From NCBI RefSeq assembly GCF_013307245.1, contig NZ_CP028941.1, forward strand, positions 310,001-374,000: 64,000 nt of DNA. The letters are read 5' to 3'. Positions 1 to 64,000 of the stretch are shown piece by piece (within the stretch, counting starts at the first letter, position 1; every line of letters begins with the position of its first letter). This DNA comes from Polynucleobacter antarcticus (lineage in GTDB: Bacteria; Pseudomonadota; Gammaproteobacteria; Burkholderiales; Burkholderiaceae). The position numbers were made by a program, and so were the translations under genes. A model generated the notes under the pieces. That model was given only the letters and a program-made list of their open reading frames with translations. It searched no databases and had not been told where the DNA came from.

Positions 1-962
1 GGTTTTTAGATTCGGAAGTCAAAGAGATTCGAATCCTGAGTAGGGATGAGAAAAAGCAGGACGATATGAGAAAGTCTTATCAAAATCCTAAAATTAAGTT
101 TTACATTGGTGATGTCCGCGATTACCAAGCCGTTTTAAATGCTACACGTGGATGTGATTTTGTCTATCATGCCGCCGCACTTAAGCAGGTTCCCTCTTGC
201 GAATTTCATCCTTTGGAGGCCGTAAAAACCAATATTTTAGGGACTGAAAATGTTTTGGAAGCATCTATCACTTCTGGGGTGCAACGTGTTGTTTGTCTGA
301 GTACTGACAAGGCGGTTTACCCTATCAATGCAATGGGAATCTCTAAGGCAATGATGGAAAAAGTGGTTGTTGCAAAGTCAAGGGTGAGCACATCTACCGT
401 CATATGTGCCACCCGTTATGGCAACGTCATGGCTTCGCGTGGGTCTGTTATCCCCCTTTTTTTGGACCAAATACGACGGGGACAGGCTCTCACGATTACC
501 GATCAAGGCATGACGCGCTTTATGATGACTCTTGAGGATGCGGTTGATTTGGTTGTTTATGCTTTTTGTAATGCAAACCCAGGTGATATTTTTGTGCAAA
601 AAGCACCTGCAGCAACAATCTCAACTTTGGCTCAATCGCTTGTAGATTTGATGGGGAATCCGGACTATCCAATTCAGGTAATTGGAACTCGGCATGGTGA
701 GAAATTGTATGAAGTCTTGCTCAGTCGAGAAGAAATGGCATCTGCTGAGGACTTAGAAGATTACTATAGGATACCTCCCGACTTAAGGGATCTAAATTAT
801 GGTAAGTTTGTGGAGCAAGGGGAGCCTCTAATATCTACGGCAGTAGACTATAACTCCCACAATACAATTCGACTTGATGTTGATGAAATGAAGCGGCTTT
901 TACTGAAGTTACCATTAGTTAAGGCTGCTGTAGCTGGTGTTTATACTGAGCCAGAGGGTTGA
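1..962 (+). CDS. capE: UDP-GlcNAc 4,6-dehydratase/5-epimerase, CapE/FnlA type (5' end outside window)
   Basis: This is the C-terminal part of a short-chain-dehydrogenase-type sugar nucleotide enzyme. The frame is open from base 3, so the gene starts before the window; the first internal ATG at 66 is not the start because the upstream residues fit the family. STDKAVYPINAMGISK carries the Met-x3-Lys pair used in place of Tyr-x3-Lys by inverting 4,6-dehydratases, and YHAAALKQVP is the conserved substrate-side motif. CapE-type enzymes convert UDP-GlcNAc to UDP-2-acetamido-2,6-dideoxy-L-arabino-hexos-4-ulose, the first step to UDP-L-FucNAc. The next two genes encode the other two enzymes of that pathway, which favours CapE over a generic FlaA1-like dehydratase. 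Confidence 0.88.
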   Translation, partial: FLDSEVKEIRILSRDEKKQDDMRKSYQNPKIKFYIGDVRDYQAVLNATRGCDFVYHAAALKQVPSCEFHPLEAVKTNILGTENVLEASITSGVQRVVCLSTDKAVYPINAMGISKAMMEKVVVAKSRVSTSTVICATRYGNVMASRGSVIPLFLDQIRRGQALTITDQGMTRFMMTLEDAVDLVVYAFCNANPGDIFVQKAPAATISTLAQSLVDLMGNPDYPIQVIGTRHGEKLYEVLLSREEMASAEDLEDYYRIPPDLRDLNYGKFVEQGEPLISTAVDYNSHNTIRLDVDEMKRLLLKLPLVKAAVAGVYTEPEG

Positions 963-963
963 C

Positions 964-2073
964 ATGAAGATCTTAATTACTGGATCAAAAGGGTTTATTG
1001 GTAAGAATCTTAGGCTTGCGCTAACAGAGGTCGGTAACTACGAGATTCTTACTTTTGATCGCGGTGATGCTCCCGATTTACTCGTGAAACTAGTTCATCA
1101 GTCGGATTATGTTGTACATTTAGCTGGAGAGAATCGCCCAATAGATCCTAAATGCTTTCAAGAGGGTAATGTTGATCTTACCCAAGTCCTTTGTCAGGCG
1201 ATCGAAAAGACAGGCCGCTTAATTCCATTGATTTATTCATCTTCGCTACAGGCGAATGATTCAAAAAGCCTGTATGCACAAAGTAAGAGATCTGCTGAGG
1301 CGGTGATTAAGGCATTATCTGAATCCACAAAAAATCCCGTACTAATTTACCGTTTGGCCAATGTTTTTGGAAAATGGATTCGCCCTAACTACAACTCTGT
1401 AGTGGGAACGTTTTGTTACAAGATTGCTCGCGGCCTCCCAATTCAAATTCACGATGAAAATACAGTTATCCAGCTCATTTACATTGACGATGTTATTAAA
1501 GACATCATTGCTCATATCAAGAGATCCTGGTCAGGCAGTAATATTGGGGAAATTTCTCCGCGGTACGCTATTACCGTTGGAGACTTAGCCAAACAGCTCT
1601 ATGAATTCAAAAATTCCAGAGATTCTTTAATAATTCCCAGAGTAGGTGTGGGCTTTATTCGCGCCCTATATTCGACTTATATTAGTTATTTGCCGGTTGA
1701 GGAGTTTTCATATGCTGTTCCAAAGTATGGTGATGAACGTGGTGATTTTGTGGAAATGTTGAAAACTCCCGATGCCGGGCAGTTTTCCTACTTCACTGCT
1801 TTGCCTGGAGTTACGCGTGGTGGGCATTACCACCATAGCAAAACCGAAAAATTCTTAGTGATTTCTGGAAGAGCACGTTTTGGATTCCGCCATATGATAA
1901 CTGGCGAGGTTTATGAGCTATTTTCCTCGGGTGACAAGCCGGAGATTGTAGAAACTATTCCTGGATGGACGCACGACATTACCAATATTGGCAATGAAAA
2001 AATGGTTGTTATGTTGTGGGCTAATGAAATTTATAATCGAGAGCTTCCCGATACGATAGCTTCTAAGGTATGA
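964..2073 (+). CDS. capF: UDP-2-acetamido-2,6-dideoxy-hexulose reductase, CapF/FnlB type
   Basis: This 369-residue protein has an N-terminal Rossmann domain (MKILITGSKGFIGKNL) and a C-terminal cupin, seen as GHYHHSKTEKFLVISG followed by TRGG/GWTHDI-type elements. That two-domain layout is characteristic of CapF, where the metal-binding cupin does an epimerisation-linked step and the SDR domain reduces the 4-keto sugar. I chose ATG 964, one base after the capE stop, over an in-frame start at 937 that would lie inside capE and add a non-homologous leader. It acts between CapE and CapG in cytoplasmic UDP-L-FucNAc synthesis. The spacing on both sides indicates one operon. Confidence 0.88.
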   Translation: MKILITGSKGFIGKNLRLALTEVGNYEILTFDRGDAPDLLVKLVHQSDYVVHLAGENRPIDPKCFQEGNVDLTQVLCQAIEKTGRLIPLIYSSSLQANDSKSLYAQSKRSAEAVIKALSESTKNPVLIYRLANVFGKWIRPNYNSVVGTFCYKIARGLPIQIHDENTVIQLIYIDDVIKDIIAHIKRSWSGSNIGEISPRYAITVGDLAKQLYEFKNSRDSLIIPRVGVGFIRALYSTYISYLPVEEFSYAVPKYGDERGDFVEMLKTPDAGQFSYFTALPGVTRGGHYHHSKTEKFLVISGRARFGFRHMITGEVYELFSSGDKPEIVETIPGWTHDITNIGNEKMVVMLWANEIYNRELPDTIASKV

Positions 2074-2074
2074 A

Positions 2075-3211
2075 ATGAAAAAACTAAAAGTTATGTCTGT
2101 TGTTGGTACACGTCCAGAAATCATTCGGCTATCCCGGGTCTTAAGTAAGTTGGATGAATATTGTGACCATGTAATGGTTCATACTGGCCAAAATTATGAT
2201 TACGAGTTAAACCAGATTTTTTTTGAGGACCTAGGGATTCGTAAGCCAGATCATTTTTTGGGTAGCGCAGAGGCGGGTAGCGGAGTTGCACGAACTATTG
2301 GCAATGTAATTGTTGCTATTGACAGAGTTTTGGAGTTTGAAAAACCCGAGGCTTTATTGGTACTCGGCGATACCAATAGTTGTTTATCGGTTATTCCAGC
2401 AAAGCGTCGTCAAATTCCAATATTTCACATGGAAGCCGGTAACCGTTGCTTTGATCAGCGCGTCCCAGAGGAAACCAATCGTAAAATTGTGGATCATGTT
2501 GCGGATGTCAATCTCACCTACAGTGAGATTGCACGAGACCTCCTCCTTAGAGAGGGTCTTTCTCCTGATTTAATTATTAAGACTGGTAGCCCAATGTATG
2601 AGGTTCTATCTCACTACAAAAAGCAAATTGATCAATCAAATATTTTAGAGCGCCTCAACTTAGAAAAGAATAATTATTTTGTGGTGAGTGCTCATCGCGA
2701 AGAAAATATTGAGCCGATAAAATCATTTGAAAAATTAGTGGTTTTATTGAACTCTTTGGCTGAGCAATATCAATTGCCGATTATTGTTTCAACCCATCCC
2801 CGTACTCAAAAGCGGATCAAAGAAATGGGAGTTATCTTTCATCCCAAGATTCAGATTTTAAAACCATTGGGTTTTCATGACTATGTAAAGCTGCAAGTCA
2901 TGTCTAGGACAGTCCTCTCTGATAGTGGCACCATTAATGAAGAATCCTCGATCCTGAACTTCCGGGCCTTGAATTTACGAGATGCGCATGAGCGCCCAGA
3001 GGGAATGGAAGAGGCGGCAGTGATGATGGTTGGTCTTGAATTGGATCGAGTACTGCAAAGCCTCAAGATTCTAGAGGGGCAGGCATGCGGAGATGAGCGT
3101 ACATTGCAATTGGTTGCCGATTATTCAGTGCCCAATGTCTCTGATAAGGTAGTGCGTATATTGCATAGCTATACCGACTACGTAAATCGAGTTGTTTGGA
3201 GAAAATACTGA
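2075..3211 (+). CDS. capG: Non-hydrolysing UDP-N-acetylglucosamine 2-epimerase family, CapG/FnlC type
   Basis: The 378-residue protein begins KVMSVVGTRPEIIRL, the typical start of WecB-family 2-epimerases, and carries HTGQNYD, VLGDTNSCL, HMEAGNRCFDQRVPEETNRKIVDH and the late LSDSGTINEESS region that binds the UDP moiety. In the context of capE and capF it most likely epimerises C2 of the 6-deoxy-talose intermediate to give UDP-L-FucNAc. A role on UDP-GlcNAc/UDP-ManNAc cannot be excluded from sequence alone. The start codon lies one base after the capF stop, so translation is probably coupled. Confidence 0.88.
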   Translation: MKKLKVMSVVGTRPEIIRLSRVLSKLDEYCDHVMVHTGQNYDYELNQIFFEDLGIRKPDHFLGSAEAGSGVARTIGNVIVAIDRVLEFEKPEALLVLGDTNSCLSVIPAKRRQIPIFHMEAGNRCFDQRVPEETNRKIVDHVADVNLTYSEIARDLLLREGLSPDLIIKTGSPMYEVLSHYKKQIDQSNILERLNLEKNNYFVVSAHREENIEPIKSFEKLVVLLNSLAEQYQLPIIVSTHPRTQKRIKEMGVIFHPKIQILKPLGFHDYVKLQVMSRTVLSDSGTINEESSILNFRALNLRDAHERPEGMEEAAVMMVGLELDRVLQSLKILEGQACGDERTLQLVADYSVPNVSDKVVRILHSYTDYVNRVVWRKY

Positions 3212-3212
3212 G

Positions 3213-4442
3213 ATGAATTGTAAGTTGGGCAATTTAAATGCCCCTACAGTTTTTATTGTTTCTGAGTATGTAGACCCGCAACTCAATTCTACTGGTTATT
3301 ACTGGTCTAAGATCATACATGGTGTCTCGGCAGCCTTTTCTCGGGTTGCAGTCATTTGTCCAGAAGGTAGTAAATTTGAGCAATATCCATTTGAATCAAG
3401 TAGAGTGTTTGTTTATCCGATATCAGAAAGTAGCTACAAAAAAAATAATCTATTATTTCGCCTCTTCGGACTACTCAATTTAAGCTCTAAATTCTTTGTA
3501 AAAATATTGCAACACGTTCGAAGGAATGACCTCATTTTTTCTGGCACAAATCCTATTTTTTTACTCTTATGTATTGCGCTATCCAAAAAGTTTATCCACT
3601 TTAAGTGGGTGCTACTCGTTCATGATGTATTTCCTGATAATTTAGCAGCTGCTGGCATTTTAAGAAAATCAAATTATTTTTATCAATTCTTAGACAGTAT
3701 GTTTACCTTGGCCTATCAATCTGCTGATGCCATGATAGTGATTGGTCGCGATATGGAGGCTTTGTTTAGAAAAAAACAGATCACTGGCCAATTGATCTAT
3801 CAGCCTAATTGGGTGAATAAGGGTGAAATAATTCCTATCAATAGGAAACAGTCTGCCTTGATTCAGAATTTGGGTTGGGATAATAAAGTTGTTTTCCAAT
3901 TCTTTGGTAATGCAGGAAGATTGCAAGGTATTGATAATTTACTAAATGCCATTACAAAAGTTATGGATCCTCGCGCTGCTTTTCTATTTATTGGCGAGGG
4001 ATCTGAGTTTGAAATGATTCAAAAGTTTGCTGACACACATCCGCAAAAGCCTATCGCCATAATTGCTAATAAAGACTTAAACAGTCGAAATGCTGGCTTA
4101 GCTGCATGTGATGTTGCCATTGTTTCTTTAATTGCGGGAATGCAAGGTATCGGTGTGCCAAGTAAGAGCTACTTTTCTCTAGCGGCTGATCGCCCTATAT
4201 TGGGGGTGGTGGATGTGAATTCAGAAGTGGCGCAAATGATTCGGCAATATGATGGTATTGGTTGGCATTGCGATCCAGATAAACCTCAGGAGTTAGCCGC
4301 TCTGATCGATACAATTTGTAAGATAGACTTGTCTTTAAATATAGGCAAAGCTAGGAGATTGATGGAGGAGAAATATGACGAAGCACCTGCCATTGGTAGG
4401 TATATTGCAAGCCTCAAGCTGGTATTAGCCGATAGCAATTAA
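3213..4442 (+). CDS. Glycosyltransferase family 4-like, probable L-fucosamine transferase (WbuB-like)
   Basis: This is a 409-residue GT-B fold glycosyltransferase. Visible landmarks are an N-terminal YVDPQLNSTGYYWSK segment, a hydrophobic stretch around residues 95-125 that may associate with the membrane, LVHDVFPDN, and a C-terminal nucleotide-binding half with FFGNAGRLQGIDNLL and FIGEGSEF. ATG 3213 is preferred to 3192 because a GGAG sits at 3198 and the earlier codon lies inside capG. In E. coli and Pseudomonas fnl clusters a WbuB-type FucNAc transferase directly follows fnlABC, and this gene has the same place and size. It would add FucNAc from UDP-L-FucNAc onto a lipid-linked acceptor. 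Confidence 0.75.
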   Translation: MNCKLGNLNAPTVFIVSEYVDPQLNSTGYYWSKIIHGVSAAFSRVAVICPEGSKFEQYPFESSRVFVYPISESSYKKNNLLFRLFGLLNLSSKFFVKILQHVRRNDLIFSGTNPIFLLLCIALSKKFIHFKWVLLVHDVFPDNLAAAGILRKSNYFYQFLDSMFTLAYQSADAMIVIGRDMEALFRKKQITGQLIYQPNWVNKGEIIPINRKQSALIQNLGWDNKVVFQFFGNAGRLQGIDNLLNAITKVMDPRAAFLFIGEGSEFEMIQKFADTHPQKPIAIIANKDLNSRNAGLAACDVAIVSLIAGMQGIGVPSKSYFSLAADRPILGVVDVNSEVAQMIRQYDGIGWHCDPDKPQELAALIDTICKIDLSLNIGKARRLMEEKYDEAPAIGRYIASLKLVLADSN

Positions 4443-4444
4443 CG

Positions 4445-5404
4445 ATGGTAAATTCAACATCGATCGCACAGTGTGTTTTAGTGACTGGCGCAAATGGATT
4501 TGTAGGGTCTTATGTAATTGATGCTCTTCTAGAGTCTGGGTATAGCGTTAAAGCGGTAGTGCGAAAAAGTTGGAGCAATCCCCCCAAGGAGGTTGAGTTA
4601 ATTGTTGCCGATTTATCTTTACCGGTTGATTGGAGCAGTGCTCTTAAGGGTGTAACAACCATCATTCATTTGGCTGCTATAGTTCACCAAATGAATGAAT
4701 CACCACAGATGTCTATTGAAGAGTATAGAAATATCAATACAGATGCTACTTTAGTGTTTGCGGAGCAAGCAGCTAAGGCAGGCGTAAAAAGATTTATTTT
4801 TTTGAGTACTATCGCAGTAAATGGAGCTTTTACTGGGCCAGGTGAATGCTTCACGGAGCAGTCGGAGCCGAAACCAAAAAGCTCCTATGCAATTAGTAAG
4901 TATGAGTCTGAATTAGGCTTGCAAAAATTAGCCCTGCTACATCCCATGGAGGTGACAATCATTAGGCCTCCAATGGTTTATGGAGAAAAAGCTCCTGGTA
5001 ATTTTTCGAGACTGGTATCTCTTGTTCAGGCTGGCATTCCACTTCCATTTAAATTGGCCCAAAATTCAAGAAGTTTTATTTTTATTAAAAACTTGGCGAG
5101 CTTTATATTAGCCTGTGTTGAGCATCCTGCTGCCGGCAATGAATTATTTCTTGTATCTGATAATGATGATATTTCCCCTTGCACCCTAATTTGTCAAATT
5201 TCAAAGAGTCTGGGGTTAAGACCTAGAGTATTTTCGATCCCTGTGAGACTGCTTGAACTCGTTTTTATAGTTTTTGGACGGAGGACTTTGGTAAATCAAC
5301 TACTCAAACCCATGAGAGTAAACATTTCTAAAGCCCACTCTTTATTGGGGTGGAATCCGCCTTATGGTTCATTTATTGGATTAATTAATTCAGTTAAAAA
5401 ATGA
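4445..5404 (+). CDS. NAD-dependent nucleotide-sugar epimerase/reductase (extended SDR)
   Basis: This 319-residue extended SDR has VLVTGANGFVGSYV as its dinucleotide site, a Ser in FLSTIAVNG, and the catalytic SYAISKYESE (Tyr-x3-Lys). It resembles the 4-keto reductases and 4-epimerases (WbpV/Gne-like) that sit just before the initiating phosphoglycosyl transferase and make the undecaprenyl-linked first sugar, often QuiNAc or GalNAc. The exact substrate is not readable from the sequence. It starts two bases after the previous stop. An ATG at 5401 overlaps its own stop. Confidence 0.75.
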   Translation: MVNSTSIAQCVLVTGANGFVGSYVIDALLESGYSVKAVVRKSWSNPPKEVELIVADLSLPVDWSSALKGVTTIIHLAAIVHQMNESPQMSIEEYRNINTDATLVFAEQAAKAGVKRFIFLSTIAVNGAFTGPGECFTEQSEPKPKSSYAISKYESELGLQKLALLHPMEVTIIRPPMVYGEKAPGNFSRLVSLVQAGIPLPFKLAQNSRSFIFIKNLASFILACVEHPAAGNELFLVSDNDDISPCTLICQISKSLGLRPRVFSIPVRLLELVFIVFGRRTLVNQLLKPMRVNISKAHSLLGWNPPYGSFIGLINSVKK

Positions 5405-5452
5405 GTAAGCGATTTAAATATCTTGGTATTATGGTCTTGGACTTGGAAACAT

Positions 5453-6014
5453 ATGAAGCGATTTTTTGAATCTTATACTTAGCTTTTTATTTTTGGCAAT
5501 ATTCTCACCGCTATTCATCTTGCTCGCTCTGATCATTCGAGTAACATCTAGGGGGCCTTCTTTATATTTGTCTAAACGCGTGGGTAGATGCAACATCATA
5601 TTTATGATGCTAAAATTCCGCACTATGAAATTAGGCACTCCCGCGCTAGCAACCCACCTTCTGTCTGACTCATGTCAATATTTAACGCCCGTGGGTTCAT
5701 TTCTGCGGAAATCAAGTCTAGATGAATTGCCGCAACTATGGAGTATTTTGGTTGGTGATATGAGTTTTGTTGGGCCCCGTCCAGCACTGTTTAATCAAGA
5801 TGACTTAATTGCTTTGCGAGCCGAATATGGTGTAGATAAGCTAGCACCGGGATTAACCGGTTGGGCTCAAGTAAATGGTCGAGATGAGCTATCGATCCCA
5901 GTCAAAGTTCAATATGACTATGAGTATCTGCAGAAACAGTCCTTTTGGTTTGATATGAAAATTCTGGGCTTGACTTTCTTAAAGGTTATTCGTCGCTCTG
6001 GGGTTTCTCACTAA
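5453..6014 (+). pseudogene. Undecaprenyl-phosphate phosphoglycosyl transferase (PglC/WcaJ C-terminal type), apparent frameshift near the start
   Basis: The body of the protein is an intact small phosphoglycosyl transferase of about 185 residues. It has an N-terminal re-entrant hydrophobic segment, KFRTM, the catalytic Asp-Glu in SSLDELPQL, the [10 protein letters not shown] motif and the C-terminal PGLTGWAQVNGR. It would start lipid-linked glycan assembly. The expected start is ATG 5453 after TTGGAA, reading M-K-R-F, but the T6 run at 5462-5467 puts this start out of frame with the body. Deleting one T gives a perfect family-like N-terminus (MKRFLNLILS). As read, translation would have to begin at TTG 5466, losing four residues. 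It is either a real or phase-variable frameshift, a sequencing error, or a genuine TTG start. Confidence 0.7.
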
Positions 6015-6140
6015 ATACACTATTTATTAGTTCATTTGCAGATGAGGGCGGCAAGTTTAAGTCGTTGTGACCTGTCCTGACATTTTCAGACCAAACTAAT
6101 TTAGAGATAATGACTCCTCCTTGACTAAAAGGAGTAGTAC

Positions 6141-6404
6141 ATGAAGAGAGCCCGATTTACGGATGAGCAGATTGTTCGGATATTGCAAGAGGCCGATAAA
6201 GCACCAGTTGCAGAGGTGGCTAAACGCCATGGGGTGAGTGAGCCCTCGATTTATATCTGGCGGAAGAAGTTTGGCGATATGGGTACAGATGATGTGAAGC
6301 GCTTAAAGCTGTTAGAGCAAGAGAACAGTCGCCTTAAGAAGATCTTGGCAGAACGGGATCTGGAGATTGAGGTGATGAAGGAGATCACCGCAAAAAAGTG
6401 GTGA
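6141..6404 (+). CDS. IS-A orfA, transposase helix-turn-helix subunit
   Basis: This 87-residue protein has an N-terminal helix-turn-helix (FTDEQIVRILQEAD to VAEVAKRHGVSEPSIYIWRKKFG) and a C-terminal leucine-zipper-like stretch (LKLLEQENSRLKKILAERDLEIEVMKE). It is the DNA-binding first product of an IS3-family element, and its upstream GGAGT is well placed. Its 3' end contains A6G (6392-6398), where a -1 frameshift would fuse it to orfB to form the OrfAB transposase. Confidence 0.93.
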   Translation: MKRARFTDEQIVRILQEADKAPVAEVAKRHGVSEPSIYIWRKKFGDMGTDDVKRLKLLEQENSRLKKILAERDLEIEVMKEITAKKW

Positions 6405-6434
6405 GCGTGCAAGCTCGATTAGAGCAAGCACGCT
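6392..6434 (+). promoter_or_regulatory. Programmed -1 frameshift signal in IS-A
   Basis: A6G at 6392-6398 is followed after 5 nt by a hairpin: AGCGTGC (6404-6410) pairs with GCACGCT (6428-6434), and an inner GCTC/GAGC helix encloses a 5-nt loop. A slippery run plus stimulatory stem is the standard IS3-family arrangement for making OrfAB. Confidence 0.75.
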
Positions 6435-7261
6435 ACGCAGTGGATCGCGGGATTAGCCAAAGAAGAGCCTGTGTGCTGTTGCAGGTAGCTAGGTCAGGCC
6501 TTGGGTATCAGCAAAGGATGCCGGTTAAAGACCAGCCTGTGATTGCTGCAATGCGTTCTTACTCTGAACAATATCCTCGCTATGGCGCCAGACGGATCCG
6601 AATCTTCTTGCGGCGAGACGGCATCGTATTAGGGCGAGATCGTGCTGCCCGTATATGGGCTGGTGCAGGCCTGCAAATGCCCAAGAAGCGAACTCGCAAG
6701 CGCAAAGATCATATGGGCAGTCCCAACCGGCAACCCTTTGTAGCAACAGCGCCCAATGAAGTCTGGGCATACGATTTTGTCTTTGATGCTTGTGCCAATG
6801 GTCAAAAGCTCAAGTGCTTAACCTTGATAGACGAGTTCACCAAGGAGAGTTTGTATATTGATGTAGCCGGCTCAATTAAAGGTAAGCGAGTGGTGCAGAT
6901 ATTAGAAGAAGTGATTGCAAAGCGGGGTTACCCTAAAGTTTTACGAAGTGACAACGGCCCGGAGTTTATTAGTACTATCTTGTTGGAATGGGCTGTAGCC
7001 AAAGGTCTACATAACCTACACATTGAACCAGGCAAGCCTTGGCAAAACGGTACTAACGAGAGCTTTAATGGCAAGTTCAGAGATGAATGTTTAGCTTTGA
7101 ACTGGTTTTACAGCAGGCAACATGCCAAGGTGATTATTGAAACTTGGCGTAAGCACTACAATTTAATCAGACCGCACTCCAGTTTGGATTATCAAACCCC
7201 GCTAGAGTTCGTATCTGAATGGCGCAATAACTTAAACCCTGGAGTCCATGTTTCTAAATGA
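6398..7261 (+). CDS. IS-A orfB, DDE integrase-type transposase domain
   Basis: This 287-residue rve-type DDE catalytic protein has an HTH_21-like segment (YPRYGARRIRIFLRRDG), the first Asp in VWAYDFVFDAC, the second in VLRSDNGPEF and the Glu in NESFNGKFRDECL. The frame is -1 relative to orfA and overlaps it by 7 nt, so the active enzyme is probably the fused OrfAB made by frameshifting. A GTG at 6398 would allow independent initiation. No disrupting mutation is visible, so the element looks potentially active. Confidence 0.93.
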   Translation: MVSVQARLEQARYAVDRGISQRRACVLLQVARSGLGYQQRMPVKDQPVIAAMRSYSEQYPRYGARRIRIFLRRDGIVLGRDRAARIWAGAGLQMPKKRTRKRKDHMGSPNRQPFVATAPNEVWAYDFVFDACANGQKLKCLTLIDEFTKESLYIDVAGSIKGKRVVQILEEVIAKRGYPKVLRSDNGPEFISTILLEWAVAKGLHNLHIEPGKPWQNGTNESFNGKFRDECLALNWFYSRQHAKVIIETWRKHYNLIRPHSSLDYQTPLEFVSEWRNNLNPGVHVSK

Positions 7262-7337
7262 AAATGGTCCGAAGAAACCAGACAGGTCAGTTGCAACTAG
7301 ATTTCTCTTATTTGGATATGTAATTTATAATTAATGT

Positions 7338-9320
7338 GTGCCAATTAACGCAACCAAACAATCCCTATTGAATTTGCCTCGCTCAATTAAGCGTGGGTTA
7401 GTGATGATTTTTGATGTCATTATTTGTGGGTTTAGTGTTTGGTTTGCATTTGGACTTCGATTGGATCATTGGGGTTATTTTGAAGGCAATCAATGGATGG
7501 TGTTGATTGTCGCGATTGGGTTTTCATTTCCCCTTTTTATTTCTTTTGGCTTATATCGAGCTATTTTTAGATATGTTGGTTCAGCTGCGCTTGCTTCAAT
7601 GGCGCGTGTATTTATCACTTATACCTTCTTATTTTTTTGTGTATTTACACTTCTTGGCATTGATGGTGTGCCTCGTTCAATTGGGGTCATCCAGCCAATC
7701 CTTCTTTTTATCGGAATTGGCGCAAGTCGATATTTTGTTCGTTATTGGTTGGGGGGTATCAATAATGTTCAAAAATCATTTCATCGGGCTCAACCTATTG
7801 CGCTAATTTATGGTGCTGGCTTTGCGGGTCGTCAACTAGCGGCGGGCTTATCAAGCAACAAAGAGATGGTGGTTAAAGGTTTTATTGATGATGACCCTCA
7901 ATTCCATAAAAGTACCATTAATGGAATTTCTGTATACCCTGGTACGGGTTTACAAGATTTAATCCATCACCTAGATATTACGGATGTGCTGTTGGCCATT
8001 CCTTCGGCCAACCAGCAGCGCAGAAGTGAGATCATTGGCTCTTTAGATGGATGCGGGGTTCGCGTTCGAACGCTGCCAGGCTTTAACGACTTAGCTTCTG
8101 GTCGCGTCAGAATTTCTGATTTGCATGATTTGGATATGAATGACTTGCTTGGACGGGAGGTTGTTCCGCCACAAGTTCACTTGCTGGAAAAGAATATCCG
8201 TAATCAAGTTGTTTTGGTTACTGGGGCTGGCGGCTCCATTGGGAGTGAACTATGTCGCCAGATTATTAAGTTCTCCCCTAAGTCATTAATTCTGATTGAT
8301 AGTAGCGAGCATTCCCTTTATTTGATCTATGAGGAATTAAAGAGAGCCCTTATAGGGCTAAGGGATGATTATTCGGTACTAGTTGGGGATGATGTCAATT
8401 TACCCCCTTCGGGAATGTCAATAAAGCTAATACCTTGTTTGGCTTCAGTGCGCGATAGCGATTTATTGATGAAGATTTTTAGAGCTCATCAACCCACTAC
8501 GGTCTTTCATGCAGCTGCGTACAAGCATGTTCCTTTGGTGGAGCAAAATCCTGCGGAAGGCATTCGCAATAATGTGTTTGGAACTTTCACTTGTGCACAG
8601 GTGAGCTTGGAGTGTGGCGTACCTCACTTTATTCTGGTGAGCACCGATAAAGCGGTTAGACCTACCAATGTGATGGGGGCAAGTAAGCGTATTGCCGAGC
8701 TTCTATTGCAAGCAATGGCGGATATTTCTTTTAAGGGCGATCACTTAACCACTTTTTCAATGGTTCGATTTGGTAATGTGCTTGGCTCCTCTGGTTCTGT
8801 GGCACCACTGTTTAGCGCTCAAATTGCGGCTGGCGGCCCCATTACATTGACGCATTCCGAGGTAACTCGTTATTTCATGACTATTCCCGAGGCGGCGCAG
8901 TTAGTCATTCAAGCTGGTGCAATGGCTAAAGGAGGAGATGTTTTTGTCTTAAATATGGGTGAGCCCGTACGTATTTATGATTTGGCTGTACGGATGGTTT
9001 ATTTGACAGGCCTACTAGTTAGGGATGATGCTCATCCTAATGGCGATATTGAAATTAAGGTCACTGGTTTGCGCCCGGGAGAAAAGCTCTACGAAGAGCT
9101 CCTCATTGGCGATAACCCAGGGGCAACAGATCACCCTAAAATCATGAAAGCGCATGAAGAATTTTTATCATGGGATGAGTTGCAACAGGAGCTTGAAAAG
9201 CTTAATGTCGCCTTGGATGCATGTGATGGCAAGTTGATTAGAAGCATGCTCATAAAGTTAGTCCCCGGCTACCAGCCTAATGGTGATTCAGAGGATTGGA
9301 ATTGGGGGGGGATTGTCTAA
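7338..9320 (+). CDS. Membrane-bound UDP-sugar 4,6-dehydratase, WbpM/CapD/PglF type
   Basis: This 660-residue protein has the full WbpM layout. Four N-terminal membrane segments (about residues 20-140) precede a first Rossmann-like region (LIYGAGFAGRQLA, near 155) and a second, catalytic Rossmann domain (VLVTGAGGSIGSEL, near 295). STDKAVRPTNVMGASKRIAE shows the Met/Lys catalytic pair and FGNVLGSSGSV is also typical. Such enzymes remove water from UDP-GlcNAc to give the 4-keto-6-deoxy intermediate for QuiNAc, FucNAc or bacillosamine. The start is GTG 7338, about 50 bp after IS-A, and the element now separates it from the rest of the polysaccharide operon. Confidence 0.88.
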   Translation: MPINATKQSLLNLPRSIKRGLVMIFDVIICGFSVWFAFGLRLDHWGYFEGNQWMVLIVAIGFSFPLFISFGLYRAIFRYVGSAALASMARVFITYTFLFFCVFTLLGIDGVPRSIGVIQPILLFIGIGASRYFVRYWLGGINNVQKSFHRAQPIALIYGAGFAGRQLAAGLSSNKEMVVKGFIDDDPQFHKSTINGISVYPGTGLQDLIHHLDITDVLLAIPSANQQRRSEIIGSLDGCGVRVRTLPGFNDLASGRVRISDLHDLDMNDLLGREVVPPQVHLLEKNIRNQVVLVTGAGGSIGSELCRQIIKFSPKSLILIDSSEHSLYLIYEELKRALIGLRDDYSVLVGDDVNLPPSGMSIKLIPCLASVRDSDLLMKIFRAHQPTTVFHAAAYKHVPLVEQNPAEGIRNNVFGTFTCAQVSLECGVPHFILVSTDKAVRPTNVMGASKRIAELLLQAMADISFKGDHLTTFSMVRFGNVLGSSGSVAPLFSAQIAAGGPITLTHSEVTRYFMTIPEAAQLVIQAGAMAKGGDVFVLNMGEPVRIYDLAVRMVYLTGLLVRDDAHPNGDIEIKVTGLRPGEKLYEELLIGDNPGATDHPKIMKAHEEFLSWDELQQELEKLNVALDACDGKLIRSMLIKLVPGYQPNGDSEDWNWGGIV

Positions 9321-9391
9321 GCCATGAATATTCTATTTAAGGCTAACTCTTGTGCCATGATCTTGATGCATTTCTAAAATGGCGATGGACT

Positions 9392-9727
9392 ATGTCAGTT
9401 GATAAATTTCTTTCTGAGCTCAAGCAATTTTTTGTAAATTCATTTTCAGGCCCCGTCTATCAAGAGGGGGTTTTGTATTTCATTATCGAAGAGCTACCCA
9501 ATCCAAGAGATTCTGGTCTCTTCAAAATTCTATGCGGTAGTACCCAGATTGGTTTAGATGCGGTTACTTTAGATGAACCTGGTGTTCTTGTTGCCAATCA
9601 GCTGATTGGTTTGCATGCCGCCACTATTCGCAAGTATCCATACCAAAAAATTGAGTACATTAATATTGCGCCTTGGGCACAAGACAAGATTGAAGCTCGT
9701 ATGGCTAGAATTGCTTTAAAAATTTAG
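9392..9727 (+). CDS. Hypothetical protein, 111 aa
   Basis: I do not recognise this protein. From ATG 9392 it is a soluble, mixed alpha/beta-looking chain with no signal peptide or membrane segment: an amphipathic start (SVDKFLSELKQFF), a beta-rich middle (GVLYFIIEEL, FKILCGSTQIG) and a helical end (WAQDKIEARMARIAL). An in-frame ATG at 9350 would add 14 residues. It follows the WbpM-type gene by about 70 bp on the same strand and may be its last operon member. The IS-B junction begins about 100 bp downstream. Confidence 0.55.
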   Translation: MSVDKFLSELKQFFVNSFSGPVYQEGVLYFIIEELPNPRDSGLFKILCGSTQIGLDAVTLDEPGVLVANQLIGLHAATIRKYPYQKIEYINIAPWAQDKIEARMARIALKI

Positions 9728-9846
9728 ACTTTACTTCGATTTTCTCAAATTTATAACTCCCTTTAATCTCGTATTAAAGATATTGAGATCCAAATTAATA
9801 TCCCTACTGCATATTTCGCTGACATGGGATGGTAATCCTCCCCTTT

Positions 9847-10695
9847 TTAACCTAAGCTAAAAGTAGAGGCTGGTACTGCAAGTGCTAGTTTTTGTTTAGG
9901 AGTAATTCCTCCTAAACCCATATTGGGTCTTTCGTGATTGTAGGTCCACATCCATTTGGTTGCAAAGTCTTGTACTTCATCAATCGATTCAAAGAGGTAT
10001 TGATTAAGCCAGTCATATCTCACGGTGCGGTTATAGCGTTCAATATAAGCATTTTGCTGTGGCTTACCTGGTTGGATATAACTCATCTCAATTTGGTGTT
10101 TAGCAGCCCATGCAGTCAGGATGTTTCCTACGAGTTCGGGGCCATTATCACAGCGTATTTTTAAGGGCTTGCCACGCCATTCAATGATCTGATCGAGTGA
10201 CCGGATCACTCGTACTGCGGGCATAGAAAAATCAATATCAATGGCTAAGGCCTCTCGATTAAAGTCATCGATCACATTAAAAAGGCGGATGGTTCTGCCA
10301 TCATGAAGTTGGTCATGCATAAAATCAATCGACCAAGTGTCATTAATGCCTTGAGGTACAGCTAAGGGTAAAGGCTTTTCCCGAACTAAGCGTTTATGGG
10401 GTTTAATCCGTAGATTAAGCTCTAGTTCCTTATCCCTAAAGGGACTTCCCTTGGTCGTAATCCGGTAAACCCGCTTGTGGTTCCAGGTAAATCCCTTCAC
10501 GTTACGCAAAAATAAGAAGCAAAGACCAAAGCCCCAGTTGCGTTGATTGTGAGTAAGACGGATCAGCCAATCGGCAATAAGGGCATTGTCAGAAGACAGC
10601 TTAGGGCTATAGCGATAGCAGGTCTGGCTAATGACAAAGGTATCGCACGCTAAGCGGATGCTCATACGACCCCTTTTTACTTCTTGGCTGGCCAT
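9847..10695 (-). CDS. IS-B copy 1 orfB, DDE transposase domain
   Basis: This 282-residue IS3-family catalytic protein has [10 protein letters not shown] (first Asp), [11 protein letters not shown] (second Asp) and [18 protein letters not shown] (Glu). At the protein level it is identical to the copy at 37860-38708. The frame is open upstream of its ATG back to the slippery run, so it is probably made as an OrfAB fusion. Compared with remembered relatives it has about ten extra residues (near [10 protein letters not shown]) before ELELNLRIK. Confidence 0.92.
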
Positions 10696-10729
10696 CTCAC
10701 GGCGGCGAGATGGCCGAGTTACTTTTTTT
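10690..10729 (-). promoter_or_regulatory. Programmed -1 frameshift signal, IS-B copy 1
   Basis: In sense orientation A7G (10729-10722) is followed after 6 nt by a perfect 9-bp hairpin, GGCCATCTC with GAGATGGCC (10715-10690) and an 8-nt loop. The orfA stop lies between them. The same signal is in the second copy. Confidence 0.8.
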
Positions 10730-10982
10730 GCAAAACTTCCTTTAAGATATCTGCCTGGAGTTGGACTTCGGCGTACATCTTCTTTAGGCGGGCATTTTCA
10801 AGCTCTAACTCCTTTACGCGGGACATCATAGAAGCATCCATGCCGCCGTATTTAGAGCGCCATTTATAGAAGCTAGCAACGCTAATATTGTGCTCACGGC
10901 ACAGTTCTGGGGCTGGCACGCCAGATTCGGCTTGCTTGAGAATGGCCATTATTTGGCTCTCGGTAAATCGGGAGGTCTTCAT
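10719..10982 (-). CDS. IS-B copy 1 orfA, transposase HTH subunit
   Basis: This 87-residue helix-turn-helix protein ([37 protein letters not shown]) ends in a coiled coil ([22 protein letters not shown]). It differs from the second copy by Glu8 versus Asp8 and a few silent changes. It ends just after an A7G run in sense orientation at 10722-10729. Confidence 0.92.
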
Positions 10983-11052
10983 AGAATTTCCTTCAAATCA
11001 AACTACATAGAAATTCTACTTTTAAATCAAGTTAACCTAGGGGAGGATTACC

Positions 11053-11572
11053 CAATCACTTCTTCTAATATCTGCACCACTCGCTTACCTTTAATTGAGC
11101 CGGCTACATCAATATACAAACTCTCCTTGGTGAACTCGTCTATCAAGGTTAAGCACTTGAGCTTTTGACCATTGGCACAAGCATCAAAGACAAAATCGTA
11201 TGCCCAGACTTCATTGGGCGCCCTTGCTACAAAGGGTTGCCGGTTTGGACTGCCCATATGATCTTTGCGCTTACGAGTCCGCTTCTTGGGCACTTGCAGG
11301 CCTGCGCCAGCCCATATACGGGCAGCACGATCTCGCCCTAATACGATGCCGTCTCGCCGCAAGAAGATTCGGATCCGTCTGGCGCCATAGCGAGGATATT
11401 GTTCAGAGTAAGAACGCATTGCAGCAATCACAGGCTGGTCTTTAACCGGCATCCTTTGCTGATACCCAAGGCCTGACCTAGCTACCTGCAACAGCACACA
11501 GGCTCTTCTTTGGCTAATCCCGCGATCCACTGCGTAGCGTGCTTGCTCTAATCGAGCTTGCACGCTCACCAC
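11053..11572 (-). pseudogene. IS-A copy 2 orfB, 3'-truncated transposase
   Basis: About 173 codons match the 287-residue orfB at 6398-7261, with Met-to-Val (LQVPKKR) and Thr-to-Arg (ARAPNE) changes. The reading frame ends at the IS-B junction after VVQILEEVI. It lacks the SDNGPEF and ESFNG motifs, so it cannot be catalytic. Confidence 0.9.
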
Positions 11573-11829
11573 TTTTTTGCGGTGATCTCCTTCATCACCT
11601 CAATCTCCAGATCCCGTTCTGCCAAGATCTTCTTAAGGCGACTGTTCTCTTGCTCTAACAGCTTTAAGCGCTTCACATCATCTGTACCCATATCGCCAAA
11701 CTTCTTCCGCCAGATATAAATCGAGGGCTCACTCACCCCATGGCGTTTAGCCACCTCTGCAACTGGTGCTTTATCGGCCTCTTGCAATATCCGAACAATC
11801 TGCTCATCCGTAAATCGGGCTCTCTTCAT
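11566..11829 (-). CDS. IS-A copy 2 orfA
   Basis: This 87-residue product is identical in sequence to the intact copy's orfA at 6141-6404. It sits in a truncated element, so only the DNA-binding subunit could be made. Such a protein could act as a transposition inhibitor of the complete copy, as known for some IS3-family OrfA proteins. Confidence 0.9.
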   Translation of the reverse strand: MKRARFTDEQIVRILQEADKAPVAEVAKRHGVSEPSIYIWRKKFGDMGTDDVKRLKLLEQENSRLKKILAERDLEIEVMKEITAKKW

Positions 11830-11902
11830 GTACTACTCCTTTTAGTCAAGGAGGAGTCATTATCTCTAAATTAGTTTGGTCTGAAAATGTCAGGACAGGT
11901 CA

Positions 11903-12072
11903 ATTCCTTGTTCAAAATCTACCTCAAAATCAGCGGCAATATCGAGTGGTAATGCCCCCCACCCAAGAGGGTCAAAGCATCTAAGTTCTAAGAATAAATT
12001 AGCCCCTATTGGAGGTGTGAAGTGAGGCGCAGAGCCATGGCTCGCTCCTGCACCAAGCAGTATTAAATTCAT
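11903..12072 (-). pseudogene. SIR2-like gene remnant, 5' end only, cut by IS-A copy 2
   Basis: The first 56 or so codons read MNLILLGAGASHGSAPHF, then TPPIGANLFLELRCFDP. The NLxLLGAGAS start and the following PPxGxxLF element are typical of SIR2-like (NAD-binding) proteins, which are often found in anti-phage systems. The frame runs into the IS-A terminus at 11902, so the rest is missing from the window. The family assignment rests on this short N-terminal motif. Confidence 0.5.
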
Positions 12073-12195
12073 CAGCTTATATTCCCTAAAGTAAGCTCAG
12101 TCTACTCCCTACCTTGCGCCATGAGTGACCATCAGGGTTAAGGTGCTTGGTAACTCTTGATATTTGGCCTCTTAATGGTTTTGGCTTTAATAGGG

Positions 12196-12979
12196 TTAAA
12201 TGTGCTCGACATACCTCATGACCGTATCGGTTTTTGACCACCTTCCACGTTGCATGATGATTGGCATGCTAGCTCCTGAATTCAATAAATCTTGAGCTGC
12301 ACCTACTCTCATAGAGTGACCACTGATGCCCTTAATGACTAATTCATCTAACTCAGCTTTTTTAGCAAGCCTTTTATAGATTCGATTTATCTGGCCCGCT
12401 CCAATTTGTGGGCTTACATCTAGCGAACGATTAAGCCCACAAAATAGCAATTTCTGATTTTCAGGGAGTCCCTTTATCCACTCTACTAGTGCAATGTGAG
12501 CTCTTTGCGTTAAATGTAACCACTTTCCTGTGGAGTCTTGATCTGTTTTGCTTTTTCGCAGAAGAATAGATGAGGTCTCAATACCATTCTTAATAATTGT
12601 TTTGACATCCTTGACTTGCAGCGATACTAGTTCGCTACGTCTACATAAAGTGTCATATGCTACTAGCAATAGGGCACGATCCCGAATTCCTCTAACTGAA
12701 TTATCGGTAGCTAATATCAACTTTTCTAAAGTATCGGCATTAATGCCACCAGCTTGTTTCGATGATCGGCCTAGCTTTCGATGCATCCTACGCATCTCTA
12801 ATGCTACATCGGGATCTTTGGAGGGATCTTCAAAGCGATTAAGTTTATGAACAGCAGACAGTCCGCATAACGCTCGGCGAATGCCTGCTGAAGATCTGCC
12901 ACTACCCGTTAACTTACAAATATATTGAACAAATAAATAGGGTTCTGCAGGCAAGGCATTAGCATTTTTATCATGGTGA
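12196..12979 (-). pseudogene. Tyrosine recombinase/integrase, N-terminus removed by IS30-like element
   Basis: The catalytic half is intact, with Arg in DTLCRRSELVSL, GHSMRVGAAQDLL (His-x-x-Arg), GRWSKTDTVMRY (Trp, then Tyr nucleophile) and a C-terminal YVEHI. The reading frame stays open up to 12979, where the IS30-like end begins, and no ATG precedes LPAEPYLFVQY, so the core-binding N-terminus was lost. It could be the integrase of a former genomic island. A short product from TTG 12954 is conceivable but would lack the arm/core-binding domain. Confidence 0.8.
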
Positions 12980-14029
12980 ATTCAACTACGAAGTGCAACT
13001 TTGAACAACTAGGGCTAGTGGCTAAGGATGTTTTAGTATCCAAAGCTTAGGGGCCGGTAAGTCAAAGTAGCCATGACCTATCAACACCTTAGCCAAACTG
13101 AACGATATCAGATTTATATCCTTATGAAAGACGGAAAAACCCAAAGCCAGATAGCCCAGCTCCTGGATCGACATAAGTCGACCATTAGCCGAGAGCTTGC
13201 TCGCAATACTGGTAATCGGGGTTACCGTCCCAGGCAAGCCTGCCTGTTAGCAGAGGAACGTTCCCAAGGCTCTCGTAATGCCGCCCAAATCACCCCATCT
13301 GATTGGGATCAGGCTGTGGAGCGCCTAAAGGACCAATGGAGCCCCGTCCAAATTGCCAATCAGAGTTGGTATTAGCATTGAAACCATCTACCGCCATGTG
13401 TACGCCGATAAGGCCGCTGGTGGCAGCCTTTACCAGCAGCTGCGCTGCCAAAAGAAACGCAAAAAGCGCTATGCCAGTGGCCGTGACCGGAGGGGTCAGA
13501 TCGTCGGTAGAAGGCCCATCAGCGAGCGTCCCCAGCACATTGAAGCCAGATCCCAAATCGGCCACTGGGAAGGCGATACCGTCATTGGCGCTGCCCATAA
13601 GCAAGCCATCGTGACCTTAGTCGAGCGCAAGAGTGGTTATGCCTTAATAAGCAAAGTGAACAATAAAACCTCAGAGCTTGTCAGTAATGCCATCATTACC
13701 AAAATGAATCCCTTAAGCCGACTAGTTAAAACACTGACTTTTGACAACGGAAAAGAATTTGCCGAGCATGCCCGAATTGATGAATCGCTGCAATCAACCA
13801 CCTACTTTGCAGATCCGTTTGCGAGTTGGCAACGCGGATCCAATGAAAACTTCAATGGTCTGCTGCGTCAATACATCCCTAAAAAGAGACCGCTATCTAC
13901 TGTGACAGACAAGGAGCTTAGAGTGATTGAAACTAAACTGAATAATCGTCCTCGCAAGAGGTTGGGATTTAAAACCCCGAATGAAGTGTTTATGCAGTCC
14001 TTAAACCGTGTTGCACTTCGTGTTTGAAT
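12980..14029 (+). mobile_element. IS30-like insertion sequence, about 1050 bp
   Basis: The inverted ends are ATTCAACTACGAAGTGCAAC (12980) and, complemented, ATTCAAACACGAAGTGCAAC (ending 14029), 18 of 20 bases matching. Between them lies a single transposase gene of IS30 type. No target duplication is evident (left flank GTGA, right flank CTAC). The left end cuts the integrase gene, and the right end may cut a membrane-protein gene read on the minus strand. Confidence 0.85.
13073..14027 (+). pseudogene. IS30-family transposase, frameshifted
   Basis: Two frames together make one complete IS30-type DDE transposase of about 317 residues. The first (13073-13375) has the HTH MTYQHLSQTERYQIYILMK and HKSTISRELARN. 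The second begins near VGISIETIYRHVY and carries GHWEGDTV (first Asp), LTFDNGKEFAEH (second Asp) and GSNENFNGLLRQYIPK (Glu). The break is at about 13362-13366, where CAATCAGAGTTGG replaces an expected CAATCGAGTTGG-like sequence, i.e. one extra base. Two partial proteins would result, and the element is probably inactive unless complemented. Confidence 0.85.
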
Positions 14030-14183
14030 CTACGAAAGTAAATAGCGCAATGACACTTACTGTTAATGAGCCCAACCAGTACGGATTGACTTGCAGCAGA
14101 TTGCGGGATCGGTAATAGTGAAATACACCAAATAACAAGCCCAACTGAATAGTGCCAAGAATGAAAAAACAGAGGGCAATCAA
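14001..14183 (-). pseudogene. Possible membrane-protein remnant next to the IS30-like element
   Basis: A 60-codon minus-strand frame from TTG 14183 encodes two hydrophobic segments (IALCFFILGTIQLGLLFGV and LGSLTVSVIALFTFV) separated by a charged loop, then runs into the IS30-like end and stops. The amphipathic pattern suggests a former membrane protein. There is no ATG or Shine-Dalgarno sequence, and upstream codons do not look coding. The rest of 14184-14429 contains nothing I can assign. Confidence 0.25.
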
Positions 14184-14429
14184 GTGTTTCGTGTGCGATA
14201 TCGTACAACGACAGTCGTAAAAAGGGGCTGATACAGTATGGATTGATAGTCATCTGACCTTCAGTCCTTCTACCATAGAGACTCTAGCGCCCTTAGTGAA
14301 AAACACTCATAAATGGTTGAAAAGTTATAAAATCTCCACAAGTGCTAAATATCAATGTTTTTAGCCTTAACCCTTTAAGAGAACCCCATATCGGGAAGTC
14401 TCATTGATACCTTGAAAGATTGACTTAAC

Positions 14430-15014
14430 ATGGAAAAAACTATTATCGCTACTGCACTCATAGCCACTCTTGGCCTTAGTGCAAATTTTGCTAGTGCTCA
14501 GCCGGCCAAGCCTGTTGCTGGCGTTATGGCAGAAGAAACTGCCTTAATTTATGACGGCGTTGTTACCAAAATTGATGCGGCAACACGTACGGTTACCCTG
14601 AAAAATAAAGACGGTGAAACCTCCGTTGTTGCAGGTCCAGAAGTGAAGAACTTTGCTCAAATTAAAGTTGGCGATCGTTTTGACGTCGTATATGAAATGG
14701 CTGTAGCAATTGAATTGGTTAAAGTCAAAAGTGCTGGCATCCGAAGTGAAGAAGTCACTACCAAAACAGTTACTGCACCCAAGGGTGATAAGCCTGGTAT
14801 GGTCACTACTAATATTGTGACTGCTGTAGCCAATGTGATTGCCGTTGATAAAGCCAAGAAAGTAGTTTCTCTGAAAGGTCCTCAAGGAAATATTTTCAAC
14901 GTGAAGGTCAAAAACCCTGAGCTATTGAAAGATATCGCTGTAAATGATCAAGTTAAAGTGGTCTACGCAGAAGCCATCGCAGCTGTTGTGAGTGCCCCCG
15001 CTGCCAAGAAGTAA
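14430..15014 (+). CDS. Exported hypothetical protein with two similar beta-rich repeats
   Basis: This 194-residue protein has a clear Sec signal peptide (MEKTIIATALIATLGLSANFASA, cleavage before QPAK). The mature part has two related units of about 55 residues: YDGVVTKIDAATRTVTLKN ending GDRFDVVYEMAVAIEL, and VANVIAVDKAKKVVSLKG ending NDQVKVVYAEAIAAVV. Each looks like a small beta-barrel. I do not know its function; it is probably periplasmic. It is a single-gene unit that ends in a strong terminator. Confidence 0.8.
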   Translation: MEKTIIATALIATLGLSANFASAQPAKPVAGVMAEETALIYDGVVTKIDAATRTVTLKNKDGETSVVAGPEVKNFAQIKVGDRFDVVYEMAVAIELVKVKSAGIRSEEVTTKTVTAPKGDKPGMVTTNIVTAVANVIAVDKAKKVVSLKGPQGNIFNVKVKNPELLKDIAVNDQVKVVYAEAIAAVVSAPAAKK

Positions 15015-15032
15015 TCTTTAATGTTTCAAAAA

Positions 15033-15067
15033 GGCCGCCAGTTCATATGGACTGGCGGCCTTTTTTT
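15033..15067 (+). terminator. Rho-independent terminator
   Basis: GGCCGCCAGT (15033-15042) pairs perfectly with ACTGGCGGCC (15051-15060) around an 8-nt loop, followed by seven T. It lies 18 bp after the exported-protein gene. Confidence 0.95.
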
Positions 15068-15185
15068 ATCCAGCTAGTTAGTGAGGACAGAATCAAAATT
15101 TTGGCAAGAAACTATCAAACGCACATCAAAGACTCAAATAAGCCCCGCTTTTAAGCCCCCTCTATCCCTACTGCTTAAATCAATT

Positions 15186-15238
15186 AATGACTCATAAATA
15201 GATCATTAAACTACTTAAAGACTTATTTATGAGTCATT
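15186..15238. promoter_or_regulatory. Perfect 15-bp inverted repeat upstream of hipBA-like pair
   Basis: AATGACTCATAAATA (15186-15200) is repeated in inverted orientation as TATTTATGAGTCATT (15224-15238), with a 23-bp spacer. It lies about 55 bp before the HipB-like start codon. Autoregulated hip operons carry spaced palindromic operators, so this is a likely operator pair. A terminator role is less likely because only five T follow (15236-15240), although the hairpin is A+T rich. Confidence 0.55.
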
Positions 15239-15291
15239 TTTATTGACCAATGGCATATAAATAGGTATATTAATAGCCCCTATCTAACAAA

Positions 15292-15648
15292 ATGCATAAA
15301 GCATCTATGCGCGTAGATCAACAGCTAACCCTAGCATCAAAACAACTTGGCCAATCCGCTGAAATAGCGCAATGCCTCGTTTCCTTGCGTCTTGCGCGTC
15401 AGGTTCGCCAAAGCGAAGCTGCTATTCGTGCGGGCTTATCTCGCGCAACAGCCCAGCGCATTGAGAAAGGCGATCCTGGCGTTGCTATTGGCGCGATGCT
15501 ACGCTACTTAGATGCAATCGCCCCAGGCGTGACCTTATTGCAACTCTTAAGCGGTACTGATCCTGCAATGATTGCTTTGGAGCGTCGCTCGCGCCCTCAA
15601 CGCGTCCGTGATTTAAGTGCATCTGAAATGAAAGCGCTGGATTTCTGA
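15292..15648 (+). CDS. HipB-like XRE-family antitoxin
   Basis: This 118-residue protein carries a helix-turn-helix around residues 38-75 (RLARQVRQSEAAIRAGLSRATAQRIEKGDPGVAIG), as in HipB-type antitoxins and repressors. The last base pair of its stop overlaps the start of the HipA-like gene (TGATG), so translation is coupled. The N-terminal ATG has no strong Shine-Dalgarno, and the internal ATG at 15307 (MRVDQQL) is an alternative. It should bind and neutralise the downstream kinase and repress the operon through the inverted repeat upstream. Confidence 0.8.
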   Translation: MHKASMRVDQQLTLASKQLGQSAEIAQCLVSLRLARQVRQSEAAIRAGLSRATAQRIEKGDPGVAIGAMLRYLDAIAPGVTLLQLLSGTDPAMIALERRSRPQRVRDLSASEMKALDF

Positions 15649-16955
15649 TGGTAAATACCGCTAAAGATCTATTTGTCTTTGCCAATCTTGATGGTGAATT
15701 TATACCAGCAGGACAACTGCAAGTAGATGAAGAAGGCTCAAGACTCATTGCCTCCTCATTTGCTTATGGCTTACGCTACTTAGATAGGGGCAACGCGCAG
15801 GAAGTTGATCCTGTCGCCCTTAGCCTTAAGAATAAAAGCGAGATTAAAGGTAAGCGCCTCATTCCTCCAAACGGCCTAGAGACTTTTGGTGGAATTCGGG
15901 ATGCCGCCCCTGATTCGTGGGGAAGAAGAGTTATTGAAGCTAGGCTTAAAGTTCCAGCCAACAGCCTGCCAGAGTCGGCTTACCTATTGGAAGCTGGCAG
16001 TGACCGAATTGGGGCTTTGGATATTCGAGCATCATTAGAACAAGAAGAGCGTCCCGCGCATGAAAGTATTCACAACCTCTCTTACGTACTAGAAGGCGCA
16101 CAAAAAGTTGAAGCTGGCTTGCCAGTATCGGAAGCGCTATCCAAAATCTTAATTGTGGGTAGTGGCCTTGGAGGCATGCGCCCGAAGGCAAGCGTACGCG
16201 ATGATCAAAACATTTTATGGATGGCTAAGTTCCCGGGCAACAATGACGGAACTTTAGATGTGCCGAGCATTGAATATGCCACGCTCAAACTTGCAGAATT
16301 AGCCGGCCTTAATGTGGCTCAAACTCAATTAGAGCAAGTCGGCAAGAAAAATGTATTGATGGTCAAACGTTTTGATCGCTCTTGGACCACTTCGGCTCGC
16401 CCAGCAGAGTTTCGACATCATGTCGTTAGCGCCCTCACCCTAGTTGCTTGCCATGAATCGGAATCCAATACAAAAAGTTATATGGATATTGCCGATGCCA
16501 TACGCAGATATTGTTTAGTTCAAACAGTTAAATCTGATGTTGGAGAACTATATGCTCGCATGATCTTTAATCTTTTTGTCAGCAATGATGATGATCATCT
16601 GCGTAACCATGCATTTTTATGGAATCAGGAGCTTAAAGGCTGGAGCCTAAGTCCTCTCTATGATGTTATGCCGCATGCAGTCATTGCAAGTGAGCGCTAT
16701 CAACATCTAGGCGTTGGTCCTCAAGGCAAGCTAGCCACCTTAGATAACGCCTATGCCGCCAAAGAGCGCTTTGGGCTATCTGCACAGCAAGCAAGCTCTG
16801 TTATCGATCGCGTATGGCGAGTAACTAGACAGTGGAAGATATATTTTGAAGAGCTTGGAATTCCTGCGGATCAAATCGAAGGAATCTCTCGGGCTTTTAG
16901 ACACATTGACGATATTTGCAGTCCCGAGTTAATCAAAACTCTAGCCAAAGACTAA
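15648..16955 (+). CDS. HipA-like serine/threonine kinase toxin
   Basis: This 435-residue HipA-family protein has an N-terminal HipA_N-like domain (about 1-110), a glycine-rich loop region (GSGLGGMRPKASV), the LMVKRFDRSW strand, and the catalytic/metal region SNDDDHLRNHAFLWN with the YDVMPH motif. Known HipA enzymes phosphorylate glutamyl- or other aminoacyl-tRNA synthetases and cause growth arrest; the target here is unknown. All key motifs are present, so it appears functional. It is paired with the HipB-like gene through a 1-nt overlap. Confidence 0.85.
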   Translation: MVNTAKDLFVFANLDGEFIPAGQLQVDEEGSRLIASSFAYGLRYLDRGNAQEVDPVALSLKNKSEIKGKRLIPPNGLETFGGIRDAAPDSWGRRVIEARLKVPANSLPESAYLLEAGSDRIGALDIRASLEQEERPAHESIHNLSYVLEGAQKVEAGLPVSEALSKILIVGSGLGGMRPKASVRDDQNILWMAKFPGNNDGTLDVPSIEYATLKLAELAGLNVAQTQLEQVGKKNVLMVKRFDRSWTTSARPAEFRHHVVSALTLVACHESESNTKSYMDIADAIRRYCLVQTVKSDVGELYARMIFNLFVSNDDDHLRNHAFLWNQELKGWSLSPLYDVMPHAVIASERYQHLGVGPQGKLATLDNAYAAKERFGLSAQQASSVIDRVWRVTRQWKIYFEELGIPADQIEGISRAFRHIDDICSPELIKTLAKD

Positions 16956-17079
16956 TCCCCCATAGAGAAGATCTTTCTAGAGACCTCTTTCCAAAGAGGT
17001 GCATCGACTCAGAGGCGAAGAAGGCAGACAATATTTGGTTGCCATGTTTTGGTGGTGGGTAGAACGGTGGGTACAGAAC

Positions 17080-17113
17080 CCTAAAAAATATAAAGCCCCG
17101 ACTGGCGGGGCTT
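17080..17113 (-). terminator. Terminator downstream of tRNA-Ser(UGA)
   Basis: Read on the minus strand, AAGCCCC (17113-17107) pairs with GGGGCTT (17099-17093), followed by TTATATTTTTTAGG. It lies 12 bp beyond the tRNA 3' end. Confidence 0.8.
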
Positions 17114-17125
17114 ACAGGGCAATAA

Positions 17126-17215
17126 TGGCGGAAGAGGTGAGATTCGAACTCACGGAGGACTTTCATCCTCGCCAGTTTTCAAGACTGGTGCATTCAACCG
17201 CTCTGCCACTCTTCC
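17126..17215 (-). tRNA. tRNA-Ser (anticodon UGA)
   Basis: The minus strand gives a class II tRNA beginning GGAAGAGTGGCAGAGCGGTT and ending TCTTCCGCCA with an encoded CCA. The acceptor stem GGAAGAG pairs with CTCTTCC. The anticodon arm is CCAGT-CTTGAAA-ACTGG, giving UGA (bases 17181-17179), and there is a long variable arm typical of serine tRNAs. The HipA gene ends about 170 bp away on the opposite strand. Confidence 0.96.
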
Positions 17216-17409
17216 TTTGCGTATTGAGAGTCCGATTATAAGGAATTCAGAAGCGTAGTACCCAAAAGCTCTTTACGGATTACTTTGAAGGCGATTTTTA
17301 GCATGTCTTATTGCCTTTGACATCGCTGGCTTAGTAAAGAAAAAATACGCTCAATCACCTAAGCTGGTTGTGTAATTCTTTTCCACCCAAGTGTTGCTAA
17401 AACCTAAAT

Positions 17410-17430
17410 CTTTAGCTAAAATAGCTAAAG
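17410..17430. promoter_or_regulatory. Palindromic operator upstream of the Phd/CcdB module
   Basis: CTTTAGCTA (17410-17418) and TAGCTAAAG (17422-17430) form a perfect 9-bp inverted repeat with a 3-bp centre, 20 bp before the antitoxin start. The position suggests autoregulation by the Phd-type domain. Confidence 0.7.
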
Positions 17431-17450
17431 TTTATTGAATTGGAGTCACC

Positions 17451-17714
17451 ATGCAAGTAACCGCAACAGAAGCGAAAAACCGCTTCGGAGCCATCTGTGC
17501 TAGCGCTAAAACAGAACCTGTGTTCGTACAAAAGGATGGACGAATTGATACTGTCATCATGTCTGCCCAGCAGTTTGATGCCCTACTGGCAGCTGATGTC
17601 AATCGTGATCAGAAAAAAAAGCAATTTGAATCTGATTACAAGTATTGGATAGATGAGCAAAATGCCCGCTTTGAGCGTCACGGGCTTTGGTGTGATGATA
17701 TGAGGACTTGGTAG
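17451..17714 (+). CDS. Phd/YefM-type antitoxin with CcdA-like C-terminus
   Basis: The 87-residue protein starts with a Phd/YefM DNA-binding domain (MQVTATEAKNRFGAICASA, then PVFVQKDGRIDTVIMSAQQFDALL). Its tail, FERHGLWCDDMRTW, resembles the toxin-neutralising end of CcdA and not a Phd tail. The next gene is a CcdB homologue starting directly after the stop codon. I infer a domain-swapped antitoxin that uses Phd for operator binding and CcdA-like residues to hold CcdB. A GGAG at 17441 serves as ribosome site. Confidence 0.8.
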   Translation: MQVTATEAKNRFGAICASAKTEPVFVQKDGRIDTVIMSAQQFDALLAADVNRDQKKKQFESDYKYWIDEQNARFERHGLWCDDMRTW

Positions 17715-18029
17715 ATGCAGTTTGATGTCTTTGAAAATCCTAGCCCAAGAATGCGAGATGTATATCCGTTTGTCATTGATATTCAAAGCAACTTATTAAG
17801 CTTGTTAGCAACACGAATGGTGATACCTATATCTATAACTAAATTAAGTATAGAAAAAATCCCACGTAGGCTTTGCCCTTTGATCAATATTGACGGGAAG
17901 AAATTGATGTTGATGCCTCATGAGGCTGCACCCTTGGATAAAAAAATCTTAAAACGAAAGATTGGCTCGGCAAAAAGTCAATCAAGTGAAATTTTGTCTG
18001 CAATGGATGCTGTAACTAGTGGTATCTAG
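17715..18029 (+). CDS. CcdB-family toxin
   Basis: This 104-residue protein matches the CcdB pattern: MQFDVFENPSP, PFVIDIQSNLLSLLATRMVIPI, then LCPLINIDGKKLMLMPHEAAPLDKKIL and a C-terminal helix ending AMDAVTSGI. CcdB of plasmid F poisons DNA gyrase through a C-terminal Trp-Gly-Ile. Here Gly-Ile is kept but Trp is replaced by Ser, so gyrase poisoning may be reduced or altered. It has no gap after the antitoxin stop, so translation is coupled. Confidence 0.82.
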   Translation: MQFDVFENPSPRMRDVYPFVIDIQSNLLSLLATRMVIPISITKLSIEKIPRRLCPLINIDGKKLMLMPHEAAPLDKKILKRKIGSAKSQSSEILSAMDAVTSGI

Positions 18030-18161
18030 AGGATCTCAGCCGACCAATAAGTAAAGCGGCGAACGTTCGAATAATCTACTGAATGTCAATGTAGGGTACC
18101 GCTTTTTCGAAACTGCTTTTAAGGTCCCCGACTATTCATTAATACCAAGGAGTAGCTTGAA

Positions 18162-18287
18162 ATGAAAGATAAAAATACACCATCACTTAAGTCCCTACTG
18201 ATATCAGCACAGGCAAAGGGAAAGCTCATTTTGCCAAAACGCAGTCAAAGACTACATCGCAAACCCATCAAATTTATCGTGCTTTAA
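18162..18287 (+). CDS. Small hypothetical protein, 41 aa
   Basis: An ORF with a good ribosome site (AAGGAG at 18147) starts at ATG 18162 and encodes a basic peptide (MKDKNTPSLKSLLISAQ, GKLILPKRSQRLHRKP, IKFIVL). Its stop overlaps the convergent oxidoreductase end by 14 bp. I see no known domain. It may be the N-terminal stub of an antitoxin-like gene given the surrounding modules, or not a gene. Confidence 0.35.
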   Translation: MKDKNTPSLKSLLISAQAKGKLILPKRSQRLHRKPIKFIVL

Positions 18288-19407
18288 TCAAACGCTCTAA
18301 ATACTGAGCAATTGCTATGCTGGAAGTAAGCCCAGGTGACTCAAAACCATAGAGATTAAATAATCCTTGGAGCTGATGCTGCTCTGGGCCATTAAATACA
18401 AAGTCTCCTGCAGGCATATTCGGAGCCACAATTTTGGCCCTCACCCCAGAATAATCAGGCTGAAGCGTGCCATCTCTTAGGCCAGGCCAGTAGCGTCGCA
18501 CTGCTTCATAAAATCCTTCACCCCGTTTGGGGTCGACTCTGTAATCGATTTGCGCCTCGTGATCGATATCGAGCCATTCCACATCAGGACCAAACTTGGC
18601 TTGGCCAGCCATATCTAAAGTCAGATGCACTCCAAGCCCGCCAGATTCTGGAATGGGGTAGATCAAGTGACTAAACGGAGACTTACCTGAAAGAGAAAAG
18701 TAATTGCCTTTGGCAAAGTATGCCTTCGGAATTTTCTCCTGTTCAAGACCTTCAATTTTTTGTGCCATTGCTGGCGCACTCATGCCCGCACAATTAATCA
18801 ATAACTGAGTATGAATATTCATACCATCAGCACCGCCAATCTCCAGCTCAAATCCATCTTGTGCATTGACTCCCAAGGGCTTTGCCCTTAGTAGCGGTGA
18901 CTGGTAGGCAATCATGCCGCCGGCATCTTCAAAGCCGCCCAATAATGACAACATATAGCCATGACTATCGACAATCCCCGTAGTAGCTGAGAGCAGTGCT
19001 GCTGCGCATTGCAGTTGTGGCTCAAGAGATTTTGCCTGTGCACCGCTGATCATCTTGATTGCGGGTACTTGATTATTTTGAGCCTTATATAAAATAGCCT
19101 GCAAATCATCTAACTGAGTCTCATCAGCAGCGACAATCAATTTACCGTAGGGCTGGGTAGCGACTTGATGACTGCGGCAGTACTCATATAGGAGTCGATT
19201 GCCTTCTACGCACAACTTCGCTTTGAGCGAATCCTTAGGGTAATAAATACCTGCATGAATCACTTCGCTATTGCGCGCACTGCTAATAGTGCCAAAAGCG
19301 TCTTCGCGCTCAAGCAGAATTGTCTCTCGACCTTGTAGGGCCATTTCTCGGGCAACCGCCAAACCCACTACTCCGGCACCAATTACTACGCAATCTACCT
19401 GCTCCAT
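18274..19407 (-). CDS. FAD-dependent oxidoreductase, L-2-hydroxyglutarate oxidase (LhgO)-like
   Basis: This 377-residue DAO-family protein has an N-terminal FAD site (DCVVIGAGVVGLAVAREMA, then LLEREDAFG) and the substrate-side segment SSARNSEVIHAGIYYP, the signature of LhgO/YgaF and relatives. Near the C-terminus are YSGVRAKIV and LYGFESPGLTSSIAIAQYL, also typical. Members oxidise L-2-hydroxyglutarate or related 2-hydroxyacids with quinone as electron acceptor. It is a single gene on the minus strand, divergent from pgi with about 90 bp between starts. Confidence 0.8.
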   Translation of the reverse strand: MEQVDCVVIGAGVVGLAVAREMALQGRETILLEREDAFGTISSARNSEVIHAGIYYPKDSLKAKLCVEGNRLLYEYCRSHQVATQPYGKLIVAADETQLDDLQAILYKAQNNQVPAIKMISGAQAKSLEPQLQCAAALLSATTGIVDSHGYMLSLLGGFEDAGGMIAYQSPLLRAKPLGVNAQDGFELEIGGADGMNIHTQLLINCAGMSAPAMAQKIEGLEQEKIPKAYFAKGNYFSLSGKSPFSHLIYPIPESGGLGVHLTLDMAGQAKFGPDVEWLDIDHEAQIDYRVDPKRGEGFYEAVRRYWPGLRDGTLQPDYSGVRAKIVAPNMPAGDFVFNGPEQHQLQGLFNLYGFESPGLTSSIAIAQYLERLIKAR

Positions 19408-19497
19408 CTACCCCACCTTGTAGTCCTAATATACTTAAATCGTACCATTTACCCTATTTTAGAAGGGGCAATGGCTTATTCTTGATAAAATTTAAAA

Positions 19498-21027
19498 ATG
19501 CTTTCAAGCCCGAACTCTGCCCCGTCCCATTCTTATTCGCAAACTCCGAATAATGCTCACAGTGCTGTCAATATTGTGCTGGATACGGCTTATCAGGGGA
19601 TTGATGCAGCCGACTGGAAGACGCTCTTTAATCAGGCACGGTCAGCCAAATTAGCGCAGTTCATCGAGGACATGTTTGCTGGTAAGCATATTAACAAAAG
19701 TGAAGATCGCCCGGCGCTCCATTCGGCGTTACGCAATCTCTCTAAAATCCCTGTCTTCATTCAAGGACAAGATGTCATGCCCGCAGTAGTAGATGTCTGG
19801 CATCGCATCGAAGCACTCTGCAATCAGTGGGTTGGCGTAACGGATGTGATTCACATTGGTATTGGTGGTTCTGATTTTGGGCCACGCCTTGCAATCGAAG
19901 CTTTAGCGCATGTGCCGGGCATTCATAGCCGTGGCATGCGGATGCATTTTTTAGCTAACATTGATACCGCAGAATCTGCACGAATTCTGGCAAAAGCGAA
20001 TCCCCACAGCACCCGCGTCATTATCGTTTCTAAGTCATTTACCACCCTTGAAACCGCCATGAATGCCAAGGCAGTAGCCAAGTGGCTACTAGATAGTGGC
20101 TGTACTCCGAGTCAAATAACGAATTCTTTATTTGCGGTCACGGCCAATATTTCTGCTGCAACAACATTTGGTATTAGCCAAGAACATATTTACCCTTTCT
20201 GGGATTGGGTAGGCGGTCGTTACTCAGTGTGGTCTGCAGTGGGTCTACCCATTGCTTTGCAATATGGCTTTGATACATTTAAAGATTTCTTGGCAGGTGC
20301 CCATGCTATGGACCTGCATTTTAAAAATACGCCGCTAGAACAAAACCTGCCCGTCATCATGGCGCTTACCCTGCTCTATCAGCAAGAGCAGAACGATGTC
20401 AAGGCATATGCCGCTATTCCGTATGCTGATGCCTTAGATTGGTTTCCGAAATGGTTGCAGCAGCTCGATATGGAAAGTAACGGAAAATCCGTAGATCGTG
20501 ATGGTAAGCCCGTCAAGCATTCCTCGCCAGTAGTCTTTGGTAGTGCTGGCAGTAATGCACAACATTCCTACTTTCAACTCTTTCACCAGGGCCCTGAGAT
20601 TATTCCGATTGACTTCATTGCCGTGCGCGAACCCATGAGTGATCGGCCTGAGGCGGTAGCACACCACCGTATTTTGTTATCAAACTGTTTAGCACAAGCT
20701 CAAGCTTTAGCTAATGGCAAAGAAGCTAGTAATCCAAATGATGTGTACCCTGGTAAGCGTCCTAGTAATTTATTGCTACTACCAGAGCTCAATGCGTTTT
20801 ATCTTGGCGCCCTCCTCGCACTCTATGAAAACAGAGCCGCTACCCTTGGTGCACTCTGGAATATCAATAGCTTTGATCAACCCGGCGTGGAATACGGCAA
20901 AGTATTGGCCAAGCCCATTGAAAAAGCGCTCGCCAGTCATGCACAAGACGTCCAAGCAAGCGAACATATTGATGTGATTACGGCCGCAAGAATTATCTTT
21001 CTCAATACAACAGCATTAAAAAAATAA
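19498..21027 (+). CDS. pgi: Glucose-6-phosphate isomerase
   Basis: This 509-residue protein has the PGI signatures VIHIGIGGSDFGPRLA, SKSFTTLETAMNA, QLDMESNGKSVDRDG (active-site Glu), VFGSAGSNAQHSYFQLFHQG (active-site His) and the C-terminal Lys in GVEYGKVLAKPIEKAL. It interconverts glucose-6-phosphate and fructose-6-phosphate in the cytoplasm. It is slightly shorter than the 549-residue E. coli enzyme, as in many betaproteobacteria. The phosphohexomutase gene follows after 41 bp, so the two likely form a hexose-phosphate operon feeding nucleotide-sugar synthesis. Confidence 0.96.
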   Translation: MLSSPNSAPSHSYSQTPNNAHSAVNIVLDTAYQGIDAADWKTLFNQARSAKLAQFIEDMFAGKHINKSEDRPALHSALRNLSKIPVFIQGQDVMPAVVDVWHRIEALCNQWVGVTDVIHIGIGGSDFGPRLAIEALAHVPGIHSRGMRMHFLANIDTAESARILAKANPHSTRVIIVSKSFTTLETAMNAKAVAKWLLDSGCTPSQITNSLFAVTANISAATTFGISQEHIYPFWDWVGGRYSVWSAVGLPIALQYGFDTFKDFLAGAHAMDLHFKNTPLEQNLPVIMALTLLYQQEQNDVKAYAAIPYADALDWFPKWLQQLDMESNGKSVDRDGKPVKHSSPVVFGSAGSNAQHSYFQLFHQGPEIIPIDFIAVREPMSDRPEAVAHHRILLSNCLAQAQALANGKEASNPNDVYPGKRPSNLLLLPELNAFYLGALLALYENRAATLGALWNINSFDQPGVEYGKVLAKPIEKALASHAQDVQASEHIDVITAARIIFLNTTALKK

Positions 21028-21068
21028 TTCGTTTTCTGTTTTTCAATCTCCTGCACTAAGGATCTGCA

Positions 21069-22454
21069 ATGCAACTATCACCCTCTATATTTAAGGCCTA
21101 TGACATCCGCGGCATCATTGATGAGACGCTCGATCCTTCTATTGCGAAACTGATTGGTCAAGCATTTGGTAGTGAGATGCGCGAGCTTGGTGAGACTGAT
21201 ATTGTGATTGGTCGGGATGGCCGCCTCTCAGGTCCTAGCTTGACTGAAGCGCTCACTGAAGGTCTACTTTCAACCGGAATTAATGTAATTGATTTAGGGA
21301 TGGTCGCTACACCCATGGTGTACTTTGCTGCGAACCATACTATCCGTGGAAAAAAACCCCAATCTGGAATCATGATTACGGGTAGTCATAATCCACCGAA
21401 CTACAACGGCTTCAAAATGGTATTGGGCACGTCTGCTATTTACGGCGAGCAAATACAGAGTTTGCGTAAACGTATAGAGGTAAAGCAATTTGCAACTGGT
21501 CAAGGAAGCAGAACTACCTTTGATATTTTCCCGATGTATCTAGCGTATATTGTTGGTGATGTGAAACTCGCTCGTCCGATGAAGATTGTGGTGGACTGCG
21601 GCAATGGTGTAGGTGGTGCTTTTGCTGGCCAGCTCTTCAGAGCTTTGGGCTGTGAAGTGCAAGAGCTCTTTTGTGAAGTCGACGGCACCTTCCCCAACCA
21701 CCATCCAGACCCTGCGCATTTAGAAAACCTACAAGATCTCATTAAAAATCTGCAGACTAGTGACAACGAACTTGGTCTTGCCTTTGATGGTGATGCTGAT
21801 CGCCTAGGTGTAGTGACTAAAGATGGTCAGGTTATCTTCCCAGACCGTCAAATGATGCTGTTTGCTAAAGATGTGCTGTCGCGTCATCCTGGTGGCCAGA
21901 TCATTTATGACGTCAAATGCACGCGTAATTTAGCCACCTTTGTAAAGCAGCACGGTGGCGAACCGCTGATGTGGAAAACGGGTCATTCTTTAGTCAAAGC
22001 CAAGTTGAAAGAAACGGGCGCCCCACTCGCCGGAGAAATGAGTGGCCATATATTCTTTAAAGACCGCTGGTTTGGATTTGATGATGGTTTATATACAGGG
22101 GCGCGTCTTCTAGAAATTCTGAGTAAAGAAACTGATCCTAACCAAACGCTCAATGATTTACCCAATGCGCTGTGCACCCCAGAATTACAGATCGCTTGCG
22201 CTGAAGGAGAACCCTTTACTATTTTGGAATCCATTAAAGCCCATGCCAAGTTTCCGACTAGTGAAGCCATTAATACGATTGATGGCGTAAGAGTGGAATA
22301 TGCCGATGGCTTTGGTCTGGCCAGACCATCGAACACTACCCCGGTAGTGGTGATGCGCTTTGAGGCGGATAACGAAGCAGCAATTACGCGAATTCAAGAA
22401 GAATTTAAGCTTGCCGTACTGGCTGCTAAACCAGATGCGAAGCTGCCTTTTTAG
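21069..22454 (+). CDS. Phosphomannomutase/phosphoglucomutase (AlgC/ManB type)
   Basis: This 461-residue alpha-D-phosphohexomutase shows all four family signatures: FKAYDIRG at the start, the phosphoserine loop TGSHNPPNYNGFKM, the metal loop AFDGDADRLGVV, and the sugar/phosphate sites GEMSGHIFFKDRWFG and RPSNTTPVVVMRFE. It interconverts 1- and 6-phosphates of mannose or glucose and so supplies GDP-mannose or UDP-glucose pathways. It lies 41 bp after pgi on the same strand, with a weak AAGGA ribosome site. Confidence 0.93.
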   Translation: MQLSPSIFKAYDIRGIIDETLDPSIAKLIGQAFGSEMRELGETDIVIGRDGRLSGPSLTEALTEGLLSTGINVIDLGMVATPMVYFAANHTIRGKKPQSGIMITGSHNPPNYNGFKMVLGTSAIYGEQIQSLRKRIEVKQFATGQGSRTTFDIFPMYLAYIVGDVKLARPMKIVVDCGNGVGGAFAGQLFRALGCEVQELFCEVDGTFPNHHPDPAHLENLQDLIKNLQTSDNELGLAFDGDADRLGVVTKDGQVIFPDRQMMLFAKDVLSRHPGGQIIYDVKCTRNLATFVKQHGGEPLMWKTGHSLVKAKLKETGAPLAGEMSGHIFFKDRWFGFDDGLYTGARLLEILSKETDPNQTLNDLPNALCTPELQIACAEGEPFTILESIKAHAKFPTSEAINTIDGVRVEYADGFGLARPSNTTPVVVMRFEADNEAAITRIQEEFKLAVLAAKPDAKLPF

Positions 22455-22689
22455 GCACAAAGTCCTCATTTATTTCAATAAAACAACATATAGTTTCTCA
22501 ATTAATGCATTTTTGATAAAGTATATGTAGGTTGAAATCATCCTCAGTTCTAGAGATCCTTGCCTAAGAAGTCATTAGTGCTCTTGCCCGACTCGGGGAA
22601 AACTTGGCTCTAGCCCTTGTGCGCCGCAGCGGCTATGGGCATCTTGTACCCACCTTTGCACATATGAAGCGCTGTGAGGACAGATGTAT

Positions 22690-23052
22690 CTACTGCACTT
22701 TTTTAATCAATGCTGCTTTTACATGCTTGTATAGACTTGGAAGCTCATTATGAATAGTCTTCCAAACAATTTCTAAATCTACTTTGAAGTATCCATGCGA
22801 TATGGAATTGCGCATTTGATAAGCGGATGAAAGGGGTAACTCTGGATGAGATGCAGCAAACTCTGAAAAGTATTTTTCTATATTGTTGCTTGCTTCCCCA
22901 ATGATTTCAAAGTTACGAATCACCGCATCCTGAATCAGTTTGCTCTTAATGAACGTCAGCTCATCCACGTCTGCAACATATTCTTTAATACGCTCAATCG
23001 CCTCTAAAATATGGGCCAGAAAGTCTCCTAGCCTCTGTTGATCACGGGTCAT
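22690..23052 (-). CDS. hepT: HepT-like toxin (DUF86, HEPN fold)
   Basis: This 120-residue all-helical protein has the HEPN/HepT signature R-x4-H-x-Y in MRNSISHGYF and the conserved AVIRNFEIIGEASN helix. In known pairs HepT is an RNase toxin that is inactivated when its MntA partner adds AMP units to a Tyr near this motif. The matching MntA gene is immediately upstream with a 4-nt overlap, so the pair is complete. Expression is likely driven from upstream of the partner gene. Confidence 0.88.
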   Translation of the reverse strand: MTRDQQRLGDFLAHILEAIERIKEYVADVDELTFIKSKLIQDAVIRNFEIIGEASNNIEKYFSEFAASHPELPLSSAYQMRNSISHGYFKVDLEIVWKTIHNELPSLYKHVKAALIKKVQ

Positions 23053-23339
23053 ATTGGACGAGCTTCTGCAATGACTTCTGCACGAAACTTATCAGGCAAG
23101 GCATTTGGAGTTAGCACATCCACAGGAACGCCCAATAGTTTTAGTAACTCATGTCGAATAGCACCAATATCGAATAAAGTTGTCTCCGAGCTGGGATCTA
23201 TTAATATATCTAAGTCACTGCCTTCTTGGTCATCACCATGAAGCACAGAGCCAAATACACGCGCATTTGAGGCGCGATGACTCTCAACAACTGCTCTAAT
23301 TGCCGCACGATGTGATTGCAAAGCAAGAGATGGCTTCAT
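23049..23339 (-). CDS. mntA: MntA-like minimal nucleotidyltransferase antitoxin
   Basis: This 96-residue protein has the nucleotidyltransferase motif GSVLHGDDQEGSDLDIL (Gly-Ser followed by Asp-x-Asp) and a later VDVLTPNALPDKFRAEV with the third acidic position. MntA proteins AMPylate HepT and so act as enzymatic antitoxins. It is the first gene of the pair and its stop overlaps hepT by 4 nt. The upstream 240 bp (23340-23581) show no gene or clear palindrome. Confidence 0.87.
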   Translation of the reverse strand: MKPSLALQSHRAAIRAVVESHRASNARVFGSVLHGDDQEGSDLDILIDPSSETTLFDIGAIRHELLKLLGVPVDVLTPNALPDKFRAEVIAEARPI

Positions 23340-23581
23340 GAATACCCTCCAATAGTAAGGTGTAAATGTTGATGACTTGTTGATATTGCTACTTAAATAA
23401 AAACTAGATCTTAGGGCTAATACTCACATCATTATATATTTAGATGCTGTATTTAACTGCTACTGTAAGCAATTTTTGGCCCAGTATTTAGCTTACTAGC
23501 AAGCGTAATGAATTGGCACCCATGATTCACTGAAGTGTCTAGAACACAGGGGCCTCTAACAAGTCACCTTCACTAACAGTA

Positions 23582-24139
23582 TTAATGCAGTAAGGTTTTA
23601 CTTACAGACTGTGGTGCAGACTCAGGAGCATGATTTTCAATCACTGCAGGAATGCCTCCCCATCCTGCAAATTCTCGGATTTGATCTAGCAATAAGCCCA
23701 TAGCTTGTAATGTGGGTCCTGCCATCTTGATATTCAAGTTGCCGCCACCGGGCAGCATTAAGTCTAGCGACAGTTCATCTTGCTGTTCTACCTGATGAAT
23801 AGAGCATTTTGCCTCTGTGACCAATAAAGCTTCAGCGCCTATTGGAAACTGACTTGCTGATTGATACACTTCTGCCGCCCCTTGAGGGGCTGGGGTATTT
23901 TCTTTTTTAATCGTACTTTGGACAGCCTCTTTAGCAAATTGGGCAATAGCTTTAGCTGCTTCTGGTGAATGTCCTTGCTCTAATTGCTTGACCATCAGAT
24001 GCTGAGTGGCTGCCAAGATGAACAGGGTCACCCTGCGCGTTAACCAGAAACGAAACTCGGTATCTTCGTCCGTATTAAAACGAAAAAAGATGCGGTCATC
24101 CTGAGGAATATAAGTCGCGTTAAATTGTTTGATAGCCAT
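23582..24139 (-). CDS. Conserved hypothetical protein, 185 aa
   Basis: I do not recognise a named domain. The chain begins MAIKQFNATYIPQDDRIFFRFNT, has a helical middle (LFILAATQHLMVKQLEQG, EAAKAIAQFAKEAVQ) and a beta-rich C-terminal half (AEALLVTEAKCSIH, LSLDLMLPGGGNLNIKM). There is no signal peptide or membrane segment, so it is probably cytoplasmic. It is on the same strand as the phasin gene but separated from it by a hairpin at 24186-24209, suggesting separate transcription. Confidence 0.7.
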   Translation of the reverse strand: MAIKQFNATYIPQDDRIFFRFNTDEDTEFRFWLTRRVTLFILAATQHLMVKQLEQGHSPEAAKAIAQFAKEAVQSTIKKENTPAPQGAAEVYQSASQFPIGAEALLVTEAKCSIHQVEQQDELSLDLMLPGGGNLNIKMAGPTLQAMGLLLDQIREFAGWGGIPAVIENHAPESAPQSVSKTLLH

Positions 24140-24185
24140 AGTGCTTATTATTACCTATATGGCGTTGCGCAGATAAGCAAATAAC

Positions 24186-24209
24186 AAAGCCGCCCGAAGG
24201 CGGCTTTGT
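24186..24209 (-). terminator. Terminator downstream of phasin gene
   Basis: CAAAGCCGCC and GGCGGCTTTG form a perfect 10-bp stem with a 4-nt loop. On the minus strand it is followed by TTATTTG, about 40 bp after the phasin stop. The T tract is modest. Confidence 0.7.
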
Positions 24210-24246
24210 TGTGAAGTACTTGGTACCTGATACTTAATAAAGCGAA

Positions 24247-24819
24247 TTAAGCAGATTTACGGCCTTTAGTAGCTGGCTTTGCAACAGCGTATTGACCTTG
24301 AGCATTTGACATAGCTTCGTCAACACTCTTTTCAAAACTAGCAAATGCATCAGCTGCAGAAGCGCGTACTTGGTCAAACTGCTGAATAGAAGCATCAAAC
24401 ATAGATTTGAATGCAGATACAAATGCCTCAGATCCAGCAGGAGCTGTCTTAGTAGCTTCTTTAACCATCTTTACCAAATCAGCACGTGCGTCATCGATAG
24501 AAGCATCAACTACTTCAGCAACTTCTTTATTACTCTTACGAATAACTTTACTTACTTTAGCTTGGTAAGCAGCAGCATATTTAGCCGCTTCTTGTGCTGT
24601 TTCTGGCTGAGCTAACTTGGCTAATTGCTGTGGATCCTTAACAGCCATTAATTGAGTAGCACTGTCTTGAGCAGCAGCAACGACATCTTTAGCAATCGCT
24701 TGGTTGATCTCAGCCAACTCTTGTGCGCTTTGAACAGCGACTTGAGCTAAATGCTTGGCTGTCTCAACAGATTTAGTTTGAGCTTGTACGAGTTGATCGT
24801 TTAATTGATTCTGGAACAT
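24247..24819 (-). CDS. Phasin family protein
   Basis: This 190-residue, Ala/Lys/Gln-rich, fully helical protein begins with the phasin_2-like pattern MFQNQLNDQLVQAQTKSVE and continues with long amphipathic helices lacking Cys and Trp. Phasins coat polyhydroxyalkanoate granules and are common in Burkholderiales. The C-terminus is lysine-rich (KPATKGRKSA), as seen in related DNA- or granule-binding forms. It has a ribosome site AAGGAT at the start. No PHA synthase is in the window. Confidence 0.85.
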   Translation of the reverse strand: MFQNQLNDQLVQAQTKSVETAKHLAQVAVQSAQELAEINQAIAKDVVAAAQDSATQLMAVKDPQQLAKLAQPETAQEAAKYAAAYQAKVSKVIRKSNKEVAEVVDASIDDARADLVKMVKEATKTAPAGSEAFVSAFKSMFDASIQQFDQVRASAADAFASFEKSVDEAMSNAQGQYAVAKPATKGRKSA

Positions 24820-25056
24820 GATTTATCCTTAATTTAAGAAGATTGTTAATTTATTGCAATGCACCATTGTAAGATGCCATTTTTAACAAATCAAGGATTA
24901 TTTGTTGCGTTGCAATAAAACTTCCTAAGATTCAGGGTAAATCTCATAATATGGTGGTAAGCAGCCTAATTAGGGGTTTAATGCTGTTTTAAGAGTAATT
25001 TCCCATAAACCAAAAGTTGCCAGCTATGCAACAAACCAGCTTATTGGCATGTAGAA

Positions 25057-26190
25057 TTGCATGTGGATTCGACTGCTAGCGCCCCTATTTCCTTTGATTA
25101 CCCCCAGCAAAATGCGGCTGGAGCTACCTTTACGGCCCAGGCCTGGGCTAAAACTCCCCCTCCTTTAGTTGCCATTGAAAAAGCACAGGTCATAGCCCGT
25201 ATCAAAGAATTATTGATTGCCAAGGATGCGGCTTTAGTGGCCCATTATTACGTCGATGGCGATATTCAAGATTTGGCAGTAGAAACGGGTGGCTTTGTTT
25301 CTGACTCATTAGAAATGGCTCGTTTTGGGAAAAATCATTCCGCCAAGAATTTGATTGTGGCGGGCGTGCGTTTTATGGGCGAGTCAGCCAAAATTGTCAG
25401 TCCTGAGAAACGTGTTTTTATGCCGGACTTGGATGCGACCTGCTCCTTAGATCTGGGTTGCGATGCCACTGACTTTGCTGCTTTTAGAGCACTTCATCCT
25501 GACCGCGTTGTGGTGGTATATGCCAACACGAGTGCAGCAGTGAAAGCCCAAGCAGATTGGATGGTGACCAGCTCTTGCGCTTTGGCGATCGTGCAGCAAC
25601 TCAAGCTTAAGGGTAAAAAAATTCTTTGGGCACCCGATCGCCACTTAGGTCGCTATATTCAGGAGCAAACGGGCGCCGATATGCTGCTCTGGAATGGCGC
25701 TTGTATCGTCCATGATGAATTTAAAGCCGTTGAACTCGAAATGTTGATCGCCGCGCATCCAGGCGCAATGGTATTGGTTCATCCAGAATCTCCTAAGGGC
25801 GTTGTGGATCTAGCAGATGTGGTGGGCTCTACTTCGGCCATGATTAAAGCCGTAGTAGAAGGCTCGGCTACCGAATATATTGTGGCTACGGATAAGGGCA
25901 TCTTGCATCGTATGCGCCAGTTAGCGCCACACAAGATCTTGATAGAAGCGCCCACTGCTGGCAATAGTGCGACCTGCAAGAGTTGTGCGCACTGTCCATG
26001 GATGGCCATGAATGGCTTGCAAGGTATTTTGAATTGCTTAGAAAATACTTCTGGTGAAATCTTTATTGAGGAAGCGATACGGAATAAAGCACTCGGCTGT
26101 ATAGATCGCATGTTGGATTTCACGAAAAATCATCCTGATTTAATTGCTCAAGCTCAGCATGGATTTGTGAAAAACATTGGCGCCGCTTAA
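25057..26190 (+). CDS. nadA: Quinolinate synthase A
   Basis: This 377-residue iron-sulfur enzyme condenses iminoaspartate with dihydroxyacetone phosphate to give quinolinate. Visible motifs are [61 protein letters not shown] and the cysteine-rich [15 protein letters not shown], which together hold the [4Fe-4S] cluster and substrates. The start is TTG 25057; no in-frame ATG fits the family N-terminus. nadC overlaps its stop by one base. The aspartate oxidase nadB is 1.7 kb downstream on the opposite strand. Confidence 0.95.
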
Positions 26191-27044
26191 TGTTTGGCTT
26201 CAATGAAACGGTAGCGCAAGCACGTCAACGCAATATTCATGATGCGCTGATGGAAGATGTGGGAATGCATGACTGGACGGCGCAACTGGTACCCAGTAAA
26301 ACCGTTCAGGCCCAATTGATGGTGCGACAAGCTGCTGTGCTGTGTGGCGTAGATTGGTTTGAGGAAACACTAAAGACCTTAGATCCCTTGGCTGCTATTA
26401 CCTGGCATTACCAAGAAGGCGACATGATGAAGACCGACAGTGTGGTCTGTGACATTTCTGCGAATTCCAGAGCATTACTGTCTGCTGAACGCCCTTGCAT
26501 TAATTTTCTGCAAACGCTTTCTTGGACGGCTAGTATTACTCGCCAACACGTCGATGCCATTGCTGGTGTGAGCCCTAATCCTCAAGGCTGCGCCGTATTA
26601 GATACCCGTAAAACCATCCCCGGTTTACGTCAGGCACAAAAATACGCAGTGCGTATTGGAGGCGGTCAGAACCAACGGCTTGCCCTATGGCATGGCATTC
26701 TGATTAAAGAAAATCATATTGCGGCTGCTGGCAGCATTACTGCCGCCCTCCAGAATGCAGTAGCACTCAATGCTGGGGTAGATATTCAGATTGAGGTAGA
26801 AAACCTGACTGAACTAGAAGAAGCGTTGGCAGCGGACGCTAAGAGTATTTTGATTGATAACTTCACCACCGAGCAAATGAAGCAGGCAGTCGCTCTTACT
26901 AATGGCAGAGCCCTACTGGAAGCATCAGGCGGAATTAATCTGGATCAAATGCGTGAGATTGCTACAACAGGAGTTGATCGGATTTCTCTTGGTAAATTAA
27001 CCAAAGATGTTTGTGCAGTAGATTTTTCGATGCGCATCAAGTAA
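26190..27044 (+). CDS. nadC: Nicotinate-nucleotide pyrophosphorylase (carboxylating)
   Basis: This 284-residue type II phosphoribosyltransferase has the signatures DTRKTIPGLRQAQKYAVRIGGGQNQRL, HGILIKENHI, EVENLTELEEAL and LEASGGINLDQM. It converts quinolinate plus PRPP to nicotinate mononucleotide. TAATG overlap with nadA makes translational coupling very likely. It ends 12 bp from the convergent antitoxin gene. Confidence 0.96.
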   Translation: MFGFNETVAQARQRNIHDALMEDVGMHDWTAQLVPSKTVQAQLMVRQAAVLCGVDWFEETLKTLDPLAAITWHYQEGDMMKTDSVVCDISANSRALLSAERPCINFLQTLSWTASITRQHVDAIAGVSPNPQGCAVLDTRKTIPGLRQAQKYAVRIGGGQNQRLALWHGILIKENHIAAAGSITAALQNAVALNAGVDIQIEVENLTELEEALAADAKSILIDNFTTEQMKQAVALTNGRALLEASGGINLDQMREIATTGVDRISLGKLTKDVCAVDFSMRIK

Positions 27045-27056
27045 TCCCTCAAAAAT

Positions 27057-27395
27057 TTATAAAAGAATAGCCTGAATACCCTTCATTTCAATAATTTGAA
27101 GTAACTTTGCCGCTGCTCCACTTGGATGTTTTCCGGAGCCCGTGGCCTCCCATTTTTGAACTGTTGAAACGCTCACATTGAGTAAGGCAGCAAAAATGGA
27201 TTGACTCATTTTTGCCTGATGAATTCGAAGATCGGCTACTTTTTTTGAGGTGAATACAGGTGGCTTTTCTATACAAAGAGCCTTCATCTTTACTAAATCA
27301 TGCTTTGTTAGAAGGCCATGTTGATCCAAGTCCATTGCGATCTCTAACAGCTCATCTAGCACTCGATTTTCTTCCGTTAATAATTTTTTACGCAT
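27057..27395 (-). CDS. HigA-like XRE-family antitoxin
   Basis: This 112-residue protein has a helix-turn-helix in its C-terminal half (IHQAKMSQSIFAALLNVSVSTVQKWEATGSGKHPSGAAAKLL). The W-E-x-G-xx-xPxG-AA-KLL pattern is typical of antitoxins paired with COG4737-type RelE-like toxins. It is the second gene; the toxin is upstream with an 8-nt overlap, the toxin-first order usual for higBA. Confidence 0.82.
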   Translation of the reverse strand: MRKKLLTEENRVLDELLEIAMDLDQHGLLTKHDLVKMKALCIEKPPVFTSKKVADLRIHQAKMSQSIFAALLNVSVSTVQKWEATGSGKHPSGAAAKLLQIIEMKGIQAILL

Positions 27396-27771
27396 AGCAA
27401 TCTAACTCCCGCAATGTTCCAGAAATAACCAGTTCTCGTAACTTAAATATATCGACCCTTTCAAAAGATCTTGCAACAATTCCAGCCGCCTCTTGCTCTG
27501 CATTTGTGAAGTCCGATCCTGAACCACTTTTTTCACGTCCAACGATGAAAATAATGGCATCCTTATTTTTCTTCGCCACAATAGTGCGGATACTTCCACT
27601 CTTGCCCTGCCCTCGTAGCGGGATTCTTTTTTTACAAACTCCACCCCCTAGATCGGCCTCATAGAGTCCTTGCTCTATTTCCCTTGCAGCATTACAAAGC
27701 GAACTAGTAGAAATTATTTTCTTAGCCCAACGATCAAAAGTTTTAGTTTTCATGACTATTTTCATGGTCAA
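27388..27771 (-). CDS. RelE/HigB-like toxin (COG4737 type)
   Basis: This 127-residue protein has the pattern TFDRWAKKIISTSSLCNAAREIEQGLYEADLGGGVCKKRI, RGQGKSGSIRTIVA and AIIFIVGREKSGSG. These match the RelE-superfamily toxins annotated as RelE/ParE or HigB2-like, probable mRNA interferases. A second ATG at 27765 (MKIVMKTK) is an alternative start. It is followed by its HTH antitoxin. Confidence 0.8.
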   Translation of the reverse strand: MTMKIVMKTKTFDRWAKKIISTSSLCNAAREIEQGLYEADLGGGVCKKRIPLRGQGKSGSIRTIVAKKNKDAIIFIVGREKSGSGSDFTNAEQEAAGIVARSFERVDIFKLRELVISGTLRELDCYA

Positions 27772-27785
27772 AATAATAAACTATT

Positions 27786-27818
27786 GCACTCAGTGCTATA
27801 ACATTGTAGTCGACAATG
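27786..27818. promoter_or_regulatory. Two short palindromes upstream of the RelE/HTH pair
   Basis: GCACT-C-AGTGC (27786-27796) and CATTGT-AGTCG-ACAATG (27802-27818) lie 15-47 bp before the toxin start on the minus strand. They are candidate operator sites for the HTH antitoxin. Confidence 0.45.
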
Positions 27819-27922
27819 CATTATGGGTATCTGCTTGGATAAGCAGATTGGGAATATTTATGTAGTCACATTCGCCCACAAAACCTCTTTGCAAGTCGGT
27901 TTAATTAACCATAATCATAATA

Positions 27923-27944
27923 ATTGTATCCAGAAGGATACAAT
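27923..27944. promoter_or_regulatory. Palindromic operator upstream of the second RelE-like module
   Basis: ATTGTATCC (27923-27931) and GGATACAAT (27936-27944) form a perfect 9-bp inverted repeat with a 4-bp centre, ending 5 bp before the toxin ATG. TATCC/GGATA is the half-site type known for XRE antitoxins. It overlaps the ribosome-binding region. Confidence 0.7.
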
Positions 27945-27949
27945 AGGGT

Positions 27950-28240
27950 ATGATAGAAATCAGGAAAACAGCTGACTTTAGTGCCTGGCTTGACAGCCTT
28001 TTCGACTTAACAGCAAGAGCAAAAATTCAGGCAAGAATAAAAAGAATAAGTGAAGGAAATGCAGGTGACAGCAAGTCGGTTGGAGAAAAAGTCTTTGAAA
28101 TGAAAATTGATTTTGGGCCAGGCTACCGTGTTTACTTCACGAAGCAGGGGAAAATAATCATCATTCTTTTAATTGGTGGCGATAAAGACTCGCAAAATAA
28201 GGATATTAAGTTTGCTCAACGTTTAGCAAAAAACTTATAA
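27950..28240 (+). CDS. RelE/ParE-family toxin (COG3657 'killer protein' type)
   Basis: This 96-residue protein begins MIEIRKTADFSAWLDSLFD and has the family core ARAKIQARIKRI, VFEMKIDFGPGYRVYFTKQG and IIILLIGGDKDSQNKDIKFA. It is of the HigB-like addiction-module toxin family, usually followed by a COG3636 antitoxin as here (5-bp gap). Its target is presumably translating mRNA, by family analogy. Confidence 0.87.
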   Translation: MIEIRKTADFSAWLDSLFDLTARAKIQARIKRISEGNAGDSKSVGEKVFEMKIDFGPGYRVYFTKQGKIIIILLIGGDKDSQNKDIKFAQRLAKNL

Positions 28241-28245
28241 ATACA

Positions 28246-28551
28246 ATGAAAAAAACAATCACTACCCCATATGATGTTGCGGATCATCTTCGTACTCCGC
28301 AAGAAATGGCTGCGTATTTAGAGGCATGTATTGAAGAATCCAATGGAGATCCAGCATTTATTACAAAAGCACTTGGTGATATTGCTAGAGCCAAGGGCAT
28401 GACTCAGGTTGCAAAAGATGCAGGGCTTTCAAGAGAAAGTTTATACAAAGCCCTCTCGGGTGACCACAGCCCAGGTTTTGACACCATTCTTCGCGTGATG
28501 CATGCTCTCGGGCTCAGTTTTCATGCTGTACCAAGTTATAAAAAAGTCTGA
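28246..28551 (+). CDS. HTH antitoxin (COG3636 type)
   Basis: This 101-residue protein shows the typical start PYDVADHLRTPQEMAAYLEACIEE and a helix-turn-helix VAKDAGLSRESLYKALSGDHSPGFDTILRVMHALGL. It is the cognate antidote of the preceding toxin and probably binds the palindrome at 27923-27944. Its stop is one base before the start of a third small gene. Confidence 0.87.
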   Translation: MKKTITTPYDVADHLRTPQEMAAYLEACIEESNGDPAFITKALGDIARAKGMTQVAKDAGLSRESLYKALSGDHSPGFDTILRVMHALGLSFHAVPSYKKV

Positions 28552-28552
28552 C

Positions 28553-28747
28553 ATGAATCAACCTAATGAAACCCATGAATGGGTTGACCCAGATGATGCG
28601 CCTGAAGCTGATGAGGCATGGTTTAGGGATGCTCATCTTTATATTGGAGACACTCTTATCAAAAGAGGGATTGGGCGCCTACCCATTAAGAACACAAAAG
28701 AAATATTGAGCTCTAGACTTGATACCGATAACTTAGAGCCAGATTAG
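28553..28747 (+). CDS. BrnA-like antitoxin-related small protein
   Basis: The 64-residue product contains [32 protein letters not shown]. Its DDAPE, W/F-F and RG spacing resembles the C-terminal operator-binding region of BrnA antitoxins. No BrnT toxin is adjacent; it follows the HTH antitoxin by one base, so it belongs to that operon. After RG it lacks the usual RPK ending. It may be an orphan BrnA captured as a third component. It overlaps the nadB 3' end by 4 bp. Confidence 0.6.
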
Positions 28748-30405
28748 GTTTCTGGGCTTTCAGAAGTACCCTCAGCCTGCGGGGTCAGGATGGTCGGATA
28801 CGACACTGCCCATGTTCCAGGGTAATCTCGGCTGTAGTGTAGTCCCCTGCTCTCTCGACGCATTAGGGCGGAGCGCACAATCAGCTCTGCACACTCTAAG
28901 AGATTTCTGAGCTCAATTAAATCTCTGCTCACTTTGAAGTTTGCGTAATACTCTTGCACCTCATATCTCAGCAACTTAATACGATGTAGTGCGCGTTCAA
29001 GGCGTCGGTTGGTTCTCACAATGCCTACATAATTCCACATCAGAGATCGTAATTCATCCCAGTTATGGGCGATGACCACTTGCTCATCGGCATCTTCTAC
29101 TTGACTCTCATCCCAGAGCGGTAGCTTTGGCATAGCAGGTATTTTGATACTTCCAATATCTTGAGCAGCGGCCTTACCAATCACAATGCACTCTAGTAAT
29201 GAATTGCTAGCCAAACGATTGGCACCATGAAGGCCGGTGTAGGTGGCTTCGCCTACTGCATACAGTCCTGGTAAATCGGTATGCCCTTTAAGATCTGTCA
29301 CTACGCCCCCACAGGCATAGTGTGCTGCAGGCACTACTGGGATAGGCTCTTTTGTAATATCTAAGCCCAAGGTCATACAGCGTGCATAGATCATCGGAAA
29401 ATGTTCCTTGATAAACGCCTCACCCAAATGCGTGGCATCTAGGTGGACGTAATCAATGCCATGCTTTTTCATTTCAAAGTCGATAGCTCGGGCTACGATA
29501 TCGCGCGGCGCTAACTCATGACGCTCATCATGCTCAGGCATAAAGCGGGTGCCATCAGGTAACTTCAATAAGCCTCCCTCACCGCGCATCGCTTCCGTAA
29601 TTAAGAAGGTGCGATCACTTGGGTGATACAAGCATGTCGGATGAAACTGAATAAATTCCATATTGCCAACCCGGCAGCCTGCACGCCAAGCCATGGCAAT
29701 GCCATCACCCGTAGCGGTATCTGGATTACTGGTGTAGCGGTATACCTTACCAACTCCGCCAGTAGCCAACACCACGGATTTAGCTTCAATAGTTTCAACA
29801 CGATTATTTTTAATATCGAGGGCATATACACCGTAACAACGGTTGGGTTTGTTGCGCTTTGTTTTTGCATCTAACTGTCGATTGGTAATGAGATCGAGTG
29901 CAATCCAATGCTCTCGTAATTCAATATTGTGATGAGCACGTGCTTTATCGAGTAAAACCTCATGAATAGCTTTACCAGTAGCATCTGCAGCATGCGCAAT
30001 GCGACGGTGACTGTGCCCACCTTCTCGAGTCAGATGCAATCCCATCGGACCATTTTTATCAGCAGTAAAAGGAACGCCTTGCTCCACCAACCAACGAATC
30101 GCTTCAGCACTTTCTTCGGCAATATAGCGCGCAGTGGACTCGACGACTAAACCCGCACCCGCATTTAAGGTATCTGCCACATGAGAATCAATACTGTCAT
30201 GCTCTTTATCGACCACACCAACAATGCCACCTTGAGCCCAAGCGGTTGCTGCCTCCCCAAGACCCCGCTTGGCCATGATGATGACGGGCTGGGTTTCAGC
30301 TAGGTGGAGCGCAACGGTTAAGCCTGCTAAACCTGCTCCAATAATGAGAACAGGTAGCTCAGCTTTAGTGTCCGAGGTGCTTTGTGGGGCTTTTGAGCTA
30401 GTCAT
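28744..30405 (-). CDS. nadB: L-aspartate oxidase
   Basis: This 553-residue flavoprotein oxidises L-aspartate to iminoaspartate, the substrate for NadA. It has an N-terminal FAD site ([14 protein letters not shown]), the AWAQGGI and [15 protein letters not shown] active-site regions, [44 protein letters not shown] and [16 protein letters not shown] prefer ATG 30405, which fits the family, over an in-frame start at 30504 inside mazF. The ATG is 2 nt after the mazF stop and has no visible Shine-Dalgarno of its own, so translation is probably coupled to mazF. Confidence 0.94.
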
Positions 30406-30407
30406 AT

Positions 30408-30749
30408 TTAGGAGATTAATAACAAAGCTTTTGCCTTGCTTCTCACTTCTGATAGCGTGAATGCACTCACTTTGTTTTTGAACTTTGCCTTTCTCACCTT
30501 CCAATCTAAGGACTTCAATTGATCAGAAAGAATTGCGGAGTCAATACCGTCCATCTCTATTAACACTTCAAAAGGATACCCTTTAATTTGTGTGGTGAGC
30601 GGGCAGCAAATCATAAGATTGGTTTTTTTATTGTAAAGCTCAGGAGTTATCACCAAGGCAGGGCGACGACCAGCTTGTTCGTGACCAGCTTGCGGATTGA
30701 ATTCCAGCCAAACGATGTCTCCTGCATCAGGGACATAAGCCTTCACCAT
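30408..30749 (-). CDS. mazF: MazF/PemK-family endoribonuclease toxin
   Basis: This 113-residue protein has the PemK-like pattern [52 protein letters not shown] and [13 protein letters not shown]. MazF-type toxins cleave mRNA at short sequence motifs. Conserved Arg in GRRPALV and Thr in PLTTQ are present. It follows the antitoxin with a 1-nt overlap and is itself followed after 2 nt by nadB. Confidence 0.9.
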
Positions 30750-30991
30750 TAAAGCAACTCTTTTCCGACCGATTTACCAAAGTCAATCTCATGATGACTG
30801 TTTTTTGGCGTCATTCCCGCGAGTAGATCATGAAGCTGATACTCTAACTGCGTGATTGGCTCAATAACAATACGGCCTTTTTGGACTTTTACAGAGACGA
30901 GTTGATCAATATTGAGATGGGCAGACTTCATGACGGCCGTATTCAACCGTAAGGCTGGGCTGTTACCCCATTTTTTAATGATTGTTTGCAT
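30749..30991 (-). CDS. mazE: MazE-like AbrB-fold antitoxin
   Basis: The 80-residue protein starts MQTIIKKWGNSPALRLN, the AbrB/MazE DNA-binding fold, continues with DQLVSVKVQKGRIVIEPI, and ends with an acidic/flexible toxin-binding tail (YQLHDLLAGMTPKNSHHEIDFGK). It should neutralise MazF and repress the operon through the repeats at 31009-31045. Confidence 0.9.
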   Translation of the reverse strand: MQTIIKKWGNSPALRLNTAVMKSAHLNIDQLVSVKVQKGRIVIEPITQLEYQLHDLLAGMTPKNSHHEIDFGKSVGKELL

Positions 30992-31008
30992 GAGCGCCTT
31001 TTTAAACT

Positions 31009-31045
31009 GAATGTATCTAGAATGTATCTACATTGTATCTACATT
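31009..31045. promoter_or_regulatory. 11-bp-phased repeats upstream of mazE
   Basis: Three consecutive 11-bp units, GAATGTATCTA (31009-31019), GAATGTATCTA (31020-31030) and CATTGTATCTA (31031-31041), followed by a partial CATTC, lie 18 bp before mazE. The spacing equals one helical turn, as expected for an array of antitoxin-binding sites covering the promoter. Confidence 0.7.
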
Positions 31046-31065
31046 CACGATCTAGAGCAAGATCC

Positions 31066-31092
31066 AAAAACCCCCACTGTAAAGGTGGGGTT
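31066..31092 (-). terminator. Terminator after formate dehydrogenase operon
   Basis: On the minus strand AACCCCAC pairs with GTGGGGGTT around a 7-base loop and is followed by a T run, 18 bp after the fdsA stop. Confidence 0.85.
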
Positions 31093-31109
31093 GGATAGTC
31101 ATGAGTTGA

Positions 31110-33995
31110 TCAGGCGGTAATGTGCTGTTTAGAGTCGTTAGTTCCGTAACCTATCGATACAGGCGCTTTACCACCCTTAGTCAGCTTCACTGCGCAGTAT
31201 TTAAACTCCGGAATTTTTCCAAATGGATCTAGGGCAGCATTGGTAATCAGATTGGCAGCTGCTTCGTAGTACGCAAACGGAATGAAAATCACACCCTGCG
31301 GAGTACCATCATCTCGACGTACATGAATACCTACATCACCACGGCGAGACTGAACAGTAATCACATCACCAGCGACAACACCTAACTGAGTCATATCCTC
31401 ACCATGCATAGATGCTGTTGCAAGCGGCTCAATCGCATCTAAGACGGTGGCACGCCGCGTCATACTACCAGTGTGCCAATGCTCTAACTGACGACCCGTA
31501 ATTAATACAAAGGGATACTCTGCATCTGGGCGCTCATCGGCATGAATAATATCTGCTGGAACTAATTTTACTTTTCCGTCGGCAGTAGCAAACTGGTCAT
31601 CAAAGACAATTGGGCGACCTGGGTCTTCTGCAGATAGACAAGGATACGTCACACTAGATTCTTTTTCGAGACGCTCCCAAGTAATGCCATTAATCGCTGC
31701 ATGCATGGCTTGACGCATTTCATCATAGACGGCAGCTACACCGGCATCCGGGCCTGCGTAATTCCAATTCAGACCCATCTTCTTGGCAATTTCTTGAATA
31801 ATCCACAGATCTGGCTTGGCATCACCAGGAGGATTAATCGCTTTTTTGCCCATCTGCACCATACGGTCGGTATTGCTTGCAGTACCTACCTTCTCAGGCC
31901 AGGCGCTGGCTGGTAATACAACATCAGCCAGTAAAGCGGTTTCTGTCATAAAAATATCCTGCACTACCAGCAGCTCTAAAGAGGCTAGCGCATGACGTGC
32001 GTGATTTAAATCTGGGTCACTCATCGCCGGGTTTTCCCCTTCGACATACATGCCTCGAATCTTATCGGGATCACTATCAGGCGCAGTGATCTTATGCATA
32101 ATCTCGACGACCGTATAGCCTGGCTTCTTATCTAGCGGGGTATCCCAGAACTTTTCAAACCAGGCATGTGCTGTAGGATTATCTACGCGCTGATAGTTGG
32201 GGAACATCATCGGAATCAAACCGGCATCACTAGCGCCTTGCACATTATTTTGACCGCGTAGAGGATGCAACCCAGAGCCGGGCTTACCAATTTGGCCAGT
32301 AATGCTGACTAACGCAATGAGGCAACGGGCATTATCTGTTCCATGAACGTGTTGACTCACGCCCATGCCCCACAAAACCATCGCTGATTTTGTCGTCGCA
32401 AATTCTCTCGCTACTTCACGCAAGGTCTCTGCCGGAATACCGCAAATAGGTGCCATCGCTTCAGGGCTATAGCCCTTGATATTCTCTTTAAGTGCTTCAA
32501 AGTTATTCGCACGATGGGCAATAAAGTCTTTATCTGCTAAACCTTCTTCAATGATCGTATAGATCATGGCATTGAGCATCGCTACATCAGTATCGGGCTT
32601 GAACTGCATGGTGCGCCAAGCATGTTTACCCATATCAGTAATACGAGGATCACACAACACAATCTTCGCACCCCGTTTAGCCGCATTCTTAAACCACGTC
32701 GCTGCTACGGGATGATTGGCTGTAGGATTTGAGCCAATCAAAAAGATCATGCTCGAGTGCTCTACATCATTGACCTGATTACTCACTGCGCCAGAACCCA
32801 CACCCTCTAAGAGCGCAGCTACCGATGATGCATGACAAAGACGGGTGCAATGATCGACGTTATTACTACCAAAGCCCGTACGCACTAATTTTTGAAAGAG
32901 GTAAGCCTCTTCGTTACTACCTTTAGCTGAGCCAAAGCCCGCCAATACCTTATTGCCATATTGGTTTTTGAGTTTCTTAAAGCCGCCGCCAGCAGCTTCT
33001 AGTGCCTCTTCCCAAGTAGCTTCACGGAAAATGCTAGACCAGTCTTGCGGGTTCTGAGTCGCATTCTCATCTTTAGGAACGCCTGTCTTACGAATGAGGG
33101 GCTTAGTAAGGCGTTGGGGGTTATGGATGTAGTCCATTCCAAAGCGCCCTTTAACGCACAAGCGATTATGGTTAGCAGGGCCATCACGCCCTTCTACACT
33201 CACAATTTTTTCATCTTTAACGTTATAGGTAATTTGGCAACCTACGCCACAAAATGGGCATACAGAATCTACCTTGCGATCCACTATTTGTGAACCAATC
33301 AGACCCTTAGGCATGAGCGCACCTGTAGGGCATGCCTGTACACATTCCCCACAAGCTACGCAAGTACTGTCACCCATAGGGTCATTCAGATCAAAAACAA
33401 TTTCACTATGACTACCCCGCATGGCGTAGCCAATCACATCATTGACCTGCTCTTCACGACAAGCGCGTACGCAACGATTGCATTGAATACAAGCATCTAA
33501 ATTGACAGCCATCGCTGGATGGGATACATCACTCGCCACCTTCTCACGGCGCAACGCTTTCAGTTCTGGTCGTACAGTGACATCCATCCGTGTTGCCCAA
33601 GTACTCAGCTCACCATGTTGGTTTTTTTGCTCTTCGGCTTCGCTATCCCCAACCCACTTAAAGCCTTCATCTGGCATATCGGATAACAACATCTCAAGGA
33701 TCAACTTTTGACTCTTCACAGCACGCTCACTTTGGGCTTTGACTTCCATACCCGGCGTAGCGCTTCTGCAGCAACTTGGCGCTAAGGTGCGCTCACCATT
33801 AATCTCTACAACGCAAGCACGGCAATTACCATCAGCGCGATAACCGTCTTTAAAGCACAGATGCGGAATATCAATCCCATGACGTTTAGCTGCCTTGAGA
33901 ATAGTCTCCCCTTCATAAGAAATGATGGTTTGTCCATCTAACTTGAATTCAACTATTTGCAGTTGCAATTCTTTAGCATTTACTGGTGCGTTCAT
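31110..33995 (-). CDS. fdsA: NAD-dependent formate dehydrogenase, alpha subunit (molybdenum)
   Basis: This 961-residue protein has an N-terminal [2Fe-2S] domain (HLCFKDGYRADGNCRACVV), ferredoxin-type clusters (CIQCNRCVRACREEQ and CVACGECVQACPTGAL), a FdhF-type [4Fe-4S] site (CPFCGVGCQITYNV) and molybdopterin-binding domains. The likely Mo-ligand Cys is in DHCTRLCHASSVAALLEG, and GVSQHVHGTDNARCLIAL is also typical. It oxidises formate to CO2 and passes electrons through the clusters to the FdsGB flavin unit and NAD+. It starts 17 bp after the fdsGB stop. Maturation genes fdsC and fdsD do not follow here. Confidence 0.93.
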   Translation of the reverse strand: MNAPVNAKELQLQIVEFKLDGQTIISYEGETILKAAKRHGIDIPHLCFKDGYRADGNCRACVVEINGERTLAPSCCRSATPGMEVKAQSERAVKSQKLILEMLLSDMPDEGFKWVGDSEAEEQKNQHGELSTWATRMDVTVRPELKALRREKVASDVSHPAMAVNLDACIQCNRCVRACREEQVNDVIGYAMRGSHSEIVFDLNDPMGDSTCVACGECVQACPTGALMPKGLIGSQIVDRKVDSVCPFCGVGCQITYNVKDEKIVSVEGRDGPANHNRLCVKGRFGMDYIHNPQRLTKPLIRKTGVPKDENATQNPQDWSSIFREATWEEALEAAGGGFKKLKNQYGNKVLAGFGSAKGSNEEAYLFQKLVRTGFGSNNVDHCTRLCHASSVAALLEGVGSGAVSNQVNDVEHSSMIFLIGSNPTANHPVAATWFKNAAKRGAKIVLCDPRITDMGKHAWRTMQFKPDTDVAMLNAMIYTIIEEGLADKDFIAHRANNFEALKENIKGYSPEAMAPICGIPAETLREVAREFATTKSAMVLWGMGVSQHVHGTDNARCLIALVSITGQIGKPGSGLHPLRGQNNVQGASDAGLIPMMFPNYQRVDNPTAHAWFEKFWDTPLDKKPGYTVVEIMHKITAPDSDPDKIRGMYVEGENPAMSDPDLNHARHALASLELLVVQDIFMTETALLADVVLPASAWPEKVGTASNTDRMVQMGKKAINPPGDAKPDLWIIQEIAKKMGLNWNYAGPDAGVAAVYDEMRQAMHAAINGITWERLEKESSVTYPCLSAEDPGRPIVFDDQFATADGKVKLVPADIIHADERPDAEYPFVLITGRQLEHWHTGSMTRRATVLDAIEPLATASMHGEDMTQLGVVAGDVITVQSRRGDVGIHVRRDDGTPQGVIFIPFAYYEAAANLITNAALDPFGKIPEFKYCAVKLTKGGKAPVSIGYGTNDSKQHITA

Positions 33996-34012
33996 ATTTT
34001 TTATTGACTCAG

Positions 34013-35827
34013 TTACGCAACTTCTTGCGGGAAATATTTTGCAATACAGCGAATGGGGTTTGGTGCGGCTTGACCCAGCCCACAGATCGATGCATCGACC
34101 ATCACAATCGCTAAATCATCTAAGGTGTCTTGATCCCATGATGGAGCTTGCATTAGTGTGGCGGCTTTACCGGTACCAACGCGGCACGGGGTACATTGGC
34201 CACAACTCTCATGTTCAAAAAAGTGCATCACGTTTAAGGCCATATCACGCGCTTTATCTTTGTCGCCAAAGACCATCACGGCTGCCGATCCAATAAAGCA
34301 ACCATAGGGTTGCAAGGTATCAAAGTCAAGCGGAATAGCATTCATCGTGGCAGGCAAAATACCGCCGGATGCACCGCCCGGTAAGTAACCGTAAAACGCA
34401 TGACCCTCTTGCATACCACCACAGTACTCATCAATCAGCTCTTGGATCGTGATACCTGCTGGCGCTAACTTCACACCAGGGTTCTTCACGCGCCCACTGA
34501 CACTAAAGCTGCGCAAACCTTTTCGATCATGGCGACCAAAAGAACTAAACCACTCTGGACCGCGCTGCACAATATCGCGGACCCAGTACAGGGTCTCAAA
34601 GTTGTGCTCAAGGGTAGGGCGACCAAATAGGCCAACTTGCGCAATATAAGGGGGGCGCATGCGGGGCTCACCGCGCTTACCTTCAATACTTTCGATCATG
34701 GCGGATTCTTCCCCGCAGATATAGGCACCTGCGCCACGACGCAATTCTATTAAGGGTAATTTAAATGGTGGATTAGCCTGTAATTTTTTGAGTTCTAGCT
34801 CAAGCAATTCGCGGCAGCCATGGTATTCATCACGTAAATAAATGTAGCAAGCATCAATGCCTACTACGCTAGCGGCGATCAGCAAACCTTCTAAGAAGCG
34901 ATGGGGATCGCGCTCCAAATAAGTGCGGTCTTTAAATGTGCCTGGCTCACCTTCATCAATATTGACTGCCATGAGCTTTGGCGCGACTTGGTCTCTCACG
35001 ATGCGCCACTTGCGCCCCGCCGGAAATCCTGCACCGCCTAAACCACGCAGGCCTGAGCTCTCCATAATCTTGATAATGCTTTCACTATCCAGCGCATTAC
35101 CTACTTTGGATTCAAGAATCTGTTTTGCTAAAGCATAACCCCCATTGGCTTTGTAGGCTTCATAACCTACATAGCTTGGAGAAATTGCTTGGTTATCGCC
35201 TTGTTGAGAGACGCCTTGTTCAGTAAAGGTCGCAGGATCAAAACTGCCATCGTCTTTCGCTAGAGGATGCGTAGTCATCTGATTGTTGACTGCAGCAGCC
35301 ACTTTATCGGTAGTCGCAAATAGCACAGGGTATTGATGAACTACTACTGCTGGCGCTTGTTCACAGCGACCAATACACGGCGCAGCAATCACTTTCACTT
35401 TTGGATTACCTAAGATGCCGGGCAGCTTAGCCAGTAGATTTTGGGCGCCAGCTAATTCGCAGGCGATGCCATCGCAGACACGAACAGTAATATCGGCTAC
35501 AGGATCGTTACCACGCACGACTTCAAAGTGGTGATAAAAAGTGGCCACTTCATAGACTTCAGCCATGGGCACATTCATTTCTTTTGCCAAAGCCACTAAA
35601 TGGCGATCATGTAAAGCGAGATACGCATCATTGAGTTTATGTAAATGCTCAATTAACAAGTCGCGACGGTGTGGCGCCAAACCAATAAGCTGGCGCACTT
35701 CAGCTACAGAGACATCATCGGCTTGGCGGCCCTTTAACTTACTCTTGCGACGAATGGTTTCCCTTAAGTCATCTGCCGTGGCTAGGGCAATAGCCTTGAC
35801 TTCGTTCGAGGGCTTGGGGTGATTCAT
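34013..35827 (-). CDS. Fused gamma-beta subunit of NAD-dependent formate dehydrogenase
   Basis: This 604-residue fusion begins with a NuoE/FdsG thioredoxin-like [2Fe-2S] domain (about 1-185; AEVYEVATFYHHF, CDGIACELAGA, APCIGRCEQAPA). It continues with a NuoF/FdsB domain (about 225-604): GLRGLGGAGFPAGRKW for FMN, NIDEGEPGTFKDR and GAYICGEESAMIESIEGKRGEPRMRPP for NADH, and HESCGQCTPCRVGT for a [4Fe-4S] cluster. In most organisms these are separate proteins. The fused unit would take electrons from FdsA to NAD+. The promoter should lie in 35828-36017, which has no gene. Confidence 0.92.
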   Translation of the reverse strand: MNHPKPSNEVKAIALATADDLRETIRRKSKLKGRQADDVSVAEVRQLIGLAPHRRDLLIEHLHKLNDAYLALHDRHLVALAKEMNVPMAEVYEVATFYHHFEVVRGNDPVADITVRVCDGIACELAGAQNLLAKLPGILGNPKVKVIAAPCIGRCEQAPAVVVHQYPVLFATTDKVAAAVNNQMTTHPLAKDDGSFDPATFTEQGVSQQGDNQAISPSYVGYEAYKANGGYALAKQILESKVGNALDSESIIKIMESSGLRGLGGAGFPAGRKWRIVRDQVAPKLMAVNIDEGEPGTFKDRTYLERDPHRFLEGLLIAASVVGIDACYIYLRDEYHGCRELLELELKKLQANPPFKLPLIELRRGAGAYICGEESAMIESIEGKRGEPRMRPPYIAQVGLFGRPTLEHNFETLYWVRDIVQRGPEWFSSFGRHDRKGLRSFSVSGRVKNPGVKLAPAGITIQELIDEYCGGMQEGHAFYGYLPGGASGGILPATMNAIPLDFDTLQPYGCFIGSAAVMVFGDKDKARDMALNVMHFFEHESCGQCTPCRVGTGKAATLMQAPSWDQDTLDDLAIVMVDASICGLGQAAPNPIRCIAKYFPQEVA

Positions 35828-36017
35828 GGTGTCTAGTCTCTAGTTTCTGGTCGCACTAATACAAGTAATAGAAAACAATGCTTGCAACCCCAATAAAGGT
35901 AGGGGCACCTTTTGACTATATAGAGGAGCAAGCAAAATCATCCTGTGATTTTGAGTTATTTCTCTCAGCAAGTCCTTGACGGCGCTCAAGGGATTAAAAC
36001 TAGGGTTTACCCTTATA

Positions 36018-36242
36018 TTAGATCACAGAGGGAGAAGGTTTATCGCCAGGCGGCAAGGAGTAATCGAGTTTGCGCTCATAAACACGTGATTTGAAGCAAT
36101 CCTGATAGCCTTTACTACCGATCTGCCAGCCTATCGATGTGCAGTCATCCGAAGCGGCTGACTCAATGGAGCCACAGCCAGATAGCGTTATGGCTGCACA
36201 GATAGTGAGTACAAAAAGAACTAGTGATTTAAATGATTTCAT
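36018..36242 (-). CDS. Small lipoprotein, 74 aa
   Basis: A signal peptide (MKSFKSLVLFVLTICAAITLSG) ends at lipobox LSGC, so the mature lipoprotein would start at Cys23. The rest is short and polar with two more cysteines (DDCTS, DCFKS) and a Pro-rich end. No domain is recognised. It lies upstream of the formate dehydrogenase genes on the same strand but with 190 bp between. Confidence 0.7.
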   Translation of the reverse strand: MKSFKSLVLFVLTICAAITLSGCGSIESAASDDCTSIGWQIGSKGYQDCFKSRVYERKLDYSLPPGDKPSPSVI

Positions 36243-36251
36243 AACACAAGT

Positions 36252-36515
36252 CTACTTGATTCTGACCTCAAGTTCGAGAGGGGCGTCCTCTTTTGCGGCG
36301 CTGACTGACTTAACCTCCTTCAAAGTCATGCGATCTCCAAGGCCTGGTCCATTTTGACCATCAGATCAAGCGCTATCTTTGCCCGTTGATTGGCCAATGT
36401 TTTTAAGTTCTCATCTGCAAGCTAGAGCCAACTGTGGATGAGTAAATTTCAAGCGCTTGCGAGTCTCACGCACTAAGAGACCTAAATCTAGAGAGTTATG
36501 TATTTGTGTACTCAT
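36252..36515 (-). pseudogene. Broken HipB-like antitoxin gene and short downstream fragments
   Basis: From ATG 36515 the minus strand reads MSTQIHNSLDLGLLVRET, then RKRLKFTHPQLALACR and stop at 36411. This is the first part of a HipB/XRE helix-turn-helix antitoxin that stops before the recognition helix is complete. Further downstream, short frames (one ending with TGA at 36326, and a 25-codon frame 36252-36329 overlapping it as ATGA) look like eroded coding DNA. Nothing else is seen in 36243-36621 except the palindrome listed separately. Confidence 0.5.
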
Positions 36516-36516
36516 T

Positions 36517-36540
36517 AATATTTCCTGATCGGGAAATATT
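36517..36540. promoter_or_regulatory. Operator-like palindrome at the broken hipB gene
   Basis: AATATTTCC (36517-36525) and GGAAATATT (36532-36540) form a perfect 9-bp inverted repeat with a 6-bp centre, immediately before the ATG of the truncated HipB-like gene. Confidence 0.6.
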
Positions 36541-36696
36541 ATTGCTCCCTACAACTTCCAGCTTACTCTGACCCCACCATCCAGGTTTACTGATAATGTG
36601 CAGATTTATTGACACCAGAGGTGAACTGACCTGATTTTTAGTACCACTCCTAAAGAGAGGATTTTTGATAATCTTCACCCTAAAGGAGTACTAAAC

Positions 36697-36978
36697 ATGG
36701 CCAAAGGTCAACGTCTCAAACCCGAGCAAATCGTCACCCTGTTACGCCAAATTGATGTTTTGACAACGAATGGCAAAACCCTTGCCCAGGCCTGTAAAGA
36801 AGTGGGAACGGTTGAGCAAAGCTACTATCGCTGGAGAAAAATGTACGGCGGTATGCAGGTCGATCAAGCTCGCAAGTACAAAGATTTGGAGCTAGAGAAC
36901 ACCCGGCTCAAGAAGCTAGTAGCGGACTTATCGCTACGAGAAGTGATGCTCAAGGAAGTCATTAAGGGAAACTTCTAA
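36697..36978 (+). CDS. IS-C orfA, transposase HTH subunit
   Basis: This 93-residue protein has an HTH region (LKPEQIVTLLRQIDVL, LAQACKEVGTVEQSYYRWRKMYGG) and a coiled coil (RKYKDLELENTRLKKLVADLSLREVMLKEV). It is intact although the partner gene is interrupted. A good ribosome site (AAGGAG) precedes ATG 36697. Confidence 0.9.
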   Translation: MAKGQRLKPEQIVTLLRQIDVLTTNGKTLAQACKEVGTVEQSYYRWRKMYGGMQVDQARKYKDLELENTRLKKLVADLSLREVMLKEVIKGNF

Positions 36979-37007
36979 GCCCTACTAAGCGTAAGACAGC
37001 TGCTCAG

Positions 37008-37502
37008 GTGTTGATGCAGAAATACTCAACATCAGAGCGCTTAGCTTGTGAATTAGTAGGGCTCTCCAGAGCAGCTTATCGCTACATGCCCTTACCAAGA
37101 GATGATGAGACGCCGCTACGAGCAGAGGTGGTCCGTATGGCAAGCACCTACGGTAGATACGGTTATCGGTTTATTGCCAGCATGATGCGCAATGCTGGTT
37201 GGAGCCAAGCGACTACTAGTAAAGTAGCTCGCATCTGGCGTGAGGAAGAGCTCAAGATCCCACAAAAGCAACCCCCTAGGGGTAGACTCTGGCTAAACGA
37301 CGGAAGCTGCATGCGCTTATCGGCCACCCATCCCAATCATGTGTGGAGCTACGATTTTGTGTTTATCAGAGATGCTTATGGTGGCAAGATCCGCATGCTC
37401 ACCATGATCGATGAGTACAGCAGAAAGTGCCTCACCATCCACTGCGCTAGACGGATTGGATCGGTTCAAGTGATTGAGCAACTCGCAAACGCCATGGTCA
37501 TC
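37008..37502 (+). pseudogene. IS-C orfB, 5' fragment
   Basis: About 165 codons of an IS3-family DDE transposase: YGRYGYRFIASMMRNAGW, the first catalytic Asp in VWSYDFVFIRDAYGG, then DEYSRKCLTIHCARRIGSVQVIEQLANAMVI, cut by IS-B at 37503. The second Asp motif (normally SDNGPEF) is absent from both fragments. Confidence 0.88.
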
Positions 37503-37572
37503 GGTAATCGTCCCCTAGGTTAACTTGATTTAAAAGTAGAATTTCTATGTAGTTTGATTTAAAGGAAATTCT

Positions 37573-37836
37573 ATGAAGACCTCCCGATTTACCGATAGCC
37601 AAATCATGGCCATTCTCAAGCAAGCCGAATCTGGCGTGCCAGCCCCAGAACTGTGCCGTGAGCACAATATTAGCGTTGCTAGCTTCTATAAATGGCGCTC
37701 TAAATACGGCGGCATGGATGCTTCTATGATGTCCCGCGTAAAGGAGTTAGAGCTTGAAAATGCCCGCCTAAAGAAGATGTACGCCGAAGTCCAACTCCAG
37801 GCAGATATCTTAAAGGAAGTTTTGCAAAAAAAGTAA
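37573..37836 (+). CDS. IS-B copy 2 orfA
   Basis: This 87-residue HTH/coiled-coil transposase subunit differs from copy 1 at residue 8 (Asp here, Glu there). It has a ribosome site AAAGGAAA before the ATG. The A7G slippery run lies at its 3' end (37826-37833). Confidence 0.92.
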
Positions 37837-37865
37837 CTCGGCCATCTCGCCGCCGTGAGATGGCC
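37826..37865 (+). promoter_or_regulatory. Programmed -1 frameshift signal, IS-B copy 2
   Basis: A7G at 37826-37833, a 6-nt spacer containing the orfA TAA, then the perfect 9-bp hairpin GGCCATCTC (37840-37848) with GAGATGGCC (37857-37865). In the -1 frame the codons between the slip site and orfB ATG 37860 are open. Confidence 0.82.
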
Positions 37866-38708
37866 AGCCAAGAAGTAAAAAGGGGTCGTATGAGCATCCG
37901 CTTAGCGTGCGATACCTTTGTCATTAGCCAGACCTGCTATCGCTATAGCCCTAAGCTGTCTTCTGACAATGCCCTTATTGCCGATTGGCTGATCCGTCTT
38001 ACTCACAATCAACGCAACTGGGGCTTTGGTCTTTGCTTCTTATTTTTGCGTAACGTGAAGGGATTTACCTGGAACCACAAGCGGGTTTACCGGATTACGA
38101 CCAAGGGAAGTCCCTTTAGGGATAAGGAACTAGAGCTTAATCTACGGATTAAACCCCATAAACGCTTAGTTCGGGAAAAGCCTTTACCCTTAGCTGTACC
38201 TCAAGGCATTAATGACACTTGGTCGATTGATTTTATGCATGACCAACTTCATGATGGCAGAACCATCCGCCTTTTTAATGTGATCGATGACTTTAATCGA
38301 GAGGCCTTAGCCATTGATATTGATTTTTCTATGCCCGCAGTACGAGTGATCCGGTCACTCGATCAGATCATTGAATGGCGTGGCAAGCCCTTAAAAATAC
38401 GCTGTGATAATGGCCCCGAACTCGTAGGAAACATCCTGACTGCATGGGCTGCTAAACACCAAATTGAGATGAGTTATATCCAACCAGGTAAGCCACAGCA
38501 AAATGCTTATATTGAACGCTATAACCGCACCGTGAGATATGACTGGCTTAATCAATACCTCTTTGAATCGATTGATGAAGTACAAGACTTTGCAACCAAA
38601 TGGATGTGGACCTACAATCACGAAAGACCCAATATGGGTTTAGGAGGAATTACTCCTAAACAAAAACTAGCACTTGCAGTACCAGCCTCTACTTTTAGCT
38701 TAGGTTAA
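37860..38708 (+). CDS. IS-B copy 2 orfB, DDE transposase domain
   Basis: The 282-residue product is identical to that of copy 1, with the complete DDE triad (DFMHDQ, RCDNGPE, YIERYNR). The open -1 frame upstream (reading VTRPSRRRE before the ATG) supports production as an OrfAB fusion. Both copies therefore appear to encode a functional transposase. Confidence 0.92.
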
Positions 38709-38724
38709 AAAGGGGAGGATTACC

Positions 38725-38958
38725 ATCCCAGGCAGTCCTTGGGAGAATGGCTTTTGTGAGAGCTTTAACGGGACCTTTAGAGATAACCTATTGGATGGAG
38801 AGATCTTTTATAGCTTAAAAGAAGCCAAAGTAGTCGTGGGTGAGTGGGTCAAGCACTACAACCAAGTAAGGCCTCATAGTGCTTTAGGTTATAGACCGCC
38901 AGCACCCGAAACCCAAGTACCTAGAATCATCCAAAACCAACCGAGTTTATTGCAATGA
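38725..38958 (+). pseudogene. IS-C orfB, 3' fragment
   Basis: The frame resumes as PGSPWENGFCESFNGTFRD, then LLDGEIFYSLKEAKVVVGEW and HYNQVRPHSALGYRPPAPE, ending at TGA 38956-38958. It contains the DDE Glu (CESFNG) and the conserved C-terminal RPHSALGY. About 35 residues between the two fragments were deleted. Confidence 0.88.
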
Positions 38959-39092
38959 TTTACTATAGAAAAACTCTCTCAAGTAGTGGACCTAAATTGA
39001 CAGCAGTTCAATCCTGGGCCCTTAGACCTTGGTGTATTTTTTTGGTTAATTCAATACTTAACCATTCAAATCTCACATAATCCTACGATTAG

Positions 39093-39566
39093 CTAACGAA
39101 TGATTGAAGATGGGCACACTTCCGCAGCGCCAACACTCTGAACAACATTTCCACCCACGCATTGATAGAAGCAATTTCTGTATGCCCCAGAAACAGAATT
39201 TCCCTTATTGAAGCAAACTTGACCATTGTCAAAGGGCCTTACGTTACTTGGTTGGGTGTAATTTCTGCCGTAATTTGGATTATTCATTAAGCCTTGTGAT
39301 ACGCCTTGTAACTGCGAAATCCCCTCGCCTTGCTGTCTATAAATCTCAGCGGCATATACCTGGCAATTTAGCCCCCTGGCCTGCGCCTGTCTAAAGGCCT
39401 CATTTAGAGTGTTGGAGTTCATCAGAGGAGGCTTTAGTAAAACCGCCCTACAGACATTAAAGTCCGTGGCTCTTTGCATAGACTGAGGAGTTGCGCAACC
39501 ATAAAGAATCCAAATAACAAAAAATAAAAAGAAGCTGTAATTACGTTTCAGAAGATCACTTATCAT
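39093..39566 (-). CDS. Putative lipoprotein, 157 aa
   Basis: The N-terminus is a lipoprotein signal (FFLFFVIWILYGC, lipobox LYGC with Cys near residue 28). The mature chain has a helical part (LNEAFRQAQARGLNC, AAEIYRQQGEGISQLQGV) and a Cys-containing C-terminus (NGQVCFNK, NCFYQCVGG, AEVC) that may form disulfides. I cannot name a family. It follows the tandem beta-barrel gene by 27 bp on the same strand, so the two probably form an operon and may both sit at the outer membrane. Confidence 0.72.
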   Translation of the reverse strand: MISDLLKRNYSFFLFFVIWILYGCATPQSMQRATDFNVCRAVLLKPPLMNSNTLNEAFRQAQARGLNCQVYAAEIYRQQGEGISQLQGVSQGLMNNPNYGRNYTQPSNVRPFDNGQVCFNKGNSVSGAYRNCFYQCVGGNVVQSVGAAEVCPSSIIR

Positions 39567-39593
39567 TTGTTGAGGTGCGCAGGTATGCTCTCA

Positions 39594-41099
39594 CTAGAAT
39601 CTGAGAGATACCTTTAATCCTATCTCTGTGGTCACATTCGAAGGCTCGTACGCATATGCAGGGTAGGCAACCCCTCCAACCATGACATTGTAATAATTCG
39701 TAGTTGATTGGGCGATATTCCAATAGTTCATATATGGTCCTATTGACCAGTTTTTCTCACTATACATAACTGATAATCTCAATCCATACCCTGTATTTTG
39801 ATTATTTGTTTGATTGGGATAGGAGACATTTCCCCCGTAGTACCCATTGATAACTGAAAGGTCCGATACCTGAGTACCTTTAATTAAATAATCAAACTCA
39901 GCGGTAGTCTCCAGCTTTCCACTCGATCCAATTGGCATACGATGAATAGCACCAATTGGGATATATTGATAGGTACTCTCTCTCTGATAAGCAATTGCAC
40001 CAGTAGATGTTGAGGAGCCAGAGGTGCCATTTACTAAATGTCTATAACCCAGGCCTGTGTATGGCGCTATTACAAAATTATCAAACTTCAAATCAATACC
40101 CGCTAATGCTCTGGCGTCATAGTACCAATTAGGATCGCCCGCACTTATCCCGCTACCAAAATAATTTGCAGGGCCGTTTGCATATCTTAAATCGGCCTTA
40201 AAAAAAACATCGCCTCCAAATGCATATATCCCGGAATAATCAATACCGACCATTGTCGATTGAATGGCAACAGAAAGGGATGGCTCTGTATATCTGTATG
40301 TTGAAAGCGTAAAACCAAGCTCGTTACTAGTTTGAGTGCTTAAAGAGGAATTATCGTACTCAGAACGAAACAGGCTTAAAGGACTTTTATTTACATTTTC
40401 TTGCCCGCCGAACTGATATCCCACTCCTGCCAAAATATTATATGAGGTAACCGAATAGTTTCCAGAGAATGTATACGGCATTGCGCTAAGCGTACCGTTA
40501 ACTACCCTACTTTGACTTCCATAATTAAAATAGTTTGCCTCTCCAAATGCATACCATCCATTGAAAATCTGTCTTTTATATCCTAGCCCCAAGGAATAGC
40601 CAGTCATACTTTTTGTCGATGAATCTAGCTGAAAATCAGCGCCTGTAAATCCAATTTTTCCATATAGGGCAGACTCTTCAGATAAAAGCACAGTTGGCGA
40701 AAGAAATATATTGTAAGAATTTAGCAATTTATAAGTGCCAGAAATCTTTTTAAAATTTCCTGCATAGGTATCGTAATAACTATTGGTAAATTGATAGGAA
40801 GATCCTTGTCCCGATAGGACTGAATACTCAACTCCCAAGCCAAGTAAAAAATTACTACTTATGCTGTGGTTAAAACCAGCAGCTGCAGTTCCAGTAAAGT
40901 TACTAGTTGTAGAACCAAACCCAGAATCTGGTATTCGGCCGAATGTTGTATTTATATTATTATTGGTAAATGCGGGCGCACTACTTGCGTAGCCGATACC
41001 TAATTGACCATAAACTCCCTCAAAAGATTGCGAGTGTGAGATGTTGCTAATAGCCAAGCCTAACAGCACTAATAATGCGAAGAAAAGACGATTAATCAT
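39594..41099 (-). CDS. Outer-membrane protein with two tandem beta-barrel-like domains
   Basis: The 501-residue protein has a signal peptide (MINRLFFALLVLLGLAISNISHS). Residues about 25-235 form a first barrel-like domain, from VYGQLGIGYASS to NILAGVGYQFGG, alternating polar and aromatic strands. Residues about 255-501 form a second, ending TEIGLKVSLRF with the C-terminal Phe of outer-membrane proteins. The first domain itself ends in YQFGG, like a free barrel C-terminus. It is rich in Ser, Tyr, Asn and Gly with almost no Cys. I find no family name; the N-terminal half resembles OmpA/OprF-like small barrels. Confidence 0.7.
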   Translation of the reverse strand: MINRLFFALLVLLGLAISNISHSQSFEGVYGQLGIGYASSAPAFTNNNINTTFGRIPDSGFGSTTSNFTGTAAAGFNHSISSNFLLGLGVEYSVLSGQGSSYQFTNSYYDTYAGNFKKISGTYKLLNSYNIFLSPTVLLSEESALYGKIGFTGADFQLDSSTKSMTGYSLGLGYKRQIFNGWYAFGEANYFNYGSQSRVVNGTLSAMPYTFSGNYSVTSYNILAGVGYQFGGQENVNKSPLSLFRSEYDNSSLSTQTSNELGFTLSTYRYTEPSLSVAIQSTMVGIDYSGIYAFGGDVFFKADLRYANGPANYFGSGISAGDPNWYYDARALAGIDLKFDNFVIAPYTGLGYRHLVNGTSGSSTSTGAIAYQRESTYQYIPIGAIHRMPIGSSGKLETTAEFDYLIKGTQVSDLSVINGYYGGNVSYPNQTNNQNTGYGLRLSVMYSEKNWSIGPYMNYWNIAQSTTNYYNVMVGGVAYPAYAYEPSNVTTEIGLKVSLRF

Positions 41100-41222
41100 A
41101 AATCCCAGAGATTAAATTTGAAGTTTAAAAAATTAAATCAGTGCGGTCAGGCTTATTCCTGTTATTTTTTATAAGTAACTCCTACTATAGTGGGAAGACA
41201 TTGGATAGTCAAAACTTAACAA

Positions 41223-41242
41223 TCCTCGGTAATGCACGAGGA
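41223..41242 (+). promoter_or_regulatory. Inverted repeat covering the ribosome site of the XRE gene
   Basis: TCCTCG (41223-41228) pairs with CGAGGA (41237-41242), and CGAGGA contains the Shine-Dalgarno of ATG 41247. Folding would mask the ribosome site. The stem is only 6 bp. Confidence 0.35.
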
Positions 41243-41246
41243 AAAA

Positions 41247-41474
41247 ATGGATGTCATTGGCGCTTTTGGGGAAACACTCAGAAAACTGATGCTTAAGCAT
41301 GGCTTCACACAAGAGCAGCTAGGCTTTGAAGCTGGATTAAGGAGAACTTTTATAAGCTCCCTTGAACTAGGCGACAAACAACCTTCCCTGGTAACTATTC
41401 AAAAGCTGGCAGTGGTTTTTAACTTGTCCATATCTAAATTTCTTGCTGAAGTAGAGAAAACGCACCTTAAATAG
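41247..41474 (+). CDS. XRE-family transcriptional regulator, 75 aa
   Basis: A single-domain Cro/CI-type helix-turn-helix protein: FGETLRKLMLKHGFTQEQLGFEAGLRRTFISSLELGDKQPSLVTIQKLAVVFNLSISKFL. It resembles small regulators of restriction-modification controllers and islands, but no such system is adjacent. I prefer ATG 41247, preceded by GAGGA, over ATG 41232. It is divergent from the tandem-barrel gene (about 150 bp between starts) and could regulate it. Confidence 0.8.
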   Translation: MDVIGAFGETLRKLMLKHGFTQEQLGFEAGLRRTFISSLELGDKQPSLVTIQKLAVVFNLSISKFLAEVEKTHLK

Positions 41475-41560
41475 GTGGTTATGGTTGAGTGCAGTTTGCC
41501 AGTAAAGCCCTTGTATAAATAAGGGGGCCTCTTTTAGGGATGCTATTTAAGAAATTCCAG

Positions 41561-42070
41561 TCAAACTCGGCTGGACCTGAAAAAAAGGTCTCTCATTTCG
41601 TCTTCCATCCTAGCGTCCACCTTCCAGATCAAGGTTTCTAGGCAAGTTGTTAGCTTAGGATTAAAGAGGAAATTCAGTATTTCAAGAATCTCCCCTTCAG
41701 GAAGGTTTCCTCGTAAGCAAGCATAGTGTGTGAAATCAAGGGTTTTGATTTTATGGCGCTCAATCGCCACAAACAAATCAGTAATAAGCTTAAGGGTTGT
41801 TCCGTGGCCCTTGGTCCTCGGAACAAGGAAGAGCATCATCTCAGGGCCATCTAAGGCTACGACCTTATTACTTAAATTGCAGCTCTGCACCAATTCCTCA
41901 GTCAACACATCCCTCCACTCGGGGCTAGAGGCATAGCCTCTAAGAATCGTGAAGCCATTCCAATTAGCGGTTACTGAGATGGCATCAACATCTGTTAACT
42001 CCTCAAGATTCAAGAATCTCGGCCGACCTTCGACCATGCGAAGTCCAGTAGGTCTGATCAAAATTTCCAT
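41561..42070 (-). CDS. Hypothetical protein, 169 aa
   Basis: No family is recognised. It is a soluble alpha/beta-looking protein: MEILIRPTGLRMVEGRPRF, LEELTDVDAISVTANWNG, KVVALDGPEMMLFLVPR, then helical and leucine-rich (LKLITDLFVAIERHKIKTLDF, GEILEILNFLFNPKLTTCLETLIW). The last part has a hint of leucine-rich-repeat spacing, not enough to call. It converges with the XRE gene and lies next to tRNA-Ser(GGA). Confidence 0.6.
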   Translation of the reverse strand: MEILIRPTGLRMVEGRPRFLNLEELTDVDAISVTANWNGFTILRGYASSPEWRDVLTEELVQSCNLSNKVVALDGPEMMLFLVPRTKGHGTTLKLITDLFVAIERHKIKTLDFTHYACLRGNLPEGEILEILNFLFNPKLTTCLETLIWKVDARMEDEMRDLFFRSSRV

Positions 42071-42215
42071 GATTCCATTACTTTAACGATTAATGTTCAA
42101 CACTTTCGATATGCCAAACATAAAACTAAGGTACAAAAAAAATATGTAAATACAGTTTGTTTATATTGGATTACAAATGGGTACCAATGCGGGTACTAGG
42201 GAAAATATAGGCAAC

Positions 42216-42253
42216 AAAATACCCAGTAACTCGTTGAATTAACTGGGTTTTTT
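42216..42253 (-). terminator. Terminator downstream of tRNA-Ser(GGA)
   Basis: ACCCAGT (42221-42227) pairs with ACTGGGT (42242-42248) around a 14-nt loop. T-rich tails lie on both sides, so it could act in both directions. On the minus strand it follows the tRNA 3' end by about 15 bp. Confidence 0.65.
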
Positions 42254-42263
42254 GAATAATACC

Positions 42264-42354
42264 TGGCGGAAGAGGCGGGATTCGAACCCGCGGTAGGCTA
42301 TAAACCTACGCACGCTTTCCAGGCGTGTGACTTAAACCGCTCATCCACCCTTCC
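42264..42354 (-). tRNA. tRNA-Ser (anticodon GGA)
   Basis: The minus strand gives a class II tRNA starting GGAAGGGTGGATGAGCGG and ending CTCTTCCGCCA with encoded CCA. The anticodon arm is CACGC-CTGGAAA-GCGTG, anticodon GGA (42320-42318). The long variable arm contains GTAGG/CCTAC. The acceptor pairs GGAAG with CTTCC. Confidence 0.95.
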
Positions 42355-42401
42355 GGTAACCATTGATTATACGATTAACAAAAGGGTGTGCGTCTATTTG
42401 C

Positions 42402-44375
42402 TTATAGCGCCTCTTTGAGCTGCTCCAGGATCGCTGGGTTCTCTAGAGTAGAGGTGTCTTGCGTAATTTCTTCACCTTTAGCAATCACCCGCAATAAGCG
42501 GCGCATGATCTTGCCAGAGCGAGTTTTAGGCAAGTTATCGCCAAAGCGCACATCCTTTGGTTTAGCAATTGGGCCAATCTGCTTGCCTACCCAATTACGT
42601 AACTCTGTTGCTATTTTCTTAGCATCATCACCTGTTGGGCGTCCACCCTTAAGCACCACAAACACACAGATGGCCTCACCCGTTAATTCATCGGGGCGCC
42701 CTACTACGGCTGCTTCTGCAACTAGCGGATTAGCCACTAAGCAAGATTCAATTTCCATCGTGCCCATACGGTGACCAGAGACGTTCAAGACATCATCAAT
42801 TCGGCCAGTAATCGTGAAATAGGCAGTGTCCTTATTGCGAATTGCGCCATCGCCCGCTAAATACAATGTGCCGCCTAACTCTTCTGGGAAGTAAGACTTC
42901 ACAAAACGATCGGGGTCATTCCAAATATTGCGAATCATGGAAGGCCATGGACGCTTGACTACCAAAATGCCGCCCTGGCCATTAGGCACATCGGCTCCTG
43001 CCTCATCCACAATCGCCGCCATAATACCTGGCAATGGCAATGTGCAAGATCCAGGAATCATCGGCGTCGCGCCCGGCAATGGAGAAATCATATGGCCACC
43101 GGTTTCGGTTTGCCAGAAAGTATCTGCAATCGGGCAACGTGAACCACCAACATTCTCGTAATACCACATCCAGGCTTCAGGATTAATTGGTTCGCCCACT
43201 GAACCCAAGAGGCGCAATGAGGATAAGTCGTAACTCTTAGGATGTACTGCCTCATCATTACTGGAGGCTTTGATCAAAGAGCGAATAGCGGTTGGTGCTG
43301 TGTAAAAAATCGTCGCTTTGTGTTTTTGAATCATGTGCCAGAAACGACCTGCATTCGGGAATGTAGGTACGCCTTCAAACACAATTTCTGTTGCCCCTAC
43401 GGCGAGCGGACCGTAAGTAATGTAGGAGTGACCCGTTACCCAACCAATATCAGCCGTACACCAGAAAATATCCTCGGGCTTAATGTCAAAGGTCCACTTC
43501 ATAGTGAGAATAGCCCATAGCAGATAACCACCCGTGGAGTGCTGCACACCTTTTGGCTTACCGGTTGATCCAGAGGTATACAGAATAAATAATGGATGCT
43601 CAGCACTTACCCACTCTGGCTCACACGTCGTTGACTCATTAGCAACTACATCGTGCATCCAACTGTCACGACCTGCCGTCATTGCTACATTACCGCCTGT
43701 ACGTTTGTAGACAATGACATTCTTAATTTTTTCACAGCCACCTAGCGTCAGTGCTTCATCCACAATCACCTTCAGTGGCAATGGCTTGCCACCACGTAAT
43801 TGCTCATCACCCGTAATGACCGCACACGCACCCACGTCCACAATGCGCTCTTGCAATGACTTAGCAGAGAAACCTCCAAAGACAACCGAGTGAATCGCCC
43901 CAATGCGTGCGCACGCTTGCATAGCCACAATGCCTTCGATCGACATGGACATATAAATAATGACGCGATCGCCTGACTTAATGCCCATCTTGCGTAGCGC
44001 ATTTGCCATTTTGCAAACACGCTCGAGCATCTCTTGATAAGTCACATTACTGACCGTACCGTCATCCGCCTCAAAAATGATCGCGGTTTTATTGCCCAGG
44101 CCTTTTTCAACATTAATGTCTAGACAGTTGTAAGAGGCATTTGTAGTGCCATCTTCAAACCACTTATAGAAAGGCGCTTTAGATTCATCCAAAACCTTTG
44201 TAAAAGGCTTTTTCCAGTAAATATTTTCATTGGCTAAACGCGCCCAGAAACCGTCATAATCCTTTTCAGCCTCGGCACATAACTTGTTATAGGCTTCCAT
44301 ACTAGGAATAGCAGCACCCTTTACAAAGTCAGCAGGTGGGTGAAATACGCGATTTTCTTGCATTAATGCTTCCAT
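42402..44375 (-). CDS. acs: Acetyl-CoA synthetase
   Basis: This 657-residue ANL-superfamily enzyme activates acetate with ATP and CoA. Motifs are [22 protein letters not shown] (P-loop), [66 protein letters not shown] and, near the end, [14 protein letters not shown], with the Lys that is acetylated in regulated homologues. The length equals the family norm. It is divergent from fumarase with about 200 bp between. Confidence 0.96.
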
Positions 44376-44584
44376 ACTGTGTAGCCCTCTATTGAATAAT
44401 TAGTGCTTATTTTCTACCAAAATCAAGCAGAATCAGGAGAATCTGCCCCAACAGCTAATAAGATAAGCGAAAACACAGTGGTTTTGCTCTATGGCAAACC
44501 CTTAAAATAGCAAAAACATCAATGCAACATCAACTCAATATCAACGCAAGATCAAAATCACCTCACTCTATTAAGCCTATCACC

Positions 44585-46108
44585 ATGACCCAAATTAAAC
44601 AAAATGACCTGATTCAAAGCGTTGCCGATGCCTTCCAGTTCATCTCCTACTACCACCCCAAAGACTTCATCTCCGCCTTGGGTAAGGCCTATGAGCTAGA
44701 GCAAGGGGTTGCCGCCAAGGATGCTATTGCCCAAATTTTGACCAATAGTCGGATGTGTGCCGAAGGCCACCGCCCCATGTGTCAAGACACTGGCATTGCT
44801 GTGGTCTTCCTAAAAATTGGTATGCAGGTCCAATGGAGTGATGCCACGATGAGTGTTTCAGACATGGTTAACGAGGGTGTTCGCCGCGCCTATATGAACC
44901 CCGACAACCCCTTACGTGCCTCGGTACTCCTCGATCCCGCGGGCAAACGTAAGAACACGGGTGATAACACTCCAGCGGTAATTCATTATGAAATCGTCCC
45001 AGGGGATGGTGTAGAGGTCATTTGTGCTGCCAAAGGCGGCGGTTCTGAGAACAAAGCCAAGATGGCGATGCTCAACCCTTCGGATTCTATTGTGGACTGG
45101 GTAGTCAAGACTGTGCCAACTATGGGTGCAGGCTGGTGCCCACCAGGTATTTTAGGAATTGGTATTGGCGGTACTCCAGAAAAAGCCATGCTGATGGCCA
45201 AAGAGTCGTTAATGGGTCCGGTAGACATTCAAGAGCTGATCGCCCGTGGCCCACAAAATCGCGTGGAAGAATTGCGCTTAGAAATTTTTGATAAGGTCAA
45301 TAAGCTTGGTATTGGCGCCCAAGGTTTAGGTGGTCTGACTACCGTCTTAGATATCAAGATCATGGACTACCCAACCCATGCGGCTTCTTTACCTGTTGCC
45401 ATGATTCCAAACTGCGCCGCTACGCGCCATGTGCACTTTCATTTGCATGGTGATGGCCCTGCCAAGCTTGATATTCCTTCATTAAGTGATTGGCCCGATG
45501 TGACGTGGACACCAGATACCAAAAAATCGAAACGGGTGAACTTAGACACCCTGACACCTGCCGAAGTAGCTGCTTGGAAGGAAGGCGACACCTTGCTCTT
45601 GAATGGCAAAATTTTGACCGGCCGTGATGCCGCGCACAAACGTATCCAAGACATGTTGGCCAAAGGAGAAGCGCTCCCCGTCAGCTTTAAAAACCGGGTG
45701 ATCTATTATGTAGGCCCAGTCGATCCAGTTGGCAATGAAGCGGTGGGGCCAGCAGGTCCGACTACCTCCACCAGAATGGATAAGTTCACAGAGATGATGC
45801 TTTCACAAACGGGTTTGATTTCCATGATTGGAAAAGCGGAGCGTGGACCAGTAGCGATTGAAGCTATTAAGAAACATAAATCTGCTTATCTGATGGCTGT
45901 GGGTGGCGCTGCTTATTTAGTCTCCAAAGCTATTCAAACTGCTAAGGTCGTTGGCTTTGCTGACTTGGGCATGGAAGCTATTTATGAATTCGATGTCAAA
46001 GATATGCCTGTGACTGTAGCGGTGAGCTCTGCAGGCATCTCCATGCATGAGACAGGCCCCAAAGAATGGCAAGCGAAGATTGGCAATATTCCAGTCACGA
46101 TTGCTTAA
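44585..46108 (+). CDS. Fumarate hydratase class I (two-domain, iron-sulfur)
   Basis: This 507-residue FumA-type enzyme interconverts fumarate and malate in the TCA cycle. Probable cluster ligands are in RPMCQDTGIAVVF, GAGWCPPGILGIGIGG and IPNCAATRHVHFHL. The C-terminal domain carries KTGR-like ILTGRDAAHKRIQDML and the substrate motif GPTTSTRMDKFTEMML. ATG 44585 (MTQIKQNDLI) is preferred to an in-frame ATG at 44522, which adds a low-complexity leader. Confidence 0.94.
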   Translation: MTQIKQNDLIQSVADAFQFISYYHPKDFISALGKAYELEQGVAAKDAIAQILTNSRMCAEGHRPMCQDTGIAVVFLKIGMQVQWSDATMSVSDMVNEGVRRAYMNPDNPLRASVLLDPAGKRKNTGDNTPAVIHYEIVPGDGVEVICAAKGGGSENKAKMAMLNPSDSIVDWVVKTVPTMGAGWCPPGILGIGIGGTPEKAMLMAKESLMGPVDIQELIARGPQNRVEELRLEIFDKVNKLGIGAQGLGGLTTVLDIKIMDYPTHAASLPVAMIPNCAATRHVHFHLHGDGPAKLDIPSLSDWPDVTWTPDTKKSKRVNLDTLTPAEVAAWKEGDTLLLNGKILTGRDAAHKRIQDMLAKGEALPVSFKNRVIYYVGPVDPVGNEAVGPAGPTTSTRMDKFTEMMLSQTGLISMIGKAERGPVAIEAIKKHKSAYLMAVGGAAYLVSKAIQTAKVVGFADLGMEAIYEFDVKDMPVTVAVSSAGISMHETGPKEWQAKIGNIPVTIA

Positions 46109-46140
46109 GTCAATTACCATTTTTTAGAGCGGCTTATTCT

Positions 46141-46953
46141 TTGGCACTCATCGGCGTATTTGATTCTGGGGTAGGCGGCTTATCCGTGTTGGATGAGGCG
46201 CTACGTCAGCTTCCAGAGCACCGTTATATTTATCTCGCCGATTCTCTACATGCCCCCTATGGTGAGAAATCTAGTGAGTGGATTGCCGCTCGGAGCCTGG
46301 AGCTGTGCCACTATTTAGTAGCTCAAGGTTGTGATGCCATTGTGATTGCTTGCAATACCGCCACGGCACAAGCAATTGCTCAGATCCGCTCTGCACTTCC
46401 GCATATTCCAATTGTGGGAGTGGAACCAGGAATAAAACCAGCAGCAATGCAATCGGCCAATGGTGTGGTTGGTGTACTGGCAACAGAAGCGACGCTCAAG
46501 AGTGATAAGTTCAATGCCCTACTGGCAACCCTGCCCCATCACTGCCAATTTATTAAACAAGCGGGCGCTGGTCTCGTACCCCTGATTGAAGCAGGTCAAG
46601 CCAATAGCGAAGCTACCTTAGAGTTACTCGCTGAGCACCTCATACCGATTCAAGAGGCAGGTGCAGATACCCTAGTGTTAGGATGCACCCACTATCCCTT
46701 CTTAAGAAAAGCCATCCGCAAATTACTAGGTGATGCCATTAACCTGATTGATACTAGTGAAGCCGTCGTGCGTCAGCTCAAAAGAAGTTTGCTACTGCAA
46801 GATACTTCGATAGCTGCTGACGATGTGGCAGGATCAGTGCAATTTATTAGTAGCAAAGACTCGGAAGTATTGCTCAAAATGGCGCATGAACTGATGCAGT
46901 CAGATCTCAGTACGCACCGCACAAAATCCATCACAGTGAGTACCTTTCATTGA
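46141..46953 (+). CDS. murI: Glutamate racemase
   Basis: The 270-residue protein provides D-glutamate for peptidoglycan. It has IGVFDSGVGGLSVL at the N-terminus, the two catalytic cysteines in IACNTATAQAI and LGCTHYPFLRKAI, and the DSLHAPYGEKS loop. I chose TTG 46141, which matches the family start. An ORF start at 46066 would lie inside the fumarase gene. The tonB-like gene overlaps its end. Confidence 0.92.
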   Translation: MALIGVFDSGVGGLSVLDEALRQLPEHRYIYLADSLHAPYGEKSSEWIAARSLELCHYLVAQGCDAIVIACNTATAQAIAQIRSALPHIPIVGVEPGIKPAAMQSANGVVGVLATEATLKSDKFNALLATLPHHCQFIKQAGAGLVPLIEAGQANSEATLELLAEHLIPIQEAGADTLVLGCTHYPFLRKAIRKLLGDAINLIDTSEAVVRQLKRSLLLQDTSIAADDVAGSVQFISSKDSEVLLKMAHELMQSDLSTHRTKSITVSTFH

Positions 46954-46955
46954 AG

Positions 46956-47648
46956 ATGCTGCTATCCAAACTGAGTACGCGTCTGCCTTTCAATCCGGCA
47001 GAGCGCATCATCATCGGCATAGTCATTATTTTGCACCTACTCTTTTTAAGAGGCTTTGAGAGTGGTATGAAACCGGATAGTGACACCAGTGCAGATGACG
47101 CTAGAGTGATGGCGAATCTGGTGAGTCCAGAAGCTTCTAAACAACCGCAAGCTGCTCCGGCACCGCCTCCACCTCAACCTAAACCTAAAACAGAGCCCCA
47201 GAAAAAAACGGTGGATGAAAAATCCACGCAAGCACCCACTCCACCACAAGCTCAGCAGCAAACCAGTACGCCACCCACACCACAGCAGTCTAAAAGTGAC
47301 CAGATGCCCAATGCAGCGGTTGCCCCTTCCACTAACGCGGGATCAAGCGGCACGCCTATTCAGACTGATATTGGTAAACTGGTTGTGGTGTATCAGCCCG
47401 ATGCAGATGCTTACTACCCCTCTTTCTCCAAGCGATCTGGAGAGCAAGGTGAAGTGGTTGTGAGGCTGATTATTGATGAAAATGGCAATGTTGAGGATGT
47501 TGCATTATTACGCTCAAGCTCTTTTCCACGCTTAGATCGAGCAGCAACCGACATAGGTCGGCGTTATCGTTTCAAACCATTTGTAGTAAATGGTGCACCT
47601 GCCAGAATTTCTACTAACCTGTTAATTAAATTTAATTTAAAGAATTAA
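46956..47648 (+). CDS. tonB: TonB-like energy transducer
   Basis: This 230-residue protein has an N-terminal membrane anchor (ERIIIGIVIILHLLFLRGF), a Pro/Gln/Lys-rich periplasmic spacer (about 55-115) and a C-terminal TonB domain (YYPSFSKRSGEQGEVVVRLIIDENGNVEDVALLRSS, then YRFKPFVVNGAPARISTNLLIKF). It links the ExbB/ExbD proton channel encoded next to outer-membrane receptors. ATG 46956 (MLLSKL) is preferred; a TTG at 46950 is also in frame. Confidence 0.9.
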   Translation: MLLSKLSTRLPFNPAERIIIGIVIILHLLFLRGFESGMKPDSDTSADDARVMANLVSPEASKQPQAAPAPPPPQPKPKTEPQKKTVDEKSTQAPTPPQAQQQTSTPPTPQQSKSDQMPNAAVAPSTNAGSSGTPIQTDIGKLVVVYQPDADAYYPSFSKRSGEQGEVVVRLIIDENGNVEDVALLRSSSFPRLDRAATDIGRRYRFKPFVVNGAPARISTNLLIKFNLKN

Positions 47649-47653
47649 TCATT

Positions 47654-48346
47654 ATGAATACACCATTTGGCTTATTAAATTTATGGCTTGAAGGCGATAA
47701 CATTATTCGCTTTGTAGCTATTGTGATGTTGGTATCCTCGATTGTGACCTGGGTCATCTTGCTTTCGCGTTCTTGGGATCTGCGTAATCTACGAAAATTT
47801 AAACCAGAGCTCGATCAATTTTGGCGCGCCACTTCCTATGAGCAAGGTCTCCAGGGGTTTACTAACCCTGCCAACAATCCTTATTTCCATATTGCTAAGG
47901 CAGCTAGTGGTGCCTCAACCCATCATCAAAGTCAATCTAGCAACCATCGTGAGTTGTTGCAAACGCTAAACTATTCAGAATGGATGGCCAGAAGCATCAA
48001 GAATAGTATTGATGGAGTAGCTGCAGGACTGCAAAAGGGTATGACCTTTTTAGGTTCGACCGGTGCTACAGCGCCATTCGTTGGATTATTTGGAACGGTC
48101 TGGGGCATCTACCATGCCTTGATCGCCATTAGCAGCTCTGGAAGTGCACAAATCGACCAAGTGGCTGGCCCGATTGGAGAAGCACTCATCATGACGGCTA
48201 TCGGCTTAGCAGTAGCGATTCCCGCGGTATTAGGTTTTAATGCGCTCAATCGCGCCAATAGATTGCTGGTTGCAGACCTCAATCGCTTTGGTAATGATCT
48301 ACTGGCTTATTTTGTAACTGGTGCTCGCGTCAAGTCCGGAGAATAA
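47654..48346 (+). CDS. exbB: ExbB/TolQ/MotA-family proton channel protein
   Basis: This 230-residue protein has three membrane segments (around 17-40, 130-155 and 170-195) and the family signature FLGSTGATAPFVGLFGTVWGIYHAL, followed by GPIGEALIMTAIGLAVAIPAVLGFNAL. With ExbD it forms the inner-membrane proton motor that energises TonB. It starts 5 bp after tonB and ends 2 bp before exbD. Confidence 0.93.
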   Translation: MNTPFGLLNLWLEGDNIIRFVAIVMLVSSIVTWVILLSRSWDLRNLRKFKPELDQFWRATSYEQGLQGFTNPANNPYFHIAKAASGASTHHQSQSSNHRELLQTLNYSEWMARSIKNSIDGVAAGLQKGMTFLGSTGATAPFVGLFGTVWGIYHALIAISSSGSAQIDQVAGPIGEALIMTAIGLAVAIPAVLGFNALNRANRLLVADLNRFGNDLLAYFVTGARVKSGE

Positions 48347-48348
48347 CG

Positions 48349-48762
48349 ATGTCTTTTAATCTGCAAAACGATCAAAACGAAGAAGGCATCATGGCAGAAA
48401 TCAATATGACACCGATGGTGGATGTCATGCTGGTTCTACTGATTATTTTTATGATTACCTTGCCCGTGATTCAGCAAGCGGTCAAAGTGGAGTTACCAAA
48501 AGCCAATAGTGTTCGTAATGAGGTCAAGCCTGAGTCGGTGCAACTCACGATTGATGCCAAAGGCCAGATATTTTGGAATAGCACCCCTATTACTCTTGAT
48601 ACCTTTGGTGGCTATGCAGAAAAAGCAGCTCAAAAAGAACCGCAACCAGAGATTAATTTACGTGCCGATAAGTCAGTGAAATATGAATATGTTGCGCAAG
48701 TACTTGCTGCATCGCGCCGTGCTGGCTTGACTAAATTAGGTTTTGTTACCGAACCTGATTAG
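48349..48762 (+). CDS. exbD: ExbD/TolR-family protein
   Basis: This 137-residue protein has the ExbD N-terminus EINMTPMVDVMLVLLIIFMITLPV, where the membrane Asp in MVDVML carries protons, and a periplasmic domain (VQLTIDAKGQIFWNSTPI, INLRADKSVKYEYVAQVLAASRRAGLTKLGFVTE). It completes the TonB-ExbB-ExbD set. Its stop is 11 bp from the convergent gene. Confidence 0.94.
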   Translation: MSFNLQNDQNEEGIMAEINMTPMVDVMLVLLIIFMITLPVIQQAVKVELPKANSVRNEVKPESVQLTIDAKGQIFWNSTPITLDTFGGYAEKAAQKEPQPEINLRADKSVKYEYVAQVLAASRRAGLTKLGFVTEPD

Positions 48763-48773
48763 TTCACCATGTA

Positions 48774-49217
48774 CTACTTCATTACCGTACACTGCTCTTG
48801 ATAGGTCCTAGTCCCACCACCTAGTGTGGCAGAGAGTATCCCGCCAGTGATCGTTTCTACTTTTCTAAGCTGACCAGTTTGTCGATTCAGATGAATGGCG
48901 GTCACTACGGAACCAGCTCCATATTGCATGCCATCAAACACCTCAGGCAGAAAGCTTGCCTTGATTGAGATCAACACCGTAGATTCTGTAATGAGGACAT
49001 TTTGAACCGATTGCTGCCCCACTTCATCAGCACGATCTAGGTCACGTCCATCTAAAAACACTTTCGCTTTTTGCCCTTTGCTTGCAGGTGTAACTTGTAA
49101 CTCATAGGTCTCAATGTAATTGCGCTCCGAGCGCTCACAAGTAAAAGTGAGGGGCATTGCTGCAACACTGAAGCCTGAGATCATAAGCAAGAAAATAACA
49201 GAGAGTGTTTTTATCAC
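48774..49217 (-). CDS. Exported hypothetical protein, 147 aa
   Basis: From GTG 49217 the protein has a signal peptide (KTLSVIFLLMISGFSVAA) and a small beta-rich mature domain starting MPLTFTCERSERNYIETYELQV, with two Cys (FTCER and QEQCTVMK) that could form a disulfide. A longer frame to 49280 overlaps tRNA-Leu and its first residues are tRNA-encoded, so I reject that start. No family is recognised; it is probably periplasmic. Confidence 0.65.
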   Translation of the reverse strand: MIKTLSVIFLLMISGFSVAAMPLTFTCERSERNYIETYELQVTPASKGQKAKVFLDGRDLDRADEVGQQSVQNVLITESTVLISIKASFLPEVFDGMQYGAGSVVTAIHLNRQTGQLRKVETITGGILSATLGGGTRTYQEQCTVMK

Positions 49218-49250
49218 GATCTTGGAATGAATTAAAAGATACAGTCTGAT

Positions 49251-49341
49251 TGGTGCCCGAGGCCGGAATCGAACCGGCACGCCCCTTTCGGAAAGCGACA
49301 GATTTTAAATCTGTTGTGTCTACCGATTTCACCACTCGGGC
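49251..49341 (-). tRNA. tRNA-Leu (anticodon UAA)
   Basis: The minus strand reads GCCCGAGTGGTGAAATCGG at the 5' end and CCTCGGGCACCA at the 3' end. The acceptor GCCCGAG pairs with CTCGGGC, the anticodon arm is ACAGA-TTTAAAA-TCTGT (UAA, bases 49307-49305), the long variable arm is CGCTTTCCGAAAGGGGCG-like, and CCA is encoded. Confidence 0.96.
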
Positions 49342-49472
49342 CCGCACGAGCAATAAAGCCGTACTCAATACATCAAGACAAATGATTTTAGCATGTACAG
49401 GTGTCCCTGGGCTTCAAGTCCTGTTTAGCCAAGCTTTGCCTCCCGAATAGGCAAACCCACTACACTATTCCC

Positions 49473-51938
49473 ATGAAAATCTTCCCCCCTAGAGCGGGTC
49501 TTAAAACCTTACTCAAGGGAACCCTCTGGCTGCTGTCTAGCCTAGTTTTGCTGTCTATCATTGCTGGGCTCATATACCTCTTATCAGCCCAAACAAGTAT
49601 TTCAGGTAAGCGCACCATCAAAAATCTGGGTGACTCTGTTGAGATCACGTTTGATGCGAGTGATATTCCCCACATTAAAGCGAAAACTGCCGCTGATGCC
49701 TTATTTGCCTTGGGTTACTTACATGCCAGCGAACGCTCTTGGCAAATGGAAATTAATCGTCGTTTAGCCAGTGGTCGTCTTTCTGAAATCCTCGGCAAAG
49801 ATACGCTTTCTATCGATCGCTTTATTCGTACATTGGGCATTAAGCGCGCTGCTGAAAAGCAATTTGAGCGCTACCCTATTGCTAGCAAACGATTATTGCA
49901 AGCCTATGCTGATGGGGTGAATACTGGGAACGCCCATTTAGGCTGGGCTTTACCACTGGAATACCTTTTAGCGGGCTCTAAACCAGGTCATTGGTCTCCT
50001 ACAGATAGCGTCGCATGGATGCTGATGATGGCACTAGATCTTGGTGGCAATTGGCAAAAAGAATTACTACGTCTTGAACTATCGCAATTCCTCACTACTA
50101 AACAAGTATGGGAAGTCATGCCTGCCTATACGCCGGGTGAGCCAGTCAGCAATATCGATTTTGCCAAGATGTATCGCGATCTGAATGTCTTTAATCCTGA
50201 AGTACTTACTAGGGATCAGAAATCTAAAAAGCTTCCCTCCACAGAGCTATCCCTGTTTGAGATCCCAGGCGGTAAAGAGGGCTTGGGCTCCAACAACTGG
50301 GCGCTCAATGGCAGGCTCACGAGTTCTGGCAAACCTCTACTAGCGAATGATCCGCATCTCGGCCTATCGGCACCAGCAATTTGGTATTTTGCCCATTTGG
50401 ATGCCCCCGGCCTGAATGTCATAGGCGCAACCCTCCCTGGAATACCAGCAGTAGTTCTGGGTAGAGCAGAAAAATTTGCTTGGAGCTTTACGAATACTGG
50501 CCCAGATGTACAAGACCTCTATCTTGAACAACTTGACCCCAAGAATCCTGGCTCCTATCGTGGTCCAGAGGGTCCACTCACCTTTACTGTACGCCAAGAA
50601 ATTATCGACATCAAAGGTCAGCCACCCTTACGCTTTTTGGTAAAGGAGACGCGGCATGGCCCTGTGATCTCAGAATCTTATGCGCGGGCTAAACGAGCGA
50701 TTGATACAGACCGATTTGTTTTAGCCTTACGCTGGACAGCGCTGGATCTTGAAAATCAATCCGTTGTGGGTTTGTTAGAAATGAATCAGGCAAAAGACCT
50801 GGATACTTTTACAAAATCCTTACGCAAAAATTATGCGCCTATGCAAAACGTGGTGATGGCGGATACAGAGGGCAATATTTCTTATCAAGCGGCTGGGGTA
50901 GCGCCTAAGCGTATCCTACATCAAGGCTTATACGGCGTAGCGCCAGCACTGGGCTGGGAAAAGCAATACGACTGGTCAAGCTATATTCCATTTGAGCAGT
51001 TACCGAATAGTCACAATCCTGACTCAGGTTGGATTGCCACAGCCAATCAGAAGATCTTGGCAGCCAATAATCCTAATCCACTCACTGGCGATTGGGAATT
51101 ACCCACTCGCTATGACCGCATTGTGGATCTCATCAAAGCTAAACCTACCCATGATCTCGCCTCCATGAAATCCATGCAGGCAGATACGCTCTCCTTAGGA
51201 GCTACACCATTATTGGAAGCCTTTAAAGCTGCGCAGTCAAAACATCCCTTAGCACAACAAGCAATCAGCTTAAGTAAGCACTTTGATGGTGATATGAAAG
51301 TGGATAGTATCGGCGCATTGATTTTTAATGCCTGGGTTGATCAGTTAACCCGCAATCTTTTTTCACGTTTAAGTTATCTCTTTACTGAGAACTATGGTTC
51401 GCGTAGTTTTAGAGATGCCCTGACCATACAAATGCAAAATCCTAACAGCCTATGGTGTGATGATCTGGCTACTGAAGTTATCGAAACGTGTGCGGATGCA
51501 TCAAATGCTGCATTAGGTCAGGCCTTGGAGCAACTGAGTAGGCAGTTTGGCAACAACCCGCAAGATTGGTCTTGGGGGCAAGCCCATACTGCGATTTCAG
51601 AGCATAGGCCATTGAGTAAAGTACCGATGCTAAATAGCGTATTTAATCTCGTCCAACAATTTCCAGGTGATAGCTTTACTATCAACGTCGGACGACTAGA
51701 GCTCCTAAAATCTCAGAACCCTTTCGAAACCAAGCAAGCCCCTAGCTTACGCGCCCTATATGATCTGGCGGACTTAGAGCAATCTCTATTTATCTATCAA
51801 ACAGGTCAGTCCGGCTGGGTTCAAAGCAAGCTTTATCGCAATATGAGCCCACTCTGGGCTAAGAATGAATACCTCGCTCTGCAAATGAGGCCCGATAGAA
51901 TCAGCAGAAAGCTGGAGCTCAATAGTCCACAAAGATAA
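49473..51938 (+). CDS. Penicillin acylase family (Ntn-hydrolase) protein
   Basis: This 821-residue protein has an N-terminal membrane anchor/signal (LWLLSSLVLLSIIAGLIYLLSA) followed by an alpha-chain region (IPHIKAKTAADALFALGYLHASERSWQMEINRRLASGRLSEILG). The beta chain would begin at the catalytic Ser in GLGSNNWALNG after autocleavage, near residue 275. LLANDPHLGLSAPAIWYFAHL and EKFAWSFTNTGPDVQDLY are typical of the family. Members are periplasmic N-acyl amide hydrolases, including penicillin G acylases and AHL acylases. The substrate cannot be read here. ATG 49473 is preferred over 49401, which starts near tRNA-Leu. Confidence 0.9.
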   Translation: MKIFPPRAGLKTLLKGTLWLLSSLVLLSIIAGLIYLLSAQTSISGKRTIKNLGDSVEITFDASDIPHIKAKTAADALFALGYLHASERSWQMEINRRLASGRLSEILGKDTLSIDRFIRTLGIKRAAEKQFERYPIASKRLLQAYADGVNTGNAHLGWALPLEYLLAGSKPGHWSPTDSVAWMLMMALDLGGNWQKELLRLELSQFLTTKQVWEVMPAYTPGEPVSNIDFAKMYRDLNVFNPEVLTRDQKSKKLPSTELSLFEIPGGKEGLGSNNWALNGRLTSSGKPLLANDPHLGLSAPAIWYFAHLDAPGLNVIGATLPGIPAVVLGRAEKFAWSFTNTGPDVQDLYLEQLDPKNPGSYRGPEGPLTFTVRQEIIDIKGQPPLRFLVKETRHGPVISESYARAKRAIDTDRFVLALRWTALDLENQSVVGLLEMNQAKDLDTFTKSLRKNYAPMQNVVMADTEGNISYQAAGVAPKRILHQGLYGVAPALGWEKQYDWSSYIPFEQLPNSHNPDSGWIATANQKILAANNPNPLTGDWELPTRYDRIVDLIKAKPTHDLASMKSMQADTLSLGATPLLEAFKAAQSKHPLAQQAISLSKHFDGDMKVDSIGALIFNAWVDQLTRNLFSRLSYLFTENYGSRSFRDALTIQMQNPNSLWCDDLATEVIETCADASNAALGQALEQLSRQFGNNPQDWSWGQAHTAISEHRPLSKVPMLNSVFNLVQQFPGDSFTINVGRLELLKSQNPFETKQAPSLRALYDLADLEQSLFIYQTGQSGWVQSKLYRNMSPLWAKNEYLALQMRPDRISRKLELNSPQR

Positions 51939-52033
51939 GTTGAAGGTGTTTAGAATAGTCATAGAGCATTTGAGTACACTAGCATCTCTACCCTACATAC
52001 CTAAATACCTACCTTCAGCATAGAAGTCACATC

Positions 52034-52441
52034 ATGAAAAAAATATACTCTCTCGCCCTCTTAAGCGCTCTTTGCCTTCTGCCGATTGCTAACAGTCATG
52101 CTGCCTGGAAGGAGTTAGGCTCTAATGAATTGATGGTGGTCTACGTTGATCTTGATACGATAAGTGATGTTGGTGAAAAGGCTCAAATTTTGTCGATGCT
52201 GGATTTTAAAAAACCAGGGCTTAATCCCAAAACAAAGCAGCCAGTCAGTTCAATCATCGGACTAAATGAATACAACTGTCCGGCTATCAGCTATCGCCCA
52301 ATTGAATATAAAGAATTTTCTGGTAACAAAGGTAGTGGCAAAGTGGTGTCTGACAACCAAACCCCCAATAGTGAATTTGAGCCCGTTCCCAATGAATCCT
52401 GGACGGCCGGGGTCTTCAACGTGGTCTGTCAGCGTAAGTAA
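52034..52441 (+). CDS. Exported protein resembling surface-adhesin E family
   Basis: A 135-residue protein with a signal peptide (MKKIYSLALLSALCLLPIANSHA) and a short mature domain: AWKELGSNELMVVYVDLDTISDVGEKAQILSMLDFKK and later NCPAISYRPIEYKEFSGNKGSGKVV, ending VCQRK. The W-K-E-x-G, Y-D-DT-I and C-x20-Y pattern matches small surface-adhesin-E-like proteins common in betaproteobacteria. Two Cys may form a disulfide. A putative lipoprotein follows after 23 bp. Confidence 0.72.
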   Translation: MKKIYSLALLSALCLLPIANSHAAWKELGSNELMVVYVDLDTISDVGEKAQILSMLDFKKPGLNPKTKQPVSSIIGLNEYNCPAISYRPIEYKEFSGNKGSGKVVSDNQTPNSEFEPVPNESWTAGVFNVVCQRK

Positions 52442-52464
52442 ATCTTCTATTGCAAAGGACTGCT

Positions 52465-52821
52465 TTGGCTTATCTTCGCCTGAGCTTACTGGGCATAGCC
52501 CTTCTTCTGAATCTCATGGGCTGTGCAGTACCTCTGATTGCAATGGGTGGCGCCACCTCTACTGCTAGTACAGTAGGTACCGCTGCTGCCTCTGCAGCGG
52601 TAGCCAACCCTATGACAGCGACCAGTTTGGCCTCTACTGCGGCTACGGGTAAATCTCCTCTTGAGCACGCTACCTCAGCGGCCACTAAAAAAGACTGTAA
52701 TTTTCTAAATGCCTTAGGGCCGAAACCCATTTGTACCGATGTGCTGATTCCGCCTGTGAAAGATCTGAGCGAGCCTTACCTCGGGCCTGCCGATATCGTA
52801 GCGCCTCCCAAGAATCCGTAA
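52465..52821 (+). CDS. Putative lipoprotein, 118 aa
   Basis: The protein has a lipoprotein signal (LRLSLLGIALLLNLMGC, lipobox LMGC) and a long Ala/Thr/Ser-rich low-complexity stretch (MGGATSTASTVGTAAASAAVAN) before a short polar end with two Cys and a Pro-rich tail. I prefer TTG 52465, with AAAGGA 5 bp upstream, over TTG 52450. Its function is unknown. Confidence 0.6.
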   Translation: MAYLRLSLLGIALLLNLMGCAVPLIAMGGATSTASTVGTAAASAAVANPMTATSLASTAATGKSPLEHATSAATKKDCNFLNALGPKPICTDVLIPPVKDLSEPYLGPADIVAPPKNP

Positions 52822-52875
52822 GTACGCGCATGTCGTAATGTATTAGTAGGAATACACAGCAGTCTAAAATACAGT

Positions 52876-53730
52876 ATGACTATAGAAAACTACTACCTCA
52901 CCCTTACTTGCAAAAATCGACCGGGCATTGTTGCTGCGGTTTCCACCTACATTTTTGAACAGGGTGGCGATATTGAAGAGGCACAACAATTTGATGACAA
53001 AGCCTCTAAGCGCTTTTTCATGCGCGTGAGTTTTAGCTGTGCCGCGGATGCGCATGTACTTAAAACAGGTTTTATAGAAATTGCCAATCGATTTGAATTG
53101 AGCTGGGATTTACGGGCTGTAAAAGAATATAAGCGCGTATTGATCATGGCTTCAAAACTAGACCATTGCTTAGTCGATCTACTCTATCGCTGGCGCATTG
53201 GCGAACTTCCTATGATTATCTGTGGGATTGTTTCTAATCACCCGCGTGAGGTATATGCCAGCATTGATTTTGCGGATATTCCGTTTCATCATCTACCCGT
53301 TACACCAGAGACTAAAGCGACGCAAGAAGCCGCATTATTAGATATCGTGGCTAAAGATAAAGTGGATATGGTGATCTTGGCTCGCTACATGCAAATTCTG
53401 TCAGATCACTTATCTACTCAGCTATCCGGGCGCTGTATTAATGTGCACCATTCTTTCTTACCGAGCTTTAAGGGTGCTAAGCCCTATCATCAAGCCCACG
53501 CACGCGGTATTAAGCTTATCGGCGCAACCGCACACTTTGTTACGAGTGATTTAGATGAAGGGCCGATCATTGAACAAGACGTCACACGTGTCACGCATGG
53601 CGATACCCCTGAAGATTTAGTCCGCAAGGGACGGGATTTAGAGCGCACTGTCTTGTCTCGTGCCCTACGCTACTATCTGCATGATCGGGTATTGAACAAT
53701 GGCGCTACTTCCGTAGTATTCTCAGATTGA
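52876..53730 (+). CDS. purU: Formyltetrahydrofolate deformylase
   Basis: This 284-residue protein has an N-terminal ACT domain ([34 protein letters not shown]) and a C-terminal formyltransferase-like hydrolase domain. The catalytic set is in [21 protein letters not shown] (Asn and His) and [13 protein letters not shown] (Asp). PurU cleaves 10-formyl-THF to formate and THF, balancing one-carbon units. The formate it releases is a possible substrate for the formate dehydrogenase at 31-36 kb. Confidence 0.95.
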
Positions 53731-53760
53731 AATGTGATTGCATGGCACTAAGATGACACT

Positions 53761-54114
53761 ATGATCTCCGGCCTAGTCCAAATACTCTTTTTTCAATCTC
53801 TTGGGGAGTTAATCTCTCAATTTGCCCTCCCGACACTGCCAGGCCCTGTCATTGGTTTAGTGCTCTTGATTGCTTGGCTGGTTCTCCGTAAAGGAATTCA
53901 CCCTGATCTAGCGATGGTGGCAGATGGTTTTAGTCAATACCTGGGGCTGTTATTTGTGCCAGCAGCCGTTGGAGTAGTGCTCTTTCTTCCAGAGCTTAAG
54001 GCCAATGCGCTAGCTATCGTGAGTGCCTTAGTGGGTAGCGTGATTCTGACGATTACAGTGAGCGCCCTCGTCGTACGTTTTCTTAGCCCAAAGACGAAAG
54101 AGTTAGATTCTTGA
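53761..54114 (+). CDS. LrgA/CidA-family membrane protein
   Basis: This 117-residue protein has four hydrophobic segments and the family pattern LGELISQFALPTLPGPVIGLVLLIAWL, followed by GLLFVPAAVGVVLF. LrgA/CidA proteins are holin-like and act with LrgB/CidB in murein-hydrolase control or pyruvate transport. The lrgB-like gene overlaps its 3' end by 4 bp. Confidence 0.88.
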   Translation: MISGLVQILFFQSLGELISQFALPTLPGPVIGLVLLIAWLVLRKGIHPDLAMVADGFSQYLGLLFVPAAVGVVLFLPELKANALAIVSALVGSVILTITVSALVVRFLSPKTKELDS

Positions 54115-54836
54115 GAGAGCAACATTCCATTGTGGAGATTTGGGTCTACCTCTCAGGCAGCCCCCTATTTGCGCTCTTTATTACCTTGGCCGCCTATCAA
54201 ATCGGCCTATGGATTTATAAAAAGGCTAAACAAAATCCCTTAGCTAATCCCGTTGCGATTGCCATCATTCTGGTAGCTAGCATTATTCAGTTTGTGGAGA
54301 TGCCTTACACCACCTATTTTGAAGGTGCTCAATTTATTCACTTTCTATTAGGCTCTGCGACGGTGTCACTAGCAATCCCCATTTATAGAGGATTGAGTAG
54401 TCTCAAGGGTCGATCTATCCCATTGATCGGCTCTTTAATTGCAGGCGGCTTGGTATCGATTATTAGCGCAGTCAATATTGCTAAATTATTTGGTGCTGAT
54501 GCGAGTATTACCGGTGCGATGTATCCCAAATCTGTCACCGCGCCCATTGCAATGGGTATTGCAGAACGCATTGCCGTTTCGCCAACCTTAACCGCTATCT
54601 TTGCGGTCACTACCGGCATTCTGGGGGCTATTTTGGCACCCTTTATTCTGAATGCTTTGGGTATGAAAGCATGGTGGCAACGCGGCTTTGCGATTGGTAT
54701 TGGAGCGCATGGCATTGGTACCTCGCGTGCCTTTAGTATTCATCCAGAGGCAGGCACTTATGCCAGTCTAGCGATGGGCATGAACGGCGTGATTAGCGCT
54801 GTCGCCATACCCATCATCTATCACTTATTCAATTAG
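54111..54836 (+). CDS. LrgB/CidB-family membrane protein
   Basis: The 241-residue polytopic protein has the LrgB signature, including LLGSATVSLAIPIYRGL, PKSVTAPIAMGIAERI, and the C-terminal GIGAHGIGTSRAFSIHPEAGTYASLAMGMNGVISA. The start is TTG 54111 overlapping the lrgA stop; a GTG at 54132 is an alternative. It pairs with the preceding gene. Its end overlaps the convergent aminotransferase by 8 bp. Confidence 0.9.
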   Translation: MREQHSIVEIWVYLSGSPLFALFITLAAYQIGLWIYKKAKQNPLANPVAIAIILVASIIQFVEMPYTTYFEGAQFIHFLLGSATVSLAIPIYRGLSSLKGRSIPLIGSLIAGGLVSIISAVNIAKLFGADASITGAMYPKSVTAPIAMGIAERIAVSPTLTAIFAVTTGILGAILAPFILNALGMKAWWQRGFAIGIGAHGIGTSRAFSIHPEAGTYASLAMGMNGVISAVAIPIIYHLFN

Positions 54837-56169
54837 ACTTCATCGCATCATCCACTGCATCCCCTAAGGCACTAATGAGATTTTCTACTTCTGCTGGTGT
54901 AGAAATAAATGGGGGGCCTACTGCGATGGTGTCGTTTGAAATTCTGACTAAGACACCTCTCTCGATACAGGCCTCTAGCACTTTCATAGCACGTAAGCCA
55001 GGCTTTCCAGGTACAGGTTCGAGCTCAACCGCCCCAGACAAACCGATATTGCGAATATCTAATAGGCCTGATTTGCCTTTCAGTGCATGTAAGGCATTTT
55101 CTAAGATAGGCTCGAGTGCTTTAGCGCGATTCACTAAATCATCTGACTCAAAGATATCCAATACTGCATGTGCCGCCGCAACGGGAATCGGATGGCCTGA
55201 GTACGTATAGCCATGAAAGAATTCGATCAATTGCTCTTGCCCGCCGCCACCCATAATCGAGTCATAAATATCGCCACGCACTAAGACACCGCCCATGGGA
55301 ATGACGCCATTCGTGATTGCTTTAGCAAAGACGATCATATCGGGGGTCACACCAAATCGATCTGCACCAAAATTCGCGCTCAAACGCCCAAAGCCAGTAA
55401 TGACCTCATCAAAAATGAGCAAAATGCCATGCTTCGTACAGATCTCGCGGATCTTTTGCAGATATCCTAGCGGTGGCACTAATACACCGGTTGAACCTTG
55501 GACCGGCTCCAAGATAACGGCAGCAATGGTATTGGCATCATGCAGTGCAACGATTCTTTCTAGCTCATCAGCTAAGTGTGCACCCCAAGTGGGCTGCCCT
55601 TTTGAAAAAGCCATTTGCGATAAATTGAGGGTATGTGGGAGGTGATCAACGCCAGGCATCATCATGCTGGCAAACATTTTGCGATTAGCAACAATGCCCC
55701 CTACAGAAATTCCTCCAATACCAACACCATGATAGGCGCGCTCGCGGCCAATCATTCGAATACGTGACGCATTACCTTGAACACGGTGATAACCAATCGC
55801 GATTTTCAGCGCAGTATCAACTGCTTCGGAGCCCGAGTTAGTAAAAAAGACTTTGTCTAAACCTGCGGGTGCTAACTTCACAATGCGACTGGCTAAAGTA
55901 AATGTAGCCTCACTTGCCATCTGAAACGCAGGGCAATAATCCATGGTGTCATATTGCTTCGCAATCGCTGCACCAATACGCGGATCTGCATGCCCTAAAG
56001 GAGAGCACCATAATCCAGAAAGTCCATCAAACAACTTTCGACCATGGTCATCAAAGTAGTAAGCTCCCTTTGCTGATTTCATGACTTTAGGATGTTGATG
56101 AAAATAACGATTTGGCGTGTATGGCAACCAATACGCTGACATATCAATTGGTTTTGGATTACTGGTCAT
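54829..56169 (-). CDS. Class III aminotransferase (omega-amino acid:pyruvate type)
   Basis: This 446-residue PLP enzyme has the family start YWLPYTPNRYFHQHPKVMKSAKGAYYFDDHGRKLFDG, the phosphate-binding FTNSGSEAVDTALKIA, the Asp in LLIFDEVITGFGR and the PLP Lys in VFAKAITNGVIPMGGVLV. It is most similar in pattern to beta-alanine/omega-amino acid:pyruvate transaminases. It is divergent from the SnoaL-like gene (87 bp between starts), suggesting shared control with the putative amine-catabolic cluster. Confidence 0.88.
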   Translation of the reverse strand: MTSNPKPIDMSAYWLPYTPNRYFHQHPKVMKSAKGAYYFDDHGRKLFDGLSGLWCSPLGHADPRIGAAIAKQYDTMDYCPAFQMASEATFTLASRIVKLAPAGLDKVFFTNSGSEAVDTALKIAIGYHRVQGNASRIRMIGRERAYHGVGIGGISVGGIVANRKMFASMMMPGVDHLPHTLNLSQMAFSKGQPTWGAHLADELERIVALHDANTIAAVILEPVQGSTGVLVPPLGYLQKIREICTKHGILLIFDEVITGFGRLSANFGADRFGVTPDMIVFAKAITNGVIPMGGVLVRGDIYDSIMGGGGQEQLIEFFHGYTYSGHPIPVAAAHAVLDIFESDDLVNRAKALEPILENALHALKGKSGLLDIRNIGLSGAVELEPVPGKPGLRAMKVLEACIERGVLVRISNDTIAVGPPFISTPAEVENLISALGDAVDDAMKSN

Positions 56170-56256
56170 ATTGAGCCCATATCGTCGAGAGAATATTTGA
56201 TACTATAGTATGAAACGTAAAGTCTCATTTTAAATGAATGTTTACCTCACAAAAGT

Positions 56257-56658
56257 ATGCAAAACACGATTAAACCCATTACCGTTAGCAATCTCGAGGA
56301 ATTCAGTGCCGCATGGAATCGCCATGACATCGATGCACTCATGAGTTTTATGAGTGAGGAATGTATTTTTCAGACCGCTGCCGGGCCGCACGCATGGGGT
56401 AGTCGCCATGTGGGAACTGCAGCAGTAAGAACCGCTTTTGAAAGCGCCTGGCTTCTTGTTCCGGATGCGCAATGGCTTCATGGAAAGCACTTTGTGCATG
56501 GCAATTTAGGAATATCGGAATGGACTTTTACCGGTACAGCTGCAGATGGTAGTCGGATTGAATCCGATGGCGTAGATATCTTTACGTTTAAAGATGGCAA
56601 GATTTTATTGAAAAATGTCTTCCGTAAAAACTGCCCAAACTTGCCATCTATAAAATGA
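56257..56658 (+). CDS. SnoaL/NTF2-like protein
   Basis: The 133-residue protein fits the NTF2-like cone fold: helical start (NLEEFSAAWNRHDIDALMSFMSEECIFQTAAGP), then GSRHVGTAAVRTAFESAWLLVPDAQW and strands ending SDGVDIFTFKDGKILLKNVFRKN. Such domains bind small ligands or act as isomerases and hydrolases. It overlaps the next oxidoreductase gene by 4 bp, so they are cotranslated and likely act on the same compound. Confidence 0.8.
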   Translation: MQNTIKPITVSNLEEFSAAWNRHDIDALMSFMSEECIFQTAAGPHAWGSRHVGTAAVRTAFESAWLLVPDAQWLHGKHFVHGNLGISEWTFTGTAADGSRIESDGVDIFTFKDGKILLKNVFRKNCPNLPSIK

Positions 56659-58070
56659 GCAAGACTATATTAGAAAATTCTCAGCAGGGATATGATCCCT
56701 TATATGATCCGCTGAGCTCTCCCGATATTGGCAGTGGCCGTGCATATGCTCCTAGTTATTGGGCTGCAAGCGCAGGCACTCCCCCACTTACTGATGGCCC
56801 CATTACCCAAGATATCGACACCGATGTCGTTATTATTGGATCCGGTTCAACTGGTGTCTCTACTGCACTGTATTTAGCGCAAGAGCATGGTATTGAAGCA
56901 ACGATTTTGGAAGCCAACCAAACTGCCTGGGGCTGCTCAAGCCGCAGTGGCGGACAAGGTCAAAATGCTAGCGGTAGATTATCGCGCTCCCAATGGATTG
57001 AGCATTACGGATTAGATGTTGCTAAAAAATTAGACCGTGAAATTTATACCGGTTTTGAGAATTTCAAAGAATTAACTCAAGAGATTAACTGTGATGCATT
57101 TGATGGTGGCCACCTGTATGTGGCGCATCGCCCTGAAAAAATGGCCTATCTTGAACAGGAAGCTAAAGTTCGGAAAGAAATTTTTGCTTACGATCCCAAA
57201 ATATTAACTGCCCCAGAATTACGTGAGCAATACTGCGATGACCGGGATGCTGCTGGGGCACTGTGGGAGCGAGAAGGTATTGGTATTCACCCCTTAAAAT
57301 TTACTTATGGACTGCTCCGCAAAGCACAAAGTCTTGGGGTAAAGATCCATACTGCTAGTCCGGTATCGGGCTGGGAAACGATTGATGGTGTTCACCATAT
57401 TCAAACCCCTGGGGGCATCGTTCGCGCCAAGCGTATTGCCATCTGTACCGGTGGCTATGGCATGCAAAAGATTAAGCCCATCAAAAATCGTATTCTGCCT
57501 ATCTTGTCTAACTCGGTAGTGACAAGGCCTCTTACTGAATCTGAGCTAACAGCCTGCAATTTTCGCTCTCATACTTTTCTTACCGATACCCGCACGCTAC
57601 GCTTTTATTACCGCCTATTAAAAGATAATCGACTTCAAATCGGTAGTCGCAGCGCAGTTAATGGTGCGGATGCCACGGCACCTCAGCACCTTGCATTGCT
57701 GACCGAAGCGATTGCGAGAAAGTTCCCCCCCTTGGCAGGTATTCCGATTGATTACTCATGGTGGGGCTGGGTAGATGTCAGCCACGATATGATGCCCCGT
57801 ATTACCCAGCCAGATCCAAAGAAAATGGTGTGGTGTGCGCTAGGCTATGGCGGCAATGGCGTTTCTTTTTCTACTTGGGCGGGCAAACGTTTAGCGGAGC
57901 GTATTGCAGGAGATAATACGCATCGCGAGGTATTTAAGCTCCCAATTTATAACTCTGCACTTCCATTTCCTAATCTGTTTGGTAAGGTAGAGTCCCAAAT
58001 GCTTGCCCCTTTTAGACGAATGGGGCAAAGTTTTCTTTATAAGTGGTACTGGTTTCAAGATGAGAAATAA
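56655..58070 (+). CDS. FAD-dependent amine/amino-acid oxidoreductase (DadA/PuuB-like)
   Basis: This 471-residue DAO-family flavoprotein has DVVIIGSGSTGVSTALYLAQEHG as FAD site, the flavin-linked SSRSGGQGQNASGRLS region and the C-terminal WVDVSHDMMPRI, CALGYGGNGVSFSTWAGKRLAERIAG. It resembles gamma-glutamylputrescine oxidase (PuuB) and related deaminating oxidases. The first 55 residues are an extra polar leader before the Rossmann motif, as in PuuB-like proteins. Neighbours suggest amine catabolism. Confidence 0.82.
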   Translation: MSKTILENSQQGYDPLYDPLSSPDIGSGRAYAPSYWAASAGTPPLTDGPITQDIDTDVVIIGSGSTGVSTALYLAQEHGIEATILEANQTAWGCSSRSGGQGQNASGRLSRSQWIEHYGLDVAKKLDREIYTGFENFKELTQEINCDAFDGGHLYVAHRPEKMAYLEQEAKVRKEIFAYDPKILTAPELREQYCDDRDAAGALWEREGIGIHPLKFTYGLLRKAQSLGVKIHTASPVSGWETIDGVHHIQTPGGIVRAKRIAICTGGYGMQKIKPIKNRILPILSNSVVTRPLTESELTACNFRSHTFLTDTRTLRFYYRLLKDNRLQIGSRSAVNGADATAPQHLALLTEAIARKFPPLAGIPIDYSWWGWVDVSHDMMPRITQPDPKKMVWCALGYGGNGVSFSTWAGKRLAERIAGDNTHREVFKLPIYNSALPFPNLFGKVESQMLAPFRRMGQSFLYKWYWFQDEK

Positions 58071-58104
58071 TTTAGTCAATATAACTGCCTTAAGGAGGCT
58101 TCCC

Positions 58105-59079
58105 ATGCATATGATTCTGCGTATCAGTTTGAGTGTTTTACTGTCATTCCAATTGTGCGGCTATGCTGCCGCCAATACCGATTGGCCAAAAAAGCCTATT
58201 CAAATGATCTTATCCTTCCCTGCTGGGGGCTCTACCGATGTGTTTGCGCGGAGTATTGCAGCGCCCCTTGGCGAAGCCTTAGGACAGGCTATTGTGATTG
58301 AGAATAAGCCTGGAGCTGGAGGAATGATTGGTCTATCCGCTGGAGCCAAAGCAAGTCCAGATGGATATACATTGCATTTCAGCGCCCTAACAAATCAAGC
58401 AATTTCGCAAGCCCTGTTTAATAATCCTCCTGCTAATTTAGAGAAAGATTTTTTACCCGTTGCGCTAGTGGGCTCTGTACCCCATATTCTTGAAGTAAAC
58501 CCCAGCGTCCCCGCAAAAAATATGACTGAATTGATTGCATTTATTAAATCAAAAAAAGGAAATTTCAGTTACGCCTCCCAAGGAAATGGCTCCCTCTCTC
58601 ACCTAGAGTCTCAGTTATTTATGGCACGCATTGGCGCAACAGGGGTGCATATTCCTTACAAAGGCAGTAGCTTTGCTTTACCAGATCTGATTGCGGGCAA
58701 TACCTTGATGATGTTTGATAGCTTAACGGCATCTTTGCCGCATATTCAAAGCGGCAAACTCAGACCCATTGCAATTGCGGCTACCGAGCGCTCTCCTTTA
58801 CTACCTAATGTGCCTACATTTGAACAAGACGGTATGAAGCAATTTGATGTAGAAAATTTATTTGCCATCTACGCTCCAAAAGGAACCTCTCCAGCCATTA
58901 TTAGTCGCCTTGAGAGAGAGATTCGCAAGATTCTCACCAATCCTGATTTCAAGACGAAGTTGGCTGGCCAGGGAATTCAACTGCAGTTTGCAAACTCTGA
59001 AAAATTGGCCGAAGTCACCATGAAAGAACAGGCTAAGTGGCTAAAGGTAGTGAAAGAATCCAACATTAAAGTGGATTAA
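58105..59079 (+). CDS. Tripartite tricarboxylate transporter substrate-binding protein (Bug family)
   Basis: A 324-residue periplasmic binding protein with a signal peptide (MHMILRISLSVLLSFQLCGYAAA) and the Bug signature WPKKPIQMILSFPAGGSTDVFARSIAAPL, IENKPGAGGMIG and VPHIPYKG-like GVHIPYKGSSFALPDLIAG. Bug proteins are very common in Burkholderiales. No TctA/TctB membrane genes are adjacent, so it is an orphan receptor. ATG 58105 has a strong ribosome site (TAAGGAGG at 58091); the earlier frame start at 58003 overlaps the oxidoreductase gene. Confidence 0.9.
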   Translation: MHMILRISLSVLLSFQLCGYAAANTDWPKKPIQMILSFPAGGSTDVFARSIAAPLGEALGQAIVIENKPGAGGMIGLSAGAKASPDGYTLHFSALTNQAISQALFNNPPANLEKDFLPVALVGSVPHILEVNPSVPAKNMTELIAFIKSKKGNFSYASQGNGSLSHLESQLFMARIGATGVHIPYKGSSFALPDLIAGNTLMMFDSLTASLPHIQSGKLRPIAIAATERSPLLPNVPTFEQDGMKQFDVENLFAIYAPKGTSPAIISRLEREIRKILTNPDFKTKLAGQGIQLQFANSEKLAEVTMKEQAKWLKVVKESNIKVD

Positions 59080-59125
59080 GCCCTCTCAAACTGACAAAAC
59101 ATCTTTCACAGGACTGATTTCATTC

Positions 59126-60727
59126 ATGTTAATTTCTCCACCCTATAGCGGCGGTCGTGCACCTGTCTTAGCTAAAAATACCGTCGCGAGCTCGCAACCA
59201 CTAGCTACTCAAGCCGGTATCGAAGCACTACAGCAGGGCGGTAATGCGGTTGATGCTGCGCTGGCTACAGCCATTACCTTAACCGTGGTGGAGCCCACCA
59301 TGAATGGTCTTGGAGGTGATGGGTTTGCGCTGATTTGGGATGGCAACAAGCTACATGGCTTAAATGCTTCTGGACGTGCACCAGCAGCCTGGACACCCCA
59401 ATACTTTGCTGGCAAAACTGCGATGGATCTGATTGGGTGGAATACCGTGACGGTACCCGGCATGGTGTCAGGGTGGGTTGCATTATCTCGTCAGTTTGGC
59501 AAGCTTCCTTTTGCACAACTCTTTCAACGTGCCATCGATTATGCTGAAAACGGTTTTCCAGTATCCCCTGTGATTGCTAGGCAATGGCGTGAAGCGATTC
59601 CTATTCTAAAAAACCAGCCTGGCTTTACTGAGTCATTTTTAGTCGATGGCAAATCCCCTGCTGCCGGACAAATCTGGCGCTACCCCGCTCAAGCGAAGAC
59701 CCTAAAAGAGATTGCCGCTACGAAAGGTGCATCTTTTTACACAGGCGCCCTTGCGCAAAGCATGGTCGACTTCTCCAATAAGAGTGGTGGCTGCTTTACG
59801 ATGGCTGACTTTGCTGATAACAAACCAGAGTGGGTTGACCCATTAGCGTTTGATTACGGTGACTTCACCCTCCATGAAATCCCTCCCAATGGTTCTGGGA
59901 TTGCAGCCCAAATGGCCTTAGGTATTTTGCAAGCTGCCAACGTTAAACAATACCCGGCTAATTCTGCACAACGTATTCATTTACAAGTAGAGGCCATGCG
60001 TATGGCTTTTGCCGATGCATATGCCCATGTATCAGATGCCAGCACAATGAAGGTGCCTGCTAGCGCTTTATTAGATCGAGATTATTTGGCCAGTCGTGCT
60101 GCACTAATCGATCATCACAAGGTGGGTATATATGGTGCGGGAGATCCCCATGCCGGTGGTACGGTTTATCTATGTGCTGCCGATGCATCGGGCATGATGA
60201 TTTCGTATATTCAATCGAACTTCAAAGGCTTTGGTTCGGGGGTTGTGGCACCAGGCGGTATCGCTTTTCAGAATCGTGGCATGGGTTTTAGCTTGGTCGA
60301 TGGCCATCCCAATCAAGTAGCCCCAGGCAAGCGCCCTTTTCATTCGATCATTCCCGCCTTCCTTACTAAGGGTAAGGGTCAAGATCTGAAACCCACTATG
60401 GCCTTTGGTGTAATGGGTGGCAATATGCAGCCGCAAGGCCATCTGCAGTTTGTCATGCGCTTTGTTGATGAGTATCTCAATCCACAAGCCTGCTCGGATG
60501 CACCACGCTGGAGAATTGATGATCTCGGTAAGTTAACTGTCGAAGCGCATATGCCTGAATCCGTTATCGAAGGCCTTAAAGTAATTGGCCATGAAGTGAC
60601 TGTGATGCCTGCCAATAGCCTAGACTTTGGTAGTGCGCAAGCGATTGCTGTATTGGGTGAAGACACAGATGCGGCTTATATTGCCGGTAGTGATCATCGA
60701 AGGGATGGGTTGGCTGCTGGGTTTTAA
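59126..60727 (+). CDS. Gamma-glutamyltransferase-like Ntn-hydrolase, cytoplasmic type
   Basis: This 533-residue protein has the GGT layout: ATQAGIEALQQGGNAVDAALATAITLTVVEPTMNGLGGDGFALIW in the large subunit and the nucleophile Thr in PHAGGTVYLCAADASGMMIS that would start the small subunit after autocleavage (near residue 345). GVVAPGGIAFQNRG and LNPQACSDAPRWR follow. It lacks a signal peptide, unlike periplasmic GGT, and so resembles YwrD-type cytoplasmic members. With the upstream oxidase it may process gamma-glutamyl compounds. Confidence 0.88.
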   Translation: MLISPPYSGGRAPVLAKNTVASSQPLATQAGIEALQQGGNAVDAALATAITLTVVEPTMNGLGGDGFALIWDGNKLHGLNASGRAPAAWTPQYFAGKTAMDLIGWNTVTVPGMVSGWVALSRQFGKLPFAQLFQRAIDYAENGFPVSPVIARQWREAIPILKNQPGFTESFLVDGKSPAAGQIWRYPAQAKTLKEIAATKGASFYTGALAQSMVDFSNKSGGCFTMADFADNKPEWVDPLAFDYGDFTLHEIPPNGSGIAAQMALGILQAANVKQYPANSAQRIHLQVEAMRMAFADAYAHVSDASTMKVPASALLDRDYLASRAALIDHHKVGIYGAGDPHAGGTVYLCAADASGMMISYIQSNFKGFGSGVVAPGGIAFQNRGMGFSLVDGHPNQVAPGKRPFHSIIPAFLTKGKGQDLKPTMAFGVMGGNMQPQGHLQFVMRFVDEYLNPQACSDAPRWRIDDLGKLTVEAHMPESVIEGLKVIGHEVTVMPANSLDFGSAQAIAVLGEDTDAAYIAGSDHRRDGLAAGF

Positions 60728-60735
60728 TCTTAGCT

Positions 60736-60765
60736 GATCAGGCGGACCATCTGGTCAGCCTGATC
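60736..60765 (+). other. Long perfect hairpin after the gamma-glutamyltransferase-like gene
   Basis: GATCAGGC (60736-60743) pairs with GCCTGATC (60758-60765), and an inner GACC/GGTC helix closes a 4-nt loop. One unpaired base on each side separates the stems. No T run follows, so it is not a standard terminator. Confidence 0.6.
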
Positions 60766-60790
60766 TATACGGGTATTGATTTAAATAAAT

Positions 60791-60982
60791 ATGAAAACCA
60801 CTTACTTTGAAGAAGACGATATTTTGGTAATCCATTTATCTGACAAAGCTATCACAAAAGAAATCTCTCAAGATTGGAATACTCACATCAGCTATGCTGC
60901 AGATGGGACAGCGGTTGAATTAGTCATTCTTGAAGCCAAGGCGCATGGGATGATTCCCGCAACTATGATACTTGCTGCATAA
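60791..60982 (+). CDS. DUF2283-family protein, 63 aa
   Basis: The small protein MKTTYFEEDDILVIHLSDKAITKEISQDWNTHISYAADGTAVELVILEAKAHG fits DUF2283: a tandem beta-hairpin with DxLxI-L and D-x-G-x-xVEx-EIL-A patterns. Such proteins are sometimes next to toxin genes or DUF4258 proteins, but none is adjacent here. Its function is unknown. The gap 60983-61128 has nothing obvious. Confidence 0.75.
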   Translation: MKTTYFEEDDILVIHLSDKAITKEISQDWNTHISYAADGTAVELVILEAKAHGMIPATMILAA

Positions 60983-61128
60983 GCAGCGTTCTCATATATA
61001 CAAATTTGAAGTACCCAGTCAGAAGTTTTGACATAACTCATTCCATCTTTTGCATTAGGGCTTTGTTCGGCCTATAAAGAAGAGAAACGGCATGGGGGTA
61101 GTTTATTGAGGTAGCTTATTGAGGTAAC

Positions 61129-62466
61129 TTAGTTAGGTAAGCAATTCATATAGAACCGCTTTACCTCTTGATCGCAGCTCACGTCCTTTGCTTGGATGGG
61201 CCGCTCCAGGGTAATGCCCTCAATAGAGGTACAACGGCTTAAGGCAACGTAGACTTGACCTGATGCAAAAGCCCCAGAAGACAAATCGACCTTGATCTTA
61301 TCGAGGGTTTTGCCTTGGCTCTTATGAATGGTGACTGCCCAAGCTAGCATTAATGGGATCTGCACAAAGGTGCCAATGATGTTCGGTGAAATCTTGCCTG
61401 ACATCATGTCATGGTCATAGCGATAAGATTCCCATTGATGTCCTTTGACTTCTACCGTATTGGCATAAGGGCCGTTTTGCACCATCACCTTCACGGAATT
61501 GGGCAGTAGCTCACGCACAACCCCGATCGTGCCATTGACCCAACGTTTAGGAAAGTTGCTGTCCGTTGCGGTAAACATCACCTTAGCGCCCACCTTTAAA
61601 GTCAGGTGGTTGGGGGATGGCAGATTACGATCATCAACGTTGAACTTCCCTGTGGAATTACCCGTGTAGATTTTGGCATCGGTCGTTAAGGCTCGCAATC
61701 CTGCGCCATTAATCTGATCTGCTCGCGCATTGGTCGTCGTCAATGTAATGGTCTGCTCATCTACTGCTGCCGCATGGGTAAAACATTGGTGATTTAAGGT
61801 GTCTAGTGCCTCATCAATATTTTCATTAATCCGAATTTGATTTAAGAGTCCTGCAAAATGGGCATCCTTTTGACGGAAGATTTTGGATAGCTCTACCATC
61901 GTCACATCTTTGCGATGTAAGGCCATCGCACAGAAGAAATACGGCCCCTCATAACCCCGCTCTGCTAAGACTTGCATATCGGCATTCGACACTACAGGCG
62001 GCAGCTGAAATAAGTCTCCGACAAACATCACTTGTATGCCGCCAAAAGGCTGATTTTTATTCGGGCCATTGGCACGTAGAAATAAATCCATAGCATCGAC
62101 CACATCGGTTCTCACCATGGAGATCTCATCAATAATGAGTAGGCGGATGTCTTTATAGAGTCGCTTATCTTTGAGTGGCTTAATGTCCTCTTCCGGAAAG
62201 ATCAAGCGTGGTGGCAGCCGAAAGAAAGAGTGAATTGTCACCCCTTTGACTTGAAGCGCTGCAACGCCCGTCGGGGCAACCACCACGACATTACCGGGGA
62301 TATGCTCACGCAGATAGCCAATTAAGGTCGTTTTACCAGTACCGGCTTTACCGCTCACAAAAATGTAAGGATCGTGACGCTCTATGGCATCAATCACCGC
62401 CTGGTATTCAGGGGTAATTTCTATTTCAGACGGAGTTAGGGCTTGGGGGGCGGTGTTCGAAGTCAT
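61129..62466 (-). CDS. Pif1-like helicase / AAA-family ATPase
   Basis: This 445-residue superfamily 1 helicase-like protein has Walker A (VSGKAGTGKTTLIGYL), motif Ia (VVAPTGVAALQVKGVTIHSFF), Walker B (LLIIDEISMVRTD), VMFVGDLFQLPPVV (motif III, Gln) and the C-terminal motif LAWAVTIHKSQGKTLDKIKVDL with YVALSRCTS. This is the Pif1/RecD-like pattern, in a short form without accessory domains. Pif1 enzymes unwind G-quadruplexes and forked DNA. ATG 62466 is chosen; TTG 62472 is in frame. Confidence 0.88.
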   Translation of the reverse strand: MTSNTAPQALTPSEIEITPEYQAVIDAIERHDPYIFVSGKAGTGKTTLIGYLREHIPGNVVVVAPTGVAALQVKGVTIHSFFRLPPRLIFPEEDIKPLKDKRLYKDIRLLIIDEISMVRTDVVDAMDLFLRANGPNKNQPFGGIQVMFVGDLFQLPPVVSNADMQVLAERGYEGPYFFCAMALHRKDVTMVELSKIFRQKDAHFAGLLNQIRINENIDEALDTLNHQCFTHAAAVDEQTITLTTTNARADQINGAGLRALTTDAKIYTGNSTGKFNVDDRNLPSPNHLTLKVGAKVMFTATDSNFPKRWVNGTIGVVRELLPNSVKVMVQNGPYANTVEVKGHQWESYRYDHDMMSGKISPNIIGTFVQIPLMLAWAVTIHKSQGKTLDKIKVDLSSGAFASGQVYVALSRCTSIEGITLERPIQAKDVSCDQEVKRFYMNCLPN

Positions 62467-62531
62467 AGGCAAGGAGAACTATACTCCGGGCCCATCAAGC
62501 GCGCTCCAAGAAGCGCTCTGCAGCCTTCAGA

Positions 62532-64000
62532 CTAGCTAAACAAGTCCACTCTATTGCCACCCAATTTTTTAGCACGATACATAGACACATCAGCTAATTT
62601 AAGGACATGGTCAGGCGTATCAGAATCATCGAAGAAGACTTTGCACCCAATACTAGCGCTGGAGTGATGCTCAATCATCTTGCCATCATGTTGGAGATAG
62701 TAAGGCTCAATGAGGGCACTCAATATCTTGCTGGAGATAACGCTCACTTGCTCGAGGGTTTTATCAACACTTAGGCTGATTTCTGACAAAATAATGACGA
62801 ACTCATCCCCACCAAAGCGGGCAACGGTATCGATTTCACGAATACACGACTGCATACGTTTGGCACTTTCAGCCAACAAAAGGTCGCCCATGTGGTGGCC
62901 ATATTGATCATTCAGTACTTTTAATTTATCAAGATCGATAAATAGAATGGCGCCATAAAGCTTACTGCGCTTACTGATAGACATTGCTAATTTAATTCGA
63001 TCCATTAACAAGTATCGATTGGGCAAGCCGGTTAAGTAGTCATATAGTGCTAGCTTTTCTACTCGCTCTTCCAAAATTTTTCGCTCTAAAACGATGCTGA
63101 CTAAACTTGAGACAACCTCAATTTCTGCCAGCTCTTCAGCGCTTGGGCTATGGATTTCTTTGCGATAAGTAGCAAAGGTAGCTAAAATTTCACCCTTAGA
63201 GGAATACACAGGGTGTGACCAGCAAGACTTAAATCCCGCCTTTTCTACCCAAGGCTTTGCGAAACTCCAGTTTGGATGTGTGTCTAGATTTTCTGCAATT
63301 GAATTGAGGCCTGTTGCGATAGCATCACCACAACAAGCTACTCCTGGAGCAAGCACTAGCTGCTCAATGGCCTCATTAAAAAAGGCAGGAATACGTGGAG
63401 CTGCACCCACTTTAAATCCATTCCCCTCCTGATTGAGCAGCAAAATACTACAAAAGGTTCCAGGGCGATTTTTTTCTATGTCGGAAATGATTTGCAGCAG
63501 TACGACTTCAGCCGACGTATTTTTCGCCATTAATTCTAAGACCGTATTGCGTGTCGTATCTTGCTTGAGAACTTTTTGTTTAATCGTGATGTCCTCAATA
63601 ATGCCCCAAACCAATTTTTGCCCATCGGCATCGACTACTGTAAATCCGCTAATAGAAATCGGAAATCGGGAACCATCTTTGCGAATGTATTCCTTCTGGT
63701 ATGGAGCAAAAAATCCCGTTTGGCTTAACTGCTCGAGTTGAGAGCGTTCGTAATCAACATACTCAGGTGGCGTGATATCCCAAAAGGAGAGCTTCAAAAA
63801 CTCTTCCTTGGTGTAGCCGGTGTACTCCAATAATGCCGTATTCACCTCTATAAATTTCCCAGTTGCAAGAGTAATTAAAGCCATGCCAATGGGTGAGTGC
63901 TCAAACAGCACTTGAAACTTTTCTTCAGATCGACGCAGCTTGTGGTCACTCGATTGGACTTGATTCGTAAATACCTTAAATTCAGATTTATCGTCTTTGT
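62532..64000 (-). CDS. PAS-GAF-GGDEF diguanylate cyclase (5' end outside window)
   Basis: The frame is open to the window edge. Upstream residues include SSDHKLRRSEEKFQVLFEHSP, a linker into a PAS domain (MALITLATGKFIEVNTALLEYTGYTKEEFL, then PAC-like RKDGSRFPISISG and LVWGIIEDIT). A GAF domain follows (NTSAEVVLLQIISDIEKNRPGTFCSILLLNQEG, ACCGDAI), then a GGDEF domain with DYLTGLPNRYLL, FIDLDKLKVLNDQYGH and the intact active site RFGGDEFVIIL. It should make cyclic-di-GMP under control of the sensor domains. More input domains probably lie before the window edge. Confidence 0.9.
   Translation of the reverse strand, partial: KDDKSEFKVFTNQVQSSDHKLRRSEEKFQVLFEHSPIGMALITLATGKFIEVNTALLEYTGYTKEEFLKLSFWDITPPEYVDYERSQLEQLSQTGFFAPYQKEYIRKDGSRFPISISGFTVVDADGQKLVWGIIEDITIKQKVLKQDTTRNTVLELMAKNTSAEVVLLQIISDIEKNRPGTFCSILLLNQEGNGFKVGAAPRIPAFFNEAIEQLVLAPGVACCGDAIATGLNSIAENLDTHPNWSFAKPWVEKAGFKSCWSHPVYSSKGEILATFATYRKEIHSPSAEELAEIEVVSSLVSIVLERKILEERVEKLALYDYLTGLPNRYLLMDRIKLAMSISKRSKLYGAILFIDLDKLKVLNDQYGHHMGDLLLAESAKRMQSCIREIDTVARFGGDEFVIILSEISLSVDKTLEQVSVISSKILSALIEPYYLQHDGKMIEHHSSASIGCKVFFDDSDTPDHVLKLADVSMYRAKKLGGNRVDLFS

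Follow-up and report, generated by a model that had tools for sequence, protein, structure and literature searches.

A mazEF toxin-antitoxin pair abutting nadB in Polynucleobacter antarcticus: probable capture of a biosynthetic gene by a toxin operon

The persistence of chromosomal toxin-antitoxin (TA) modules is a long-standing question. An autoregulated promoter with a palindromic operator is typical of, although not universal among, type II toxin-antitoxin modules of the MazEF kind. In Staphylococcus aureus the mazEF promoter is reported to drive the downstream genes rsbUVW-sigB by read-through, and it is needed there for full SigB activity (PMC4885055). According to the same report this promoter is not autoregulated by MazE, a weak terminator lies in between, further promoters follow downstream, and the product is a stress regulator (PMC4885055). 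In Listeria monocytogenes mazEF is located directly upstream of the sigmaB operon and reported to be co-transcribed with it, yet no effect of mazEF on the transcription of the sigmaB operon was seen in that report (PMC5308263). The Listeria result is a warning for an inference of the kind drawn here for mazEF and nadB.

With respect to the start of nadB, the closest described cases are the leaderless genes of Burkholderia cenocepacia and Cupriavidus metallidurans, whose 5’ end is reported to lie at or near the start codon (PMC4603805, PMC7563307). For B. cenocepacia a -10 consensus TAnAAT is given, as part of a motif that spans approximately positions -16 to -8 relative to the start site; in leaderless genes this promoter motif stands directly upstream, in place of a Shine-Dalgarno (SD) sequence (PMC4603805). 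Unlike those genes, the leaderless nadB considered below is predicted and not mapped, and nadB is unmentioned in the main text of either report (PMC4603805, PMC7563307).

The locus described here resembles mazEF-rsbUVW-sigB in that a TA promoter would, judging from the sequence, drive the gene past the toxin. Unlike in S. aureus, this gene encodes a biosynthetic enzyme, is only 2 nt away and lacks the motif found in relatives, and a palindrome suggests autoregulation. A toxin operon carrying a downstream gene is known; new is a metabolic gene without the start signal of its closer relatives. Among open-licence publications on TA and nadB, mazEF and NAD biosynthesis, or TA and Polynucleobacter, judged by title and start of the abstract, no similar case was found.

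We analysed a stretch of 64,000 nt from Polynucleobacter antarcticus, a freshwater bacterium; this whole stretch is referred to as the window. A summary of the features is given in Table 1. The genes mazE and mazF overlap by 1 nt (TAATG). Only the dinucleotide AT separates the mazF stop codon TAA (30410-30408) from the nadB start codon ATG (30405-30403), and the whole reads TAAATATG. Coordinates and sequence thus bear out what the initial annotation had noted, namely the 1-nt overlap of mazE and mazF and a nadB start 2 nt past the mazF stop. It had also noted that nadB is without a visible SD sequence, and indeed AGGA, GGAG and GAGG are absent from the 30 nt before nadB.

Table 1. Features of the mazE-mazF-nadB locus in window coordinates.
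Feature	Position	Strand	Basis
nadB, L-aspartate oxidase (553 aa)	28744..30405	-	L-aspartate oxidase models passed; dN/dS 0.024-0.028 against four relatives
Junction TAAATATG: mazF stop, 2 nt, nadB start	30403..30410	-	Read from sequence; recurs after mazF in six relatives
mazF, MazF/PemK endoribonuclease toxin (113 aa)	30408..30749	-	Family model above cut-off; solved MazF chains
Possible promoter inside mazF, TTTACA-16-TATGAT	30610..30637	-	Scan; chance level
mazE, antitoxin (80 aa)	30749..30991	-	MazE models matched below cut-offs
Palindromic operator-like repeat over predicted -10, presumed MazE/MazEF site	31008..31047		Repeat search
Predicted mazE promoter, TTGCTC (31060-31055), 17-nt spacer, TACAAT (31037-31032)	31032..31060	-	By eye
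Terminator-like hairpin followed by T run, past fdh and ahead of mazE	31072..31090	-	Sequence scan
Formate dehydrogenase alpha subunit (fdh), usual upstream neighbour bordering the TA slot	31110..33995	-	Family model

The family assignments were evaluated using profile models. MazF passes the cut-offs of the NCBIfam MazF model (155.6 bits, cut-off 120) and of Pfam PemK_toxin (91 bits, cut-off 23.1), and it matches solved MazF chains with E-values down to 3.9e-34. MazE matches the MazE models under their cut-offs (61.4 vs 113 for NCBIfam, 20.3 vs 24.7 for Pfam); position and 1-nt overlap fit the assignment. NadB passes PRK09077.1 with 884 bits (cut-off 629), an equivalog match over the protein length, as well as TIGR00551 with 618.4 bits (cut-off 452.75). 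Two more TA-like pairs are located between nadC and the 3’ end of nadB, at 27057-27771 (-) and 27950-28551 (+) (HTH + RelE PF06296; HI1419/HI1420 type). Hence TA modules flank nadB on both sides.

Judged by NadB, the nearest named relatives of the window belong to Polynucleobacter, and the region before nadB was compared in 150 of 186 genomes of this genus. NadB is matched at an E-value of 1e-80 or better in 175 genomes of the genus and some MazF match is found in 84. The remaining 36 genomes comprise 11 without a nadB match at 1e-80 and 25 with a match whose place was not among the matches listed. The 150 loci were split by NadB identity into 120 at ≥ 87% and 30 at ≤ 85%, whereby the split was set after the upstream sequences had been seen.

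A -10-like motif TA(G/A)AAT is located 0-10 nt before the nadB start codon in 115 of the 120 closer loci, all in-frame ATGs close to the start of nadB being considered. In loci L112-L223, the first 112, there are 101 exact TAGAAT matches, which end 5 bases (26 loci) or 9 bases (75 loci) before the start codon and sit within the consensus ATTGCCCTTTAGAAT. Since this position fits a transcription start site at the start codon as in B. cenocepacia, it is very probable that nadB of the closer relatives is transcribed from a promoter of its own into a leaderless or near-leaderless mRNA.

None of the 30 more distant loci (e.g. L231-L261) shows the motif, and no match to the TA proteins searched was found in these genomes. 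nadB can seemingly live with another start arrangement, as these 30 genomes do without the motif. In several of them the stop of fdh or of another long ORF is located 2-90 nt before nadB, which suggests a different nadB start or operon arrangement. A leaderless nadB across the Burkholderiales was considered and rejected: outside the genus 64 loci were usable, and TANAAT stands 3-10 nt before an in-frame start in only 6 of them (random-position control 0). Hence the start-proximal motif is largely confined to part of Polynucleobacter.

The loci without the motif among the 120 are exactly those of the window (G000) and of genomes G037, G060, G078 and G122. In each of them a toxin gene abuts nadB, with 2, 7, 10, 6 and 11 nt, respectively, between toxin stop and nadB start, and we refer to these loci as fused. 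The toxin is of the MazF type of the window (MazF1) in G000, G037 and G060, a different MazF/PemK in G078 and ParE-like in G122; each of the five exceeds the cut-off of a PemK or ParE-like Pfam family. Motif scores were obtained for 142 of the 150 loci (G134, G021, G015, G181, G024, G117, G137 and G150 were left out as no start was set). The fused loci score between -6.9 and -19.1, inside the null distribution (mean -13.5, sd 5.1, maximum 6.4 of 2740). Four of the 120 loci carry a divergent TAAAAT site with scores of -2.5 to 0.4, and the other scored unfused loci of the 120 reach at least 13.1.

The gap between fdh and nadB represents a slot for TA genes, which are found before nadB in at least 63 of the 120 loci. 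This number is a lower bound because five of the 120 stretches stop at contig ends (G100, G146, G169, G055 and G175). The slot holds ParD-like/ParE-like pairs, lone ParD-like genes and two kinds of MazEF (e.g. L119, L128, L140, L176), and eroded TA remnants are present in G136 and G153. All 58 TA-bearing loci without an abutting toxin keep the motif. In 57 of these 58 (G021 left out) the last TA gene ends at least 22 bases upstream of nadB (median 40), and the unfused modules end outside the predicted nadB -10.

The link between abutment and motif loss (Fisher p 5e-9, a value that takes no account of shared ancestry or geometry and to which we give no weight) is partly geometric, because a toxin ending ≤ 11 nt off leaves room for the motif only inside the coding end of the toxin. 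The informative part is that the putative promoter motif is dispensed with in no other locus of the 120. The initial annotation had proposed that nadB is expressed with the toxin operon. This proposal gains from the comparison, as a motif present in 115 of 120 loci is absent here and is missing among the 120 only where a toxin abuts nadB; the shared transcript itself is a prediction. Moreover, the genus does contain nadB without mazEF at this place. This does not refute the proposal for the window, because those relatives have the motif and the window does not.

Our preferred reading, which we consider probable, is that mazE-mazF-nadB represents a three-gene operon that arose by capture, in which nadB would have lost its own promoter and would be served by the mazEF promoter with a restart of translation after mazF. 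In the closer Polynucleobacter the nadB promoter would lie at its start codon and TA modules would settle upstream, in the fdh-nadB gap. In the lineage of the window the stretch between mazF and nadB seems to be gone together with the nadB promoter, leaving the mazF stop next to the start of nadB. By elimination, nadB would then be transcribed from the mazEF promoter. Ribosomes finishing mazF may restart 2 nt further on at nadB, which is suggested by the spacing and is the simplest route for a gene without SD sequence. Both the palindrome and the family make MazE control and a stress response of nadB plausible; belonging to the MazEF family is not in itself proof of such control, considering the S. 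aureus promoter reported to escape it. Directly observed are the anatomy, the missing motif, its loss solely at toxin abutment among the 120 loci, the separate origins and the ongoing selection on NadB, whereas we infer from sequence the role of the motif as nadB promoter, the shared transcript, reinitiation and MazE control.

A tree was built from fdh and nadB pieces of those 113 of the 120 loci in which fdh is matched over at least 140 aa upstream of nadB. On this tree five changes are needed to explain the fused state, and well-supported branches force at least four of them. Moreover, a single clade of the three MazF1 fusions is rejected (p-AU 0.0002, the group being named after the tree had been seen). 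The motif is kept in the tree neighbours of the fused genomes: G061 for G060, G071 for G078, G009 and G091 for G037, and G012, G027, G129 and G176 for G122. It is also kept in G008 and G125, the neighbours of G000, whereby the placement of G000 is weakly supported. It appears that this switch occurred independently in related species, and with different toxins.

A possible origin of the mazF-nadB junction is suggested by six relatives (G099, G112, G108, G004, G006 and G044). There, mazF is followed by the same junction sequence, which opens a third ORF, ParD-like (PF11903) in the one tested. The third ORF ends 48-49 bases before nadB and is interrupted in G004. In the window, nadB occupies the place where the third ORF of these relatives begins. 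The simplest reading would be a deletion from the start codon of the third ORF to the start codon of nadB, removing the ORF along with the nadB promoter.

A transcript shared with mazEF does not by itself couple translation, and nadB without SD sequence might be initiated independently on a polycistronic mRNA. We regard this as rather unlikely, though it is the strongest of the alternatives. An SD-like 4-mer precedes just 9 of the 34 long ORFs of the window (similar crude rule), so the missing SD of nadB says little and SD-less initiation may be routine; for this reason we dropped SD absence as evidence of translational coupling. Independent initiation would also agree with the predicted nadB start of the relatives, which has almost no leader. 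On the other hand, the stop-to-start distances of all five fusions would suit reinitiation.

Upstream of mazE, the terminator-like site between fdh and mazE counts for a separate mazEF-nadB unit. Of 26 loci with the mazE type of the window, 17 show a CCCC..GGGGTTT-like pattern ≤ 110 nt ahead of mazE. The predicted mazE promoter shows 8/12 consensus matches, which is below the threshold of the promoter scan; TACAAT is found ≤ 110 nt before mazE in 24 of the 26 loci, the window included. The operator-like repeat is an imperfect inverted repeat with 19-nt arms (84% complementary) and three 11-nt repeats within, and its core recurs ahead of mazE in relatives. The palindrome over the predicted -10 suggests that the mazEF promoter is autoregulated. 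The three 11-base repeats of the window are located at 31009-31041; by eye, two are present in most relatives.

That the region upstream of mazE is the sole promoter region, as first annotated, is likely. The repeat region is real, but one sigma-70-like match (10/12) is located inside mazF, at chance level (shuffle mean 1.7; 30000-31300 scanned). If nadB had instead gained a new promoter inside mazF, the close spacing would be mere compact packing and MazE control would not apply. Candidates would be the match inside mazF and a further TACAAT at -230 from nadB, and in C. metallidurans transcription is reported to start at many positions within coding sequences (PMC7563307). However, promoter-like sites in the scanned region are no more numerous than expected by chance, and an exact TANAAT within 340 nt before nadB is absent in three of the five fused genomes (present in two). 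We hence consider a promoter inside mazF improbable and prefer transcription from the mazEF promoter.

nadB remains under purifying selection. NadB is intact, and the dN/dS ratios, determined against G008, G125, G099 and G079, are low but rough as dS is high (1.2-2.0). For mazF, relatives show synonymous saturation against the window, hence no value was obtained. A search for salvage or bypass covered three families, NAPRTase (PF04095), an aspartate dehydrogenase domain (PF01958) and PnuC (PF04973), none of which was found in 11 of 11 genomes including the five fused ones (the G122 assembly being incomplete), while the controls matched. Based on the intact protein, the low dN/dS and the three families not found, NadB seems to be the principal entry to NAD. 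A nadB that is needed but seemingly without its own promoter must be served from upstream. An ordinary TA cassette without regulatory meaning beside a dispensable or decaying nadB would fit the frequent and partly eroded TA genes before nadB, but is very improbable in view of the intact NadB with dN/dS near 0.025, the three families not found and the motif kept in the other 58 TA-bearing loci.

The observation is of greater interest than its first description suggested, since the arrangement occurs repeatedly. Tentatively, and with somewhat less confidence than in its opposite, one may speak of addiction by operon capture: three kinds of toxin would have independently displaced a near-leaderless nadB promoter and taken over expression, tying NAD synthesis to the level of antitoxin. 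If true, the toxin operon cannot be silenced, deleted or broken in frame without cutting the NAD supply, nadB being maybe the only gene for entry to NAD. Repeated promoter replacement would give a concrete and testable route to persistence, in which a gene that the cell needs has the toxin as its leader. Sister species that differ in the fusion represent natural pairs for comparing NAD level and stress behaviour.

An avoidance of MazF sites in nadB was tested and rejected, as the number of ACA triplets is unremarkable (19 vs 20.5, sd 3.0, in synonymous shuffles). Hence the nadB mRNA could be cut by an active MazF if its specificity resembles that in E. coli. Freed MazF could thereby lower nadB mRNA while the derepressed promoter raises nadB, such that the stress response could have either sign. 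By the same comparison ACA is somewhat high in mazF (6 vs 3.5, sd 1.2) and ordinary in mazE (3 vs 3.2). The count in fdh is low (21 vs 28.8, sd 3.3).

Elsewhere in the window, an ORF at 36697-36978 (+) resembles a transposase OrfA by eye. The same genome also contains a second, broken MazF-like gene (G000:C1:749574-749834, L002) with 37% identity and two stops, which is preceded by a MazE-like stretch.
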